Shown: in pieces, positions 1 to 64,000 of the stretch
Layout of the letters: every line of letters begins with the position of its first letter
Position numbering within the stretch: the first letter of the stretch is position 1
Assembly (NCBI GenBank): GCA_015490535.1
Contig: WFXP01000080.1
Coordinates: 1-64,000, forward strand
Reading direction: 5' to 3'
Length of the DNA stretch: 64,000 bases
Source: Gammaproteobacteria bacterium
GTDB lineage: Bacteria > Pseudomonadota > Gammaproteobacteria > Thiohalospirales > Thiohalospiraceae
Program-made: the position numbers and the translations under genes
The notes under the pieces: model-generated
Databases searched by the model: none
What the model saw: the letters and a program-made list of their open reading frames with translations, nothing else
What the model was told of the DNA's origin: nothing

Positions 1-182
1 CGACGGATGTGACGGGTGCTGTGGACCTTCCGGAGGGCACGGAGATGGTGATGCCTGGAGACAACGTGAACATGACGGTATCGCTGATTGCGCCGATTGC
101 CATGGAGGAGGGTTTGCGTTTTGCCATTCGCGAGGGTGGCCGCACTGTTGGTGCGGGCGTCGTGTCGAAGATTATCGAGTAA
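1..182 (+). CDS. tuf: Elongation factor Tu, C-terminal fragment (partial)
   Basis: The frame opens at base 3 and runs to TAA at 180-182. It reads as the last beta-barrel domain of EF-Tu ([14 protein letters not shown], then [18 protein letters not shown]). EF-Tu is the GTPase that delivers aminoacyl-tRNA to the ribosome. The 5' part lies outside the window. It sits 6 bases before rpsJ, the usual tuf-S10 junction of proteobacteria. Confidence 0.97.
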
Positions 183-188
183 CCGGAT

Positions 189-506
189 ATGGCTACCACC
201 AACCAGAGAATTCGCATCCGTCTCAAGGCGTTCGATCACCGGCTGATCGATCAGTCGGCCAGCGAGATCGTGGAGACCGCGAAGCGCACCGGGGCGCAGG
301 TATTGGGTCCGATTCCGCTGCCCACCAAGATCGAGCGCTTTACGGTGCTGATCTCGCCGCACGTAAACAAGGACGCCCGGGACCAGTATGAACTGCGCAC
401 CCACAAACGGCTGATGGACATAGTGGATCCCACGGACAAGACGGTGGATGCCCTGATGAAGCTGGATCTGGCCACCGGCGTGGATGTGCAGATCAAGCTG
501 AACTGA
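189..506 (+). CDS. rpsJ: 30S ribosomal protein S10 (uS10/NusE)
   Basis: 105 residues, close to the family norm of about 103. S10 lies in the 30S head and, as NusE, also joins transcription antitermination complexes. The conserved segment [18 protein letters not shown] and the stretch QYELRTHKR are visible. It is the first gene of the S10 operon; 31 bases separate it from rplC, which has a strong GAGAGAG-type ribosome site. Confidence 0.98.
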
Positions 507-537
507 GGCGGGCCGGGTAACCAGAGGTTAGAGAGAG

Positions 538-1188
538 ATGAGTATTGGGGTAGTTGGACGCAAGGCCGGGATGACCCGCATATTTACCGAGGATGGCGTC
601 TCCGTCCCGGTAACCGTGATCGAGGTGCAGCCCAACCGCATCACCCAGGTGAAGAGTGACGAGGTGGATGGCTACCGCGCGGTGCAGGTGACCACCGGCA
701 CGCGGCGCGCCTCGCGGGTCACCAAGCCGGCTGCGGGGCATTTCGCCAAGGCCGGGGTGACCGCCGGTCGCGGGTTGTGGGAGTTCCGCCTGGCGGATGG
801 CGAGGGTGAAGAGCTGGCCCCGGGGGGCGAGATCAAGGTGGACATCTTCTCCGACGGGCAGAAGGTGGATGTCACCGGAACCTCCATCGGCAAGGGGTTT
901 GCGGGCACCATCAAGCGCCACAACTTCCGTGGCAAGGATGCCACCCATGGCAACTCGCTCTCCCACCGTACCCCTGGCTCCATCGGGCAGAACCAGAGCC
1001 CCGGCAAGGTGTTCAAGGGCAAGAAGATGGCCGGTCACATGGGCAACTGCCGGGTCACCGTCCAGAACCTGGAGGTAGTGCGGGTGGACGCCGAGCGCAA
1101 CCTGCTGCTGGTCAAGGGCGCCGTGCCGGGCGCGCGCGGGGGAGACCTGCTGGTGTGCCCGGCGGTGAAGGCTTCCCGAGGAGAGTGA
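538..1188 (+). CDS. rplC: 50S ribosomal protein L3 (uL3)
   Basis: 216 residues, slightly longer than the E. coli protein. L3 is an early assembly protein whose loop reaches towards the peptidyl-transferase centre. The start [16 protein letters not shown] and the loop [20 protein letters not shown] are diagnostic; the Gln in GQNQ is the residue methylated by PrmB in E. coli. rplD follows after 5 bases, implying coupled translation. Confidence 0.98.
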
Positions 1189-1193
1189 GAGAG

Positions 1194-1808
1194 ATGGAGT
1201 TGAAACTGGCTACGACTACCGGCACCGGGAGCGCCATCGAGCTCTCCGACGCGGTGTTCGCGCGTGACTTCAATGAGCCGCTGGTTCACCAGGTGGTGAC
1301 AGCCTACCTGGCGGGCGCCCGTGCCGGCACCAAGGCGCAGAAAAACCGTTCGGCGGTGAGGGGCGGCGGCGCCAAGCCGTGGCGCCAGAAGGGAACCGGC
1401 CGGGCGCGCGCCGGCACCATCCGCAGCCCGTTGTGGCGCGGGGGTGGCAAGGTGTTCGCCGCCACGCCACGGGATTTCACCCAGAAGGTGAACCGCAAGG
1501 CCTACCGCGCGGCGCTGCGCTCCATCCTCTCCGAGCTGGTGCGCCAGGAGCGGCTGCTGGTGGTGGACAGGCTGGAGGTGGCGGAGCCCCGCACCAAGCG
1601 GCTGGTGGAGCTGCTGGACGGTTTCGGGGTGGAGGATGTGCTGCTGGTGGTGGACGAGCTGGATGAGAACACCTACCTCGCCTCCCGCAACCTGCACCGG
1701 GTCGGGGTGTGCGATGTGGAAGCGCTCGACCCGGTGAGCCTGATTGGCTACGAAAAGGTGCTCATGACCGAAGGCGCGCTGCGCAAAATCGAGGAGAGGC
1801 TGTCATGA
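1194..1808 (+). CDS. rplD: 50S ribosomal protein L4 (uL4)
   Basis: 204 residues from the ATG at 1194, preceded by GAGAGAG; an upstream in-frame ATG at 1155 lies inside rplC and is unlikely. The tunnel loop [19 protein letters not shown] is intact. L4 is the autogenous repressor of the S10 operon in E. coli; whether that holds here cannot be judged because the leader lies upstream. The stop overlaps the rplW start (ATGA). Confidence 0.98.
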
Positions 1809-2107
1809 ATCAGGAGCGGCTGTTCAAGGTGCTGCTGGCGCCGCTGGTATCGGAGAAGGCCACTCTCGCTACGGAGAAGAACAACCAGGTGGTGTTCAAG
1901 GTGGCCGCCGACGCCACCAAGCCGGAGGTGAAGCAGGCGGTGGAGCAGCTGTTTGAGGTAGAGGTTCAGTCGGTGAACATCTGCAATATCAAGGGCAAGA
2001 AAAAGCGTTTCGGAATGCGTTCCGGGCGGCGGCGCGCCACCCGCAAGGCGTACGTGACGCTCAGGCCGGGCCAGGATATCGGCTTCATGGCCGAAGAGTT
2101 GGGTTAG
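1805..2107 (+). CDS. rplW: 50S ribosomal protein L23 (uL23)
   Basis: 100 residues starting [20 protein letters not shown]; the start overlaps the rplD stop by four bases. L23 lies at the exit of the peptide tunnel and is the docking site for trigger factor and SRP. The basic loop [20 protein letters not shown] is typical. rplB follows after 12 bases. Confidence 0.98.
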
Positions 2108-2119
2108 AGGAGAGCCACC

Positions 2120-2947
2120 ATGGCAGTCGTCAAGGCAAAACCGACCTCGGCAGGGCGCCGTTTCGTGGTGCGGGTGACCACCCCCGGCCTGCACCGGGGT
2201 AGACCCCACGAGCCTCTGCTGGAGAAGAAGAGCAAGACCGGTGGGCGCAACAACAAGGGGCGCATCACCTGCCGTCACCGGGGCGGCGGTCACAAACAGA
2301 AGTACCGCATCATCGACTTCAAGCGCAACAAGGATGGAGTGCCGGGCCAGGTGGAGCGGATCGAGTACGATCCCAACCGCAGCGCCCATATCGCCCTGGT
2401 GCGTTATGCCGATGGCGAGCGGCGCTACATCATCGCCCCCAAGGGGGTGAGCGCCGGCAGCCAGATCATCTCCGGCCAGGGAGCTCCCATCAAGCCCGGC
2501 AACACCCTGACCCTGCAGGACATACCGGTGGGCACCACGGTTCACTGCGTGGAGCTGCGGCCGGGCAAGGGCGCCCAGCTGGCGCGCAGCGCCGGCGCCG
2601 CGGTACAGCTGGTGGCGCGGGAAGGGCGTCATGCCACATTGCGGCTGCGCTCCGGAGAGATGCGCAAGGTACTGTCCGAGTGCCGCGCCACCATCGGCGA
2701 GGTTAGCAACCCGGAGCATGCCCTGCGCAAGCTGGGCAAGGCCGGCGCCAAACGCTGGAGGGGCGTGCGCCCGACGGTGCGGGGCGTGGCCATGAATCCG
2801 GTGGACCATCCCCACGGAGGTGGAGAGGGCCGCACCTCCGGTGGCCGCCACCCGGTTTCCCCCTGGGGCACCCCCACCAAGGGGTACAGGACCCGGAGCA
2901 ACAAGCGCACCGATTCGATGATCGTTCGTCGCCGTCATGGCAAGTAA
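2120..2947 (+). CDS. rplB: 50S ribosomal protein L2 (uL2)
   Basis: 275 residues, full length. L2 binds 23S rRNA and is needed for subunit joining and peptidyl transfer. The C-terminal signature [20 protein letters not shown] contains the conserved histidine of the VDHPHGGG motif. It ends [15 protein letters not shown] good ribosome site (AGGAGAGCC) precedes the ATG, and 34 bases separate it from rpsS. Confidence 0.98.
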
Positions 2948-2981
2948 CTGACTTTAGACTTACAGAAGAGTAACAGCCGGT

Positions 2982-3254
2982 ATGCCGCGTTCAGTAAAAA
3001 AGGGGCCATTTGTGGATCTGCATCTGGCCAAGAAGGTGGAGGAGGCACGCGCCTCCAACAGCAAGAAACCCATCAAGACCTGGTCACGCCGCTCCATGAT
3101 CCTGCCGGACATGATCGGTCTGACCATCGCTATCCACAATGGCAGGGCGCATGTTCCGGTGCTGATCACCGAGAACATGGTGGGCCACAAGCTGGGGGAG
3201 TTTGCTCCCACCCGCACCTACCGCGGCCACATGGCTGACAAGAAGTCCAGATAG
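2982..3254 (+). CDS. rpsS: 30S ribosomal protein S19 (uS19)
   Basis: 90 residues, normal length. S19 forms a complex with S13 in the 30S head near the A and P sites. [15 protein letters not shown] at the N-terminus and [16 protein letters not shown] near the C-terminus are the family signatures. rplV follows after 10 bases. Confidence 0.98.
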
Positions 3255-3264
3255 GGTAAGGTCC

Positions 3265-3597
3265 ATGGAAGCAGTAGCAAAACTACGGTTTGCCCGGGTC
3301 TCTCCGCAGAAGACCCGCCTGGTGGCCGACATGATCCGCGGTAAGTCGCTGGAGAGCGCCCTGCAGATCCTGTCGTTCAGCAGCAAGAAGGCTGCGGCGA
3401 TAGTGAAGAAGGTGCTCGAGTCCGCCATCGCCAATGCGGAGCACAACGAGGGGGCCGACATCGACGAGCTCCGGGTGGCAAGGATCTATGTGGACGAGGG
3501 CCCGACCTACAAGCGCATGCGCGCCCGGGCCAAGGGGCGAGGAAATCGCATTTTGAAACGTACCAGCCACATCACCGTGGTTGTGTCCGATCGATAA
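3265..3597 (+). CDS. rplV: 50S ribosomal protein L22 (uL22)
   Basis: 110 residues from the ATG at 3265 with an AAGG site just upstream; a longer in-frame start would overlap rpsS. L22 lines the exit tunnel with an extended hairpin, seen here as [20 protein letters not shown], the region where macrolide-resistance mutations occur in other bacteria. No unusual substitution was noticed. Confidence 0.98.
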
Positions 3598-3610
3598 CAG
3601 AGAGTCAGCC

Positions 3611-4291
3611 ATGGGGCAGAAAGTACATCCAACCGGGATACGTCTGGGAATCGTCAAGGACTGGACGTCAAAATGGTACGCGGATTCCAGGGACTATGCG
3701 GATCTGCTCAACAACGATCTGCAGGTGCGCGATTTTCTGCAGAAGAGGCTTGCCGGGGCATCGGTGAGCCGCATCCAGATCGAGCGCCCGGCGCGCAACG
3801 TGCGGGTCACCATCCACACCGCGCGCCCCGGCATCGTGATCGGCAAGAAGGGAGAGGATATCGAGAAGCTTCGCCAGGAGGTCAGCCGCATGGTGGGCGC
3901 CCCGGTGCATATCAACATCGAGGAGATCCGCAAGCCGGAGCTGGACGCCACCCTGGTGGCGCAGGGGATCGCCCAGCAGCTGGAGAAGCGGATCATGTTC
4001 CGGCGCGCCATGAAGCGGGCGGTGGGCAACTCCATGCGTCTCGGTGCCCAGGGAGTGAGAATCAACGTCGCGGGGCGGCTCAACGGCGCCGAGATCGCGC
4101 GCAGTGAGTGGTACCGCGAGGGACGGGTTCCGCTGCATACCCTGCGTGCGGATATCGACTACGGGGTGGCGCAGGCCCATACCACCTATGGCGTGATCGG
4201 TATCAAGGTATGGATCTTCAAGGGAGAGGTGCTGGACAGCGAGCAGGCGTCGGGGACCGCTCCCGAGAAGCCCAGGGCCGCCGCCAGATAA
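3611..4291 (+). CDS. rpsC: 30S ribosomal protein S3 (uS3)
   Basis: 226 residues from [19 protein letters not shown]3 forms part of the mRNA entry channel with S4 and S5. The KH domain shows the [15 protein letters not shown] motif at about residues 77-91. The C-terminal tail ends in a variable [10 protein letters not shown] extension. Confidence 0.98.
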
Positions 4292-4303
4292 GGGGAACCA
4301 CTC

Positions 4304-4717
4304 ATGCTGCAGCCAAAACGGACCAAGTTTCGCAAACAGCAGAAGGGGCGCAACCGCGGGTTGGCCACCAACGGCAACAGGGTCAGCTTCGGCCAGTACG
4401 GTTTGAAGGCCACCACCCGTGGCAGGATCACCGCGCGCCAGATCGAGGCGGCGCGCCGCGCCATGACCCGCCACATCAAGCGTGGCGGCAAGATCTGGAT
4501 CCGGATCTTTCCCGACAAGCCCATTACCAAGAAGCCCCTCGAGGTGCGCATGGGCAAGGGCAAGGGCTCGGTAGAGTACTGGGTCTCCCTGGTCCAGCCG
4601 GGCAAGATGTTGTATGAGATGGAAGGCGTCTCCGAGGATGTGGCGCGCGAGGCGTTCCGCCTGGCGGCGGCCAAGCTTCCGGTCAAGACCACCTTCGTAA
4701 CGCGTACGGTACTGTAA
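4304..4717 (+). CDS. rplP: 50S ribosomal protein L16 (uL16)
   Basis: 137 residues. L16 contacts the A-site t[22 protein letters not shown] and [19 protein letters not shown] are characteristic; an Arg in the equivalent region is hydroxylated by RoxA in E. coli. The stop TAA shares its last base with the rpmC start. Confidence 0.98.
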
Positions 4718-4914
4718 TGATGAAAGCGTCAGAGCTGAGAGAGAAGACAGCGGCCGAGTTGCAGGAGGAGCTGCTCGGGTTGCTCAAGGAGCAGTTCAAC
4801 CTGCGTATGCAGCGCGCCGCCGGCCAGATGGCCAAGCCCCATCTGATGAGGCAGAACCGCAGGGACATTGCACGGATCAAGACCATCATGAAGCAGCAGG
4901 GTGAGGCCAGATGA
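4717..4914 (+). CDS. rpmC: 50S ribosomal protein L29 (uL29)
   Basis: 65 residues, an all-helical hairpin protein at the tunnel exit next to L23. The pattern [19 protein letters not shown] and [11 protein letters not shown] is typical. Two adjacent ATG codons (4717, 4720) are possible starts. The stop overlaps the rpsQ start by four bases. Confidence 0.97.
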
Positions 4915-5174
4915 GTGAGCAGCAGACCAAGGTGACCCGCACCGTTACCGGGCGCGTGGTGAGCAACAGGATGGACAAGACCATTACCGTCCTGGTGGAG
5001 CGCAAGGTGGCCCATCCGCTATATGGAAAGTATGTAAAGCGCTCCACCAAGCTGCATGCCCACGACGAGGAGAACGTGTGCCGGGAGGGCGATACCGTGG
5101 TGATCGCGGAGTGCCGTCCCTTGTCGCGCACCAAGAGCTGGCGGCTGGTCGAGGTGATCGGCAGCACGGATTGA
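4911..5174 (+). CDS. rpsQ: 30S ribosomal protein S17 (uS17)
   Basis: 87 residues. S17 binds the 5' domain of 16S rRNA. The OB-fold signature [17 protein letters not shown] is present near the N-terminus. In most gammaproteobacteria rplN follows almost at once; here a 272-bp repeat and a new promoter lie between, so rpsQ is the last gene of the upstream transcriptional block. Confidence 0.98.
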
Positions 5175-5179
5175 TATGT

Positions 5180-5451
5180 CGGGTCTTCCCCAAATCGTGT
5201 GGGTAAAATGGTGAATCACCGCGTAGCGGCTTCGTCCTTGACCGGCGGAATGCACGCCGGAAGATGGTCGGCAGAAGGGGATTGGGGACACTTTGGGATT
5301 GCCGGACCACTTGCCATTCGCGCAGGTAATGGATATCCGTCGGTCTCCAGCCAGACAGCCCCAATCCCCTTCTGGCTACCGAGTATGTGGCGTGTATTCC
5401 GCCGGTCAAGGATGATTCACCATTTTACCCACACGATTTGGGGAAGACCCG
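5180..5451. repeat. Family 1 foldback repeat, copy 1 (between rpsQ and rplN)
   Basis: The two ends are inverted copies of one another: CGGGTCTTCCCCAAATCGTG at 5180 is mirrored by the sequence ending at 5451. Further in, the arms around 5226-5256 and 5391-5423 also pair (GACCGGCGGAATGCACGCC against its inverse). A second nested pair is AGAAGGGGATTGGGG at about 5274 against CCCCAATCCCCTTCT at about 5359. Between lies an unpaired core of about 70 bases. Unlike other copies it lacks the outer GTACTCTTTCAAGGTAAT ends. No coding content is supported. Confidence 0.9.
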
Positions 5452-5498
5452 ATATTCCGCCCGATCCCGCGCCGCCGCGCTGATCGGGCATCTCCGGA

Positions 5499-5518
5499 GC
5501 ACCGCCTTCCGGCGGTGC
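5499..5518 (+). terminator. GC-rich hairpin after the S10 block
   Basis: GCACCGCC-TTCC-GGCGGTGC forms a perfect 8-bp stem with a 4-base loop. The following bases (TTCGTC) are only weakly T-rich, so it may be a pause or mRNA 3' end rather than a strong intrinsic terminator. Its place between the repeat and the next promoter fits the end of the S10 transcript. Confidence 0.45.
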
Positions 5519-5583
5519 TTCGTCAGCGTGAATTCCACCGAGATCTGCTCCACCCTTTTGCGGCAGGATCGTGAAAAAAGAGG

Positions 5584-5612
5584 TTGGGGGAGATGTTTTT
5601 TTATGCTAACAT
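5584..5612 (+). promoter_or_regulatory. Probable sigma70 promoter of the spc block
   Basis: TTGGGG (5584-5589) and TAACAT (5607-5612) are separated by 17 bases. A T-rich run (5595-5602) lies in the spacer. This is 71 bases before rplN and downstream of the repeat and hairpin, where a new promoter would be needed if the upstream transcript ends. Confidence 0.5.
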
Positions 5613-5682
5613 GCTCCGTCTTTTAACGGGGCATTTGTCCTTTGGGCGACTCATTGTTTTTCGAGGGTTTGGAGACGGGCCG

Positions 5683-6051
5683 ATGATACAGATGCAGACC
5701 AACCTGGAGGTGGCCGACAACAGCGGGGCGCGCCGCGTGCAGTGCATAAAGGTGCTGGGTGGTTCCAAGCGCCGCTATGCCGGGGTGGGTGACATTATCA
5801 AGGTCAGCGTCAAGGAGGCCATTCCCCGCAGCAAGGTGAAGAAGGGCGAGGTTTACAACGCGGTGGTGGTGCGCACCAGGAAGGGGGTGCGGCGCAAGGA
5901 TGGATCGCTCATCCGCTTCGACAGCAACGCGGCGGTGCTGCTGAACAACCAGAACCAGCCCATCGGCACCCGCATTTTCGGCCCCGTAACCCGTGAGCTG
6001 CGTACCGAGAACTTCATGAAGATAGTCTCTCTGGCGCCGGAAGTGCTGTAG
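5683..6051 (+). CDS. rplN: 50S ribosomal protein L14 (uL14)
   Basis: 122 residues, normal length, beginning [21 protein letters not shown]14 sits at the subunit interface. The start at 5683 has a GGAG site at 5671; a longer reading from 5584 would run through the promoter region and is rejected. First gene of the spc block; rplX follows after 14 bases. Confidence 0.98.
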
Positions 6052-6065
6052 CGAGGTAGGCCACC

Positions 6066-6383
6066 ATGAGGAAGATCAGAAAGGGTGACGAGGTGATCGT
6101 GATTGCCGGCAAGGATCGGGGCAAGCGTGGCCAGGTGTTGCGGGTGCTGGACGACCAGCGTATCTACGTGGAGAACGTGAACGTGGTCAAGAAGCACCAG
6201 AAGCCCAACCCCAACACCGGCACCCCGGGGGGGATCATCGACAAGGAGATGCCGCTGCATGTCTCCAACGTGGCGCTGTACAACGAGGCCACTGGCAAGG
6301 GGGACCGGGTCGGTTTCCGGATCCTGGAGGACGGGCGCAAGATTCGTGTTTTCCGATCCAGCGGCGCCGCCGTGGACAAGTGA
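6066..6383 (+). CDS. rplX: 50S ribosomal protein L24 (uL24)
   Basis: 105 residues with the KOW motif at the N-terminus ([20 protein letters not shown]). L24 is an assembly initiator protein. Preceded by GAGG; rplE follows after 12 bases. Confidence 0.98.
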
Positions 6384-6395
6384 TTTGGTGTGGTC

Positions 6396-6935
6396 ATGGC
6401 TAGATTGAAGCAGTTTTACAGAGATACCGTTGTCGGGCAGCTGACCGAGCAGTTCGGCTACAAGAGCCCGATGCAGGTGCCGCGCATCAGCAAGATCACC
6501 CTCAACATGGGTCTGGGCGAGGCGGTGGCGGACAAGAAGGTGATCGAAAACGCGCTGGCCGACATGGCCACCATCTCCGGCCAGAAGCCGGTGGTTACCA
6601 GATCACGCAAGTCCATAGCCGGCTTCAAGATCCGGGACGGCTGGCCCATCGGCTGCAAGGTCACGCTGCGGCGCGAGCGCATGTACGAGTTTCTGGACCG
6701 GCTGATAAGTATCGCCATCCCGCGCATCCGCGACTTCCGCGGCCTCAGCCCGCGCTCCTTCGACGGGCGGGGCAACTACAGCATGGGGATCAGCGAGCAG
6801 ATCATCTTTCCGGAGATCGACTACGACAAGATTGATGCGCTGCGCGGTATGGATATCACCATCACCACCACCGCCCGCAACGACGAGGAGGCGAGAGCCC
6901 TGCTCAAGGCATTCAATTTCCCGCTCAAGGGGTGA
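6396..6935 (+). CDS. rplE: 50S ribosomal protein L5 (uL5)
   Basis: 179 residues starting [17 protein letters not shown]5 binds 5S rRNA and contacts the P-site tRNA. The motifs [20 protein letters not shown] and [19 protein letters not shown] are conserved. GTG at 6390, two codons earlier, is a less likely start. Confidence 0.98.
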
Positions 6936-6945
6936 AGGACACGTT

Positions 6946-7251
6946 ATGGCCAAGGCAAGCATGATCAACCGCGAGCTGAAGCGGGCGCGCACCGTCCGCA
7001 AGTATGCCGCGAAGCGCGCCGCGCTGAAGGCGAGGATTCGGGACATGAGTCTCAGTTACGAGGAGCGCCTGGAGGCGCAGCACCAGTTGCAGAAGCTGCC
7101 GCGCGATGCCAGTCCGGTGCGCCAGCAGAATCGCTGCCGGCTTACCGGGAGGCCGCACGGCTACTACCGCAAGTTCGGCCTGGGGCGCAACAAGCTGCGC
7201 GAGGCGGTGATGCGGGGTGACGTGCCTGGCGTGCGCAAGGCCAGCTGGTAG
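6946..7251 (+). CDS. rpsN: 30S ribosomal protein S14 (uS14), zinc-free form
   Basis: 101 residues, the long form with no CxxC pairs; only one Cys ([12 protein letters not shown]) is present. S14 lies in the 30S head. Start [13 protein letters not shown] at 6946 follows GGTGAAGGA. The C-terminus [17 protein letters not shown] is typical. By contrast, S4 and L36 in this window keep zinc ligands. Confidence 0.98.
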
Positions 7252-7271
7252 TTTTTGCAGGAGTAGACCGC

Positions 7272-7667
7272 ATGAGCATGACCGATCCCATCGCAGACAT
7301 GTTGACCCGGATCCGCAACGGCCTGGCTGCGGCCAAGAGGGAGGTGGCGATGCCCTCCTCCAGCATCAAGGTGGCCATCTGCCGGGTGTTGAAGGAGGAG
7401 GGTTACATCTCGGACTTCGCGGTGCGGGATGAGGGTGGCAAGCCGGTGCTGACCGTCGTTCTCAAGTATTTCGAGGGCAGGCCCGCCATCGAGTCCCTGC
7501 AGCGGGTGAGCCGTCCCGGTCTGCGGCGCTACCGGAAGCGTGACGAGCTGCCGCGCGTGAGGGGCGGGCTCGGGGTGGCGATCGTCTCCACCTCGGCCGG
7601 AGTGATGACGGATCGGGCCGCCCGCAAGGCGGGCCACGGCGGCGAAGTGCTCTGCTCGGTGTTCTAG
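7272..7667 (+). CDS. rpsH: 30S ribosomal protein S8 (uS8)
   Basis: 131 residues. S8 binds the central domain of 16S rRNA and is the spc-operon repressor in E. coli. [17 protein letters not shown] and the C-terminal [20 protein letters not shown] are signatures. AGGAG precedes the start. Confidence 0.98.
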
Positions 7668-7676
7668 GAGGCGCAG

Positions 7677-8210
7677 ATGGCTAAGGCGTGGAAGAATCCG
7701 GTTGCCGTTCCGGCCGGGGTGGAGGTCACCATCGACGGGCAGGGGGTCACCGTGAAGGGGAGCAAGGGGGTCCTGGAGCGGGAGCTGCACCCCGCGGTGC
7801 AGGTCACCCAGGAGGATGGGCAACTGCTGTTCGCCCCGCGCAGCGAGGAGCGCAGCTCCGTGGCCATGACCGGCACCATGCGCGCGCTGGTCAGGAACAT
7901 GCTGCAGGGTGTCAGCCAGGGGTTCGAGCGCAGGCTGCAGCTGGTGGGGGTCGGCTACCGTGCCCAGCTGCAGGGCCAGAAGCTGAACCTCAATCTCGGT
8001 TTCTCCCACCCCATCGACTTCGCGGTGCCGGACGGGATCGCCATCGAGACCCCCAGCCAGACCGAGGTGGTGGTAAAGGGGATCGACAAGCAGAAGGTGG
8101 GCCAGGTGGCCGCCGAGATCCGCGCCTTCCGGCCGCCCGAGCCCTACAAGGGCAAGGGGGTGCGCTACGCGGACGAGCATGTGGTTCGCAAAGAGGCCAA
8201 GAAGAAGTAG
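7677..8210 (+). CDS. rplF: 50S ribosomal protein L6 (uL6)
   Basis: 177 residues with the two duplicated L6 folds. The C-terminal signature [18 protein letters not shown] is intact. L6 lies near the factor-binding site of the 50S subunit. rplR follows after 15 bases. Confidence 0.98.
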
Positions 8211-8225
8211 TTACGGGTATACACG

Positions 8226-8579
8226 ATGGACAAGAGATCATCCCGCCTGCGCCGTTCCCGCAAGGCACGCGCCAGGATCAAGCGTCTGGGGGTTCACCGC
8301 CTCTCCGTGCACCGCAGCGGACGGCACATCTATGCACAGCTGTTCGCGCCGGGTGGAGCCGAGGTGGTGGCCGCGGCATCGACCCTTCAGGGCGAGATCC
8401 GCAGCAGCGTAAGGTATACCGGCAACCGCGAGGCGGCCGCCGCGGTGGGGAAGGCCATTGCGGAGAAGGCCAGAAGTGCCGGCATCAGCAAGGTGGCCTT
8501 CGACCGCTCCGGTTTCAAGTACCACGGGCGGGTAAAGGCGCTGGCCGAGGCGGCGCGCGAGAACGGCCTGGAGTTTTAG
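8226..8579 (+). CDS. rplR: 50S ribosomal protein L18 (uL18)
   Basis: 117 residues. L18 carries 5S rRNA into the 50S subunit with L5. [20 protein letters not shown] and the end [20 protein letters not shown] match the family. rpsE follows after 10 bases. Confidence 0.98.
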
Positions 8580-8589
8580 GAGTCTAGTT

Positions 8590-9096
8590 ATGGCGGCATT
8601 CGAAAAAGCTGAGGCGGGTGATGGCCTGCAGGAGCGCCTGGTGAGCGTCAACCGGGTGGCCAAGGTGGTGAAGGGGGGACGCATCTTCAGTTTCAGCGCC
8701 CTCACCGTGGTGGGCGATGGCGAGGGCAGGGTCGGCTTCGGTTACGGCAAGGCGCGTGAGGTTCCGGCCGCCATAGCCAAGGCGATGGAGGCGGCGCGCA
8801 AGAACATGCACACCATCGAATTGACGGATGGAACCCTGCAGTATCCCATCACCGCCACCCACGGGGCGGCCAAGGTGTTCATGCAGCCGGCCTCGGAGGG
8901 TACCGGGGTCATCGCCGGCGGCGCCATGCGCGCGGTGTTCGACGTGGTGGGAGTGCGCAACGTATTGGCCAAGTGTATCGGCAGCAACAATCCGGTCAAT
9001 GTGGTGCGCGCCACCATGAACGGGTTGATCGCCATGCAGTCGCCGGAGCAGATCGCCGCCCGGCGGGGCAAGTCGGTTCAGGAGATTCTGGAGTAG
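8590..9096 (+). CDS. rpsE: 30S ribosomal protein S5 (uS5)
   Basis: 168 residues. S5 acts in decoding fidelity and mRNA unwinding. [20 protein letters not shown], the glycine-rich [17 protein letters not shown] and [19 protein letters not shown] are conserved. rpmD follows after 4 bases. Confidence 0.98.
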
Positions 9097-9100
9097 AGAG

Positions 9101-9292
9101 ATGGCGGCGAGCAAAAAGAGCATCCGGGTGACGCTGGTGCGCAGCCCGATTCACCGCATCGCGTCCCACAAGGCGTGCGTCGCCGGCCTTGGCCTGCGCC
9201 GCATGCACCACACCGTGGAGGTGGAGGACACACCGGCGGTGCGTGGCATGATCGACAAGGTGTCCTACCTGCTCAGGGTGGAGGAGGGCTGA
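9101..9292 (+). CDS. rpmD: 50S ribosomal protein L30 (uL30)
   Basis: 63 residues. [20 protein letters not shown] with [20 protein letters not shown] is diagnostic. Only one base separates its stop from the rplO ATG, so translation is probably coupled. Confidence 0.97.
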
Positions 9293-9293
9293 C

Positions 9294-9728
9294 ATGCGTC
9301 TGAATGGTCTGAAACCGGCCCCCGGCGCAAGGCGGGCCGCCAAGCGGGTGGGGCGGGGCATAGGCTCCACCCTGGGCAAAACCTGCGGGCGTGGTCACAA
9401 GGGCCTCAAGTCGCGCTCCGGCGGCAGGGTCAAGGCGGGATTCGAGGGTGGCCAGATGCCGCTGCAGAGACGCCTGCCAAAGGTGGGGTTCAGCTCGCGC
9501 AAGGGCCGGGTCACCGCCGAGGTGAGGCTTGCCGAGCTGGCCAGGGTGGAGGGCGACGCCGTTGACCTGGACACCCTGAAAGGGGCCGGAGTGCTGGGGC
9601 AGAACATTCGCTACGCCAAGATCATTTTGTCGGGTACCATCGACCGCGCCGTGACCGTGCGCGGTGTTGGCGTGACCAGAGGTGCCAGGGCCGCGATCGA
9701 GGCGGCCGGTGGCAAGGTCGAAGAGTAG
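9294..9728 (+). CDS. rplO: 50S ribosomal protein L15 (uL15)
   Basis: 144 residues. The N-terminus [20 protein letters not shown], then [18 protein letters not shown] and [17 protein letters not shown] are L15 signatures. L15 is a late assembly protein of the 50S core. secY follows after 17 bases, the standard order. Confidence 0.98.
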
Positions 9729-9745
9729 GCCCGGAGCAGCCGGCG

Positions 9746-11101
9746 GTGGCGAAGAGCACAGCGGCCATGGCCAGCGCCCTCGGGGGCGGCAAGCTGGTGG
9801 AGCTCAAGCAGCGCCTGCTGTTCGTGCTGGGGGCGATCATCGTTTATCGCATCGGGGCCCATATCCCGGTGCCGGGCATCGATCCGGTGGCGCTGGCGGC
9901 CATGTTCGAGCAGCAGCGCGGCACCATCCTGGACATGTTCAACATGTTCTCCGGAGGTGCGCTGGAGAGATTGACGGTGTTCGCCCTGGGGATCATGCCC
10001 TACATATCGGCCTCTATCATAGTGCAGCTGCTGACCAAGGTATCACCCAAGCTGGAGCAGCTGAGCAAGGAGGGGGCGGCCGGCAAGCGCAAGATAACCC
10101 AATATACCCGCTACTTTACGCTGGTGCTGGCCACCTTCCAGTCCATAGGGGTTGCCATCGCGCTGGAGGCACAGAGTGCAGGCGGGATTCCGGTGGTGAT
10201 CGAGCCTGGCCTGGCGTTCCGCATGATAGCGGCGCTGACCCTGGTCTGCGGTACCATGTTCCTGATGTGGCTGGGGGAGCAGATCACCGAGCGCGGGATT
10301 GGCAACGGCATCTCGCTGATCATCTTTGCCGGTATCGTGTCGGGGCTCCCTTCCGCCATCGGGGGCACACTGGAGCTGGGCCGGACCGGGGAGCTGAGCA
10401 CCTTCTTCATCATCCTGCTGTTTGTCCTGGCGCTGGCGGTGACCGCCTTCGTGGTGTTCGTGGAGCGCGGGCAGCGGCGTATCACGGTCAACTACGCCAA
10501 GCGGCAGCAAGGGCGCAGGATGCTGGCGGCGCAGAGTACCCATCTGCCGCTGAAAGTGAACATGTCCGGTGTTATTCCGCCCATATTCGCCTCCAGCATC
10601 ATCCTGTTTCCAGCCACACTCGGGGGATGGTTCGGGAGCAGTGAGGGGATGCGGTGGCTGCAGGATCTTTCCACCACCCTGTCACCGGGGCAGCCGCTCT
10701 ATGTGCTGCTCTATGCGCTGGCGATACTGTTTTTCACCTTTTTCTACACCGCCCTGATGTTCAACCCTGCGGAGACCGCGGACAACCTGAAGCGCTCCGG
10801 GGCGTTTGTGCCGGGGATCCGGCCCGGCGAGCAGACCGCGAAGTATATCGACAAGGTGCTGTCGCGTCTGACCATGGCCGGGGCCATCTATCTTACCGCG
10901 GTCTGTCTGCTTCCCGAGTTTCTGATTGTTTACTGGAACGTACCGTTCTATTTCGGCGGCACCTCCCTGTTGATTATCGTGGTGGTGGTGATGGATTTCA
11001 TGGCCCAGGTGCAGGCGCATCTCATGTCGCACCAGTATGAAGGGCTGATGAAAAAGAGCAACCTGAGGGGCCGCGGACGCGGCGGTTCGGGAAGGAGATA
11101 A
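9746..11101 (+). CDS. secY: Protein translocase channel subunit SecY
   Basis: 451 residues from GTG at 9746 (GGAG 11 bases upstream); ATG at 9767 is an alternative. About ten membrane segments can be traced. The plug region [20 protein letters not shown] and the cytoplasmic loop [19 protein letters not shown] are conserved. SecY forms the inner-membrane channel of the SecYEG translocon. The C-terminal tail ends in a basic, glycine-rich stretch ([12 protein letters not shown]). Confidence 0.97.
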
Positions 11102-11114
11102 GCTGGAGAGTACC

Positions 11115-11228
11115 ATGAAGGTTCGAGCTTCGGTCAAGAAGATGTGCCGCAACTGCAAGATTGTGCGCCGCAAAGGGGTGGTGAGGGTGATCTGTCCCGA
11201 TGCACGGCACAAGCAGCGCCAGGGTTGA
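11115..11228 (+). CDS. rpmJ: 50S ribosomal protein L36 (bL36), zinc form
   Basis: 37 residues starting [19 protein letters not shown]. Zinc ligands Cys11, Cys14, Cys27 and His32 are present, so this is the zinc-binding form. It lies 13 bases after secY and ends the spc block, 103 bases before rpsM. Confidence 0.97.
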
Positions 11229-11245
11229 GAAGGACGCTGCGCCAT

Positions 11246-11274
11246 TTGTTTTCCGTGATTCGGGTCGGTATAAT
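11246..11274 (+). promoter_or_regulatory. Probable sigma70 promoter of the alpha block (rpsM-rplQ)
   Basis: TTGTTT (11246-11251), a 17-base spacer and a perfect TATAAT (11269-11274) lie in the only sizeable gap of this part of the superoperon. The predicted start is about 50 bases before rpsM. Confidence 0.75.
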
Positions 11275-11331
11275 TGGCCGTTTTCGCGGTACGTTCGTGA
11301 GAGTTGAGGTTTAGAGTGTAGGAGCGCCTGT

Positions 11332-11688
11332 ATGGCCCGTATTGCTGGTGTCAACATCCCGGTTCAGAAACATGTGGTGATCGCCCTGACTGCCATATAT
11401 GGCATCGGTCCCACCCGTGCGCGGCGGATCTGCGAGGCGGCGGATGTGAAGCCTGACAGCAAGGTGAGGGATCTTACCGAGGACCAGCTGGACAAGCTGC
11501 GCAGCGCGGTGGGCAAGTTCACCGTGGAGGGGGATCTGCGGCGTGAGGTTTCGATGAACATCAAGCGGCTCATGGATCTGGGCGTTTATCGCGGGCTGCG
11601 GCACCGCCGCGGGCTGCCGGTGCATGGCCAGCGCACCCGCACCAACGCGCGTACCCGCAAGGGGCCGCGCAAGCCGATTCGTAAGTAG
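11332..11688 (+). CDS. rpsM: 30S ribosomal protein S13 (uS13)
   Basis: 118 residues. [29 protein letters not shown] and the C-terminal [17 protein letters not shown] are signatures. S13 bridges the 30S head to the 50S subunit. AGGAG precedes the start; rpsK follows after 9 bases. Confidence 0.98.
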
Positions 11689-11697
11689 GATGTAAAC

Positions 11698-12093
11698 ATG
11701 GCAAAAGCAAGGTCCGGTTCACGTTCCCGTAAACGTATTCAAAAGAACGTCTCTGACGGGGTGGCGCATGTGCATGCCTCGTTCAACAACACCATCATAA
11801 CCATTACTGACCGGCAGGGTAACACCCTGTGCTGGGCCACGGCCGGAGGATCCGGGTTTCGCGGCTCGCGCAAGAGTACCCCGTTCGCCGCGCAGGTGGC
11901 GGCCGAAAATGCCGGCAAGCAGGCGCAGGAGTATGGCATGAAGAACATCGAGGTGCTGGTAAGGGGGCCGGGTCCGGGGCGCGAGTCTGCGGTGCGCGCG
12001 CTTCACGCCGTGGGTCTCAAGGTTACCAACATCGAGGATGTCACCCCCATCCCCCACAACGGATGCCGCCCGCCCAAGCGGCGCCGCGTCTAG
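11698..12093 (+). CDS. rpsK: 30S ribosomal protein S11 (uS11)
   Basis: 131 residues. S11 forms the 30S platform. [19 protein letters not shown] and the end [16 protein letters not shown] are diagnostic. rpsD follows after 15 bases. Confidence 0.98.
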
Positions 12094-12108
12094 TTCCGGA
12101 GTCGTTTC

Positions 12109-12735
12109 ATGGCCAAGTACACAGGACCCAAATGCCGCCAGTGCCGCCGGGAGGGCGGGAAGCTGTTTCTCAAGGGAGAGAAGTGTTTCTCTGATCGCTG
12201 TCCCATGGAGAAGCGCGCATTTGCGCCCGGACAGCACGGCCAGCGCCGTGCCAGGCTGAGTGACTATGCGCTGCAGCTGCGTGAAAAACAGAAGATCCGG
12301 CGTATCTACGGGGTGCTGGAGAAACAGTTCCGTATCTACTACAAGAGGGCGGACAGACTCAAGGGCTCCACCGGTGACAACCTGCTGCAGCTGCTGGAGT
12401 CGCGCCTGGACAATGTGGTGTACCGCATGGGCTTTGCGGCTTCCCGGGCGGAGGCGCGCCAGCTGGTGCGCCACAATGGCATCACCTTGAACGGGCGCAA
12501 GATGAACATCCCCTCTCATCTGGTCAGGCCGGGAGACGTGGTGGCGGTTGCGGAGCGGGCGAGGAATCAGCTGCGTGTGCAGGCGGCGCTGGACATGCAG
12601 GAGCAGCGTGGCTTCGACGAGTGGCTGGAGGTGGACACCAAGAAGAAGGAGGGGATCTTCAAGGCTCTTCCGGAGCGCAGTGAACTGCCGGCCGATCTCA
12701 AGGAGCATCTGGTGGTGGAGCTCTACTCGAAGTAA
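12109..12735 (+). CDS. rpsD: 30S ribosomal protein S4 (uS4), zinc-finger form
   Basis: 208 residues. The N-terminus carries Cys9, Cys12, Cys26 and Cys31, the zinc-binding variant. The S4 RNA-binding domain follows ([20 protein letters not shown]). In E. coli S4 represses the alpha operon translationally. A 60-base gap precedes rpoA. Confidence 0.98.
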
Positions 12736-12795
12736 CCAGCCACCACGCCAGGGCGGATTTCAATCCCAGCACGAGCGAATTGGAAAGAGGTTTTC

Positions 12796-13803
12796 ATGCA
12801 GGATTCAGTTACCGAGTTTCTCAAACCGCAGTCGGTCAAGGTGCGCCAGATAAGTGAGCGGCACGCCCAGATTACCCTGGAGCCCCTCGAGCGGGGGTTC
12901 GGTCATACGTTGGGCAACGCCTTGCGTCGGATTCTGCTCTCCTCCATGAGCGGGGCCGCTATCGTGGAGGCCGAGATCGAGGGGGTCCTTCACGAATACA
13001 CCACGGCGCCCGGCGTGCAGGAGGATGTGATCGACATCCTGCTGAACCTGAAGGGTGTCGCCTTGCGCATGAACAACCGGGACAAGGCCGAGCTCACCAT
13101 CAGCAAGAAGGGTCCCGGCGTGGTGACGGCGGGGGACATCCAGCTCGATCACGATATCGAGGTGATAAATCCGGAGCATGTCATCGCCAATCTGAGCAAG
13201 GATGGCGAGTTGAACATGACCCTCTGGGTGGAGACCGGGCGCGGTTACCGCCCCGCCAATCAGCGCTTGCTGGACCAGGAGGGTGACCAGCCCATCGGGC
13301 GGCTCAAGCTGGATGCCAGCTTCAGCCCCATCAGGAAGGTCTCCTACACCGTTGACAGCGCGCGTGTCGAGCAGCGCACCGATCTGGACAAGCTGATAAT
13401 CGAGCTCTCTACCAACGGGGCCATAGATCCGGAGGATGCCATCCGTTCGGCCGCCACCATCCTGCAGGATCAGCTCTCCTCTTTCGTCAAGCTTGAGCCC
13501 GCCGACGGGCAGTCGGACAAGGCGGAGGAGCCGCCCATAGAGCCCATTCTGTTACGGCCTGTGGATGATCTGGAGCTCACGGTGCGCTCCGCCAACTGTC
13601 TCAAGGCGGAGCAGATCTACTATATCGGGGATCTGATCCAGCGCACCGAGGTGGAGCTGATGAAGACCCCCAATCTGGGCAAGAAGTCCCTTACCGAAAT
13701 AAAGGATGTGCTGGCTTCGCACGGCTTGTCGTTGGGCATGAAGCTGGAAAACTGGCCCCCTTCCAGCCTGAAGGAGAAGGGTAAGGAGCAGTCCGCAGGA
13801 TAG
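12796..13803 (+). CDS. rpoA: RNA polymerase alpha subunit
   Basis: 335 residues. The N-terminal assembly domain includes [18 protein letters not shown] linker rich in acidic residues and proline (about 235-250) leads to the C-terminal domain, with [20 protein letters not shown] and [20 protein letters not shown]. That domain binds UP elements and activators. GAAAGAGG lies upstream; rplQ follows after 23 bases. Confidence 0.98.
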
Positions 13804-13826
13804 TTGTTCGACCGAGGGTATTTGCA

Positions 13827-14240
13827 ATGCGTCATCGTAAGAGCGGGCGGCATCTCAACCGCACCAGCAGTCATCGGCAGGCCATGTTGCGCAACATGGC
13901 AGCGTCACTGTTTCGCCACGAGATCATCCGTACCACGCTGCCAAAGGCAAAGGAGCTGCGCCGGGTTGCCGAGCCGCTTGTCACCCTGGCCAAGAGCGAT
14001 ACGGTCGCCAACCGCAGGCTTGCCTTCGCCCGCATTCGCGATCGGGAGATGGTTGGCAAGCTGTTCAACGAGCTTGGTCCCCGCTACAGGTCCCGTCCGG
14101 GGGGGTACCTGCGCATCCTGAAATGCGGATTCCGGGCCGGGGATAACGCTCCCATGGCCTATGTGGAGCTGGTGGATCGGCCGGTCCCGGAAGGGAACGA
14201 CGAAGAGGCGGAAAACGGTACCGAACAATCGGCCGATTGA
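13827..14240 (+). CDS. rplQ: 50S ribosomal protein L17 (bL17)
   Basis: 137 residues. [39 protein letters not shown] and [20 protein letters not shown] are family signatures. The acidic tail ([15 protein letters not shown]) is variable among species. Last gene of the alpha block; a repeat-bounded gene-poor region starts 34 bases after its stop. Confidence 0.98.
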
Positions 14241-14274
14241 GGTACGGGAGCCGCCCTCCGATCCGTTTGTTACT

Positions 14275-15150
14275 GGTACTCTTTCAAGGTAATAAATCAG
14301 GATTCAGGCGGACGCTGAATCCTGATTGGAAGACCCAATACCGCAAACGGGTGGTGTGGCGTACATGGAGGCGGGCCGGCGGTACACGGCGGCGCTTTGC
14401 GGCTTGCTCCTGCTCCGGGCGGTATGCCTTGCTGCACGGTGTCACAGCGGGGGTTCGCCGGCCGTGTGGAGCACCCGGGCGCGAGGGGAGGCCTTTTACA
14501 AAAAGTTTTCCTTGCGGGGTAAGGCGCGCTTAAAGGTCACGGGAAAAATCCCCGAAATTTCAGTTTATAAGAGGTCGGCCGGAGCCCTTGGTCCCAGGGC
14601 CGGTTTCTCTTGCAAAAACGGTACGGAGCAACGATACTTGTCACGTACCGATTGTGGGATAAAGATTGCCTCCCGGGGATGGTTTGTTCGCCCCGGCATA
14701 TATCCAGGGGATGGGTGTGTGGCGGGCAGCATAGCGGCTGCCTCAACTATTAGGTTTCCATTGGTTACAGGCACAGAAGCGCGGGATGGGCGGCGTATCC
14801 TTGCGCGTAGAAATATAAGAATAAGAAGAAATAGTAATTTGATGCCCCGGAAGTCCTGTCCGGTTGTCGGGGATCGGATGGCTGCGACGCCGGCCCGGGG
14901 TGTTGGAGGTCGCCTGAGCAGGCTGAGAAAGTTACTGTTTGATAATAATATTGGGTTATAAATCCAAGCGAATGTTTCCGAAGAGACGCGTGTTGTGGTG
15001 TTTGGCGGCAAGGCGTAGCGCAAGAGCACTGGTTGTTCCCTTGTCAGGCGCTGCAACGCCGCTGCGGAGCATCACGGGGACGCTGAATCCTGATTTACCG
15101 TTAGCCTGGCGACATGATATGTTGCCGGGTTAATACCTTGAAAGAGTACC
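14275..15150. other. Gene-poor block bounded by inverted Family 1 ends
   Basis: The left end (GGTACTCTTTCAAGGTAATA at 14275) and the right end (TACCTTGAAAGAGTACC ending at 15150) are inverted copies of the outer ends of the Family 1 repeat. The left end includes a hairpin (14295-14327: AATCAGGATTCAG against CTGAATCCTGATT); one such arm recurs at 15083-15095. The interior contains an AT-richer stretch around 14805-14960 and no reading frame I can recognise. A 211-codon open frame (14326-14961) has no family signature and is not called. It could be a larger relative of the foldback element or unrelated DNA trapped between two solo ends. Confidence 0.6.
15095..15130 (+). promoter_or_regulatory. 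Palindromic Family 3 motif upstream of the acyl-carrier operon
   Basis: CCTGGCGACAT-GAT-ATGTTGCCGGG (15105-15129) is an imperfect inverted repeat. TATGTT (15118-15123) could be a -10 element, 17 bases after TTACCG (15095-15100). It interrupts the right Family 1 end. Closely similar sequences lie upstream of the hydrolase pair (21903-21925) and the ZnuA-type gene (41919-41952), in the same orientation relative to the gene. Confidence 0.4.
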
Positions 15151-15182
15151 AGATAATGGCGGCGAGACCGGAAGGAGTTGTT

Positions 15183-15428
15183 GTGCCAGATATTAAAGCA
15201 TCTGTAAGAGAGTACATATCAGATAATTTCCTGATGGGCCAGAGCGATGTCCAGCTGGGTGATAGCACCTCGTTTCTGGAGATTGGATTGCTGGACTCCA
15301 CCGGTGTAATCGAGCTGGTTTCGTTCCTGGAAGAGGAGTTCGGGATCCAGGTGGAGGATGATGAGATATCGCCGGAGAACCTCGACTCTCTGGACTGTAT
15401 TACCAGGTATGTAGAGAGTAAACTATAG
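15183..15428 (+). CDS. Free-standing acyl carrier protein
   Basis: 81 residues from GTG at 15183, chosen because GGAAGGAG lies five bases upstream and the length fits carrier proteins; ATG at 15156 is an alternative. The phosphopantetheine site is the Ser of LLDSTGVIELVSFLEEEFGI, with a preceding Asp as expected. Such proteins hold an acyl or aminoacyl group as a thioester. It is not the fatty-acid AcpP by sequence or context: no fab genes are near. It is followed after 20 bases by a NadE-like gene, so the carrier probably serves a dedicated pathway of this locus. Confidence 0.85.
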   Translation: MPDIKASVREYISDNFLMGQSDVQLGDSTSFLEIGLLDSTGVIELVSFLEEEFGIQVEDDEISPENLDSLDCITRYVESKL

Positions 15429-15448
15429 TTACCGGAAGGGGTGGTCAT

Positions 15449-16456
15449 ATGGACTCTGGTGCACTAGGTCCTGCGGTATTCGATATCGACTATGATCAGG
15501 AGATAGAGAGGATCTGTCACGGCTTGCTGGAGACCAGCAAGGAGTTCCGGCGGCGGGGCGCCGTCGTGGCCATCTCGGGAGGGATAGACAGCTCCGTTAC
15601 CGCCGCCCTCTGCGCCAGGGCATTTGGTACCGGGAAGGTTCTCGCGCTGCTTCTGCCAGAGCAGGACTCCTCCAGCTGCAGCTCCTCTCTGGGACAGCTG
15701 CTGGCTGATCATCTGGGACTGCAGTGTCTTACGGTGGATATATCTCCGACCCTGGAAGCGATTGGCTGCTACAGGATGCGGGATGAGGCGATCCGGACCG
15801 TATTTCCGGACTATACCCCCGAATGGAAGAGCAAGATAGTGATCTCCGGCGGGGCCAAGGGGGGATTCCACTACTTCCGCCTGGTGGTGCAGCGCCCGGA
15901 CGGAGAGCTGCTGGAGAGACGCCTGCCTCACAAGGCCTATCTGCAGATCGTGGCTGCCACCAATTTCAAGCAGCGAATAAGGAAGACCATAGAGTATTTT
16001 CATGCGGATCGGCTCAACTACTGTGTCATCGGAACCCCCAATCGGGTAGAGTACGATCAGGGCTTCTTCGTAAAGAACGGAGACGGTTCGGCAGACATAA
16101 AACCCATCGCCCATCTCTACAAGACCCAGATCTACGCCCTCGCCAGGCACATGGGGCTTCCCGAGGAGATCTGCAGCACCACTCCCACTACCGACACCTA
16201 CAGCCTGGATCAGGGCCAGGACGAGTTCTACTACTCTCTTCCCTATGCCGAGATGGACCTGGCATTGTGGGCGCACAATCACGGGATTCCAGCGGCCCAA
16301 CTGGCAGAGGCCATTGGAATCGATGTCGAGCAGGCCGGGATGGTCTATGCCGACATCGAGGCAAAGCGACGTGCCACCACCTATATGCATTCAGGTCCGC
16401 GCTTGCTGGAGACGGTGAGCGAAATTCTTACAGAAAGGCAGGAGGGATCTCCATGA
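15449..16456 (+). CDS. NadE-like ATP pyrophosphatase (NAD synthetase family) with an insertion
   Basis: 335 residues, longer than ammonia-dependent NAD synthetases (about 275), and lacking a glutaminase domain. The PP-loop SGGIDSS is at residues 43-49. The NadE-type block from residue 171 (TNFKQRIRKT, IGTPNRVEYDQGFFVKNGDG, IKPIAHLYKT) is well kept. An extra segment of about 40 residues (about 128-168) sits between the two halves. The family adenylates a carboxylate and transfers nitrogen. Here, between a carrier protein and a propeller protein with no NAD genes nearby, it may amidate another acid; that is inference. A true NAD synthetase role cannot be excluded. Its stop overlaps the next start (ATGA). 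Confidence 0.8.
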   Translation: MDSGALGPAVFDIDYDQEIERICHGLLETSKEFRRRGAVVAISGGIDSSVTAALCARAFGTGKVLALLLPEQDSSSCSSSLGQLLADHLGLQCLTVDISPTLEAIGCYRMRDEAIRTVFPDYTPEWKSKIVISGGAKGGFHYFRLVVQRPDGELLERRLPHKAYLQIVAATNFKQRIRKTIEYFHADRLNYCVIGTPNRVEYDQGFFVKNGDGSADIKPIAHLYKTQIYALARHMGLPEEICSTTPTTDTYSLDQGQDEFYYSLPYAEMDLALWAHNHGIPAAQLAEAIGIDVEQAGMVYADIEAKRRATTYMHSGPRLLETVSEILTERQEGSP

Positions 16457-17400
16457 TAGCTGCGTTAGCCAAACAGCGGGGCAAAAGCCTGCTTTGGAGC
16501 GTGGCCCCGGGAGTGATGCGCTTCAGGGGCAGCCGCCGCACCCACTGGAAATGGTCCATCGGCATGATGACTGGAGATTCCCCGCTGGGACTCCATACCC
16601 CCCGGGAGGTGATTAATCCGGTTCTGACCTGCGACGATATAACCGATCTCCATGCCGGCTTCGTTGCCGATCCCTTCATGCTGCGCAAGGACGGGGAGTG
16701 GTACATGTTCTTTGAGGTGCTGAACCTGCAGACGGAGCTGGGGGAAATAGGGCTGGCAACCAGCCAGGACGGGCTTGAGTGGGAGTATCAAGGGGTGGTT
16801 TTGAGGGGGCCGCAACACCTCTCATACCCGCATGTGTTTGGGTTTCAGGGGGAGTGGTACATGGTCCCCGAGAGCTGGAAAAGCGGGGCCGCCACCCTGT
16901 ACCGCGCCGACCCGTTCCCATGGTACTGGCGCCGGGTTACCAACCTGCTGGAGGGGTATCGGTTCGCGGATAGCAGCATATTTTCCCACCAGGGGCGGTG
17001 GTGGCTGTTCAGTGAGGCGAGCACCCCCGGCAACCACGGTGTTCTGAGGCTGTTTGGCTCGGAGCGGCCGGAGGGTCCATGGGTGGAGCATCCGGCGAGC
17101 CCTGTGGTGAATGGGGACATCTGTGCCTCGCGGCCGGCGGGCAGGGTTATCGAGATGGACGGTCGCCTCGTCCGTTTCAGCCAGAATCCGGTTCCCCGCT
17201 ACGGAACCGCGGTTAATGCCTTCGAGATTCTGGAGCTCACACCCGGGGAGTACCGGGAGCGCCCGTTGGGCGGATCCCATATATTGGGGCCTGGTGCCGA
17301 GTCCTGGAACCGGGACGGCATGCACCACCTCGATGCCCATATGCTGGATGATGGAAGCTGGCTTGCCTGCGTGGATGGATTCATCTGGACCGGAAGCTGA
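16453..17400 (+). CDS. Five-bladed beta-propeller protein, GH43/GINT1-N-like
   Basis: 315 residues; the ATG overlaps the NadE-like stop. Repeated aromatic blade patterns are visible: ADPFMLRKDGEWYMFFEV, LSYPHVFGFQGEWYMVPES, FADSSIFSHQGRWWLFSE and GDICASRPAGRVIEMDGRLV. The Asp of ADPF and the Glu of VPES sit where glycosidase-clan propellers hold active-site acids. Similar proteins are often encoded with polysaccharide or glycolipid genes (glucosamine inositolphosphorylceramide transferase-like N-terminal family). No signal peptide is evident, so a cytoplasmic sugar-handling role is likelier than secreted glycosidase. Substrate unknown. Confidence 0.7.
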   Translation: MIAALAKQRGKSLLWSVAPGVMRFRGSRRTHWKWSIGMMTGDSPLGLHTPREVINPVLTCDDITDLHAGFVADPFMLRKDGEWYMFFEVLNLQTELGEIGLATSQDGLEWEYQGVVLRGPQHLSYPHVFGFQGEWYMVPESWKSGAATLYRADPFPWYWRRVTNLLEGYRFADSSIFSHQGRWWLFSEASTPGNHGVLRLFGSERPEGPWVEHPASPVVNGDICASRPAGRVIEMDGRLVRFSQNPVPRYGTAVNAFEILELTPGEYRERPLGGSHILGPGAESWNRDGMHHLDAHMLDDGSWLACVDGFIWTGS

Positions 17401-17412
17401 GCTCTGTTCCCG

Positions 17413-18597
17413 ATGGGTTACCGGGACAGGATCAGGCAACATATCCGGCGTCTGAGAGAGGAGGATCTTCCCGCCCTGCGCGATTTCTTGCGCCGTGAGT
17501 ACCGGCCCGGGGCCATCCATGGTGACGAGCGGCATCACCGCTGGCTATTCGATGGAAATCCGGACAACAATGGGGAGGGGCCCCAGTACTGGATCTATCA
17601 GAAGGACGGCGTCATCCACGGCCAGCAGGCGGGGATCCCCTTTGCGCTGTTTGTCGATGGCCAGGCGCGGCGCGCCTCCTGGGCCATCAATCTGAAGGTG
17701 AGTCCAGCCTATCAGATGCGGGGAGTGGGGGCCGTACTCAACGATGTTTATGTTCGAAGCAACCATGTTACAGCGGCCATAAATCTGACAGATGCGGCCA
17801 GGAGCGCGTTTCTCAGATCTGGATGGAGATCTCTGGGTACGGTTCCGAAATATGTGCGCCCCCTGAGTCCGGCCGGCATACGGGCCGGGTTGCCCGACGC
17901 GCTGCAGGGTTTCGCTCCGGCGCTCTATCCGTTTCTTGTGGCTCTGGAGGGGGCGTGGCGGGGCTACGCACGCTTGCGCCGTTTCCGGTTCGAGCCGGTT
18001 GCAGCGTTTGACTCGCGTATCGACAGGATCTGGGAGGATGTGAGTGCCGTCTTCCCCGTTATGGGACGACGGGACCATGTTCGTTTGCGCTGGAGATTCG
18101 ATGAGGCGCCCGATCCGGGGCGCTACCACAGGTTCTATCTGTATCGGGGCAGCCGCCTGACCGGGTATACCGTACTGCGTTTCGGTGAGCGCAACGGGCG
18201 CAGGGTGGCGGTTGTGGTGGATCTGCTGTGTCCGCCGAGTCAGCTGCGGATACTGTTTGCGTTCTGTCTCCGGGAGGCCAGGCACGCCGGAGCGGATGAT
18301 CTGCAGACCGTTATATGTCCCTGTCCAAAGCGTACCGGATCCCTGCTGTGGCTGGGGTTCCTGCAGCGGGACTCTTCGGAGTACAGATTCATGGTGCATG
18401 AAGGGGAGGAGGATGCGGCTACCCGCAGTTTGCTGGGAGACCGCGACAACTGGTTTGTCACCATGGCGGATTGTGATCTGGAGTGGATGTTCCTGCGGGA
18501 AGAGGTCCGGCCGGAGCAGCAGACGGGCGGTCGGGAAAGCGGCGGTCAAGAGTCGTCCGGTGAGGCGGCTACCGCCCCGCCTCTTCACGCTCCCTGA
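17413..18597 (+). CDS. Large GNAT-like acyltransferase
   Basis: 394 residues. Two GNAT-like halves can be made out: residues 1-150 include INLKVSPAYQMRGVGAVLND, which resembles the acetyl-CoA loop (R/Q-x-x-G-x-G/A), and a second half around 195-330 (FRFEPVAAFDSRIDRIWED onward). Proteins of this shape occur in exopolysaccharide and aminoacyl-transfer loci. It follows the propeller gene after 12 bases and likely belongs to the same operon. A plausible role is acyl transfer, possibly from the upstream carrier protein; this is inference. The tail is rich in Gly, Glu and Ser and probably disordered. Confidence 0.6.
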   Translation: MGYRDRIRQHIRRLREEDLPALRDFLRREYRPGAIHGDERHHRWLFDGNPDNNGEGPQYWIYQKDGVIHGQQAGIPFALFVDGQARRASWAINLKVSPAYQMRGVGAVLNDVYVRSNHVTAAINLTDAARSAFLRSGWRSLGTVPKYVRPLSPAGIRAGLPDALQGFAPALYPFLVALEGAWRGYARLRRFRFEPVAAFDSRIDRIWEDVSAVFPVMGRRDHVRLRWRFDEAPDPGRYHRFYLYRGSRLTGYTVLRFGERNGRRVAVVVDLLCPPSQLRILFAFCLREARHAGADDLQTVICPCPKRTGSLLWLGFLQRDSSEYRFMVHEGEEDAATRSLLGDRDNWFVTMADCDLEWMFLREEVRPEQQTGGRESGGQESSGEAATAPPLHAP

Positions 18598-18762
18598 AGC
18601 ACAGCCGGTGCCCGGTGGAGGCGAAGGGGACCTGCCCCGAATCCGGGGCACAGTAAGGGTAAGCGGCTCTTCTTTCCCCAACCGTATGGGCAAACCAGCA
18701 GATCACCGCTCTGCCGGCTGGAGAGAGTCCTCATTGGAGAGGAGCTTTGCCCGGCGGTTGCG

Positions 18763-19431
18763 CTACCGGTACCAGCGGGTGATCTCCTCCATGGTTTGTC
18801 TGGTCTTCTCCCTCCCCTCCCGGATTCTGAAACCGAAGGTGACCATGCAGGAGATCCCGAAGCGGTCGGTATCGATACCGAAATCGCGCGCCAGAACCTC
18901 TTCCACCCTGTCGCGCTCGAATCCCTCGATGGGGCAGGAGTCTATGCCCAGCATGGCGGCGGTGGTCATCATGTTGCCGAGGGCGATATAGGTCTGCTTG
19001 CAGGCCCAGTCAAACAGGGACCGTTCGCTCTCCAGCAGCTTGAAGTCGCTCTCCTGAAACTTTCTGTAGACGGCGATCTTCTTTTCTATCGCGGCATCCG
19101 GCAGCTTCTGCACGTTGCGCATCAGCCCTTCCACATAATCGCTGTCATACCTCATGCAGAACTCCCTGCGCGCCAGGATCACCACCAGATGGCTCGCGGT
19201 GGGGATCTGCTTCTGTCCTCCCCAGCTGAATTCACGCAGCTTTTCCCGCAGCCCCCCGTCCTGAACCAGGAGAAAGTACCAGGGCTCAAATCCGAACGAG
19301 CTGGGCGATAGTCTTGCGCTCTCCATAATGGTTTCAAAATCCTCATCGGATACCTTCCTGCTGCTGTCGAACTCCTTGCAGGCATGGCGGAAGCGATATG
19401 CCTCCAGAATATCGTCGCGTGAAATGGTCAT
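18763..19431 (-). CDS. Nitroreductase-family NAD(P)H:FMN oxidoreductase
   Basis: 222 residues. The FMN-binding start RHACKEFDSSRKVSDEDF, then SARLSPSSFGFEPWYFLLVQ and the later MTTAAMLGIDSCPIEGFE match the nitroreductase family (NfsB/YdgI type). Such enzymes reduce quinones, nitro groups or enones with FMN. It is encoded convergently with the acyl-carrier operon and on the same strand as the hydrolase pair, but 643 bases separate them, so a joint transcript is uncertain. Confidence 0.88.
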   Translation of the reverse strand: MTISRDDILEAYRFRHACKEFDSSRKVSDEDFETIMESARLSPSSFGFEPWYFLLVQDGGLREKLREFSWGGQKQIPTASHLVVILARREFCMRYDSDYVEGLMRNVQKLPDAAIEKKIAVYRKFQESDFKLLESERSLFDWACKQTYIALGNMMTTAAMLGIDSCPIEGFERDRVEEVLARDFGIDTDRFGISCMVTFGFRIREGREKTRQTMEEITRWYR

Positions 19432-20074
19432 GAAACTCTCCCGTGAAATTGTCTGCTTGCCTCTGAGGTCCGCGGCTGCTTCCGCGCGCCGGGATGCGGC
19501 CGTCCATCCGCCGTAAGCCGCTGCGCCATCAGCCTTGAACGTAGCGCGGATGGGTACAGTGGCCCATCCGGGCGGTTATCCCTATGCCCCTTGCCCGGCC
19601 TCCTGGGGTGGGTAAGGGGCAGACCCTCCTTGCCAGGCGGAAGTTTGGCGGCAGGAGATTGGGACATGCTGGAGTTTCTGCATGTCGTCAGACTATCCCC
19701 TCTCTCCGCAAGGCGGTCAGAATATGGGATGGGCACCTCCTCTGTTGCTGCAGCAATCGATGGTAATGCGGCCTTTGGAACGCCCCGGCTGTTCCGGTTC
19801 GGGGCGCGGACCACGCCTTGAATGGCAATATTATACCAAGACAATCGATAGTAAAGCGCTCTTCAGGGCGGCCCGGGGGGGGCGGCTCAGGGCACGGCCC
19901 GCTGGCAGCGGCCTCCATGCCGGGGGGCGGAACGGCTGGGCTGCTCCCAGCGGGCGGGGGTTGGGCGGCCTTCATGGTGTTGCGCCGGCTGGTCACGGGA
20001 GTGCCGGGACGGCGCCACCGCGCCTCGTGACTGACCGCCCGACCAGCCGCCGCAGGGTTGGTTACCGTGGGGAT
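19432..20074. other. Intergenic stretch with no recognised gene
   Basis: Between the hydrolase stop and the nitroreductase start. Short open frames exist on both strands but none has a ribosome site with a recognisable protein signature. The right half (about 19850-20030) is very GC-rich. A promoter for the nitroreductase should lie near 19432-19500 on the minus strand but no clear match was seen. Confidence 0.5.
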
Positions 20075-21061
20075 CTATGTGGAGGAGACCGAGTGTGCGG
20101 TGTGGTACCCCGTTGCATCGGACTCTGGATTTCCGAACGAGGAGTTTAGCCAGGCACTAATCTGGGTGAGGGCTTCCGAGCGATGCTCCTGGTCATGGAG
20201 ATCGTGGGTCGCTCCCCGGATGAGCCTGATCTCGCCGCAGGGGGAGCTGTATCTGGACTGGAGCAGCAGGGAGAGAAAGGTGTCCTGGAATTTGTGCCAG
20301 CTGCTGGAGTTTTCGGAAAACAGCAACAGATGGCTCACTCCGCCGCTCCCGATACTCCGGAAGGCGGATATGAGGTGGTGGTTGATGTTTCGGTACTCCT
20401 CCAGCCTCCTGTTCTCCTTGCGGAGGCCTTGCAGGAGGAATTTGCCGGTGGTGCGTACAATGCCTTTAACGTCGCTTTCCAGAAGCAGCAGCCTGGACCA
20501 TGCCTCCCGCGAGAGCAGTTTGGTGGCATATCTTTTCATCACCATATCCACCTCCGTGGCGGTCGCCGGCATCGAGGGCGGAGATTCCGCGCTGGAGAGA
20601 AAAACCTCGGTGTTGATGGAGACTATGCCGTCAACCAGCTTCCTGTGCCTGCCGGCAAGAAGCGCAGCGGTTACGGCGCCGCCGCACAGTCCGCACAGCA
20701 CAACTCTTCTGCGGGGCCAGTTTGCCCTGAGGAGGCCGATAAAATGGGCCAGATCTTCCACGAAGCACCCGGTCTCTATTCTGTTCCACAGCTGGTGGAT
20801 GGGGCCGCTCTGGAACCGTCCCTCACTAATCCCGATCCCCCGCGGGTCGAAACGGTAGCAGCGGAAACCGTCTCCCGCCAGCTGCCTGGCGTAGTTGACG
20901 AAGATCCGGTAGGGTCCCGCCGAGTACTTCACGCCGGATGGCAGAAACACCACAACGGGCCTGGTGCCACACTCCCCCTCTGCATAGCTCTCTATGGCGC
21001 GCATGTCGAGCCCCTGCAGCTCAACAGAAATCACCCTCTCAGCGATCCGCACTGTCTCCAT
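20075..21061 (-). CDS. Alpha/beta hydrolase with Cys at the nucleophile elbow (exosortase-associated hydrolase 1-like)
   Basis: 328 residues from ATG at 21061 (AGGAG upstream, short spacing); an ATG at 21130 would overlap the next gene by 92 bases. An alpha/beta-hydrolase core is visible: PVVVFLPSG, then YRFDPRGIGISEG (oxyanion and DxRGxG segment), then VVLCGLCGGAVTAALLA. The nucleophile elbow reads G-L-C-G-G, so Cys replaces the usual Ser. A terminal histidine is available in RGATHDLHDQEH. From memory, hydrolase 1 of XrtA (exosortase A) loci has a GLC elbow and is paired with a second hydrolase as here. No exosortase is visible in this window. Confidence 0.75.
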   Translation of the reverse strand: METVRIAERVISVELQGLDMRAIESYAEGECGTRPVVVFLPSGVKYSAGPYRIFVNYARQLAGDGFRCYRFDPRGIGISEGRFQSGPIHQLWNRIETGCFVEDLAHFIGLLRANWPRRRVVLCGLCGGAVTAALLAGRHRKLVDGIVSINTEVFLSSAESPPSMPATATEVDMVMKRYATKLLSREAWSRLLLLESDVKGIVRTTGKFLLQGLRKENRRLEEYRNINHHLISAFRSIGSGGVSHLLLFSENSSSWHKFQDTFLSLLLQSRYSSPCGEIRLIRGATHDLHDQEHRSEALTQISAWLNSSFGNPESDATGYHTAHSVSST

Positions 21062-21884
21062 CGGCTCCTGAATTACGCCGTTCGAGAAACCATTTCGTTT
21101 TCCGGAACAGGTCGATACGGTACGGATCATAGTATACGTTCTCTTGGCAGAGCGGTTTGGCCATCACCTCCAGGATTCGAAACCCGAGCTCCCTGGCGTG
21201 CTCCAGCTCTCTCCTCGAGCGCAGAAAAAGGGAGGTGCTCTCCCCGCCTCCCCTTTCCGCGGCAGTAATATGGAAGCGCCGTACCGAGTCGGCAAACTCC
21301 AGATCGATATCGTACCCGGACAGGTTTATCCTGCCTCCCGATCTGAGTCTCTCCATAAGGGTTTTCCGATCCTCCACCACCTTCCCGTGGATAGACAACT
21401 GGGTCACCAGGTTGGAGCGGAGCAGATTGTTCCAGTATCTCTTCATGTCCATTACCGGCTCCACCCCGATCACGCCGGAAACACCGATGTTCGGGGCGCT
21501 TCTGAGGGCTATGTTCGCGCCGAACCGGATCCCGAGCAGGAAGAGTTTCCCTACCTGTTGCCTGTTTCGGAACCACTCTACCGCATCCGCCACATCCTCC
21601 ATCATGGTATCGGGAGTGGATGTATATATCCCCCAGCTGTTGCCGGTCCCCGTATAGTCGAACGCGAGGGCGTTGAAACGGTGTTGGGCCAGATATCTGA
21701 GCCAGCTCGCCACAAGGGGCTGGCAGGTTATCTGCTCCTCCAGCAGAGGATTGCAGAACACCACCAGGGGAGCCCCTTCCGTCACGGGGGAGAGATGGTA
21801 GAAAAGCCGCTTGTTGCGGCGGTTTGTGAAAAACCCGCAACTTTCGCCTTCCCCCTTTTCCAGCACATCTGGTGTCATCCGCAT
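21039..21884 (-). CDS. Alpha/beta hydrolase with Arg at the nucleophile elbow (exosortase-associated hydrolase 2-like)
   Basis: 281 residues. APLVVFCNPLLEEQ and FDYTGTGNSWG are typical alpha/beta-hydrolase segments; the elbow reads LLGIRFGANIAL, i.e. G-I-R-F-G with Arg in place of Ser. This resembles the GLRLG elbow I recall for hydrolase 2 of exosortase A loci, and may mean that the protein is non-hydrolytic or uses another residue. It is upstream of, and overlaps, the Cys-type hydrolase, so the two are probably co-transcribed and may act together. The C-terminus is highly charged. Confidence 0.72.
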   Translation of the reverse strand: MRMTPDVLEKGEGESCGFFTNRRNKRLFYHLSPVTEGAPLVVFCNPLLEEQITCQPLVASWLRYLAQHRFNALAFDYTGTGNSWGIYTSTPDTMMEDVADAVEWFRNRQQVGKLFLLGIRFGANIALRSAPNIGVSGVIGVEPVMDMKRYWNNLLRSNLVTQLSIHGKVVEDRKTLMERLRSGGRINLSGYDIDLEFADSVRRFHITAAERGGGESTSLFLRSRRELEHARELGFRILEVMAKPLCQENVYYDPYRIDLFRKTKWFLERRNSGADGDSADR

Positions 21885-21902
21885 AAAGGGCCATGGTACA
21901 TC

Positions 21903-21925
21903 AACCCGGCGACAATATATATCGG
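21903..21925 (-). promoter_or_regulatory. Family 3 motif upstream of the hydrolase pair
   Basis: On the minus strand this reads GATATATATTGTCGCCGGGT and continues TGATG, about 20 bases before the hydrolase ATG. It matches the sequence upstream of the acyl-carrier gene (GATATGTTGCCGGGTTAATA) in the same orientation. Promoter core or operator, undecided. Confidence 0.35.
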
Positions 21926-22102
21926 CTCAGGTTTCAGGAACGGGCTGGTCCGGCAAGGGAAGGCCGGGGAAGAATGTAACAAAAGTATGAATTTTGTGCC
22001 TGAAGGGGCTGGTTTTTGCCGTTATGCCGACCAGGTCCGGGATCGGTTGTCCAATGTCTGCTATATACCGGTAACAGGGTATCTTGCAAGGGTGGAGGTA
22101 GT

Positions 22103-24262
22103 ATGTTCTGGATCCGGTTTTCCGTATGGATGTCGGTGGTCGCCGTTACGGCCGTTTTGCTGCCGGCATGTAACGATGCGCCGCTCCCCTGGGTGGGGGA
22201 GCAGGGCAGGATCGATGACCCGGATGCGCTATCCGAGTTTCGCTCCGCGAGAGATCTGGAGGGGTATCTGAAGCGGGCGATAGATGAGCAGTACGGCGCC
22301 ATGGCCAACGGCAGAGATGGTGAGGTGGCGATCCCCATCTCCGTGGAGACGGGTGGGGAGGAGATCGCCTCGCGGAGCGGTGATTTCTCCCGTACCAACG
22401 TTCAGGAGAGCGGGGTAGATGAGGCGGATCGCCTGAAGAGCGACGGGCGCTATCTCTATGTAGTGACCCGGCAGGAGCCTTTGACCGCCCCTGGAGGTGG
22501 GGTGGTGGAGCTGATGACATCACCCCGGCCGGAGAGATCCAGGGTGCGCGTTATGGAGCTGGGGGAGGAGCCTGCGGCGGCCCGGGAGGTGGCTGACCTG
22601 GAGCTTTCCGAAGCCATGCGCGCCACCGGCAGCTATCTGCTCACCGACCGTGAATCGGGAGGGCCCGACCTGCTGTTGGTGCTGGGCAGGGGGAAGCGGA
22701 CGGCCTCTCCTGCAGGGTGGTTCGCTCCCTGGAGCTGGCGCTCCGGAGAGAGCTTCGTGACCCTGGTGGATGTGGATGATCCGGTGATGCCGCGGGTGAT
22801 TGCCCGGCTGCTGTTCGATGGCCATCTGGTGGCGAGCCGGCGTATCGATGAGACTCTCTATCTGGTTACCCGCCACTACCCGTGGGTGGAGGGGTATCGG
22901 CCATACCCCGAAACCAGGCTCCAGCGGAGGCTCAACCAGGAGCTGCTCGATGCCGCGCCCCTCTCCGCGCTGCTGCCCGGATGGCGGGTGGATGACGGGC
23001 CGCGCAAGGGGTATCTCGCCTCCGCCAGGAACTGTTACCTGCCCCCTGTGGGGGATGACTACCGGAGTGCTGATATTATCAGCGTCATAGCTATAGATCT
23101 GCGCAATCCGACAGGCGCTCCCCGGGCGCGCTGCATCATCGGGCCCACCGAGGCGGTCTATGTGAGCCGGGAGTCGCTCTATCTCGCCACTACCAGGCAG
23201 CGCTATGTGATTCAGACCGATGCCCGTCTGGCGCGGGAGATGGTGATCTATCCGCCCGAGGAGCGCACCTGGATACACAAGTTCGCCCTGACCGGGAGCG
23301 GCCCCCGCTTCCGTGGGTCCGGCTCGGTGGGAGGCCATCTTGGATGGGAGCAGGACAAGAAGTCGTTCCGCATGGGTGAGCGGGATGGAGTGCTGTTCAT
23401 CGCCACCTCGCTGGGGCGCTCCTGGAGCATGGACGCCACCACCAGGCTGACGGTGCTGGCCGAGGAGCGGGGCGGCGAGTTTCCGCGCCTGAAGGAGCTT
23501 GCGCGCCTGCCCAACGAAAAGCGGCCGGAACCCATCGGGCTGCCGGGCGAGCGGCTCTATGCGGCCCGCTTCGTCGGTGAACGCGGGTACCTGGTCACCT
23601 TTCGGGTAACCGATCCGCTCTACGTTCTGGATCTCTCCGATCCCGCCGATCCCTTCATCGCCGGCAGTCTCAAGGTCCCGGGATACTCCGACTATCTCCA
23701 TCCGGTGAGTGACACGGTGCTGCTGGGGATTGGCAAGTCGGCCGTAGCGGCCGACGGCGCGTGGGGTGACGGGCGTGGCGCATGGTACCAGGGGCTCAGG
23801 CTGGCGCTGTTCGACGTCAGTGATCCCGGGCGTCCGCGGGAGATGGACAGTATCGAGATCGGCGGTCGCGGGACCGACTCCAACGCCTTGCGTGACCACC
23901 TTGCGGTGACCTGGCTGCCGGCCGACCGGGAGAGGGGAAGGCCGGCGCGTCTGGCGCTTCCGGTGAAACTGCACGCCGTGGTGCCCACCACGGCTCCGAT
24001 GAGGCCGTGGGAGCAGTATCCCTGGACCCACACCGGACTCCACATGTTCGATATCTACGACGGCGGCGGACCGGAGAAACGGATGCCGGGCATAGTGGAG
24101 CGGGGGCGGATGGTGGTTGAATCGGCGGAGTACGGTGACAACACCAGCTGGCTGGCCGGGGATCGCGCGCTTATCGGGGAGAGGGGCGTACACTACCTGC
24201 ACGGCAACAGCGTCTGGTCGGCAAGCTGGGGTGAACCGGATACCATGGTGGGGCCGCAATAG
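22103..24262 (+). CDS. Beta-propeller domain lipoprotein (PF09826-like)
   Basis: 719 residues from ATG at 22103 with GGAGG upstream. Lipobox LLPAC with Cys23 predicts a lipoprotein. The signature DFSRTNVQESGVDEADRLKS at about residues 95-114 is the hallmark of secreted beta-propeller (Beta_propel) proteins. Later segments such as YLVTFRVTDPLYVLDLSDPA and LALFDVSDPGRPREMDSIEI repeat the blade pattern of the family. Function in the family is not established; some archaeal and bacterial members resemble protease inhibitor or surface-binding proteins. It is transcribed away from the hydrolases and lies 110 bases before the Fe-S gene. Confidence 0.88.
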   Translation: MFWIRFSVWMSVVAVTAVLLPACNDAPLPWVGEQGRIDDPDALSEFRSARDLEGYLKRAIDEQYGAMANGRDGEVAIPISVETGGEEIASRSGDFSRTNVQESGVDEADRLKSDGRYLYVVTRQEPLTAPGGGVVELMTSPRPERSRVRVMELGEEPAAAREVADLELSEAMRATGSYLLTDRESGGPDLLLVLGRGKRTASPAGWFAPWSWRSGESFVTLVDVDDPVMPRVIARLLFDGHLVASRRIDETLYLVTRHYPWVEGYRPYPETRLQRRLNQELLDAAPLSALLPGWRVDDGPRKGYLASARNCYLPPVGDDYRSADIISVIAIDLRNPTGAPRARCIIGPTEAVYVSRESLYLATTRQRYVIQTDARLAREMVIYPPEERTWIHKFALTGSGPRFRGSGSVGGHLGWEQDKKSFRMGERDGVLFIATSLGRSWSMDATTRLTVLAEERGGEFPRLKELARLPNEKRPEPIGLPGERLYAARFVGERGYLVTFRVTDPLYVLDLSDPADPFIAGSLKVPGYSDYLHPVSDTVLLGIGKSAVAADGAWGDGRGAWYQGLRLALFDVSDPGRPREMDSIEIGGRGTDSNALRDHLAVTWLPADRERGRPARLALPVKLHAVVPTTAPMRPWEQYPWTHTGLHMFDIYDGGGPEKRMPGIVERGRMVVESAEYGDNTSWLAGDRALIGERGVHYLHGNSVWSASWGEPDTMVGPQ

Positions 24263-24372
24263 CGCCGGTTGGCCCGGGGCCATAATATCCCAGGAGTGAG
24301 ACGCAAGCGGGTGGAGTGAGTTACCATACCGGTTGGACATTCCTGGCGGGAGGCGCAAGGGCGCGGTAGCGG

Positions 24373-25683
24373 GTGGCTAACCAGGTTCCTGAAGAGAGAG
24401 GACGCGACGGGAAGCGGCCAACCCTGGTCCGGCCAGTACCGAAGTGGGACGATCCGGCCGTCCTGGATCAGAAGCGGCTGGATGGGGAGCTGGAGCGGGT
24501 GTTTGACATCTGCCACGGTTGCCGGCGCTGCGCCGGCCTGTGCCCCGCCTTCGATACCCTGTTCGAGCTTATCGACGGCTCCAGCACCATGGGGCCGGAT
24601 GGCCTGGAGCGGGGTGACTACCGGCGTATCGTCGATCTGTGCCATCTCTGCGGCCGGTGCTACACCGAGAGATGCCCCTTCGTTCCACCCCATCGGCGCA
24701 ATGTGGATTTTCCCCTGCTGATGCTGCGCGCCAAGGTGGTTCGGTTCAGGAGGGGGGGGATTGCCCTGCGTGACCGGCTGCTGGCCTCCCCCGACCGCCT
24801 CGGCAGGTTGGCGACCGTTCCGCTGCTGGGGGGGATGGCGCGGATGGCCGCCAACAGCCGTACCCTGCGCAGGGTGGTACGGCTCTCTCCGGATGAGCGG
24901 TTTCCTGCCCCGTGGAGGGGGGATGGTTGTGGGCGATGGACCCACCAGGAGGTCGGCAAACCGGGTGTGGTGCTGTTTGCCACCTGTGGCGGCAGCCACG
25001 GCAGCTCTGATCCACGCAGTGATCTGTGCGCTATTCTGGAGCACAACTCCGTAGCGGTTACCGTGCTGCGCGGGGAGCGGTGCTGCGGCATGGCCCGGCT
25101 GCAGCTGGGGGATCTGGAGCGGCTGGATCGGGCGCGCAGGAACAATGTTCCATTGCTGGCGCAATGGCTGGAGCGCGGCTGGAGTATCGTGACCACGGAG
25201 CCCGCCTGCCTGCAGCTGTTCCGGCACTGGCTGCCGCTGCTGTTCCCTGCGGACCGGCAGCTGCAGCGGGTGGCGGATGCCATGCTCGATCCCTTCGAGT
25301 ATCTGTTGTCGCTGCACCGCACGGGAGGCCTGAACACCACCTTTGTCAACCGCCTGGGGGTGGTGAGCTGCCATATTTCCTGCCGCACGGTGGTACGGAA
25401 CGGCCGGCATCCGGTCGAGGGGATCCTTGGCCTGGTGCCGGGCACCCATGTGGAGCTGCTCGCGGGGTGTTGCGCCTGCGCCGGGGGTTTTTCTCTGAAG
25501 GAGGAGCTGCACCGGGTGGCGGGGGAGATGGCCGGCCCGATGGTGCGCCATATCCGGCAGGTGCTGCCGGATCACTACGGCAGCGTCTGTCCCTCCGCCG
25601 GCCGCCAGATGGAGCATCTGCTGGCGGATGGCAGCAACGCCGAGCACCCGCTCTCCCTGCTGCGGATGGCATACGGCATATGA
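24373..25683 (+). CDS. Two-cluster iron-sulfur protein, GlpC/HdrD-like
   Basis: 436 residues from GTG at 24373 (weak ribosome site). Two [4Fe-4S] motifs: CHGCRRCAGLCP near residue 47 and CHLCGRCYTERCP near residue 91. The C-terminal half contains CCG-type elements (GERCCGM and LAGCCACAGG) as in heterodisulfide reductase subunit D and GlpC. This architecture passes electrons from a dehydrogenase to quinone or a thiol/disulfide. No flavoprotein partner is adjacent, so the donor is unknown. In related bacteria the gene often neighbours rubrerythrin; none is seen here. Confidence 0.88.
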   Translation: MANQVPEERGRDGKRPTLVRPVPKWDDPAVLDQKRLDGELERVFDICHGCRRCAGLCPAFDTLFELIDGSSTMGPDGLERGDYRRIVDLCHLCGRCYTERCPFVPPHRRNVDFPLLMLRAKVVRFRRGGIALRDRLLASPDRLGRLATVPLLGGMARMAANSRTLRRVVRLSPDERFPAPWRGDGCGRWTHQEVGKPGVVLFATCGGSHGSSDPRSDLCAILEHNSVAVTVLRGERCCGMARLQLGDLERLDRARRNNVPLLAQWLERGWSIVTTEPACLQLFRHWLPLLFPADRQLQRVADAMLDPFEYLLSLHRTGGLNTTFVNRLGVVSCHISCRTVVRNGRHPVEGILGLVPGTHVELLAGCCACAGGFSLKEELHRVAGEMAGPMVRHIRQVLPDHYGSVCPSAGRQMEHLLADGSNAEHPLSLLRMAYGI

Positions 25684-25824
25684 CGGGCGGTCATGGGGCC
25701 AATCAACGGCAAAGGCACGTTCAGCGGGCGTCTGGACCACATCCGCGGTGGTGCGTCGAGCTTCACGCCGCTGCCGCGCCTTTGCCGCAGGTAGGCTGGG
25801 TTCCGCTTCGGTATACTTAGGGGG

Positions 25825-25945
25825 GTAACTGTTCAGGTCGCCCCTGAAATTGGTCAGTTCAAGGCGAAAAACGGGAGTTTGCGAGGGCAAACGACCATTT
25901 TGCAACACAGCAATGGCGGATTTCAGGGGCGAGCTGAATAGTTAC
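25825..25945. repeat. Family 2 palindromic repeat, copy A
   Basis: Left end GTAACTGTTCAGGTCGCCCC and right end GGGGCGAGCTGAATAGTTAC are near-perfect inverted repeats over about 26 bases including CCTGAAAT/ATTTCAGG. The centre (CAAGGCGAAAAACGGGAGTT and AACGACCATTTTGC) recurs in the other copies. Not coding. The adjoining stretch 25684-25824 holds no gene I can support. Confidence 0.85.
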
Positions 25946-25991
25946 GGAAAGAATCGGGTTTGCAAAGACAACGGAGCAGGAGGAGTCCACC

Positions 25992-26660
25992 ATGGTCAAG
26001 GAGTCGTCCATTCAGGATCGCCGGTCCGCCGGCCGGGAGCTGGCCAAATTGCTGCAGCGCTACGGCGGGCGTGACGACCTGCTGGTGCTGGCCCTGCCAC
26101 GGGGAGGGGTGCCGGTGGCCAGCGAGGTGGCCCGGGCGCTGGAGGCGCCTCTGGATCTGTTGGTGGTTCGCAAACTGGGTCTTCCGAAATATCCCGAGCT
26201 GGCCATGGGGGCCATTGCCGGCGGAGGGGTGCAGGTCATGAACGAGCAGCTGGTGAACTACGCCGGTGTCAGCGAGGAGGAGGTTGCCGCCGTGGTGGAG
26301 AGGGAGCGGCGCGAACTGGAGCGCCGCGAGCGTGCCTACCGCGGGGATCGGCCCCGCCCGGATATAAAAGGGCGCTGCGTTATTTTGGTGGATGACGGGC
26401 TGGCTACCGGTGCCACCATGAGTGCGGCGATTGAGGCGGTCAGGCGCCAGGGGGCGAAACGAATCGTGGTGGCGGTGCCGGTGGCTCCGCCGGAGTTTCT
26501 GGCTGATCTGGAGCCGCAGGTGGATGATGTGGTCTGCCCCCTGCAGCCGCAACCCTTTATGTCCGTCGGGCAGTGGTATCGCGATTTTCACCAGGTTTCC
26601 GATGCCGAAGTCCGCGGGGCGCTGGAGCGCTCGGACCACAGTTCCCGCGGTGAACCGTGA
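25992..26660 (+). CDS. Phosphoribosyltransferase-domain protein
   Basis: 222 residues, with GGAGGAG before the ATG. The PRPP-binding loop ILVDDGLATGATM is at about residues 135-147. An N-terminal hood element LALPRGGVPVASEVARAL is typical of the stand-alone 'phosphoribosyltransferase' proteins annotated in many proteobacteria, sometimes fused to dienelactone hydrolase-like domains. Substrate is unknown. It lies between two Family 2 repeats and probably forms a single-gene unit. Confidence 0.88.
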   Translation: MVKESSIQDRRSAGRELAKLLQRYGGRDDLLVLALPRGGVPVASEVARALEAPLDLLVVRKLGLPKYPELAMGAIAGGGVQVMNEQLVNYAGVSEEEVAAVVERERRELERRERAYRGDRPRPDIKGRCVILVDDGLATGATMSAAIEAVRRQGAKRIVVAVPVAPPEFLADLEPQVDDVVCPLQPQPFMSVGQWYRDFHQVSDAEVRGALERSDHSSRGEP

Positions 26661-26679
26661 CGGTACGCACCGGGAACCG

Positions 26680-26735
26680 GCGGATTTCACGGGCGATCTG
26701 AACAGTCACCGGCCTGTTTCAGACCATGCTAAACG
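26680..26735. repeat. Family 2 repeat, half copy C
   Basis: CGGATTTCACGGGCGATCTG followed by AACAGTCACCGGCCTGTTTC matches only the right half of the longer copies at 30084 and 36278, including the outer CCGGCCTGTTTCA-ACCATGCT segment. The left half is absent, so it is a truncated copy. Confidence 0.75.
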
Positions 26736-26754
26736 GTTGCCGTGGGTGTTTCGC

Positions 26755-27792
26755 CTACATGTTGTGGCAGTTCTGGCAGATCTCCAGGGCCCCGCGCCGA
26801 AGTCGCTTGAAGCCGTCCGCCCCCTTGTCTGCTTCCGGGCGGTACTGAATCCCCCGCTCATGGGGGTTGTGACAGGTGGCGCAGAAGATACGTCCGGTCT
26901 TCGGCTCAAGAGGGAGAATGATTCCCTGCTGTCTTGCGACCCGTTCCATGCGCCGTTTTATCTTCTCGGGAGGCAGCACCAGATGGTCGGGACCCTCTCC
27001 CGCCTTGGGGCCGGCCCACACCCCTCCGGGGTGGGGACGCCAGGGGTGACACCCGGTACACAGTTTCTCCAGATCCTCCGCCAGATTGAAGTTTACATCG
27101 TCTATGCTGCGCGCCTGGCTCCGGTCCGGATAGGTATTGTGGCAGTAAAAGCACTGCTTGCTGCGCAGCTCCCCCTCATCGGTGATCTGATCATGGGGAT
27201 TGTAGCGCTCGTACATCTTGGGATCGTGGCAGTTATAGCAGAGTCTGGTGCGGGTTAGATAGGGTCCCCCGCGAAAGAAGAAGGGGTTTATCTTGCGCTC
27301 CGCAAAGCGCTCCTCATCGCACTGAATGGACAGGTCGTGGCAGGTGGTACAGGCCACATTGCCATCCTGCAGCGAGCTTCGGAACTGATCCGGCATGCGC
27401 TGCAGGAAATCGTCCGGGGGTGCCATGCCAGTGGGGTGGATAAACGCCTCCACCAGCTCCTGTTCGTGGCAGTTGAGGCAGAGGTGGTTGGGATCGGCCT
27501 CACGCAGCGTGACCGGTTTGACCACCTTCCGCTGCGGATGACAAGCTATGCACCCCTGGTTTCGCCAGTGGGGATTGGGGATCTCCTCCTCCGTTATGGC
27601 CCCTTCATCCAGCAGTCCGATGATGCGTTCAGGGTTTTCCAGCAGCTCCAGCTGCCTGGATGTCAACGGCAGCAGTTTTTTCGGGCCGTCCCGGGATATC
27701 TCCCGCGCATGTTGATCACCCGGCTTGGGTACGGAGGTGCAGGAGACCAGCAGCAGGAAAGCAATCAGTATCTGTAACCAGGATCTTGACAT
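26755..27792 (-). CDS. Octaheme c-type cytochrome lipoprotein
   Basis: 345 residues from ATG at 27792 (GGGGAGAGG upstream). The lipobox LLLVSC places Cys18 as the lipidated residue, so the protein is membrane-anchored outside the cytoplasm. Eight heme c motifs follow in order: CIACH, CLNCH, CTTCH, CYNCH, CFYCH, CTGCH, CATCH and CQNCH; the last ends the protein. It is not the octaheme nitrite or tetrathionate reductase I know by motif, since all sites are plain CxxCH. It begins 25 bases after the PQQ-propeller stop, so the pair is probably an operon for periplasmic or outer-membrane electron transfer. Confidence 0.9.
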   Translation of the reverse strand: MSRSWLQILIAFLLLVSCTSVPKPGDQHAREISRDGPKKLLPLTSRQLELLENPERIIGLLDEGAITEEEIPNPHWRNQGCIACHPQRKVVKPVTLREADPNHLCLNCHEQELVEAFIHPTGMAPPDDFLQRMPDQFRSSLQDGNVACTTCHDLSIQCDEERFAERKINPFFFRGGPYLTRTRLCYNCHDPKMYERYNPHDQITDEGELRSKQCFYCHNTYPDRSQARSIDDVNFNLAEDLEKLCTGCHPWRPHPGGVWAGPKAGEGPDHLVLPPEKIKRRMERVARQQGIILPLEPKTGRIFCATCHNPHERGIQYRPEADKGADGFKRLRRGALEICQNCHNM

Positions 27793-27817
27793 CTCCTCTC
27801 CCCCTGCCACGGGCGGT

Positions 27818-28951
27818 TCAGCGCAGCAGCATGACTGTGCCATCCTCGGTGGCTGCGACGATACCGTATCTGGAGAGGGCCAGAGGGGCCTTCACCGCGC
27901 CTGGCAAGGTGCTCTGCCAGATGCGGCGCCTGTTGCGCAGATCCAGGGCAAACAGTTCGCCATCGATGGTGGAGATGATTCCGGTATCGTGGATCCCCAC
28001 GAGAAAACCGTGTTGCACACCCACCCCCAGATCGTCACGCCACTCGATATCTCCGCTGCTGCTGTTGATGCCGTAGAGCCTGCCGCTGCGGCTCGCCACG
28101 TAGAGGGTGTTGTCCACCAGTACCGGTGTTCCCATGGGCCAGTCATCCAGCAGCTGGCTGCGCCATACCACCGTCCCGTCGCTGCGCTCCAGGGCGTAGA
28201 TGTGCCGGTCGTAGCTGCTCACATAAAGATGCTCTCCGGAGAGCAGGGCGGAGCGGTACACGGAGGAGCCCACGTCACGACTCCACGCCAGGTCGCCGCT
28301 GTCACGAAAAACGGCGTAGAACACGCCGTCCTTGGTGCCCACGTATACTCTCTCGTCGTCGGCTGTCGGGGAGCAGAATATCCCGCTGTATCGGTAACCC
28401 TTGGTAAGGTAGCGCCAGCGCACCTCCCCGCTGGACAGGGCCACCGCATAGAGATGCAGATCATTGGAGCCGAAGAATACGGTATCGCCATCGATGATGG
28501 GGGAGGAGACAATCTTTCCCTCGGTTTTCCTCTGCCACCTCGTCTCTCCCGTCCGGGCATCCAGCGCCGTGAGGATGCCGTCCTTGGCGCCCACCACCAC
28601 GATGCCACGCATCACTGCCGGTGTGGTGGATATCACATCTCCCAGCTCCCGTCGCCAGCGTTCGGCGCCGCTGGCAATATCCAGAGCCCTTATCTGCCGG
28701 TCGTGTCCCGCGATGTAAAGGGTGTCTCCAGAGATGGCCGGACCGGCATATATGGGGCCATCCGTCCGGATTTGCCATACTATATCCGGCTTGACAGGCA
28801 CTGCAGCGCTGCCATGCATGGTGTGGCGGGGAGAGGCCCCCTCCATGGGCCAGTCTGCTGCGAGCGGTGTGCCATGCAGGATGGCTCCCAGTGCCAGAAA
28901 GAGGGCGTAGAGAAGGCGGGTGCCCCTGATGTTCACATAAGCCGTTGTCAC
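27818..28951 (-). CDS. PQQ-like (BamB/quinoprotein-type) beta-propeller, exported
   Basis: 377 residues from GTG at 28951, which has GGAG ten bases upstream; ATG at 28978 is an alternative. A hydrophobic signal segment (LLYALFLALGAILHG) is followed by repeated blade motifs: TLYIAGHDRQIRALDIASGA, GILTALDARTGETRWQRK, NDLHLYAVALSSGEVRWRY, GRLYGINSSSGDIEWRDDL. Such repeats occur in PQQ enzymes and in scaffold propellers like BamB; no clear PQQ-binding Cys pair or catalytic Asp was identified, so a structural role is possible. Followed by the octaheme cytochrome. Confidence 0.85.
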   Translation of the reverse strand: MTTAYVNIRGTRLLYALFLALGAILHGTPLAADWPMEGASPRHTMHGSAAVPVKPDIVWQIRTDGPIYAGPAISGDTLYIAGHDRQIRALDIASGAERWRRELGDVISTTPAVMRGIVVVGAKDGILTALDARTGETRWQRKTEGKIVSSPIIDGDTVFFGSNDLHLYAVALSSGEVRWRYLTKGYRYSGIFCSPTADDERVYVGTKDGVFYAVFRDSGDLAWSRDVGSSVYRSALLSGEHLYVSSYDRHIYALERSDGTVVWRSQLLDDWPMGTPVLVDNTLYVASRSGRLYGINSSSGDIEWRDDLGVGVQHGFLVGIHDTGIISTIDGELFALDLRNRRRIWQSTLPGAVKAPLALSRYGIVAATEDGTVMLLR

Positions 28952-29095
28952 GGTATCAGATCTCCATGAACTGACCATTATAGTCCCAGCCCGCCCGGTT
29001 GAACAGGTGCGGTCTCCCGGCTGCGCGGCGCGGGACGTTTGTTGGCAGGCAGGCGCTGGTATAGAATGCCCACAGCAATAACGGGAGAATGTCCA

Positions 29096-30076
29096 GTGTC
29101 TGACGATGTCGCAAATCCTGCACGGGGGAGCGGATTGGGGGAGCGGGCCGCTCCACGCAATCCCCTCGTCGCCCTGTTGCTCTCCGTCTGTCCCGGTCTG
29201 GGACAACAGTATGCGGGCCACCTGGCAAGGGGAATAGCCTGCTATGTGCTGCTGGTGGTACTCTCCTGGCTGGCCGCCGTGGCGTTTATGTTCGTGGACA
29301 GCAGAATCGGCATGGTGTTTCTGGCGGTCCCGTTCGTTGGTGCTGCGTTAATCGCGGTTGATGCATGGCTCTGCGCCAGCAGACAGCCGCAGGATTACCG
29401 CCCCAAGTGGTTCAATCGTCCACTCATCTACGCAGCGGTGTTCCTGTTGCTGCTGGTTACCGTCAACCCTCTGATGGATCTGCTGATCGGGAGCCATGTG
29501 GTGAGGGCCTTCCCGGTCACCTCCTCGAGCATGGCGCCGACCCTGCTGAAAAATGATCTGCTGGTGATCAACAAGCTGGCCAAGCCCGGCCGCGGGGACG
29601 TGGTACTGCTGGATTACCGTGGAGAGGGTGTGAATTCGCGCCTTTCGGACGTGATTGACGTGGAGCTGTTCAAGAGGGTGATCAGCTCCCTGTTTGGTGG
29701 AGAGGAGAGCTCCTACAGGGATGGGCAGCTGGTCAGGAGAGTGGTCGCGGTTGCCGGTGACAGCATCGAGATACGCGACAACGTGGTAATACTGAACGGG
29801 GAACCGCTGGAGGAGCCCTATATCCTGCCCTATTTACCGGCAGCGCCCGGCAACGGCGGGGAGGAGGCCCCGGTGGGTGGTTCATACGGGCCGGAGACGG
29901 TTCCTGAAGGACATCTCTTCGTCCTGGGTGACAACCGCAACTACAGTATTGACAGCCGTATCCTAGGACCCATACCGGCAGCCCGGGTGGCCGGGAAAGT
30001 GACGAAGGTGTTCTGGTCGTGGAATTTTGACGACAATCAGATCCATTGGGAACGGACCGCCATGCCGGTAAGGTAG
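29096..30076 (+). CDS. Signal peptidase I-like protein with N-terminal membrane domain and Lys-to-Arg change
   Basis: 326 residues from GTG at 29096 (GGGAG upstream; the nearby ATG at 29089 stops at once). Residues 20-95 form extra membrane segments (NPLVALLLSVCPGLGQQYAG onward) not found in E. coli LepB. The S26 domain has the nucleophile Ser145 in VTSSSMAPTLLKNDLLVINK and the late box GDNRNYSIDSRILGPIPA. The catalytic Lys of the FxKRxxGxPGD box is replaced: LVRRVVAVAGDS has Arg214. Lys193 in LFKRVISS is nearby but outside the normal box. It may be inactive or use a variant dyad; LepB proper is expected elsewhere. Confidence 0.85.
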   Translation: MSDDVANPARGSGLGERAAPRNPLVALLLSVCPGLGQQYAGHLARGIACYVLLVVLSWLAAVAFMFVDSRIGMVFLAVPFVGAALIAVDAWLCASRQPQDYRPKWFNRPLIYAAVFLLLLVTVNPLMDLLIGSHVVRAFPVTSSSMAPTLLKNDLLVINKLAKPGRGDVVLLDYRGEGVNSRLSDVIDVELFKRVISSLFGGEESSYRDGQLVRRVVAVAGDSIEIRDNVVILNGEPLEEPYILPYLPAAPGNGGEEAPVGGSYGPETVPEGHLFVLGDNRNYSIDSRILGPIPAARVAGKVTKVFWSWNFDDNQIHWERTAMPVR

Positions 30077-30083
30077 GTCTCGG

Positions 30084-30228
30084 GTAACTATTCAGCTCAC
30101 CCCTGAAATCCGCCATTTCGGCGTTGAAAAATGGTCATTTACCCTCGTAAACTCCGCCTTGAACTGACCGATTTCAGGGGCGAACTGAACAGTTACCGGC
30201 CTGTTTCAATACCATGCTGAATAGTTAC
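30084..30228. repeat. Family 2 palindromic repeat, copy B
   Basis: GTAACTATTCAGCTCACCCC at the left is mirrored by GGGGCGAACTGAACAGTTAC ending at 30196. The right side continues with CCGGCCTGTTTCAATACCAT and closes with a second GAATAGTTAC at 30228. It lies 8 bases after the signal peptidase stop and ends 14 bases before the lpxH stop, filling the space between two convergent genes. Confidence 0.85.
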
Positions 30229-30241
30229 GGTCTCGGACGGC

Positions 30242-30973
30242 TCAACAGGCGTATGATTCATGGAACAGTCTCCGCCCGTCGAAGCACAACAGCCCCCCCT
30301 TCTCTCCGCTCCACTCCGGCAGGACGAACCGGGTGGCGGGCTGTTCATCCAGGGTAAAGCGGTGCTCCGCCGGGCGGTGGGTATGCCCATGGATCAGCTG
30401 CCGGGCGCCGTGGCTGCGCATGGTGTTCTCCACCGTCGACTGGTTTACATCCATGATCTCCGCTCGCTTTGTTCCGCCTGCGGAGCGGCTCTGTTGGCGT
30501 AGCCGGCGGGCCAGCTCCAGTCTCTGCTGCGGAGATTTGGACAGTTGCTCTCTCTGCCATGCGGGGCTGCGCACCATGGCGCGAAACTTCTGGTAGTCGG
30601 TGTCATCGGTACAGAGCAGGTCACCGTGCATCAGCAGGGTGGGAGTGCCGTTTAGCTGGATGAGCGCCGGATCCTCCAGAAGCCTGGCTCCGGTCAGGGT
30701 GCAGAACCCTTCGCCCAGCAGGAAGTCGCGGTTGCCATGCATGACATGAAGCTCGACACCCTCATCGGCCAAGCGGCCCAGGGCGTTCAGTATCGGCTTG
30801 CTGGCCGGCAGGATGGCGTCGTCTCCCAGCCAGATCTCGAACAGATCACCCAGGATATACAGGGCAGAAGCGCCGCGCGCCCGTCGTTGCAGGAAATCGA
30901 GGAACAGGCGCTCCCCCGTGGGCCGCTCGGGGTCAAGGTGCAGATCCGAGATAAACAGGATCTCCCTACCCAT
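30242..30973 (-). CDS. lpxH: UDP-2,3-diacylglucosamine diphosphatase
   Basis: 243 residues; the ATG at 30973 overlaps the ppiB stop (TGATG). LpxH is a metal-dependent calcineurin-like phosphatase of lipid A synthesis that makes lipid X at the inner membrane. Metal-ligand motifs are complete: SDLHLDP, GDLFEIWLGDD, MHGNRDFLLG, MHGDLLCTDD and IHGHTHRP. The ppiB-lpxH order is common in gammaproteobacteria. Confidence 0.97.
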   Translation of the reverse strand: MGREILFISDLHLDPERPTGERLFLDFLQRRARGASALYILGDLFEIWLGDDAILPASKPILNALGRLADEGVELHVMHGNRDFLLGEGFCTLTGARLLEDPALIQLNGTPTLLMHGDLLCTDDTDYQKFRAMVRSPAWQREQLSKSPQQRLELARRLRQQSRSAGGTKRAEIMDVNQSTVENTMRSHGARQLIHGHTHRPAEHRFTLDEQPATRFVLPEWSGEKGGLLCFDGRRLFHESYAC

Positions 30974-31467
30974 CACTCATCGACGGTGACTTTCTCTATT
31001 ATCACATCCTCCACCGGTACATCCTGATGTAATCCGTTGCTGGTGGTTTCCACCTCTTTTATTCTGTTTACCACCTCCATGCCGTCGACGACCCGTCCGA
31101 AGACGCAGTATCCCCACTCCTGGCCGCTTTTGCCGGTGTGATCCAGAAAGCCGTTGTCCGCCACGTTGAGGAAGAACTGGGCGGTCGCCGAGTGGGGATC
31201 AGAGGTGCGCGCCATGGCGATGGTGCCGGCCAGGTTGCTCAGGCCGTTGTCCGCCTCGTTCGGGATGGGCGGGCGCGTGGCCTTCTGAACCAGGCCGGGC
31301 TCCATCCCTCCTCCCTGGATCATGAAGCCGTTTATGACACGGTGAAAGAGGGTGCCGTCATAGAATCCATCCCTGGCGTACTGGAGGAAGTTCTCCACCG
31401 TCAGGGGGGCCCTTTCCGGATCCAGCTCCAGGGAGATGGTGCCGTAGTTGGTGTGTATTCTGACCAT
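30973..31467 (-). CDS. ppiB: Peptidyl-prolyl cis-trans isomerase B (cytoplasmic cyclophilin)
   Basis: 164 residues with no signal peptide. Cyclophilin core [19 protein letters not shown] contains the catalytic Arg of [22 protein letters not shown] follows. It accelerates proline isomerisation during protein folding. It is 75 bases downstream of a secreted cyclophilin, evidently a paralogue. Confidence 0.96.
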
Positions 31468-31542
31468 TGTCGGATATCCTTTCAGGGGTGTCGGGGTAGC
31501 GGGTCGGCGCAGGTGCAGTGCTGCAGCGGCGCCCTGTCGAGG

Positions 31543-32130
31543 TCAATCGCTCTGCTGCAGGACCATCTTCCGGATCACTATCTCGCTCCTAGGCACATCC
31601 CTGGGGAACGGACCGCCGGCACCGGTAGGGGTCTTGCGGATTCTGTCCACCACATCCATCCCTTCCACCACCTTGCCGAACACGGCGTATCCCCAGCCGT
31701 TCGGTGTCGGCCTGGTGTGATCCAGAAAGCTGTTGTCCGCCACATTGATGAAGAACTGGGCCGTCGCCGAGTGGGGATTGGAGGTGCGCGCCATGGCGAT
31801 GGTGCCGCGCCGGTTCCTGAGACCGTTGTCCGCCTCGTTGCGGATGGGCGGGTGGGTCTCCTTGCGCTGGAAATCCCGGGTGAAGCCACCCCCCTGGATC
31901 ATGAATCCGTCGATCACCCGGTGGAAGATGGTGCCGTCGTAAAACCCCTCCTTGACGTAGCGTAGGAAGTTCTCCACGGTGGCGGGGGCGCGCTCCCGAT
32001 CCAGCGCCACCACGATGTCCCCCAGGTTGGTCTGGATGGTGACCCGCGGGCCGGATTCCGAGCCCAGCGCGGCGCCGCCGGGCAGCGCCAGGAGCAGCAG
32101 CGGCAGAAACAGTCGTCTCAGATGGTTCAC
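31543..32130 (-). CDS. ppiA: Peptidyl-prolyl cis-trans isomerase A (exported cyclophilin)
   Basis: 195 residues with signal peptide [40 protein letters not shown] and [20 protein letters not shown] are near identical to the neighbouring ppiB product. Probably periplasmic. Tandem cyclophilins, one exported and one cytoplasmic, suggest a local duplication. Confidence 0.95.
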
Positions 32131-32225
32131 AGTGATCCTCCCGGTTGCGAGATGTATCTATGGTATCAGGTTGCCCTCCCATTGGGATACCTGATTCCGG
32201 AGCGTCTTATGGGTTATACTAGCCG

Positions 32226-32571
32226 TCAAGGTGAAAAATCAGGAAGCTCTTCCTCAAATCGTGTGGGTAAAATGGTAAATCATCCTTGACAGGCGGAATA
32301 CACGCCGGAAGATGGTCGGCAGAAGGGGATTGGGGAGACTTTGGGATAGCCGCACCGGTTGTAATTGGCGCAGCTGGTGGATATCCGCCGCTCCCCGGCC
32401 AGCCGGCCCCAATCCCCTTCTGGTTACCGAGTATGTGGCGTGCATTCCGCCTGTCAAGGACGGAACCGCTACGCGGTGATTTACCATTTTACCCACACGA
32501 TTCGAGGAAGACCCAATCAGGATTCAGCATCCTTCCAACCGAATCCTGATTTATTACCTTGAAAGAGTACT
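32226..32571. repeat. Family 1 foldback repeat, copy 2
   Basis: Left end TCAAGGTGAAAAATCAGGAA, right end TTTATTACCTTGAAAGAGTA. Arms carry AAATCGTGTGGGTAAAATGG and its inverse, the TCCTTGACAGGCGGAAT/ATTCCGCCTGTCAAGGA pair, and the nested AGAAGGGGATTGGGG/CCCCAATCCCCTTCT pair. One arm holds the extra ACCGCTACGCGGT block that the other lacks. An inner hairpin AATCAGGATTCAGC-GAATCCTGATT near the right end matches the solo end at 14275. It lies between ppiA and a plus-strand gene. Confidence 0.9.
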
Positions 32572-32603
32572 GACCTTTTTTGTAACCAATCCGTGAGGTA
32601 ACC

Positions 32604-33401
32604 ATGCGTCTGTTGCTGGCAACACTCCTGACCACTTTTACTCTGACCGCCCTGGCCGACACCGTAATCGAGAGCCGGGAGCCCGGCGGCAAGACCGGCC
32701 GGATATCCATTTCCGGTGACTGGGTGCGCTTCGATGATGCCGGGGGTGGCGGGGAGGGCTACATGCTGATGAACGCGAAGCAGCGCAGGTTCTATGTGGT
32801 GGTGCCGGGGGAGCGCACCATCATCGAGTTCGGCTCGAAGCCGTACAAGAAGGGGGAACAGCCCGATGTGGAGTTCCGGGATGGCGGCAACGGGCCGCAC
32901 ATCGCCGGATATGCCACCCGCAAGTACGAGCTGCTGGTGGATGGTGGGAGCTGCGGCCAGCGCTTCTACTCCACGCAGGTGGCGGAGATAGCCGATCTCA
33001 GAAACCTGCTCTCCGCCATAGGGGGCTTCAATCCCGAGGCGTTCATGCCGGAGGAGATGGTGCAGGGGTTCCGCGACCGGACGAACCCCTGTGACATGGC
33101 CGAGCTGCGGCTGGACGAGAAGCAGCGGGCCAAGCTGGGCTTTCCCATGAAAAGGCTGGATCCCGAGGGTAATACCGAGAGCGAGGTGGTCTCGGTCACC
33201 GAAAATGCCAACCTGGAGGAGGGGCTGTTCGACCTGCCGCAGGGGTATGCAAGGACCTCGGTCAAGGAGATGATGGAGGGGATGCGCCGCGAGATGGAGA
33301 GCAACCGGGAGCAGATAGAGCGGATGCTGCAGGAGATGTCTCCGGAGGAGCGCGCCCGCCTGGAGCAGATGATGAAACAGTTTGGTGGGGCAAAGCAGTA
33401 G
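32604..33401 (+). CDS. Exported protein of unknown function
   Basis: 265 residues, ATG preceded by GTGAGG. Signal peptide MRLLLATLLTTFTLTALADT. The body begins VIESREPGGKTGRISISGDW and resembles the DUF4412-type fold of periplasmic proteins whose N-terminal strand pattern reports 'MLMNAKQRRFYVVVPGERT'. Two Cys (SCGQRF and TNPCDMAEL) could form a disulfide. The C-terminal 50 residues form a charged amphipathic helix (MEGMRREMESNREQIERMLQ). No function is proposed. gltX starts 28 bases downstream. Confidence 0.75.
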   Translation: MRLLLATLLTTFTLTALADTVIESREPGGKTGRISISGDWVRFDDAGGGGEGYMLMNAKQRRFYVVVPGERTIIEFGSKPYKKGEQPDVEFRDGGNGPHIAGYATRKYELLVDGGSCGQRFYSTQVAEIADLRNLLSAIGGFNPEAFMPEEMVQGFRDRTNPCDMAELRLDEKQRAKLGFPMKRLDPEGNTESEVVSVTENANLEEGLFDLPQGYARTSVKEMMEGMRREMESNREQIERMLQEMSPEERARLEQMMKQFGGAKQ

Positions 33402-33429
33402 CAGCGAACCAGCCGGACAGCCTGCGCCG

Positions 33430-34845
33430 ATGAGCCACCATGTGGTCAAGACCCGTTTCGCCCCCAGCCCCACCGGCCACATCCACCTGGGGAACGCCCG
33501 CACCGCGCTGTTCAGCCTGCTGCTGGCCCGTCACCATGACGGCACCTTCCTGCTGCGCATGGAGGATACCGACAGCGCGCGCAGCAGGGAGGAGTTCATC
33601 CGTTCCATCCAGGCCGATCTGCGCTGGCTGGGGCTGGAGTGGCAGGAGGGTGAAGGGGTGGGGGGCGTCCACGCCCCCTACCGGCAGTCGCAGCGCGGAG
33701 AGATCTACCGGGAGTATCTCGGCCGGCTGGAGCGGGCCGGCAGGGCTTACCCCTGTTTCTGCACCCCGCAGGAGCTGGCCGTCTCGCGCCGGGTCCGGCT
33801 CGACGCCGGCAAGCCTCCCCGCTACAGCGGCAGGTGTGCGCGGCTGCCCGCCGAAGAGCGGGAGCGGCTGCTTGAAGAGGGGGTGGAGCACACCCTGCGC
33901 TTTCGGGTTCCTCCCGGGCGCAGCGTCCAGTTCCATGATCTGGTGCGCGGTCCACAGAGTTTCCGCAGTGACGAGATGGGTGATTTCGTCATCCGGCGCG
34001 CGGATGGCACTCCGGCATTCCTTTTCAGCAACGCGCTGGATGACGCCCTGATGGAGGTCAGCCATGTGGTGCGCGGCGAGGACCACCTGACCAACACCCC
34101 CCGCCAGCTGCTGCTGCTGGAGGCGCTGGATCTTCCGCCCCCGCGCTACGCCCACATATCCCTGATCACCGGCAGTAACAGCAGCCCGCTCTCCAAGCGC
34201 CACGGCAGCCTGCGAGTGGCGGCGCTGCGCGAGGCGGGGTTCCTGCCAGGCGCCGTGGTCAACCATCTGGCGCGCCTGGGGCACTATTACGGCCACGATC
34301 GGTTGCTCTCGCTGCGCCAGCTGGCGGAGCAGTTTGATCCCGGGAGACTCTCCCGCTCTCCCGCCTCCCATGACGATGCGCGGCTGCTCTACTGGCAGGG
34401 GGAGGCGGTGCGCCACGCGGACAGCGACGAGCTGTGGGGCTGGGCTGCCCCCCCGGTGCATGCCCTGGTTCCCCCGGAGGAGGCGCGGCGGTTCGTGGCC
34501 GCGGTGCGCGACAATGTCCGGACGCCCCAGGAGATGCTGGAGTGGGCGCGCATCATCTACCTGGGGCCGCCGGAGCTGGGGCGCGAGGAGCTGGAGATCG
34601 TACAGGGGGCCGACGGAGAGTTCTTCCGTCACGCCCTGGAGGCCCTGGTGCTGCACGGGACCGATTTCAGGGCGCTGGCGGATGAGGTAAGCCGCCGCAG
34701 CGGGGTGAAGGGCAAGGCGCTGTTTCTGCCGCTGCGGGTCGCCCTGACCGGGCGGCGGTTCGGCCCCGGCATGGGGGGGCTGCTGCCGCTGATCGGCTGC
34801 GAGCGGGCCCGCCGCCGTCTCGAGAAGTGGGTCAGCACCGACTGA
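33430..34845 (+). CDS. gltX: Glutamyl-tRNA synthetase
   Basis: 471 residues from ATG at 33430, chosen because [20 protein letters not shown] aligns with known starts; an earlier ATG overlaps the preceding gene. Class I motifs: [13 protein letters not shown] (HIGH-type) and [10 protein letters not shown] (KMSKS-type). It charges tRNA-Glu. The Cys-rich zinc insertion of some GluRS is partly replaced here ([10 protein letters not shown] keeps two Cys). cysS follows after 14 bases; the two synthetases are likely cotranscribed. Confidence 0.96.
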
Positions 34846-34859
34846 GGGAGGGTGCCACC

Positions 34860-36266
34860 ATGCTGCGCATCTACAACAGCCTGAGCCGGAAAAAGGAGCC
34901 CTTCGAGCCCATCGACCCCGCCAACGTGCGCATGTATGTGTGCGGCATGACGGTCTATGACTATTGCCACATAGGCCATGCCCGGGTGCTGGTGGTGTTC
35001 GACATGGTGAGCCGCTACCTGCGCCATCTCTACGGCCGGCGGCATGTCACCTACGTGCGCAACATCACCGACATCGACGACAAGATCATAAAGCGGGCGC
35101 GGGAGCAGGGGCGGCCCATCGAGAGCCTGACCGGAAGTTTCATCCAGGCCATGCACGAGGACGCCGCGGCGCTGGGGGTGGAGCCGCCGGACGAGGAGCC
35201 GCGGGCCACCCTGGCGATGGAGCAGATCATAGCCATGATCCGGGCGCTGGAGGAGAAGGGGTATGCCTACCAGGCGGCCAACGGCGATCTCTACTACGAT
35301 GTGAGCAGGTTTCCATCCTACGGACGGCTGTCGGGCAAGCGGCTCGACGAGCTGCGTGCCGGGGAGCGGGTGGCGGTGGAGGAGGCCAAGGAGGATCCGC
35401 TGGACTTCGTGTTGTGGAAGGCGGCCAAACCGGGAGAGCCCAGCTGGGATTCACCCTGGGGAAGGGGCCGGCCCGGCTGGCACATCGAGTGTTCCGCCAT
35501 GTCCACCCACTGCCTGGGATGCCACTTCGACATCCACGGAGGGGGGCTGGACCTGCAGTTTCCCCACCACGAGAACGAGATCGCGCAGAGCGAGGCCGCC
35601 ACCGGTTGCAGGTTCGTAAACTACTGGATGCACAACGGCTTTGTGCGGGTGGATGACGAGAAGATGTCCAAGTCGCTGGGCAACTTCTTCACCATCCGGG
35701 AGGTGCTGGAGAGCTACCATCCGGAGGTGGTGCGCTATTTCATCCTGGCCAGCCACTACCGCAGTCCGTTGAACTACTCGGATCGGCATCTGGATAGTGC
35801 CAAAGCTGCCTTGACCACACTCTATACAGCCCTGCGCGACCTGGAGCTTCCCGGCGTGGCGGCGGTTGACTCTGACCCCGTTGCGAAACGGTTCTACGCG
35901 GCGCTGGATGATGACTTCAATACCCCGGAAGCCATGGCGGTACTGTTTGAGCTGGCACGGGAGATCAATCGTCTGCAAAATTCGGGCAGATCGGAAGCGG
36001 CCGCGCAACGGGGGCTGCTGCTGCGACAGCTTGGGGGGGTGCTGGGTCTGTTGCAGTATTCACCGCAGCGATTTCTACGGCAGGGGGGAGGTAGTGCTGC
36101 TGTGGATGGTTTGAGTGTCGAACAGATCGAACAATTGATTGCAGCGCGGAATGAAGCCCGGGCGGCAAAACAGTGGGCAGAGGCCGATCGTATTCGGGAT
36201 GAATTGAAAGCGAAAGGGGTTATCCTGGAGGATCGTTCTGGAGAGACCACCTGGAGACTGGGATAG
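34860..36266 (+). CDS. cysS: Cysteinyl-tRNA synthetase
   Basis: 468 residues from ATG at 34860. [20 protein letters not shown] holds the first zinc Cys and the HIGH motif; zinc ligands continue in [11 protein letters not shown] and the HHENE block; [13 protein letters not shown] is the KMSKS loop. It loads cysteine on tRNA-Cys, whose gene is in the same window at 39638. Full length. Confidence 0.97.
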
Positions 36267-36277
36267 CAACCTGGGTT

Positions 36278-36464
36278 GCAACTGTTCGGCATGGTGTTGA
36301 AACAGGTCGGTGACCGTTCAGCTCACCCCTGAAATCCGCGCGCCATTTCTGCGTTGAAAAATGGTCATTTACACTCGCAAGCTCCCGTTTTTCGCCTTGA
36401 ACTGGCGAATTCCAGGGGTGAAACCGAACAGTCACCGGCCCGCTTCAGGCGATGAGATAGTTAC
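36278..36464. repeat. Family 2 palindromic repeat, copy D (longest)
   Basis: The fullest copy: left outer CAACTGTTCGGCATGGTGTT, then GAAACAGGTCGGTGACCGTT and CAGCTCACCCCTGAAATCCG; right side ATTCCAGGGGTGAAACCGAA, CAGTCACCGGCCCGCTTCAG and a final ATAGTTAC. Outer and inner inverted repeats are nested, with the centre AAAATGGTCATTTACACTCG shared with copy B. It lies between the convergent cysS and folD. Confidence 0.85.
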
Positions 36465-36476
36465 GAACCAAAGAGA

Positions 36477-37340
36477 CTACTGCTCCAGACTATGCAGTTT
36501 TTCAGCCGCATACAGCGTGTTCCGCAGCAGCATGGCGACCGTCATGGGGCCCACCCCGCCTGGAACCGGCGTGATCCAGCCAGCCCGCTGGCGCGCCGCG
36601 TCGAACTCCACGTCGCCCACCAGCCTGCCCTCGCTGGTGCGGTTGATCCCCACATCTATGACCGTGGCGCCCGGCTTGATCCACTCCCCCCTTATCAGGC
36701 CGGGCTTGCCGACTCCCACCACCAGAATATCGGCACGTTCCACCTGGGCGGGCAGATCCCTGGTGAAACGGTGGCAGATGGTGACCGTGCAGCCGGCCAG
36801 CAGCAGCTCCAGGCTCATGGGGCGGCCCACTATATTGGAGGCCCCGACCACCACCGCATGCCGGCCGCGGATGGGCTGGCCGGTGCTCTCCAGCAGGGTC
36901 ATCACCCCGAACGGGGTGCAGGGGCGCAGGATGGGCAGCCGCAGCGCCAGCCGGCCCATGTTGTAGGGGTGGAAACCGTCCACATCCTTGTCGGGATGGA
37001 TGCGTTCGATGACGGTTTCGCTGTCGATGTGCTCCGGCAGCGGAAGCTGCACCAGGATACCGTCGATCTCCTGGGCAGCGTTCAACCGGTCGATTAGATC
37101 GAGCAGCTCCTGCTGCGGGATATCGGCGGGCAGGTCGTAGGATACCGACTTGATTCCCGCCTCCTGGCACGCCTTGCGCTTGTGCCCCACGTAGAGCCGC
37201 GATGCGGGATCCTCTCCCACCAGGATGACCGCCAGACCGGGAGGGCGCAGTCCCTGTTCGGTGCGCTGCGCCACCCGCCGCCCCACCTCGCTGCGGAGCC
37301 GCTGCGCAATGTTCTTTCCATCGATGATATGTGCGGTCAT
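36477..37340 (-). CDS. folD: Methylenetetrahydrofolate dehydrogenase / cyclohydrolase
   Basis: 287 residues. Catalytic Lys in [14 protein letters not shown], the QLPLPEHID motif with the conserved Asp, [12 protein letters not shown] and the NADP-binding [15 protein letters not shown] are all present. FolD interconverts one-carbon folates in the cytoplasm. A Family 1 repeat starts 29 bases upstream of its ATG, so its promoter may have been displaced. Confidence 0.97.
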
Positions 37341-37368
37341 GGTGTCGGGGTTCAGAATACTGTTGTCC

Positions 37369-37703
37369 TAGTACTCTTTCAAGGTAATGAATTAGGAAGG
37401 TCTTCCTCTAATCGTGTGGGTGAAATGGTAAATCACCGCATAGCGGCTTCGTCCTTGACAGGCGGAATGCACGCCACATACTCGGTAGCCAGAAGGGGAT
37501 TGGGGCGGTCTGGCTGGGGACCGGCGGATATCCACTACCTGCGCAGATTGCAACTGGTGCGGCTATCCCAAAGTCTCCCCAATCCCCTTCTGCCGACCAT
37601 CTTCCGGCGTGCATTCCGCCTGTCAAGGATGATTTACCATTTCACCCACACGATTCGAGGAAGGCCTTCCTAAGTTATTACCTCGCACCTTGAAAGCGCG
37701 CTA
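37369..37703. repeat. Family 1 foldback repeat, copy 3 (core inverted)
   Basis: Outer ends GTACTCTTTCAAGGTAATGA and, at the right, TTATTACCTCGCACCTTGAAAG. The arms match the other copies, but the core from CATACTCGGTAGCCAGAAGG (about 37476) to GCCGACCATCTTCCGG (about 37612) is reverse-complemented compared with copies 2, 4 and 5. The core has therefore flipped between the inverted arms. Confidence 0.9.
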
Positions 37704-37728
37704 GGCAACAATATAACGCATCCAGCCG
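37702..37728 (-). promoter_or_regulatory. Family 3 motif beyond the repeat upstream of folD
   Basis: On the minus strand it reads CGGCTGGATGCGTTATATTG then TTGCCTA, close to the block upstream of the ZnuA-type gene (CGGCTGAATGCGATATATTA then TGTTGCC). It points towards folD but is separated from it by the 335-bp repeat. Its role is unproven. Confidence 0.3.
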
Positions 37729-37799
37729 TCCCGGTTCATCCCGGACGGGATGTGGAGCGGAGGTCAGCCGTACGGCTGTTTGCCTCCGCGGTTGACAAC

Positions 37800-39155
37800 T
37801 CAGTAGCGGAAACCGAACTGCAATCCCCCATAGGCCTGCGCCAGGTTGGGGGAAGCGGACAGCGCCAGGTCCATGTGCACCCCGAACGGCGAGATCCCGA
37901 GACCGGCGGTGATGGCGTCGGTGTAGCTGTCCGAGCTCAGATCGCTGCGGTAGCCGAGACGCAGCTGGACGGTGGAGTAGAGATCCAGCTCGGCTCCGAG
38001 CCCCAGAACGCGGCTCTTGTCGTCGAAGCCGGCGCTGTTTTCGGTGATGTCCAGGTCCATCGCCAGCACGCTGCTGAGCACCGGGTTCCACTTTTTGGCG
38101 TGGGCGGCGCCGAAACGCAGCTGGGGTTTCTGCTCGATGTCGCCCCTGCCGGTCACGTTCACGGTGCGGAAGCTCTGGGGGATCAGGTTTTTCAGTACCA
38201 GGCCGGTGGTCACCCCGTTGCCGTAGCGCTTGGCAACCCCGATGTCGATGTTGAAGGCGGAGCTGCTCTCCATGTAGTCCTCGATGTTCACGTTGTTCGG
38301 ATCGGTATCCACGTCGGCCTCGTAGTCGATGGTGGTGATCTTCTGGAACTTGGGGGTGACGCCGATGGCCAGCTCCCCGAACTGAAACTCGAAGTTTCTG
38401 GCGTAGGAGAAGCCGAACTCGGTGGCGAGGACGGCGCGGCTCTGAATCTCCGACTGGGGCTTGACCGCGCCTTCGTTGAGAGAGATGGTCAGCTGTCCGC
38501 TGCCATCCACAACCTGAATGTACTTGCTGTTGGTTACGAGAGCGGTGAGCTGGTCTTGGCGCTGTTGTGGAGTCAGCGTATCCCACTGCTCCTGGAGATC
38601 AAAGGCGCTGTTCAACTCGTCGGTCAAATCCTTCACGGTTTGCGCATCCTTGTACTCCAGCTGTCCCCCGCCGGATGCCTGCCCGGCAAGGTAGAACGCC
38701 ATACCGTAGCTCTCTCCGGGAATGGCAACGGTGGTGCCTCCAAACAGGGCGCCCTCCAGCGGCCTGTTGCTGAATGTCGCCACTTTGTCGCTGGTGGTAA
38801 CCATATTGTCCGTAACGCTGGTTGCATTGTTGCGTGTGGGATTCAGATTGAAGTTTCTGACGGCGTTTTCCAGGTCATTCAGTTCACTGCCATTCTGAAA
38901 CTCATCCAGATCGGACACCAGCTCATCCGGATCGGCGACCTGAAATCCGATGATGGGAAATTCCACAATGACCCGCTGCTCGTTTGCCAGCAGCGCCGGG
39001 TTGTAGAAGCTGGCATTGGCGCCAGTTCCGGAGGCCACGCCGGTGCCTCCCATGGCCAGGGAGCGTGGGTCGAAGGTCCCGAACGGTGCAGCCAGGGTGA
39101 TGTTGCCCGTCAGGGTCATGGCCGTGGCTACGCTCAGCAGCAAACGGTTGTTCAT
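37800..39155 (-). CDS. TraF-type outer-membrane protein (PF13729 family)
   Basis: 451 residues from ATG at 39155 with GGAGG upstream. Signal peptide MNNRLLLSVATAMTLTGNIT. The first mature segment FDPRSLAMGGTGVASGTGAN matches the 'conjugal transfer protein TraF' family common in gammaproteobacteria, which resembles FadL/porin-like barrels. The C-terminus LAQAYGGLQFGFRY ends in an aromatic residue, as outer-membrane barrels do. No conjugation genes are nearby, so the TraF name reflects family only. Confidence 0.85.
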   Translation of the reverse strand: MNNRLLLSVATAMTLTGNITLAAPFGTFDPRSLAMGGTGVASGTGANASFYNPALLANEQRVIVEFPIIGFQVADPDELVSDLDEFQNGSELNDLENAVRNFNLNPTRNNATSVTDNMVTTSDKVATFSNRPLEGALFGGTTVAIPGESYGMAFYLAGQASGGGQLEYKDAQTVKDLTDELNSAFDLQEQWDTLTPQQRQDQLTALVTNSKYIQVVDGSGQLTISLNEGAVKPQSEIQSRAVLATEFGFSYARNFEFQFGELAIGVTPKFQKITTIDYEADVDTDPNNVNIEDYMESSSAFNIDIGVAKRYGNGVTTGLVLKNLIPQSFRTVNVTGRGDIEQKPQLRFGAAHAKKWNPVLSSVLAMDLDITENSAGFDDKSRVLGLGAELDLYSTVQLRLGYRSDLSSDSYTDAITAGLGISPFGVHMDLALSASPNLAQAYGGLQFGFRY

Positions 39156-39429
39156 GTTCAGCCTCCTGGTCAGGTTAAGGGTGTGGGTCAGCGTCCGCAG
39201 ATTCATCGGTGCCGCCCTGAGACCACTGTCGGGAGCGCGGAAGGAAAACTTTAGCGATCGGGCGAGCCATGCGGATGGGGCGTGCCCCGGTGGCCTTTCA
39301 CCACTGCCTGGCCTCCTGTCCGCCGCAGCCGGTTGCCGGGAGGCGGCGAGCCGCTCCCTCGATTCGCGCAGGAGCCCGGCCGTCAAACCGCGCCTGGTCA
39401 GGAGCGGTAATGCCCCGCCGGCGTTGGCC

Positions 39430-39457
39430 TTGACAGCAAATTTACCGAAGCTATAAT
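39430..39457 (+). promoter_or_regulatory. Strong sigma70 promoter of the tRNA cluster
   Basis: Consensus TTGACA (39430-39435) and TATAAT (39452-39457) with a 16-base spacer, 18 bases before the tRNA-Gly 5' end. Both hexamers are perfect. The remaining stretch between the TraF-type gene start and this promoter (39156-39429) holds no gene I can support. Confidence 0.85.
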
Positions 39458-39475
39458 GCGCTACTCGCCAGACAA

Positions 39476-39551
<76 letters not shown>

Positions 39552-39637
39552 GATAGCTGCAGACCTCGGCGGTGTCGCCGGGGTTTTTGTTTGGCGGCGC
39601 TCCCCCGTTTGCCGCCGGCAGCTTCTTTCATCCCCAG

Positions 39638-39711
39638 GGCTGGGTGGCAGAGTGGTTATGCAGCGGCCTGCAAAGCCGTGTACCTCGGTTCGACTCCGGG
39701 CCCAGCCTCCA
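39638..39711 (+). tRNA. tRNA-Cys (GCA)
   Basis: 74 nt. Acceptor GGCTGGG pairs with CCCAGCC; anticodon arm CGGCC-TGCAAA-GCCG with anticodon GCA; T loop GGTTCGACTCC; CCA encoded. It lies 86 bases after tRNA-Gly, in the order found in many gammaproteobacteria (Gly-Cys-Leu). Confidence 0.96.
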
Positions 39712-39806
39712 TACTCCCGTCGGTGATTCATGTTTTGGATCTTCCCAACTTATTACCTTTACTAGTGACGCAACTCTCCTCCAAGCGGTACAATCATCCC
39801 CCTTCG

Positions 39807-39893
39807 GCCCGGGTGGCGAAACAGGTAGACGCAAGGGACTTAAAATCCCTCGGTGGCGACACCATGCCGGTTCGATTCCGGCCCCGGGCACCA
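39807..39893 (+). tRNA. tRNA-Leu (UAA)
   Basis: 87 nt with a long variable arm (class II). Acceptor GCCCGGG pairs with CCCGGGC; anticodon arm AGGGA-CTTAAAA-TCCCT with anticodon TAA; variable arm CGGTGGCGACACCA; CCA encoded. TACAAT at 39789-39794 may be a -10 element of its own, 13 bases before the tRNA. Confidence 0.96.
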
Positions 39894-39959
39894 AAGGTTG
39901 CCGTCCCGGGATGCCGGGGCCGGTGCGCTGGTGGTGACACTGCTGCGAGGCCGGAGCGG

Positions 39960-40952
39960 CTACTCTCCTTTCAGCACCTTGCGGTAGTTGCCGAATACCG
40001 GGCTGTGCTCCGGAAAGAACTCCATTATTGCCGCCGTGTAGCGGTCGAGGGGATTCCAGATCCTGGCCAGGCGGCGGATTTTCTGCCTGGGAAGACCGTG
40101 GGTGTTGAAACGGAGTGTGAAGGGCACGGGATAGTCGCTGCCGAACAGTATCTTGTGATGGATCCGGGTCTGCCGCGCCAGATGGGGCAGGGCCCGGGCG
40201 CGTAACGGGATCAGCATGGCGGAGATGTCTGCGTAGAGGTTGGCGTGCCGCTCCAGCATCTCCAGCAGGGTAAAATAGCTGCGGCCCAGGCAGGCCGGAT
40301 CCCTGGAGAGGTTTCGCCATGGAAACATCCGGTGCTCCGCATGGCCCAGTCCCATGTGCGCGGCTACCACGGTTACGCCCGTTTCCAGGGGGAGGTTCAG
40401 GACCCCGACATCCTCCAGCTCCCTTTGCGATTGGATGGTGTATTCGCTGCCGGTATGGATGATGAGGGGAAGGTTGTGCCGCCTGAGCTTTTCGTAATAT
40501 GGAATGAGGGAAGGGGCGTTGGGATCCACCCTCCAGTAGTTCTGCAGGAACTTGGCTCCGCGGCACCCCTTTTCCACATACTCGTCAATCAGATCCAGGG
40601 CGTTGGGGCGCAACGGGTTAACGGACAGGAAGGGGATGAACTGGTCGGGATAGCGACGCGCTACCCGCACCACATCCTCGCTCGAGGCGCACACCGTGGG
40701 ATCCCGGTCCAGCTCCCGGCCTCCCCTGTCCACCCGGGCGTCCACTCCCAGCAGGCAGCATTTTCCCACCAGTCGTGACTCCGTCACCACCCGGGCCATG
40801 GAGGTGACGTAGCTCTCCCACGGCCTGGATTTCAGCTCCCGCGGATCCGCGCCGAGGCTCTTTGCAAAAAGAAGCACCGCAAATCTGTCAATTAACCGAT
40901 CGAAACGTACCTGAGGGTTCAGCAGATGGGCGTGAATATCTACCGTCTTCAT
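39960..40952 (-). CDS. Amidohydrolase-family (PF04909) metal-dependent hydrolase
   Basis: 330 residues from ATG at 40952, which overlaps the preceding stop (ATGA); a start at 40967 is possible. Metal-binding motifs: VDIHAHLLNP near the N-terminus, LIIHTGSEY, VVAAHMGLGH and ILFGSDYPVPF. This is the decarboxylase/hydrolase type of amidohydrolase; substrate not predictable. Tight overlap with a ZnuA-type gene suggests a shared metal or co-regulated role. Confidence 0.87.
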   Translation of the reverse strand: MKTVDIHAHLLNPQVRFDRLIDRFAVLLFAKSLGADPRELKSRPWESYVTSMARVVTESRLVGKCCLLGVDARVDRGGRELDRDPTVCASSEDVVRVARRYPDQFIPFLSVNPLRPNALDLIDEYVEKGCRGAKFLQNYWRVDPNAPSLIPYYEKLRRHNLPLIIHTGSEYTIQSQRELEDVGVLNLPLETGVTVVAAHMGLGHAEHRMFPWRNLSRDPACLGRSYFTLLEMLERHANLYADISAMLIPLRARALPHLARQTRIHHKILFGSDYPVPFTLRFNTHGLPRQKIRRLARIWNPLDRYTAAIMEFFPEHSPVFGNYRKVLKGE

Positions 40953-41860
40953 GAAGGTTTCAGGCACTTCACCAGGGATGCCGCCAGATTGCGCATGAGG
41001 GAGAAATAGAGTTCCGGTCCCGGGGTGAGGGTGTTTCCCAGCGGATCCAGGATGGTGATACGGATGTCGCTATCCTCGGTGAGCATGCGGAGCCAGGGAG
41101 GGGCGTACTGCGGCTCGCGGAACAGGCAGCGGATCCCTCCCTGGCGGATCTGTTTCCGCACCAGGCGCAGACGGCGGGCGCCGGGACTGTGCTCCGGGGT
41201 TGCCACCACCGCCCCCACTGCTGCCAGGTCATAACGCTGTTCCAGGTAGTGGTACGCGTCATGGAATACCAGATAGGGGATCTCCCGGATCGGCTCCAGG
41301 GTGGCGGCCAGCTGGCGATCAAGCTGCCGCAGGCGCTCCAGCAGCCTCACGCCGTTGGCTCTGTACCTGTCGGCATGTGTCGGATCGAGCGTGGAGAGTT
41401 CGGCAACTGCGGCGCTGACCACCGCTTCGGCGTTGCGCGGATCCAGCCAGAGGTGGCTGTCGCTGTGTTGGTGGGTATCGTGGTGCTGCTGGTCCGACCG
41501 CCACATCCCACTGCTGCGGGCGGGAAGCAGAACCATCCCCGGCAGCTGGAGCAGATCCACCACCCGGAGTTGCCCCTCCAGCACCGCCAGGGGCCTGTCG
41601 AGAAAACCCTCCAGTTGGGAGCCAACCCGGATCAGCAGTCGGGCGTGCCCCAGGGTGCGCAGCTGAGATGGGCGCAGGGTGTAGCCGTGGACAGAGACGC
41701 TCCCCTTGATCAGCAGCTCCGGTGCCGCGACCCCTTCCATTACTCCCGCCACCAGCGAGTGCACTGGAGGGATGCTGACCACCACTCTTGGAGACGCCGC
41801 CGCCTGCATGGCGCACAGGGAGGCGGTCAGCAGCAGTGACAGGCGCAGGATCGCAGGCAT
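40949..41860 (-). CDS. Metal ABC transporter substrate-binding protein, ZnuA-like
   Basis: 303 residues with signal peptide LRLSLLLTASLCAMQAAASP. Metal ligands of the family are in place: VHGYTLRPSQ (His), DSHLWLDPRN (His), VFHDAYHYLEQRY (His) and a late Asp in ILDPLGN. The histidine-rich loop QQHHDTHQHSDSH at about residue 125-137 is typical of zinc binders. The permease and ATPase (ZnuB/ZnuC) are not adjacent, so it depends on components elsewhere or hands metal to the overlapping amidohydrolase (inference). Confidence 0.88.
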   Translation of the reverse strand: MPAILRLSLLLTASLCAMQAAASPRVVVSIPPVHSLVAGVMEGVAAPELLIKGSVSVHGYTLRPSQLRTLGHARLLIRVGSQLEGFLDRPLAVLEGQLRVVDLLQLPGMVLLPARSSGMWRSDQQHHDTHQHSDSHLWLDPRNAEAVVSAAVAELSTLDPTHADRYRANGVRLLERLRQLDRQLAATLEPIREIPYLVFHDAYHYLEQRYDLAAVGAVVATPEHSPGARRLRLVRKQIRQGGIRCLFREPQYAPPWLRMLTEDSDIRITILDPLGNTLTPGPELYFSLMRNLAASLVKCLKPS

Positions 41861-42246
41861 AGTGCTTTGGAATCGTGTACCGGATCGGGATATGTTGTCA
41901 GGGCTCGGGGCGGTATTATTAACCCGGCAACATAATATATCGCATTCAGCCGTGCTGTGCGCGTCTGGGGCAAGGCGTCGAAACGCCGCTGTCGCCCCCG
42001 TGCCGGGACGGTCCTGCTGGGGGCGGATTGGCGATTGAATCGGTCAGCCCGGGCCGCTGGTGATCGAGCGGGTACTGCGGATGGGCTGGTGGGGCGGCGG
42101 GGCTGGCGTTTCCCCGGCCGGAGAGATTCGGGCCGGGGAGGGTTTTACCGGGTTCCTGGCGGCGGATGGGGTTTCCATATTGCTGCCCGGTTCCAAATGG
42201 AGCAGAATTGGCTGGTTCCCGGGTTCCGCTCCCGGCAGTCGAGGAT
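41861..42246. promoter_or_regulatory. Divergent region between the ZnuA-type gene and ubiC, with a Family 3 hairpin
   Basis: ATATGTTGTCAGGG (41890-41903) can pair with CCCGGCAACATAATAT (about 41924-41939), flanking a 20-base loop. On the minus strand the right arm reads CGATATATTATGTTGCCGGG then TTAATA, the Family 3 motif. A zinc-regulator (Zur) site is a possibility for the minus-strand gene but the spacing differs from the usual box. Remainder 41955-42246 is GC-rich with no supported gene. Confidence 0.4.
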
Positions 42247-42813
42247 ATGCTGATCACACACGATGCAAAATGGCGCTCCCTGCCCCGGTCACGCCCGGGT
42301 GAGGCTCCACCGGGCATTCGCCGCTGGCTGCTGGCGCCGGGCTCCCTGACCCGCTTGCTGCAGCAGGCAAGTGGGGGTGATTTCCGGGTACGGTTGCTGA
42401 GCCAGCGCTGGGAGATGCCGCTGCCCGACGAGGCAAGGCTGCTCGGAATGCGTGCCCGGCGCTACGCTGTGGTGCGCCAGGTGCAGCTGATTTGCGGGGG
42501 TGAGCCGTGGGTCTATGCCCGTACCGTGATTCCGGCCACCACTCTTGTGGGGCCGCAGCGGCGGTTCATACATCTGGGCAGCCGTCCGCTGGGGGCGATG
42601 CTGTTCGCCGACCCCTCCATGCAGCGCAGTGAGTCGCAGCTGGCGCGGCTGGAGCCACAGACCAGGCTGCACCGGCTCGCCACCGCAGATCTTGCCGAAC
42701 CCGTTGGGCCCATCTGGGGGCGTCGCTCTGTGTTCCGCCTGTCGCGGCGTCCGCTGCTGGTGAGTGAGCTGTTTCTGCCCGCGGTCGGCGAGTGTCCCTG
42801 GAGGGGGGGCTGA
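42247..42813 (+). CDS. ubiC: Chorismate lyase
   Basis: 188 residues from ATG at 42247. UbiC splits chorismate to 4-hydroxybenzoate and pyruvate, the first committed step of ubiquinone synthesis. RWLLAPGSLTRLLQQ, then VRQVQLICGGEPWVYARTVI and the C-terminal LLVSELFLP (with the conserved Glu) match the family. The stop is immediately followed by the ubiA start. Confidence 0.92.
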   Translation: MLITHDAKWRSLPRSRPGEAPPGIRRWLLAPGSLTRLLQQASGGDFRVRLLSQRWEMPLPDEARLLGMRARRYAVVRQVQLICGGEPWVYARTVIPATTLVGPQRRFIHLGSRPLGAMLFADPSMQRSESQLARLEPQTRLHRLATADLAEPVGPIWGRRSVFRLSRRPLLVSELFLPAVGECPWRGG

Positions 42814-43698
42814 ATGCTGCCGTCGCTGGAGGTCATAAGGGAGCGTCTGCCCCAGTACGCCCAGCTGATGCGCCTGGATCGGCCCATCGGTATCCTGCTG
42901 CTGCTCTGGCCCACCCTCTGGGCGCTGCTGATAGCCGGTAATGGGCGTCCCGACCCCGGGATCCTGGCGACATTTGTGCTGGGGGTGGTGGTGATGCGCT
43001 CCGCCGGTTGCGTGATCAACGACTACGCGGATCGGGATATCGATCCCTATGTGCGGCGCACCCGCAACCGCCCCATAGCAGATGGCCGGGTCAGCCCCGG
43101 GGAGGCGCTCAAGCTGTTCCTGTTCCTCTGCTTCATCGCGTTTGGTCTGGTGCTGCTGCTCAACTGGCAGACCATACTGCTGTCGTTCGTGGCAGTGGCG
43201 CTGGCGGCCGGCTACCCCTTCGCCAAACGCTATACCCATCTCCCCCAGGTGGTGCTGGGGGCCGCCTTCAGCATGGCGATTCCCATGGCGTTCACCGCGC
43301 TGACGGGGGAGGTGACCAGGGTGGCCTGGCTGCTGTTCATAGCCAATCTGCTCTGGACCACGGCCTATGACACCATGTATGCCATGGTGGATCGGGAGGA
43401 TGATCTCAAGATCGGGGTCAAGTCCACCGCTATACTGTTTGGCGATGTGGATGTGATCATCATCGGCATCATCCAGGCGATGATGTTTCTGGCGCTGTTC
43501 CTGGCCGGGGCGCTGGTGCCCATGGGGGCCTTCTACTATATGGGGGTTACGGTGGCCATCGGCCTCGCCCTGTACCAGCAGGAGCTGATCAAGGAGCGCG
43601 ACCGGGACAGGTGTTTCGAGGCGTTTCTCAACAACAACTGGCTCGGTATGGTGATCTTCATCGGTATAGCAGTGGACTATATGGTACGCACGGGTTAA
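42814..43698 (+). CDS. ubiA: 4-hydroxybenzoate octaprenyltransferase
   Basis: 294 residues, integral inner-membrane protein with about eight or nine hydrophobic segments. Two Asp-rich motifs bind Mg-prenyl diphosphate: [12 protein letters not shown] and [12 protein letters not shown]. It attaches the polyprenyl tail to 4-hydroxybenzoate made by UbiC. Start at 42814 abuts the ubiC stop, so the pair is translationally coupled. Confidence 0.97.
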
Positions 43699-43768
43699 CG
43701 GACTGGCGCGAGCGCCGGGATTGTTCTATGCTCGCCTTCTACTGTCTTGTCGGAATAGGGTAAACAAC

Positions 43769-44503
43769 ATGAAGAAGCTTCTGCCAGCATTGATACTCTC
43801 CCTGACCTCCTTCGGTGCCTCCGCCGATTTCATTGGATTTGCGGTGGGCGCCGCCTACTGGAATCCCTCGCCCTCGGGGGAGGTCTCGTACCAGAACTAC
43901 GGCAGTAACGATTTCGAGGATGATCTCGAGCTGGGGGATGCCCGGGAGAATGTGCTGTGGGCGGTGCTGGAGCATCCGCTGCCGATGCTGCCCAATGTGA
44001 AGCTGGTAAGAACCTCACTGGGTCTGGATGGGGACGACGGCACCCTGCAAGCTGCGTTTGGCAATGTAAGCAGTGGCCTGTCGGGTGTGGACAGCTCCAT
44101 CACGCTGGATCAGACGGATCTGATGCTCTACTACGAACTTCTGGACAACTGGGTCACCCTGGATCTGGGTATCAACCTCAAGCTCATCGATGGCAGCGCG
44201 CAGGTGAGCAGAGGGGCTGTCTCCACCCGGGAGGATGTCAGCGTCACCATTCCCCTGCTGTACGGTAACGCGATGGTGGAGCTGCCGTTTACCGGCTTCT
44301 TCGCCGGGCTGGAGGCGGCCATGCTTTCGGTAGGGGACAACAGCGTCAGTGACGTTACCGCCCGCGTGGGATATGAGAGCGTTATCGGACTGGGGGCTAT
44401 GGCCGGGTTGCGTCGGCAGTCTTTCCGGCTGAAGGATGCCGGCGACGTGGATCTGGATTTCACGGTCAGCGGGCCGTTTGTGGCCGTCTACTACGATTTC
44501 TGA
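43769..44503 (+). CDS. Outer-membrane beta-barrel protein, TIGR04219-like
   Basis: 244 residues from MKKLLPALILSLTSFGASAD, a signal peptide with an ASA-D cleavage site. Alternating strand patterns follow, starting FIGFAVGAAYWNPSPSGEVS, and the C-terminal strand ends GPFVAVYYDF with the terminal Phe needed for BAM insertion. This matches the TIGR04219 family, whose function is not known. Gene stands alone after ubiA. Confidence 0.85.
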   Translation: MKKLLPALILSLTSFGASADFIGFAVGAAYWNPSPSGEVSYQNYGSNDFEDDLELGDARENVLWAVLEHPLPMLPNVKLVRTSLGLDGDDGTLQAAFGNVSSGLSGVDSSITLDQTDLMLYYELLDNWVTLDLGINLKLIDGSAQVSRGAVSTREDVSVTIPLLYGNAMVELPFTGFFAGLEAAMLSVGDNSVSDVTARVGYESVIGLGAMAGLRRQSFRLKDAGDVDLDFTVSGPFVAVYYDF

Positions 44504-44513
44504 TGGTCGGCTT

Positions 44514-44678
44514 TCAGCGCACGAGCCAGCTGTTACGCAACGCCCTGAGCACCTTGCCGGCATAGCGGTTGGGCCAGATGTGCAGGGGGCCGTTGTAGCG
44601 CGCCAGGGCGCGGCTCAGGTTGCCCTTATCCTTGTCCCAGGTAGAGGCGCAGGATGGTGCAGCCCATGCACAGCGCCG
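44514..44678 (-). pseudogene. 3' remnant of a lytic transglycosylase (SLT) gene with a frameshift
   Basis: On the minus strand, directly after the proS stop, one frame reads MGCTILRLYL and a +1 shifted frame continues DKDKGNLSRALARYNG, then PNRYAGKVLRAL to a TGA at 44514. Together they form the C-terminal end of the SLT domain (pattern GxTILRxYLxxxxGNLxRALARYNG), broken by one base around 44636. The rest of the gene is missing because proS occupies the upstream DNA. A lytic transglycosylase gene downstream of proS is common in related bacteria, so this appears to be a decayed copy. Confidence 0.75.
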
Positions 44679-46385
44679 TCATCTGATGTGCCGGTTCAGG
44701 AACTCCTCTATCTCCCCCAGCGGGATCTCCCGGCTGTCGCCGTCGCGACGGCCCTTGTACTCTATCTTGCCGGCATCCAGTCCCCGCTCCCCCACCACCA
44801 GGCGGTGGGGGATCCCGATCAGCTCCATATCGGCAAACATTACTCCGGCACGCTCCCGGCGGTCGTCGAACAGCACCTCGATGCCGGCGGCCGTCAGCCT
44901 TTCGTAGAGATCCTCCGCCGCCTCCCGTACGCGCCGGGATTTGTGCATATTCATGGGCAGCAGCGCCACCTGGAACGGGGCGATGGCGGCGGGCCAGATG
45001 ATGCCCCGCTGGTCGTGGTTCTGCTCGATGGCGGCCGCCACCACCCGGGAGACCCCGATGCCGTAGCATCCCATCTCTAGCACCTGCTGCCTGCCGTTCT
45101 CGTCCAGGGCGGTGGCTTTCAGGGCGGCGCTGTACTTGCTTCCCAGCTGGAATATGTGTCCAACCTCGATGCCCCGCCTGATTACCAGCCGGCCCTTTCC
45201 GTCCGGGGAGGGATCCCCCTCCACCACGTCGCGCAGGTCGGCGCTCTCCGGTTCCGGCAGGTCCCGGCCCCAGTTGACGCCGGTAAGGTGTCTGCCCTCC
45301 TGGTTGGCGCCGCAGACGAAGTCGGCCAGCCGGGTTGCGCTGTGGTCGGCGATTACCGGGATGGAGAGCCCCACCGGTCCTATCGAGCCGGGAGCGGCCC
45401 CGCACGCGGCGCGGATCTCTGTCTCGTCGGCGAAGGTAAGCGGAGCGCGCACCTGGGGCAGCTTCTCTGCCTTGATCCCGTTGAGCTCGTGGTCGCCGCG
45501 CAGTACCAGGGCCACAAGCCCCCCTTCCTCTCCATGCACCAGCAGGGTCTTTACGGTGCGCGCCGGTTCGACGCCGAGAAAACGGCTCACCTCCTCAATG
45601 GTGCGCTGTCCGGGGGTATCCACCTTCTGCATGGGCAGGGTGGGCGCCGGGCGCGGTTCCCGGGGGGGGATGGCCTCCGCCAGCTCCACGTTGGCGGCGT
45701 AGTCGCTGCCGTCGCTGAAGGCGATGGCATCTTCCCCGGAGTCGGCCAGCACGTGGAATTCGTGGGAGGCGTTGCCGCCGATGGAGCCGGTATCGGCCAG
45801 CACCGCGCGGAACTCCAGCCCCAGGCGGGTGAAGATCCGGCTGTAGGTTTGGTACATGGTCTCATAGGTGTGCCGCAATGACTCCCCGTCCAGGTGGAAA
45901 GAGTAGGCATCCTTCATCAGGAACTCCCGGGCGCGCATCACGCCGAACCGGGGGCGCACCTCGTCACGGAACTTGGTCTGGATCTGGTAGAAGTTGGCGG
46001 GGAGCTGCTTGTAGCTCTGGATCTCGCGGCGCACCAGATCGGTGATTACCTCCTCGTGGGTGGGGCCAAAGCAGAACTCCCGCTGGTGGCGGTCGGTGAA
46101 GCGCAGCAGCTCCGGGCCGTACTGCTCCCAGCGTCCCGACTCCTGCCATAGCTCGGCCGGCTGGACGGCGGGCATCAGCAGCTCCTGGGCACCGGAGCGG
46201 TCCATCTCCTCGCGCACGATGCTCTCCACCTTGCGCAGCACGCGCAGGCCGAGTGGCAGCCAGGTGTAGAGCCCGGAGGCGAGACGCCGGATCATCCCCG
46301 CGCGCAGCATCAGCTGGTGGCTGATTACCTCGGCGTCGGCAGGGGTCTCCCGGAGTGTGGAGAGCATGAGCTTGGAGGTGCGCAT
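44679..46385 (-). CDS. proS: Prolyl-tRNA synthetase (bacterial type with editing domain)
   Basis: 568 residues. Class II motif 2 and the [19 protein letters not shown] segment are conserved; the YbaK-like editing insert ([18 protein letters not shown] onward) lies about residues 240-400; motif 3 is near [17 protein letters not shown]. It loads proline on tRNA-Pro and clears Ala-tRNA-Pro. The start [15 protein letters not shown] is typical. Confidence 0.97.
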
Positions 46386-46504
46386 GGTTGTCGGTGCTCC
46401 TCTTGATTCACGTATGGCACAGGTATGGAGATGCGGGTGGAAACGGCCTGGATTCTAGCGTTCCCCGGGGGCGCGGGCAAATCGCCGGGTTTTCATCTCT
46501 GCCT

Positions 46505-46828
46505 CGTACTCTTTCAAGGTAATAGATCAGGAAGGTCTTCCTCGAATCGTGTGGGTGAAATGGTAAATCATCCTTGACAGGCGGAATGCACGCCGGAAGA
46601 TGGTCGGCAGAAGGGGATTGGGGAGACTTTGGGATAGCCGCACCAGTTGCAGTTGGCACAGGTGGTGGATATCCGCCACTCCCCAGCCAGACCGCCCCAA
46701 TCCCCTCCTGGTTACCGAGTATGTGGCGTGCATTCCGCCTGTCAAGGACGGAGCCGCTATGCGGTGATTTACCATTTCACCCACACGATTCGAGGAAGAC
46801 CTTCCTGATCTACTTCGACGGAGTACTA
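46505..46828. repeat. Family 1 foldback repeat, copy 4
   Basis: Left end CGTACTCTTTCAAGGTAATA, right end CTTCCTGATCTACTTCGACGGAGTACTA (ends only partly matching). The whole arm-core-arm structure is present and oriented like copies 2 and 5. Its right end overlaps the last codons of the neighbouring permease gene and supplies its stop. About 120 bases to its left (46386-46504) hold the proS upstream region. Confidence 0.9.
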
Positions 46829-47898
46829 GATTTTTCCGGAGGGATCTCCGGCCCCAGCAGCACTGCGAACCAGCGGGTGTCGTCCCGGCTCTCCAGGGCG
46901 ATCTTGAGGATCATGGTGAGCGGGACCGAGAGCACCATTCCCACCGGTCCCAGCACCCAGCCCCAGAACAGCAGGGAGAGGAATACCGCAAGGGTGGAGA
47001 GCCCCATGCCGCGCCCCATCACCCTGGGCTCTATAATGCTGCCCACCACGATGTTCACCACCAGATAGCCGGCCGCCGTGGCCAGCGCCGAGCCGATTCC
47101 CAGCTGGATGAAGGCCATCATGATGGCCGGCAGCGCGGCGATGATGGATCCTATGTTGGGTACGTAATTGAGCAGAAATGCCAGCAGGCCCCACAGCAGC
47201 GGGTACTCCACCCCCAGCAGGGTGAGCCAGGCGGCTATGGCCGCGCCGGTCGCCAGGCTGATCCAGGTCTTGAGCGACATGTAGCGCTGAATGTTGCGGA
47301 TGAACTGCTCGAAATGCTCCAGGGATGCGCCGGGGTCGGTGAGGGCGGCGTGCAGCTTGCGCGGAAAGCTGGAGGCCTCCAGCAGGATGAACACTACGGT
47401 CAGCAGAATCATGAAGGCGTTGGTGAGCGCGCCTCCCAGCCCGCTCAGCATGCCCCCCACCAGCGTCATGGCGGCCCCCGGATCCAGGATCTGCTCCAGC
47501 GGCAAATCGTGCAGATCCACTCCCTTGCTCTCCAGCCAGCCCAGCAGCCCGGAGGTCTCCTCCCGCAGCCGGGCCTCGTAGAGGGGCAGATCCCGGTAGA
47601 AGTCGTTGATGGAGGAGCCAACCAGGGAGGCGGTGACGAAGGCGAACACCACGATGGCCGCCATCACCAGCAGCAGGGCGAGGATGGTGGGCACCCCCTT
47701 GCTCTCCAGCCAGAACAGGGGTGGGGCGCAGATGATGGCGATGAAGCCCGACAGCAGGAACGGCACCAGAATGGGGGCCGCCGCCTTGGTTCCGGCGATC
47801 ACTATGACCACCGCGGCGGCGGTGAGCAGGATGCGAAGGATCCCGCCCCGGGTCTCCTGGGCCTCCACGGTCAGAAGGTGGCGCCGTTCCAGCCCCAC
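46810..47898 (-). CDS. AI-2E-family permease
   Basis: 362 residues with about eight membrane segments. The family block LNYVPNIGSIIAALPAIMMA and IEPRVMGRGMGLSTLAVFLS is clear. Members of this family export AI-2, act as Na/H antiporters or efflux permeases; the substrate here is unknown. ATG at 47898 overlaps the tautomerase gene by 28 bases; GTG at 47868 is an alternative start. The C-terminal codons (SSTPSK and stop) lie inside a Family 1 repeat. Confidence 0.9.
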   Translation of the reverse strand: MGLERRHLLTVEAQETRGGILRILLTAAAVVIVIAGTKAAAPILVPFLLSGFIAIICAPPLFWLESKGVPTILALLLVMAAIVVFAFVTASLVGSSINDFYRDLPLYEARLREETSGLLGWLESKGVDLHDLPLEQILDPGAAMTLVGGMLSGLGGALTNAFMILLTVVFILLEASSFPRKLHAALTDPGASLEHFEQFIRNIQRYMSLKTWISLATGAAIAAWLTLLGVEYPLLWGLLAFLLNYVPNIGSIIAALPAIMMAFIQLGIGSALATAAGYLVVNIVVGSIIEPRVMGRGMGLSTLAVFLSLLFWGWVLGPVGMVLSVPLTMILKIALESRDDTRWFAVLLGPEIPPEKSSTPSK

Positions 47899-48215
47899 AT
47901 GCCGCGGGCCGCGCTGGAGAACTCGATGTACACCCGCTCCTGCCGGATCCCGGTCTCCCGCTCCATGAGGGAGCAGAGCGCGGCGCTCAACTCGGGAACC
48001 TGCCGCTCCTGCAGGCCGATACTCTTCAGCTCCAGATAGGCCAGCGGGGTATCGCTGCCGGCGAACAGCATCGCCTTAACCGGCTCCAGGGATACCATCA
48101 CGTAGCGCTCCGGCTTGCCGAGCCGCTCCGCTACCAGGGCGGAGGCGCTGCGAAGCAGCTGCTCGCCGTTCTGCCGGTCGATGATGTGGTTGGTGCGAAT
48201 CGTCAGGTATGGCAT
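47871..48215 (-). CDS. MIF-like tautomerase
   Basis: 114 residues starting MPYLTIRTNHIIDRQN, chosen so that the conserved catalytic Pro is residue 2; earlier starts would extend into the intergenic region. The segment KPERYVMVSLEPVKAMLFAG and the end MWGWNGATF match macrophage-migration-inhibitory-factor/phenylpyruvate tautomerase proteins. Biological role in bacteria is not settled. Confidence 0.87.
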   Translation of the reverse strand: MPYLTIRTNHIIDRQNGEQLLRSASALVAERLGKPERYVMVSLEPVKAMLFAGSDTPLAYLELKSIGLQERQVPELSAALCSLMERETGIRQERVYIEFSSAARGMWGWNGATF

Positions 48216-48403
48216 CGGTCGCTCCATGCAGTTGAACCGGCCCGATTCTACCTTACCCGGTTGCCAATTGATATTGGCCGACAGGCGGTTCAAAGGTGGC
48301 GGATATTCAGGTAACATAATTGGCTTTTTACGGCAGTGTATCCGGTGCGTGGCAGCAGCTGTGCCGGCATACACCATCACCGCAGCAGAAACGGAGAACC
48401 AAG

Positions 48404-49537
48404 ATGCCGCTACGTTTGGCAGTGCCGAAGGAGATCGCCCCGGGAGAGCGTCGTGTTGCCATGGAGCCGGGGGTCGCCGCCCGGCTGATCAAGATGGGTG
48501 TCGAGGTGACCATGCAGAAGGGTGCGGGTCTTTCTGCCCATTTCACCGACGGGGATTTTGCCGATGTGAAGCTGGTCGCCACCGCCCCCGCCCTGTACAA
48601 GAAGGCCGATCTTGTCTTCAAGGTTCAGCCTCCCACCCTGAAGGAGCTGGATCACATCAAGGAGGGTGCGGTAATCGTGGGTTTCCTGGCGCCGGGCAGG
48701 GACCCCGAGATTACGCAGAAGATGTGCGACAAAAAGATCACCAGCCTGGCCATGGAGCTGGTGCCGCGCATCAGCCGGGCCCAGTCCATGGATGCGCTCT
48801 CCTCCCAGGCGGCCATCGCCGGTTACAAGGGCGCCCTGATGGGGGCCGACCTGGCCAGCGTGTTCTTCCCCATGTTGACCACCGCCGCGGGCACCATCCG
48901 TCCGGCCAAGGTGCTGGTGATCGGAGCGGGAGTGGCGGGACTGCAGGCCATTGCCACCGCCAAACGCCTGGGGGCCATCGTGGAGGCCTACGACGTGCGT
49001 TCCGCCACCAAGGAGCAGTGCGAGTCGCTGGGCGCCAAATTCATTGACACCGGTGTCAAGGCGGAGGGCGAAGGGGGCTATGCCCGGGAGCTGACCGAGG
49101 AGGAGAAGCAGAAGCAGCAGGATGTGCTGGCGGACCATATCGCCCTCTCGGACGTGGTGATTACCACCGCGGCGATCCCCGGCAAGCCCTCCCCGCGCAT
49201 CATCAGCGAGGAGATGGTGCGGCGCATGAAGACTGGCGCGGTGATCGTGGATCTGGCGGCTGAGGGTGGTGGCAACTGCGAGCTGACCAAACCGGGCAAG
49301 ACCGTGGAGTTCGAGAAGCGGGTGGTCATTCATGGGCCGCTCAACGTGCCTAGCCAGACTCCGGTGCATGCCAGCGAGATGTACGCCAAGAACCTGTTCA
49401 ACCTGATCTCTCCCTTCATCAAGGATGGCGAGCTGGTGCTCGACTGGGAGGATGAGATCATTCGCAAAAGCGCCCTGACCCACGGCGGCGAGATAAAGAG
49501 CGAGCTCTGCCGCCGGCCACTGGAGGAGAAGAGATGA
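48404..49537 (+). CDS. pntAA: NAD(P) transhydrogenase alpha subunit, part 1 (domain I)
   Basis: 377 residues from ATG at 48404 (GGAGAACC upstream). Domain I binds NAD(H): PKEIAPGERRVAMEP at the start and the Rossmann loop VLVIGAGVAGLQAIATAKRL near residue 170. The ATGA overlap with pntAB indicates tight coupling. The split three-gene form is common in proteobacteria. The enzyme couples proton flow to NADPH formation. Confidence 0.96.
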   Translation: MPLRLAVPKEIAPGERRVAMEPGVAARLIKMGVEVTMQKGAGLSAHFTDGDFADVKLVATAPALYKKADLVFKVQPPTLKELDHIKEGAVIVGFLAPGRDPEITQKMCDKKITSLAMELVPRISRAQSMDALSSQAAIAGYKGALMGADLASVFFPMLTTAAGTIRPAKVLVIGAGVAGLQAIATAKRLGAIVEAYDVRSATKEQCESLGAKFIDTGVKAEGEGGYARELTEEEKQKQQDVLADHIALSDVVITTAAIPGKPSPRIISEEMVRRMKTGAVIVDLAAEGGGNCELTKPGKTVEFEKRVVIHGPLNVPSQTPVHASEMYAKNLFNLISPFIKDGELVLDWEDEIIRKSALTHGGEIKSELCRRPLEEKR

Positions 49538-49827
49538 TTGAGGGATTTGCCGCGCTGTACATATTCATGCTGGCCGCCTTTACCGGCTACGAGGTGATCA
49601 GCCGGGTACCGGTGATTCTGCACACGCCGCTGATGTCCGGCTCCAATTTTATCCACGGTATCGTGCTGGTCGGCGCCATGGTGGCCCTGGGGCATGCGGA
49701 GACCGGGCTGGAGATGTTGATCGGCTTTCTGGGCGTCATCCTGGCGGCGGGCAACGCCGTGGGTGGTTACGTCGCCACCGAGCGGATGCTGGAGATGTTC
49801 GACAAGAGCAGCAGGGGAGGCGCCTAA
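49534..49827 (+). CDS. pntAB: NAD(P) transhydrogenase alpha subunit, part 2 (membrane)
   Basis: 97 residues with three membrane segments (LYIFMLAAFTGYEVISRVP, LMSGSNFIHGIVLVGAMVAL, LIGFLGVILAAGNAVGGYVA). It forms half of the proton channel domain II. Overlaps pntAA by four bases and abuts the pntB start. Confidence 0.95.
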   Translation: MIEGFAALYIFMLAAFTGYEVISRVPVILHTPLMSGSNFIHGIVLVGAMVALGHAETGLEMLIGFLGVILAAGNAVGGYVATERMLEMFDKSSRGGA

Positions 49828-51225
49828 GTGAGCGGTTTCATCGAGATTGTATATTTCGCCGCCGCGGTGATCTTCATCCTGGGACTGAAGAGGATGAGCT
49901 CGCCGGTCACGGCGCGTTCCGGTATCGTCTGGGCCGGATTTGCCATGGTGGCCGCCACCCTGGTCACCTTTTTCTCCCCCTCCGTGTATGGTCACGGGTT
50001 TTTCAACCTGCTGCTGATCGTGGTCGCCATCGGTGTCGGCTCGTATCTGGCCTACAGGAGCGCCAAGGCGGTGGAGATGACCGACATGCCGCAGATGATC
50101 GCCATCTACAACGGCATGGGTGGCGGTGCCGCGGCGGCCATCGCGGCGGTGGAGCTGGTGCGCTTCTCCGGCGGACACGACATCGGTGGCGGGATGGTGC
50201 AGCTGCTGGCGGTGCTGGGTGCCCTGATCGGCGCGGTCTCCTTCTCCGGTTCGGCCATCGCCTTCGCCAAGCTGCAGGGGCTGATGAACAAGACCCTGCG
50301 GCTCCCCTCCCACCAGCAGCTCAACATCGCCCTGTTCGTGGTGACCGTGCTGTTCGGCGCCATCCTGGCGTTCAGCGGCGAGGTGAGCGGCTTTACCGTG
50401 TTCCTGTTTTTCCTCTGTGCCCTGGCGCTGGGAGTCATGGTCACCCTCCCCATAGGCGGCGCCGACATGCCGGTGGTGATCTCCCTGTTCAACGCCCTCA
50501 CCGGCCTGGCGGTGGCGTTCGAGGGGTATCTGCTGGGCAATGCGGCGATGATCATCGCCGGTACCGTGGTGGGCTCCTCGGGAACGTTGCTCACCCAGCT
50601 GATGGCGAAGGCGATGAACCGGCCGCTCTCCAACATCCTGTTCAGCAGCTTCGGCAGCGACAGCGGGGTGGCGGCGGAGGAGGATATCGCCGGCTCCATG
50701 AAGGAGATCGAGGCCAGCGACGCGGCGGTGATGATGGCCTATGCGGACAAGGTGATCATCGTGCCGGGCTACGGCATGGCGGTGGCCCAGGCGCAGCACA
50801 AGCTGGCCGAGCTGGTGCAGCTGCTGGAGGATCGCGGGGTTACGGTGAAGTTCGCCATTCATCCGGTGGCCGGACGCATGCCGGGTCACATGAACGTGCT
50901 GCTGGCCGAGGCGGGTATCGACTACGACAAGATCTATGATCTGGACGAGATCAATCCCGAGTTTCCCACCGCCGAAGTGGCGCTGGTGATCGGCGCCAAC
51001 GACGTGGTCAACCCGGTGGCGCGCACCAATCCGGACAGTCCCATCTACGGCATGCCGGTTCTGGATGCGGACAAGGCCAGGAACTGTATCGTGATCAAGC
51101 GTGGCAAGGGCTCCGGCTTCTCCGGCATTGAGAACCATCTGTTCTATGCCGAGAATACCCGCATGCTGTATGGCGATGCCCAGAAGGCCATCGGCGAGCT
51201 GATCAGCGGGGTCAAGCAGCTCTGA
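49828..51225 (+). CDS. pntB: NAD(P) transhydrogenase beta subunit
   Basis: 465 residues from GTG at 49828, next to the pntAB stop. Membrane half (about 1-270) then the NADP-binding domain III with VPGYGMAVAQAQHKLAEL, GRMPGHMNVLLAEAGI and VIGANDVVNPVART. Completes the transhydrogenase complex in the inner membrane. Confidence 0.97.
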   Translation: MSGFIEIVYFAAAVIFILGLKRMSSPVTARSGIVWAGFAMVAATLVTFFSPSVYGHGFFNLLLIVVAIGVGSYLAYRSAKAVEMTDMPQMIAIYNGMGGGAAAAIAAVELVRFSGGHDIGGGMVQLLAVLGALIGAVSFSGSAIAFAKLQGLMNKTLRLPSHQQLNIALFVVTVLFGAILAFSGEVSGFTVFLFFLCALALGVMVTLPIGGADMPVVISLFNALTGLAVAFEGYLLGNAAMIIAGTVVGSSGTLLTQLMAKAMNRPLSNILFSSFGSDSGVAAEEDIAGSMKEIEASDAAVMMAYADKVIIVPGYGMAVAQAQHKLAELVQLLEDRGVTVKFAIHPVAGRMPGHMNVLLAEAGIDYDKIYDLDEINPEFPTAEVALVIGANDVVNPVARTNPDSPIYGMPVLDADKARNCIVIKRGKGSGFSGIENHLFYAENTRMLYGDAQKAIGELISGVKQL

Positions 51226-51312
51226 GGGCGCTCCGGATCGACCCTGGCGGGAGGGCCGGGATACGGGCCAAACCGCTTGACCTGACAGGGTTTTGACAGT
51301 AGCGTATCCAGC

Positions 51313-51378
51313 ATGCTGGAAGATATGGTCGAGACCGCCCGCATGATCCGGGCGGTTTCTGTTCGGGAGGCAGATTGA
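51313..51378 (+). promoter_or_regulatory. Possible ilv leader: 21-codon frame with an internal hairpin
   Basis: An ATG frame (51313-51378) reads MLEDMVETARMIRAVSVREA plus one residue and stops exactly where ilvB begins (TGAGTG). Inside it, ACCGCCCG-CATGATC-CGGGCGGT (51334-51356) is a perfect 8-bp stem followed by TTCTGTTC, terminator-like. TTGACA at 51293 may be a -35 element. Branched-chain residues are modest (one Leu, one Ile, three Val), so classical attenuation is only a possibility. Confidence 0.35.
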
Positions 51379-53097
51379 GTGGAACTGAGTGGTGCCGAAA
51401 TCCTCGTCCAGTTTCTGAAAGATGAGGGGGTCGAGTATGTGTTCGGCTATCCGGGCGGCAGCGTGCTGCACATCTACGACGAGCTCTACAAGCAGGATGA
51501 GATCAAGCATATCCTGGTGCGGCACGAGCAGGCGGCGGCCCATGCGGCGGACGGATATGCCCGCACCTCCGGCAAGCCCGGAGTGGTGCTGGTCACCTCC
51601 GGGCCGGGGGTGACCAACGCGGTCACCGGGATCGCCACCGCCTATATGGACTCCATCCCCATGGTGGTGATCACCGGCCAGGTGCCCACCGCGGTGATCG
51701 GCAGCGATGCTTTCCAGGAGGTGGACACGGTAGGCATCACCCGCCCCTGCTCCAAGCACAACTTTCTGGTCAAGGATGCGCGGGATCTCGCCGTCACCCT
51801 GAAGAAGGCGTTCCACCTGGCCACCACGGGGCGGCCGGGACCGGTGGTGGTAGATGTCCCCAAGGATGTGACCGATCCCAATGTAAAGATCCCGTACAGC
51901 TACCCGGAGAGCGTCTCCATGCGCTCCTACAACCCCAAGGTGAAGGGGAACGCCCGGCAGATCCGGCGGGCGGTGGAGCTGATTCTCTCCGCCCGGCGGC
52001 CCATCATATACTCCGGCGGCGGGGTCATCCTGAGCGGCGCGGCGGAGTCCCTCACCGAGCTGGCGCGCCTGCTCGAGATTCCGGTCACCAGCACCCTGAT
52101 GGGACTGGGCGGATATCCGGCCAGCGACCGGCAGTTCCTGGGCATGCTGGGGATGCACGGCACCTACGAGGCAAACATGGCGATGCACGAGTGTGACGTG
52201 CTGATCGCCATTGGCGCGCGGTTCGATGATCGGGTTACCGGCAAGATCGAGCAGTTCTGCCCCGATGCGCGCATCATCCATGTGGATATTGATCCTGCCT
52301 CCATCTCCAAGACGGTGAAGGTGGATGTTCCCATTGTGGGAGACGTGGACAGTGTGCTGACCGATATGCTACAGCTGCTGCGCAGCAGCGAGCGCCGCCT
52401 GGATCCGGAGGAGCTCAAGGAGTGGTGGGCGCTGATCGAGCGCTGGCGTTCCGCCAACTGCCTGGCCTACGAGCGCGACAGCGAACTGATCAAACCCCAG
52501 TTCGTGGTGGAGAAGCTGTGGGAGATCACCGCCGGTGACGCCTTCGTCAGTACCGACGTGGGGCAGCACCAGATGTGGTCGGCGCAGTTCTACCGCTTCG
52601 ACCGGCCGGGACGTTTCGTCACCTCCGGGGGGCTGGGCACCATGGGATTCGGACTGCCGGCGGCGATGGGGATCCAGTTCGCCAATCCCGGCCGTGATGT
52701 GGCCTGTATTACCGGTGAGGGGAGCATCCAGATGTGTATCCAGGAGCTCTCCACCTGTTTCCAGTACATGCTGCCGCTCAAGATCGTCAATCTCAACAAC
52801 CGCTATCTGGGCATGGTGCGGCAGTGGCAGGAGTTCTTCTACGGCAGCCGCTACTCCCACTCCTACATGGATGCGCTGCCGGATTTCGTGAAGCTGGCGG
52901 AGTCCTACGGCCACGTGGGGATGCGCATCGAGAAGCCGGCGGAGGTGGAGGACGCCCTCAAGGAGGCGTTCGCCCTCAAGGAGCGGCTGGTGTTCCTCGA
53001 CTTCATCACCGATCAGACCGAAAACGTCTATCCGATGATCGCGGCCGGCAAGGCGCACCACGAGATGGAGATGTCTCCCAAGAGCGTGCTGATCTGA
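51379..53097 (+). CDS. ilvB: Acetolactate synthase large subunit
   Basis: 572 residues from GTG at 51379 (GGGAGG eight bases upstream). ThDP/FAD enzyme making acetolactate or acetohydroxybutyrate for Val, Leu and Ile. [15 protein letters not shown], the catalytic Glu in [14 protein letters not shown] and the ThDP motif [18 protein letters not shown] to [13 protein letters not shown] are intact. Its stop overlaps the ilvH start (TGATG). Confidence 0.97.
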
Positions 53098-53591
53098 TGC
53101 GTCACATAATCTCCATACTGCTCGAGAACGAGGCCGGGGCCCTCTCCCGCGTGGCGGGGCTGTTTTCAGCGCGCGGCTACAACATCGAGTCTCTCAGCGT
53201 TGCGCCCACGGAGGATCCCAGCCTGTCGCGCATGACCCTGGTGACCCGCGGCTCGGACGAGATAGTGGAGCAGATCACCAAGCAGCTCAACAAGCTGGTG
53301 GATGTGGTCAAGCTGCTGGATCTCACCGAGGGCTCCCATATCGAGCGCGAGATGATGCTCATCAAGGTGCGGGTGGGCAACGGTGGCGAGCGCGAGGAGG
53401 TAAAGCGGCTGGCCGACATATTCCGTGGCAACATCATAGATGTCAGTCCCGCCAGCTACGTGATAGAGCTGACCGGCGACGGGGACAAGCTGGATGCCTT
53501 CATCCAGGCGCTGGGCGGCATCACCATTCTGGAGACGGTGCGCTGCGGATCCATGGGGATCGCGCGGGGCGAGAAATCCCTGCATCTGTGA
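53097..53591 (+). CDS. ilvH: Acetolactate synthase small (regulatory) subunit
   Basis: 164 residues. N-terminal ACT domain [20 protein letters not shown], then FSARGYNIESLSVAPTEDPS; these bind valine for feedback inhibition. The ATG overlaps the ilvB stop. ilvC follows after 80 bases. Confidence 0.96.
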   Translation: MRHIISILLENEAGALSRVAGLFSARGYNIESLSVAPTEDPSLSRMTLVTRGSDEIVEQITKQLNKLVDVVKLLDLTEGSHIEREMMLIKVRVGNGGEREEVKRLADIFRGNIIDVSPASYVIELTGDGDKLDAFIQALGGITILETVRCGSMGIARGEKSLHL

Positions 53592-53668
53592 GGTGCATGT
53601 ACCACAACCGCCTGCCCGCCGCGTCCGGCTGCGCAGGCCGTCCATTGTTGAAACCTGGGGAAATCTGA

Positions 53669-54688
<1,020 letters not shown>

Positions 54689-54907
54689 GGGAGGTTTCTC
54701 CCGATCATGCGGCCCGGATTCTCCCCCGGCTGCCGGCCATGCGGTGCGCCTGCCGCTGTCGGGGATGATCTGCACCACCGTGTTCCGTGCGGGCCGGCCG
54801 CGTGATGCGGTGAAAACCCGATGGGACGGATCGGCGGGTTGCGGAATTTGCCGGAGATGAGAGCCCCGATGAGAGAGGGCAGGGTGTAAGGCTCGTGAGG
54901 CTGCTCC

Positions 54908-55540
54908 ATGCGTTCTGAATACTATCCGCTGGTGGCGAGGGCGGGTTGGTGGCTCCTCCTGCCCCTGCTGGCCGGAGGAGTGTATCTCGGCGCCGGATAC
55001 GGCTGGCTTCTCTCCCTGCCGTTGTGGCTCCTGGCCGCGCTGGCCGCCTTCCTGTTTCGCGATCCCGAGCGGACCGTTCCGGCCAAGCCGCTGGGGCTGG
55101 TCAGCCCGGTTGACGGAAGGCTGCTCTCCGTGCGCGAGGCCCGCGACCCCTATCTGCAGCGCTCCGCCTGCTGCCTGCTGTTTCGGGGCGCCCTCTCCGG
55201 AAGCTACACGGTGCGCTCCCCCATGGAGGGAAAGCTCGTCAAACAGTGGTATGCTGCTCCGGAGGAGAGCGCGGAGAGGCGTTCCCTGCTGGCCAGCATG
55301 ATCCGGAGCGACGAGGGGGACGAAATAGTTCTGGTGGTGTATCCGAGGCTTGCCTGGCCGAGGGTGCGAAGCAACATCGGGCCGGGGGAGAGGGTCGGAC
55401 AGGGGATGCGTTTCTGTTACGTTCCGCTGGGTGCCAAAGCAGAGCTGTGGGTGGCCGCGGGCACCCGCATCGAGGCGCAGCCCGGCCGGAGGGTTCGCGC
55501 GGGGAGCGACGTAGTGGGTATGCTGAATCATGAGGCATGA
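54908..55540 (+). CDS. Phosphatidylserine decarboxylase-like protein lacking the self-cleavage serine
   Basis: 210 residues. Overall layout matches short Psd/archaetidylserine decarboxylases: a membrane hairpin (WWLLLPLLAGGVYLGAG, LLSLPLWLLAALAAFLF), FRDPERTVPAKP and SPVDGRLLSV. But the motif that yields the pyruvoyl group (FGS or LGST) reads VPLGAKAELWV, with Ala for Ser, and the FDVH-type Asp/His segment is replaced by LFRGALSGSYTV. It therefore should not self-process or decarboxylate. Position just before pssA is that of psd in relatives, so it looks like a pseudoenzyme or repurposed subunit. Alternative: a divergent binding protein of the same fold. Confidence 0.8.
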   Translation: MRSEYYPLVARAGWWLLLPLLAGGVYLGAGYGWLLSLPLWLLAALAAFLFRDPERTVPAKPLGLVSPVDGRLLSVREARDPYLQRSACCLLFRGALSGSYTVRSPMEGKLVKQWYAAPEESAERRSLLASMIRSDEGDEIVLVVYPRLAWPRVRSNIGPGERVGQGMRFCYVPLGAKAELWVAAGTRIEAQPGRRVRAGSDVVGMLNHEA

Positions 55541-55562
55541 GCCGGAGCGGAGGCGGAACCGG

Positions 55563-56324
55563 ATGAACGACGACGGAAAACGTCCACGCCGGCGCGGGAT
55601 CTACCTGCTGCCCAACCTCTTTACCACCGCGGCCCTGTTCGCCGGCTTCTACGGCATCATCGCGGCGATGAAGGGGCACTTCGAGGCCGCGTCGGTGGCG
55701 GTGTTCGTGGCCATGGTGCTGGATGGCCTGGATGGCCGGGTGGCGCGCCTCACCAACACCCAGAGCGATTTCGGCACGCAGTACGACAGCCTTTCCGACA
55801 TGCTCTGTTTCGGGCTGGCGCCAGCGTTGATCGTGTACCAGTGGTCGCTGAGCGGGATGGGGAAGCTCGGGTGGCTGGCGGCGTTCCTGTTCACCGCCTG
55901 CGCGGCCCTGCGCCTGGCCCGGTTCAACACCCAGGTGGAGGTGGTGGACAAACGCTATTTCCAGGGGCTGCCCAGCCCGGCGGCGGCGGGGCTGGCTGCC
56001 GGGCTGGTGTGGGTGGGGTTCGACAACAACATTCCCGGCGAGGCGCTGCGTGGCGTGGCCTTTACCCTCACGGTGGCCGGCGCCATACTGATGGTCAGCA
56101 ACGTCCGCTACCACAGCTTCAAGGATCTGGATCTGAAGCACAAGGTGCCGTTCATGGCGGGACTGGCGATAGTGATGCTGTTCGTGTTCATTGCCGTGGA
56201 TCCGCCCCAGGTGCTGTTCCTGATGCTGCTGCTCTATGCCCTGTCGGGGCCGGTGCTGACCCTGTTTCACCGGCGGCGCCTGAGAGGCGCTGGCGCGGCG
56301 GATGGATCGGAGAGAGAGGAGTGA
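55563..56324 (+). CDS. pssA: CDP-diacylglycerol-serine O-phosphatidyltransferase
   Basis: 253 residues from ATG at 55563 (GGAGG upstream); an ATG at 55530 would overlap the preceding gene. The CDP-alcohol phosphatidyltransferase motif is complete: DGLDGRVARLTNTQ then GTQYDSLSD. Several membrane segments follow. It makes phosphatidylserine from CDP-diacylglycerol and serine. dapA starts three bases after its stop. Confidence 0.95.
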   Translation: MNDDGKRPRRRGIYLLPNLFTTAALFAGFYGIIAAMKGHFEAASVAVFVAMVLDGLDGRVARLTNTQSDFGTQYDSLSDMLCFGLAPALIVYQWSLSGMGKLGWLAAFLFTACAALRLARFNTQVEVVDKRYFQGLPSPAAAGLAAGLVWVGFDNNIPGEALRGVAFTLTVAGAILMVSNVRYHSFKDLDLKHKVPFMAGLAIVMLFVFIAVDPPQVLFLMLLLYALSGPVLTLFHRRRLRGAGAADGSEREE

Positions 56325-56327
56325 CCC

Positions 56328-57206
56328 ATGTTTCACGGTAGTATGGTGGCGCTGGTGACGCCGATGCGGGCGGACGGCGCGCTGGACTGGGAGAGCCTGG
56401 AGCGGCTGGTGGAGTTCCATGTGGAGAACGGCACCGATGCCCTGGTTGCGGTTGGCACCACCGGCGAGTCCGCGACCCTTGATCACCGGGAGCACTGCCA
56501 GGTGATCCGCCGCGTGGTAGAGTTCGCCGCCGGGCGCATTCCGGTGATTGGAGGCACCGGCGCCAACTCCACCACCGAGGCCATCGAGCTGACCCGCTGC
56601 GCCATGGAGGCGGGGGCAGACGCCTGCCTGCTGGTCACCCCCTACTACAACAAGCCCACCCAGGAGGGGCTGTACCGCCACTTCCGGGCGGTGGCGGATG
56701 CGGTGCCGATCCCCCAGATCCTGTACAACGTGCCGGGGCGCACCGCGGTGGACATGCTGCCGGAGACGGTGGAGCGCCTCTCCACCATCTCCAACATCAT
56801 CGGCATCAAGGAGGCCACCGGGGATCTGGAGCGGGGCCGGGAGATCCTGGAGCGATGCGACGGCCGGCTGGATCTCTACAGCGGTGACGACAGCAGCGCC
56901 ATGGAGCTCATCCTGCTGGGGGCCAGGGGAGACATCTCGGTTACCGCCAACGTGGCGCCCGCGGCAATGCACCAGATGTGTGCCGCCGCCCTGGCCGGGG
57001 AGCGGGAGCGGGCCATCCTGCTGGACCAGCCGCTGCGGGATCTGCACCGGGAGCTGTTCATCGAATCCAGTCCCATCCCGGTGAAGTGGGCGCTGCACGA
57101 GATGGGGCTCATCCCCCCCGGGATCCGGCTGCCGCTGACACCGCTGGCCAACGGCTGCAAGGAGCGGGTACGCCAGGCGCTGCGCAGCGCGGGAGTGCTG
57201 GAATGA
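56328..57206 (+). CDS. dapA: 4-hydroxy-tetrahydrodipicolinate synthase
   Basis: 292 residues. GTTGESATLDHREH, the Tyr of ILYNVPGRTAVDM and the Schiff-base Lys of IIGIKEATGDL are conserved. DapA condenses pyruvate and aspartate semialdehyde towards lysine and diaminopimelate. Overlaps the next gene (ATGA). Confidence 0.97.
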   Translation: MFHGSMVALVTPMRADGALDWESLERLVEFHVENGTDALVAVGTTGESATLDHREHCQVIRRVVEFAAGRIPVIGGTGANSTTEAIELTRCAMEAGADACLLVTPYYNKPTQEGLYRHFRAVADAVPIPQILYNVPGRTAVDMLPETVERLSTISNIIGIKEATGDLERGREILERCDGRLDLYSGDDSSAMELILLGARGDISVTANVAPAAMHQMCAAALAGERERAILLDQPLRDLHRELFIESSPIPVKWALHEMGLIPPGIRLPLTPLANGCKERVRQALRSAGVLE

Positions 57207-57469
57207 GGTCCGCCTGGATTAAGGACTGCGCCCTGCTGGTTCTGCTGGTGACCGGTGCCGGGTGCTCCAGCGGGGGTGAAAAGGAGATCCCGGACTACTT
57301 CTCGGCGCGCACCGTACCCCCGCTGGAGATCCCCGAGGGGCTTAGTAAACCGCGGGCGGCCGGGAGCGTGGAGCTGCCCCAGGCCGCGATCGAGATCCAG
57401 CCGCCTCCCGGCAGCGACGTAGAGGAGCTGCTCAGGCCGCCGCGTATCATAGACGCCGATCCCTCCTGA
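57203..57469 (+). CDS. Short lipoprotein, possibly a truncated BamC (NlpB) equivalent
   Basis: 88 residues. Lipobox LLVTGAGC with the Cys after a short signal peptide. The mature part EIPDYFSARTVPPLEIPEGL resembles the unstructured N-terminal tail of BamC, which in E. coli follows dapA and binds BamD. The two helix-grip domains of BamC (about 250 residues) are absent, so the gene is either shortened or a distinct short form. Identity is inferred mainly from position and the PPLEIPEGL motif. Confidence 0.6.
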   Translation: MRSAWIKDCALLVLLVTGAGCSSGGEKEIPDYFSARTVPPLEIPEGLSKPRAAGSVELPQAAIEIQPPPGSDVEELLRPPRIIDADPS

Positions 57470-57490
57470 ACCGTATCGGGAGCGGCACGG

Positions 57491-58249
57491 ATGCGCTTTG
57501 CGTCACTGGGAAGCGGGAGCCGGGGCAACGCCACGCTGGTGGAGGAGGGTGCCACCACTATCCTGGTGGACTGCGGCTTCTCGCGCCGCGAGACGGAGCG
57601 CCGCCTGGCCCGGCTGGGCAAACATCCGGAGGAGCTGAGCGCCATCCTGGTGACCCACGAGCACACCGATCATGTGAGCGGGGTAGGGGCGCTGGCGCGG
57701 CGCTACGGGGTGCCGGTGTGGATGAGCCATGGTAGCCGGCTGCAGTGGACGGGCGGCGATCTGCCACGGCTGGAGTGTTTCGACAGTCACCAGCCGTTTG
57801 CCATCGACGGCATGGAGGTGGAGCCGTTTCCCGTACCGCACGACGCGCGCGAGCCGTGCCAGTTCATTTTCGGTAACGGCCGGTACCGTCTGGGGATGCT
57901 GACCGACTGCGGCAGGGTAACCACGCACATCCGGGAGAAACTGAGCGGCTGCGATGCGCTGCTGCTGGAGTGCAACCACGACAGCGCCATGCTGCGCGAC
58001 GGGCCCTACCCCTACCCGCTCAAGCAGCGGGTGGCGGGCGGCCTGGGCCATCTCAGCAACCAGCAGGCGGCCGGCCTGCTGGGGGGAATCGAGCTCTCCA
58101 CCCTGCGCCACGTGGTGGCCATGCATCTGAGCGAGCAGAACAACACCGCCGCCCATGCGGTGCGGAGTGTCGCGGCGGCGCTGGGGTGCGAAGAGAGCTG
58201 GGTGGGGGTGGCGGATCAGGAGAACGGGCTGGAGTGGCGCACCATATGA
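57491..58249 (+). CDS. MBL-fold metallohydrolase (YycJ/WalJ type)
   Basis: 252 residues, starting MRFASLGSGSRGNATLVEEG, a hallmark of YycJ-type proteins. The metal motif THEHTDH and later LTDCGRVTTHIREKLSGCDA and ECNHD are conserved. The family may have 5'-exonuclease activity. Between the lipoprotein and purC, and only 12 bases before purC. Confidence 0.9.
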   Translation: MRFASLGSGSRGNATLVEEGATTILVDCGFSRRETERRLARLGKHPEELSAILVTHEHTDHVSGVGALARRYGVPVWMSHGSRLQWTGGDLPRLECFDSHQPFAIDGMEVEPFPVPHDAREPCQFIFGNGRYRLGMLTDCGRVTTHIREKLSGCDALLLECNHDSAMLRDGPYPYPLKQRVAGGLGHLSNQQAAGLLGGIELSTLRHVVAMHLSEQNNTAAHAVRSVAAALGCEESWVGVADQENGLEWRTI

Positions 58250-58261
58250 GGAGCACCATCT

Positions 58262-58984
58262 ATGCAAAAACGGGCTGAACTCTACTCCGGAAAGGCGAAG
58301 ACGGTCTATACCACGGAGGATCCGGAGTATCTCGTTCTGGAGTTCCGCGACGACACCTCCGCCTTCGACGGAGAGAAGGTGGAGCGGCTGGCGCGCAAGG
58401 GGGCGGTCAACAACCGTTTCAACGGCTTCATCATGGAGCGGCTGCAGGCCGCCGGGATCCCCACCCACTTCGAGCGGCTGCTGGGGGAGCGCGAGGCGCT
58501 GGTAAAGCGGCTGGATATGCTGCCGGTGGAGTGCGTGATCCGCAACATAAGCGCCGGCAGCCTGTGCCGCCGCCTGGGGGTGGCCGAGGGGCGCGATCTG
58601 GAGCCGCCCGTGTTCGAGTTCTTTCTCAAGAACGACGCGCTGCACGATCCCATGATCAACGACTCCCACATCCTCACCTTCGGCTGGGCCACGGCGGCCG
58701 AGATCCGGCGCATGAAGGATCTGACCAGGGAGGTGAACGGCGTCCTGCAGCCCCTGTTCCGTGAAGCGGGGCTGCTGCTGGTGGACTACAAGCTGGAGTT
58801 CGGCCGCTTCCGGGGAGAGCTGCTGCTGGGGGACGAATTCAGCCCCGACGGCTGCCGGCTGTGGGATGCGAAGACGCGTGAGAAGCTGGACAAGGATCGC
58901 TTCCGCCAGGGCCTGGGTTCGGTGGTGGAGTCCTATGAGGAGGTGGCGCGCCGCCTGGGTATCGGGATGACGGCATCATCATGA
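58262..58984 (+). CDS. purC: SAICAR synthase (phosphoribosylaminoimidazole-succinocarboxamide synthase)
   Basis: 240 residues. [27 protein letters not shown] and [17 protein letters not shown], with [11 protein letters not shown], are signature segments. PurC joins aspartate to CAIR in purine synthesis. Its stop overlaps the parE start (ATGA). Confidence 0.97.
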
Positions 58985-60873
58985 GCGGTTCTTACACGTC
59001 GGAATCCATCGAGGTGCTCACCGGCCTGGAGCCGGTGCGCAAGCGCCCCGGGATGTATACCCAGACCGAGCGCCCCAACCACCTGGCGCAGGAGGTCATC
59101 GACAACAGCGTGGACGAGGCGATCGCCGGCTTCGCCAAGCATATCAAGGTGATACTGCACAAGGACGGCTCCCTGTCGGTGGAGGACGACGGGCGCGGCA
59201 TGCCGGTGGACATCCATCCCGAGCAGAAGCTGCCGGGGGTGGAGGTGATCCTCACCAGGCTGCATGCCGGGGGCAAGTTCTCCAACAAGAACTACACCTA
59301 CTCCGGCGGTCTGCACGGGGTGGGGGTGTCGGTGGTCAACGCACTCTCCAGCCACCTGGAGGTGTGGGTGCGGCGGGACGGCAAGGAGTACAACATCGCC
59401 TTTGCCGACGGGGTCCGGGTGTCGCCGCTGGAGGAGGTGGGCAGCGTGGGCAGGCGCAACACCGGCACCACGGTGCGCTTCTGGCCGGATCCCGCCTTCT
59501 TCGACTCACCCAGGTTCTCCGTTCCCCGCCTCAAGCATCTGCTGCGCGCCAAGGCGGTGCTCTGTCCGGGGCTGGAGGTGCAGTTCACCGAGGAGAAGAG
59601 CGGCGAGAGCAGCAGCTGGTGCTACCGGGAGGGTCTCAGGGAGTATCTGCTGGGCGAGCTGGAGGGCGCGCGCGCACTGCCGGAGGAGCCGTTTGACGGC
59701 AGCATGCAGGGCAACAGCGAAGCGGTGGACTGGGCGGTGGCGTGGCTGCCGGAGCAGGGAGATCTGGTTACCGAGAGCTATGTCAACCTGATTCCCACCG
59801 CGCAGGGGGGAACCCATGTGAACGGCCTGCGCAGCGGGCTCACCGAGGCGCTGCGCGAGTTCTGCGACTTCCGCAATCTGCTGCCGCGCGGGGTGAAGCT
59901 GAGCCCCGAGGATGTCTGGGAGCGCTGCAGCTACATCCTGTCGCTCAAGATGCAGGATCCCCAGTTCTCCGGCCAGACCAAGGAGCGCCTCTCGTCGCGG
60001 GAGAGCGCCGCGTTCGTCTCCGGGGTGATCAAGGACTCCTTCTCCCTGTGGCTGAACCAGCACCCGGGGCCGGGGGAGGAGATCGCCGAGCTGGCCATCG
60101 ACAACGCCCGCAGGCGGCTGCGCGCCAGCAAGAAGATCGTGCGCAAACGGGTAACCCAGGGGCCGGCCTTGCCCGGCAAGCTGGCGGACTGTACCTCCAC
60201 CGATCCGGCGCGCACCGAGCTGTTTCTGGTGGAGGGGGATTCGGCCGGCGGCTCGGCCAAGCAGGCGCGCGATCGGGAGTTCCAGGCCATCATGCCGCTG
60301 CGCGGCAAGATCCTAAACACCTGGGAGGTGGAGCCGGCCCAGGTGCTCGGCTCCCAGGAGGTGCATGACATCGCCACCGCCATCGGCGTGGATCCGGGCT
60401 CCAGCGATCTGGAGGGGCTGCGCTACGGCAAGATCTGCGTGCTGGCGGATGCCGACTCCGACGGCGCCCACATCGCAACCCTGCTGTGCGCCCTGTTCCT
60501 GCGCCACTTCCGCCCACTGGTGGAGGCGGGACATGTATTCATCGCCATGCCGCCCCTGTTCCGTATCGATGTGGGCAAGGAGATCTTCTACGCCCTGGAC
60601 GAGGCGGAGAAACAGGGGGTTCTGGATCGCATCGCCGCCGAGAAAAAGCGCGGCAAGGTGACCGTGACCCGCTTCAAGGGTCTGGGGGAGATGAACCCCA
60701 TGCAGCTGCGTGAAACCACCCTGGCCCCCGACACCCGCCGCCTGGTACGGCTGACCATAGAGGAGGGCGATGGCACCGACCAGGTAATGGACATGCTGCT
60801 GGCCAAGAAGCGGGCCCGGGACCGCAGATCCTGGCTGGAGAGCAAGGGCAACCTTGCGGAGATCCGCGACTGA
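58981..60873 (+). CDS. parE: DNA topoisomerase IV subunit B
   Basis: 630 residues. GHKL ATPase motifs [14 protein letters not shown] and DDGRGMPVD, then [15 protein letters not shown]; the TOPRIM part with [18 protein letters not shown] and [13 protein letters not shown]. With ParC it decatenates daughter chromosomes. parC is not in the window. No gene follows on this strand for 770 bases. Confidence 0.97.
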
Positions 60874-60886
60874 GGATGCCCCTCGC

Positions 60887-61090
60887 TCAACGGCGAAAAA
60901 ACAGCCAGAAAAGCAGACTCAGCAACAGGCTGATCACTATCGACGTGGTAACCGGGAAATAGAAGCGGAAGTTCTCCCGCTCGACAACGATGTCACCCGG
61001 CAGACGTCCCAGGCCGATCTTCTGCAGCCAGGGCCAGAGCAGGCCCAGCAGAAGTATCACGAGCCCCAGAATGACGAGAGTTCTGCTCAT
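60887..61090 (-). CDS. DUF2905 family small membrane protein
   Basis: 67 residues with two hydrophobic segments (LVILGLVILLLGLLWPWL and TTSIVISLLLSLLFWLFF) flanking the conserved LPGDIVVERENFRFYFPV. Function unknown; the motif is diagnostic of the family. Encoded convergently with parE. Confidence 0.88.
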   Translation of the reverse strand: MSRTLVILGLVILLLGLLWPWLQKIGLGRLPGDIVVERENFRFYFPVTTSIVISLLLSLLFWLFFRR

Positions 61091-61220
61091 GGATCATCCA
61101 CTCCGTTGCAGTTGTAACGAGGGTCGCAAACAGATTCTCGATCCGGATTATAATGGTATTCAGGACGGTGGGCCCTGTGGCCCGGGATTCGGAGATAACA
61201 GATGAGGATGCCAGGCTGGA

Positions 61221-61403
61221 AGGTGCTTCGGCGCGGTGCTGCTGGCCCCTGGGAATCCGGACAATTCGGTCCTCGTTGCGCGAATGAAGGCGACCGATGG
61301 CAACCGTATGCCGAAGCTGGGTACGCGCCTGGTGGATGCGGTGGGGATCGAGGTTGTCTCCCGCTGGATTGGGTCGCTTTCCGGTTGTGACAATCCTCCC
61401 TGA
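61221..61403 (+). pseudogene. Remnant of a PQQ/cytochrome-type C-terminal domain
   Basis: One plus-strand frame reads AVLLAPGNPDNSVLVARMKA, then GNRMPKLGTRLVDAVGIEVV and SRWIGSL to a TGA at 61401. This is the end of a cytochrome c or propeller-linked domain (pattern LxPGxPxxSxLxxRMxxTxxxRMPxLGTxxVD). The frame is blocked upstream at 61203 and the heme motif is missing, so only a tail survives, perhaps preceded by a shifted piece (DSEITDEDARLEGASA). It precedes two intact di-heme genes. The rest of 61091-61650 holds no gene I can support. Confidence 0.6.
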
Positions 61404-61650
61404 ACCCCGCCCGTTGAATGAAAGCGTTCTGTTTGCATGTCGCGGATGAATAATTCGTTCACTTTTCGTTTCCTGCTGCTCCATCGGTTCCGATAACCAT
61501 CTGAAGTATGGTGATATCCGTGCACTTTCATCACCGGCTTGAATTATGCGGTGTGCGAAGCCAGAGGGGGCGGATGACGGCGCGAGGAGGTTCTCCGACA
61601 TGCCGTGCGGATCTTTTCACGCAGCCAACCTGTATGTAACAGGGAGAAAC

Positions 61651-62754
61651 ATGATGGGAGTACAACTCAGCAAACGATATGGTCTCCTTCTCGTCGTGCT
61701 GGGGGCGACGCTGGCCGTTCCGCCCGCGCCGGCGGAGGAGATCGGGCCGCTGCCGGGGCTGGAGTACGATGAGGCCAAGGCGAAACTGGGCATGCGGCTG
61801 TTTTTTGACGTGCGACTCTCCGGAGACGCGGCTATCGCCTGTTCCACCTGCCACGTGCCGGAAAACGGTTTCGCCAGCCCCACGGCGCTCTCCAAAGGGT
61901 ATCCGGGCAGCGGCAATTTCCGCAACGCCCCCACGCTGATCAACACGGCATACAAGAAGGTATGGCTGCACGACGGACGCATAGGCACGAACCTGAATGA
62001 TCTGACCCGCGAGATGATCACGGAAGACTACATCATGAATATGGATATGCGCATCATGCAGGAGCGTCTCAAGCAGGATCCGGTGTATGTGAAGATGTTT
62101 CAGGAGGCCGGTTACGGGGAGCCCTCCAACGGCGGGGTGCGCAAGGCGATCCCCGAGTATCTTAAGAGCCTGACGTCCAGGAATGTCCCGTTCGACAACG
62201 GTACCATGTCGGACGCCGCGAAGCGCGGCATGAAGCTGTTTACCGGCAAGGCGGGCTGTGTGCGCTGTCACAACGGTCCTCTGTTTACAGACCAGAAGGC
62301 GCACAACACCGGGGTTCCCGAGAATTTCGACGTATTCCTGGATCCGATGAACCACCAGGCCTTCCTTGCCTTCGCCATGTTCCAGGGGATCGAGAACTAC
62401 ATGAATCTCAAGCGTGATCCGGGATATTACAACGTGACCATGGAGCATGCGGACATGGGCAAGTTCATCACCCCCACCCTGCGCGAACTGAAGTATACCG
62501 CTCCCTACATGCATAACGGCATGCTGAAGAGCCTGGAGGAGGTGGTGACCTTCTACAACGTGGGTGGCGGAGCGGACAGTCGCAAGAGCCCCCTGCTCAA
62601 GCCGCTGGGCCTCGGCAAGAGAGAGCAGGGCGATCTGATCGCCTTCCTGCTTTCCCTCTCCGGTGATCCCCTCACAGGTCCGGATCATGTCTGGAAGGAG
62701 CCCTATCCGGAGGAGTACGAGGCCATCGCCAACTGGCTGGAGGTTCGTAATTAG
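61651..62754 (+). CDS. Di-heme cytochrome c peroxidase/MauG-family protein
   Basis: 367 residues from ATG at 61651 (CAGGGAG upstream); earlier ATGs lack a signal peptide. Signal peptide LLLVVLGATLAVPPAPA. Heme c sites at residues 64-68 (CSTCH) and 203-207 (CVRCH), in the LGMRLFFDVRLSGD and FTGKAGCVRCHNGP contexts typical of bacterial di-heme peroxidases. The C-terminal segment FITPTLRELKYTAPYMHNGM carries the Met ligand area. Physiological role unknown: peroxide reduction or electron transfer to a partner. Stop is followed at once by a Family 1 repeat. Confidence 0.9.
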   Translation: MMGVQLSKRYGLLLVVLGATLAVPPAPAEEIGPLPGLEYDEAKAKLGMRLFFDVRLSGDAAIACSTCHVPENGFASPTALSKGYPGSGNFRNAPTLINTAYKKVWLHDGRIGTNLNDLTREMITEDYIMNMDMRIMQERLKQDPVYVKMFQEAGYGEPSNGGVRKAIPEYLKSLTSRNVPFDNGTMSDAAKRGMKLFTGKAGCVRCHNGPLFTDQKAHNTGVPENFDVFLDPMNHQAFLAFAMFQGIENYMNLKRDPGYYNVTMEHADMGKFITPTLRELKYTAPYMHNGMLKSLEEVVTFYNVGGGADSRKSPLLKPLGLGKREQGDLIAFLLSLSGDPLTGPDHVWKEPYPEEYEAIANWLEVRN

Positions 62755-63057
62755 AGGTAATAAATCAGGAAGGTCTTCCTCAAATCGTGTGGGTGAAATG
62801 GTAAATCATCCTTGACAGGCAGAATGCACGCCGGAAACTGGTCGGCAGAAGGGGATTGGGGAGACTTTGGGATAGCCGCACCAGTTGCAGTTGGTGCAGG
62901 TGGTGGGTATCCGCCACTTCCCGGCCCAGACAGCCCCAATCCCCTTCTGGCTACCGATTATGTGGCGTGCATTCCGCCTGTCAAGGACGGAGCCGCTGCG
63001 CGGTGATTTACCATTTCACCCACACGATTTGAGGAAGACCTTCCTGGAAAGAGCACT
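62755..63057. repeat. Family 1 foldback repeat, copy 5
   Basis: Begins AGGTAATAAATCAGGAAGGT right after the di-heme gene's TAG and ends GGAAAGAGCACT at 63057. Left outer end lost (starts within GTACTCTTTCAAGG) and right end lacks the GATTTATTACCTT part. The arms and nested core match copies 2 and 4. Lies between two same-strand di-heme genes. Confidence 0.9.
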
Positions 63058-63079
63058 AAACGGTTTCAGGAGAGAGCAA

Positions 63080-64000
63080 ATGTTCGACGAAGCTGCCAAC
63101 ACTACATCTCCGGCACCGATCCGGGGATGCAAGGGTTACGCTCCGCGGCTGCTGGCGATTCTGGGTCTGGCCCTGCAGGCCCTGGCCGGTGCCACGGCAG
63201 CGGCGGCCGCTCCGGTTGGCGCTGCCGGACCCCCTCCACTGGCGCCGCTGGGTCCCCCTCCAATCCCTCTCGACAACAAGCAGACCCCGGAGAAGATAGA
63301 GCTGGGGAAGCTGCTGTTTTTCGATGCCCGTATCGGGGGCGACGCATCTACCGGTTGCTCCACCTGTCACGAGCCCGGCCAGGGGTGGGCCTGGGCAGAG
63401 GATTTCTCGCGCGGTTATCCGGGAACGGTGCACTGGCGTAACAGCCAGACCGTCATCAATGCGGCCTACTACCCCCGCCTGTTCTGGGCCGGATCTTCCA
63501 GCTCACTGGAAGATCAGGCCAGCTCTGCGGCACGTGGCGGCGTGGCCGGAAATGGCGAGAACGACATCATGGAGGCGCGGTTGGCGCTGATTCCGGAGTA
63601 CGTGAAGCGCTTTCGCGAGGTGTTCGGCACCGAATGGCCGCTGATCCGTGACGCCTGGAGGGCCATTGCCGCCTTTGAACGCACCCTGGTGCAGCGTGAC
63701 ACCCCTCTGGACAGATATCTGCTGGGCGACAGGTCCGCGCTCACGGAGCAACAGCTGCGTGGCAAGGCGCTGTTCGAGGGCAAGGCAGGATGCCTGCAGT
63801 GCCACAACGGCGCCATGGCCACCGATTTCAGCTATCACAACATAGGCGTGCCGCCCAACAGGCGCTGGGAGGAGGATGGCCTGGCGCAGATCACCTTCCG
63901 TTTCGAGCAGTATGCCAAGGGCCAGACCGAGGAGGGGTATCGCAGCGCCAAGTCGGACTGGGGGTTCTACTACCGTACCAAGAACAGGTGGGACCGCGGC
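63080..64000 (+). CDS. Second di-heme cytochrome c peroxidase-type protein (partial at window end)
   Basis: The frame from ATG at 63080 (AGGAGAGAG upstream) stays open to the end of the window (307 codons). Signal region APRLLAILGLALQALAGATA is followed by a proline-rich linker. Heme sites: CSTCH in ASTGCSTCHEPG and CLQCH in GKAGCLQCHNG. LGKLLFFDARIGGDAST resembles the same block in the upstream protein. The 3' end is outside, so length and any additional domains are unknown. Confidence 0.9.
   Translation, partial: MFDEAANTTSPAPIRGCKGYAPRLLAILGLALQALAGATAAAAAPVGAAGPPPLAPLGPPPIPLDNKQTPEKIELGKLLFFDARIGGDASTGCSTCHEPGQGWAWAEDFSRGYPGTVHWRNSQTVINAAYYPRLFWAGSSSSLEDQASSAARGGVAGNGENDIMEARLALIPEYVKRFREVFGTEWPLIRDAWRAIAAFERTLVQRDTPLDRYLLGDRSALTEQQLRGKALFEGKAGCLQCHNGAMATDFSYHNIGVPPNRRWEEDGLAQITFRFEQYAKGQTEEGYRSAKSDWGFYYRTKNRWDRG

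Follow-up and report, generated by a model that had tools for sequence, protein, structure and literature searches.

The window analyzed here, 64,000 nucleotides of contig WFXP01000080.1 from a gammaproteobacterium of the family Thiohalospiraceae (assembly GCA_015490535.1), contains two adjacent alpha/beta hydrolase genes and, nearby, genes for an acyl carrier protein (ACP) and an NAD-synthase-like protein (Table 1). On the minus strand, hydrolase 2 is upstream, followed by hydrolase 1. Both open reading frames are present there with the nucleophile elbows reported in the preliminary description, GLCGG and GIRFG instead of GxSxG. Comparison with congeners indicates that METVR at position 21061 is probably the true start of hydrolase 1, and this start gives an overlap of about 23 bp between the two genes. 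Both proteins belong to the Pfam class of alpha/beta hydrolases (Hydrolase_4), and their AlphaFold2 models are alpha/beta hydrolases, with pLDDT values of 84 and 87.5. Their PDB matches include feruloyl esterases, lipases, GrgF (6lzh), and the thioesterase DcsB (7d78); GrgF and DcsB are carrier-dependent alpha/beta hydrolases.

Table 1. The hydrolase pair and neighboring genes, with positions in the window
Feature	Position	Strand	Evidence and remarks
Acyl carrier protein (ACP)	15114-15428	plus	PP-binding domain (PF00550) above cut-off; DST phosphopantetheine-type motif; homologous ACP in five-gene operons
NAD-synthase-like PP-loop protein (PRK00876)	15449-16456	plus	NF002048, 473 bits (cut-off, 313); partner in five-gene operons
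GINT1_N/family-43-like protein	16453-17400	plus	PF24793, 189 bits; possible accessory gene, weakly tied
GNAT-like protein	17413-18597	plus	Pfam GNAT matches below cut-off
Hydrolase 1	20075-21061 (ORF open to 21130)	minus	Alpha/beta hydrolase; Cys at elbow (GLCGG); conserved His
Hydrolase 2	21039-21884	minus	281 aa; alpha/beta hydrolase fold; Arg at elbow (GIRFG); no conserved catalytic His

The best NCBIfam matches of hydrolases 1 and 2 are TIGR03100 (75.2 bits; E value, 5e-21) and TIGR03101 (74.9 bits; E value, 7e-21), and both scores are less than half of the curated cut-offs of 168.45 and 202.75 bits. The preliminary description had suggested checking the pair against these two families and had noted that the same features mark hydrolases 1 and 2 of exosortase A (XrtA) loci. 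It named the right families, but at 75 versus 168 and 75 versus 203 bits the pair was not filed under either of them, and the resemblance stands as a distant kinship with shared Cys and Arg elbows and shared gene adjacency. The two proteins are, as judged from these profile scores, distant relatives and not members of TIGR03100 and TIGR03101, and their nearest relatives likewise score below the cut-offs. Across 369 genomes of the class, 28 have a TIGR03100 match above the cut-off, and 20 more, including the genome of the window, have sub-threshold matches only.

Conservation of the elbows was determined in domains from loci collected with TIGR03100, a collection made without regard to the elbow. 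Cys occupies the elbow in all 53 hydrolase 1 domains of this set, and Arg does so in all 52 hydrolase 2 domains. In an enlarged set with GLCGG relatives from a pattern-based search, the counts are 96/96 for Cys and 92/94 for Arg, and the catalytic His is kept in 90 of the 96 hydrolase 1 domains; the Cys count partly reflects ascertainment, as GLCGGA was part of one search pattern. Alignment of both sets revealed no well-conserved counterpart of the catalytic His in hydrolase 2. The two genes are adjacent in nearly all loci. In the window's genus, the column of the usual triad Asp in hydrolase 1 contains Ser, with a conserved Glu two residues earlier; that this Glu is the triad acid is a guess. 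Relatives in several phyla retain the Cys and Arg, so the pair is not in decay, and neither elbow is a product of chance.

The ACP and PRK00876 genes (15114 to 16456) lie 3.6 kb from the pair on the opposite strand. This couple is found in seven of the eight genomes of the genus and is preceded by an AsnB-like gene in G004, G006, and G007. A homolog of the GINT1_N-like gene accompanies an ACP-ligase-NAD-synthase-like set in genome G310 (locus L123), and homologs of the GNAT-like gene directly follow the NAD-synthase-like gene in two congeners (G004, locus L114; G007, locus L118). The window's PRK00876 protein is the paralog of a full glutamine-dependent NAD synthetase encoded separately on contig C126; because of this enzyme, a housekeeping assignment was rejected for the window gene, and NAD synthesis is an unlikely role for its product. 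PADLOC returned no match, so there is no sign of a defense system. The GC contents of the ACP gene (48%) and hydrolase 2 gene (57%) are below those of the window (63%) and adjoining ribosomal genes, and the low GC content within 15114 to 21884 may reflect acquired DNA. Many places in the genome also contain a dispersed repeat of about 270 to 290 bp, partly self-complementary (MITE- or palindrome-like), with copies 72 to 92% identical; it is present in the window at 5181-5453, 32227-32517, 37399-37666, 46534-46801, and 62772-63040 and on contigs C10, C94, and C120. Single in-frame stops interrupt two genes of congeners, TAA in a ligase (G004, C20, 4253-5800) and TGA in an NAD-synthase-like gene (G003, C56, 9020-9994), each representing either an assembly error or a recent loss.

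The only strong ligase detected in the genome of the window is encoded on contig C10; it scores above the TIGR03098 cut-off (749 versus 592 bits) and falls in the XrtA-type ligase clade. It is part of a polysaccharide locus (L009; C10, 154-8115), beside an EpsC-like acetyltransferase, GalE, and glycosyltransferases, one of them TIGR03087-like (264 versus 317 bits), and no exosortase is present on this 13-kb contig. An operon-type ligase was not found in the incomplete assembly, and within the genus only G007 has one (L120). The best TIGR03099 decarboxylase score in the genome is 89 bits, against a cut-off of 478; the pyridoxal phosphate (PLP) decarboxylase on C94 was rejected as a member at these values and fits lysA better (170 bits).

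Related loci were found with an alignment-based pattern search, used after a single protein query had found nothing. They define a five-gene module that consists of an ACP, an AMP-forming ligase, a PRK00876 NAD-synthase-like PP-loop protein, hydrolase 2, and hydrolase 1. All five genes occur within about 10 kb in 12 loci from Pseudomonadota, Myxococcota, and Planctomycetota: those of G320 (L056), Comamonas sp. (L132), Pseudomonadales (L133), Alcanivoracaceae (L134), Steroidobacter gossypii (L170), Myxococcota and related bacteria (L172, L174, L175, and L176), and Planctomycetota (L178, L179, and L180). In a further locus, L173, the contig begins at the ligase. The statement in the preliminary description that XrtA loci also encode an ACP was borne out, with an ACP within 4 kb in 18 of 18 such loci; its counterpart in the window is the ACP of Table 1. 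A ligase lies within 10 kb in 13 of these 18 loci and an NAD-synthase-like gene in none. XrtA loci, like several relatives, are glycosyltransferase-rich polysaccharide loci.

Fusions tie the proteins together in relatives. Hydrolase 2 forms the C-terminal part of ligase-ACP proteins (AMP-binding plus PP-binding) in L062, L068, and L069 and of Condensation plus AMP-binding plus PP-binding proteins in L059 and L066, and hydrolases 2 and 1 are a single open reading frame in six loci (L058, L060, L061, L065, L079, and L178). L065 (G269) is a tandem array in which the fused frame is followed by another hydrolase 2 and hydrolase 1. A PrmC-like methyltransferase gene directly follows the operon-type ligase in G007 (L120, 4822-5724) and in Pseudomonadales (L133, 7004-7927) and is a possible sixth member of the module. 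In L054 (G358), L152, L153, and L168 (Thiodiazotropha-type genomes), a second exosortase, scoring below the XrtA cut-off (179 versus 208 bits in L054), is encoded about 1 kb from a GLCGG-type pair.

In the hydrolase 1 tree, the genus clade groups with L056, L132, L133, and L134, all of which are five-gene operons, with an SH-aLRT value of 99, and XrtA hydrolase 1 forms a clade of its own. A reduced, careful tree of 34 rows has the same grouping (support, 100/99.7), and the hydrolase 2 tree agrees (support, 92). Joining the genus to the XrtA clade in AU tests gave a borderline p of 0.053 with the careful tree and was not rejected with a quick tree of 102 rows (p = 0.56). The preliminary description had left the choice between an orphan and a related system, of which the latter is correct.

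The assembly (2.13 Mb in 171 contigs; completeness, 92%) contains no exosortase match (PF09721) at an E value of ≤1 and only generic TPR matches to PrsT. Exosortases belonging to a single sequence cluster are encoded by five of the seven congeners (G002, G003, G004, G005, and G006). The G003 enzyme, the one that was typed, is XrtD (TIGR04152, 602 bits; cut-off, 400) and scores 188 bits with the XrtA model TIGR03109, below the cut-off of 208. G003 and G005 share the gene order exosortase, prsT, small protein, JAB gene, and moeB, and the PrsT of G005 is above its cut-off. The moeB of the window's genome is on contig C120, which aligns with G005 over 1605 nt at 70% and starts inside the JAB gene, at codon 128 of 144. 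Because congeners carry an exosortase and C120 breaks at the site where G003 and G005 carry it, its lack in the assembly is uninformative, and we dropped the face-value reading of it. The statement in the preliminary description that no exosortase is visible is thus correct for the assembly but is no evidence of absence from the genome.

An exosortase and a ligase are present and the pair is absent in G003 (100% complete), G005, and G006. Conversely, exosortase was not detected in eight genomes of the class (93 to 100% complete) with sub-threshold pairs (G062, G082, G155, G181, G200, G269, G284, and G304) or in the genomes, of unreported completeness, of six five-gene loci (L134, L172, L174, L175, L176, and L178); since the Myxococcota loci are close kin, these six represent about three independent lineages. 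Genomes other than that of the window therefore support, at the level of gene content, a pair that appears to be independent of an exosortase.

We favor, with moderate confidence, the reading that the two proteins are obligate alpha/beta-hydrolase-fold partners in an acyl-ACP module related to the "exosortase A system-associated" one, in which the Cys enzyme would transfer a group and the Arg protein would be its partner. Because a carrier protein and the enzyme that loads it often accompany the pair, the two hydrolases probably move a chemical group off the carrier, and the Cys enzyme is best read as an acyltransferase or thioesterase acting on acyl-ACP. The AMP-forming ligase would activate an acyl or aminoacyl group and load the ACP, and the C10 ligase may serve the window ACP in this way. 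The NAD-synthase-like PP-loop enzymes, and in relatives also AsnB-like ones, would probably amidate a carboxylate. Hydrolase 1 would accept the group from the ACP thioester, forming a Cys-acyl intermediate, and deliver it to an acceptor that is most likely a polysaccharide or lipid of the cell surface. Hydrolase 2, in which the nucleophile and His are lost, could be a catalytically dead partner or an ACP- or substrate-binding subunit. Several observations count against such a transfer module. The operon is split in the genome of the window into three units (pair, ACP couple, and ligase), and the one strong ligase belongs to the XrtA type. The pair is missing from G003, G005, and G006, which keep the ACP, PRK00876, and ligase genes; in G002, the pair is present and the PRK00876 gene is missing. 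The triad Asp is replaced by Ser in the genus, and many relatives (e.g., Nitrospira) have no ACP or ligase within 10 kb.

A serious rival is release by hydrolysis, in which hydrolase 1 would serve the ACP as an editing or off-loading thioesterase and not as a transferase, with the rest of the module unchanged. The same genetic evidence fits it, and the fold neighbors of the pair are mostly esterases, lipases, and thioesterases. We nevertheless consider it unlikely: Cys replaces Ser in every hydrolase 1 domain of the set collected without regard to the elbow, a pattern at least as compatible with transfer, and XrtA loci and several relatives lie in the glycosyltransferase-rich setting described above.

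It is somewhat more improbable that the pair are ordinary exosortase-system hydrolases 1 and 2, of the XrtA family but drifted, or now serving XrtD, and that the exosortase was lost in an assembly gap. The best family matches, the exosortases of five congeners, the C120 break at the exosortase site, the C10 ligase above the TIGR03098 cut-off, and the large tree, which does not reject joining the pair to the XrtA clade, are all in its favor. Against it, the scores fall short of half of the cut-offs, the pair nests with exosortase-independent operons, the three congeners named above have an exosortase and not the pair, and the typed exosortase of the genus is XrtD, with XrtA below cut-off. It is very improbable that the two genes are serine hydrolase duplicates that are degenerate or neutral and have no specific function, as the missing nucleophile and His of hydrolase 2 and the changed acid residue of hydrolase 1 might suggest: in four congeners at 40 to 58% identity, the frames are open and the elbow residues unchanged, and Cys is paired with Arg across phyla as well as in fusions.

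The pair may also be part of a broader pathway, unnamed, widespread, and independent of exosortases, that would assemble and amidate an acyl or aminoacyl group on a carrier protein and deliver it to a polymer of the cell surface through a Cys/Arg hydrolase heterodimer; the "exosortase-associated" hydrolases would then be only one branch. We propose this broader view only tentatively and lean against it at present. That the Cys/Arg pair accompanies an ACP and a ligase in genomes where no exosortase was detected, and that the Arg member is fused to ligase-ACP proteins, detaches these hydrolases from protein sorting and offers a testable function, namely action on an ACP-bound acyl group. Compact five-gene operons, such as those of Comamonas sp. 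and Steroidobacter gossypii, provide laboratory-testable cases.

The literature yielded no biochemical data for any of these proteins and no assigned role for the hydrolases named after exosortase A. Searches for the family name as annotated and for this combination of genes found nothing, which is weak evidence of novelty since most subscription journals were outside their scope. The 2006 PEP-CTERM/EpsH paper mentions no hydrolase, ligase, or acyl carrier (PMC1569441).

Among known systems, the PRK00876 "NAD(+) synthase" subfamily (NF002048) includes the window protein, which is above its cut-off, but the window copy is a second one, located beside an ACP, in a genome with the full glutamine-dependent enzyme elsewhere. 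Side-chain assembly on an ACP of the butirosin type is a further comparison, which we do not count as evidence. GrgF (PDB 6lzh), which fuses polyketide chains, matches the window pair in sequence profile and fold; it differs in being fungal and has about 16 to 17% identity in the fold alignment, and we know of no Arg partner for it. Its reaction, catalyzed by an alpha/beta hydrolase, is a Claisen-type chain fusion (PMC12304814). In the NRPS-like ligase-ACP and Condensation-ligase-ACP proteins with a C-terminal Arg-hydrolase (L059, L062, L066, L068, and L069), the Arg-hydrolase is likewise joined to a carrier and the Cys-hydrolase is encoded by the next gene, whereas these form a separate clade, have GLCSG elbows and a single-chain architecture, and have no NAD-synthase-like gene found within 10 kb. 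XrtA hydrolases 1 and 2 (TIGR03100 and TIGR03101) resemble the pair in fold, in adjacency, in Cys and Arg elbows, and in ACP and AMP-ligase neighbors. XrtA hydrolase 1 differs in its mostly GLCDA elbows, versus GLCGG in the window, and in its separate clade, and XrtA loci differ in lacking the NAD-synthase-like gene that is present near the window pair.
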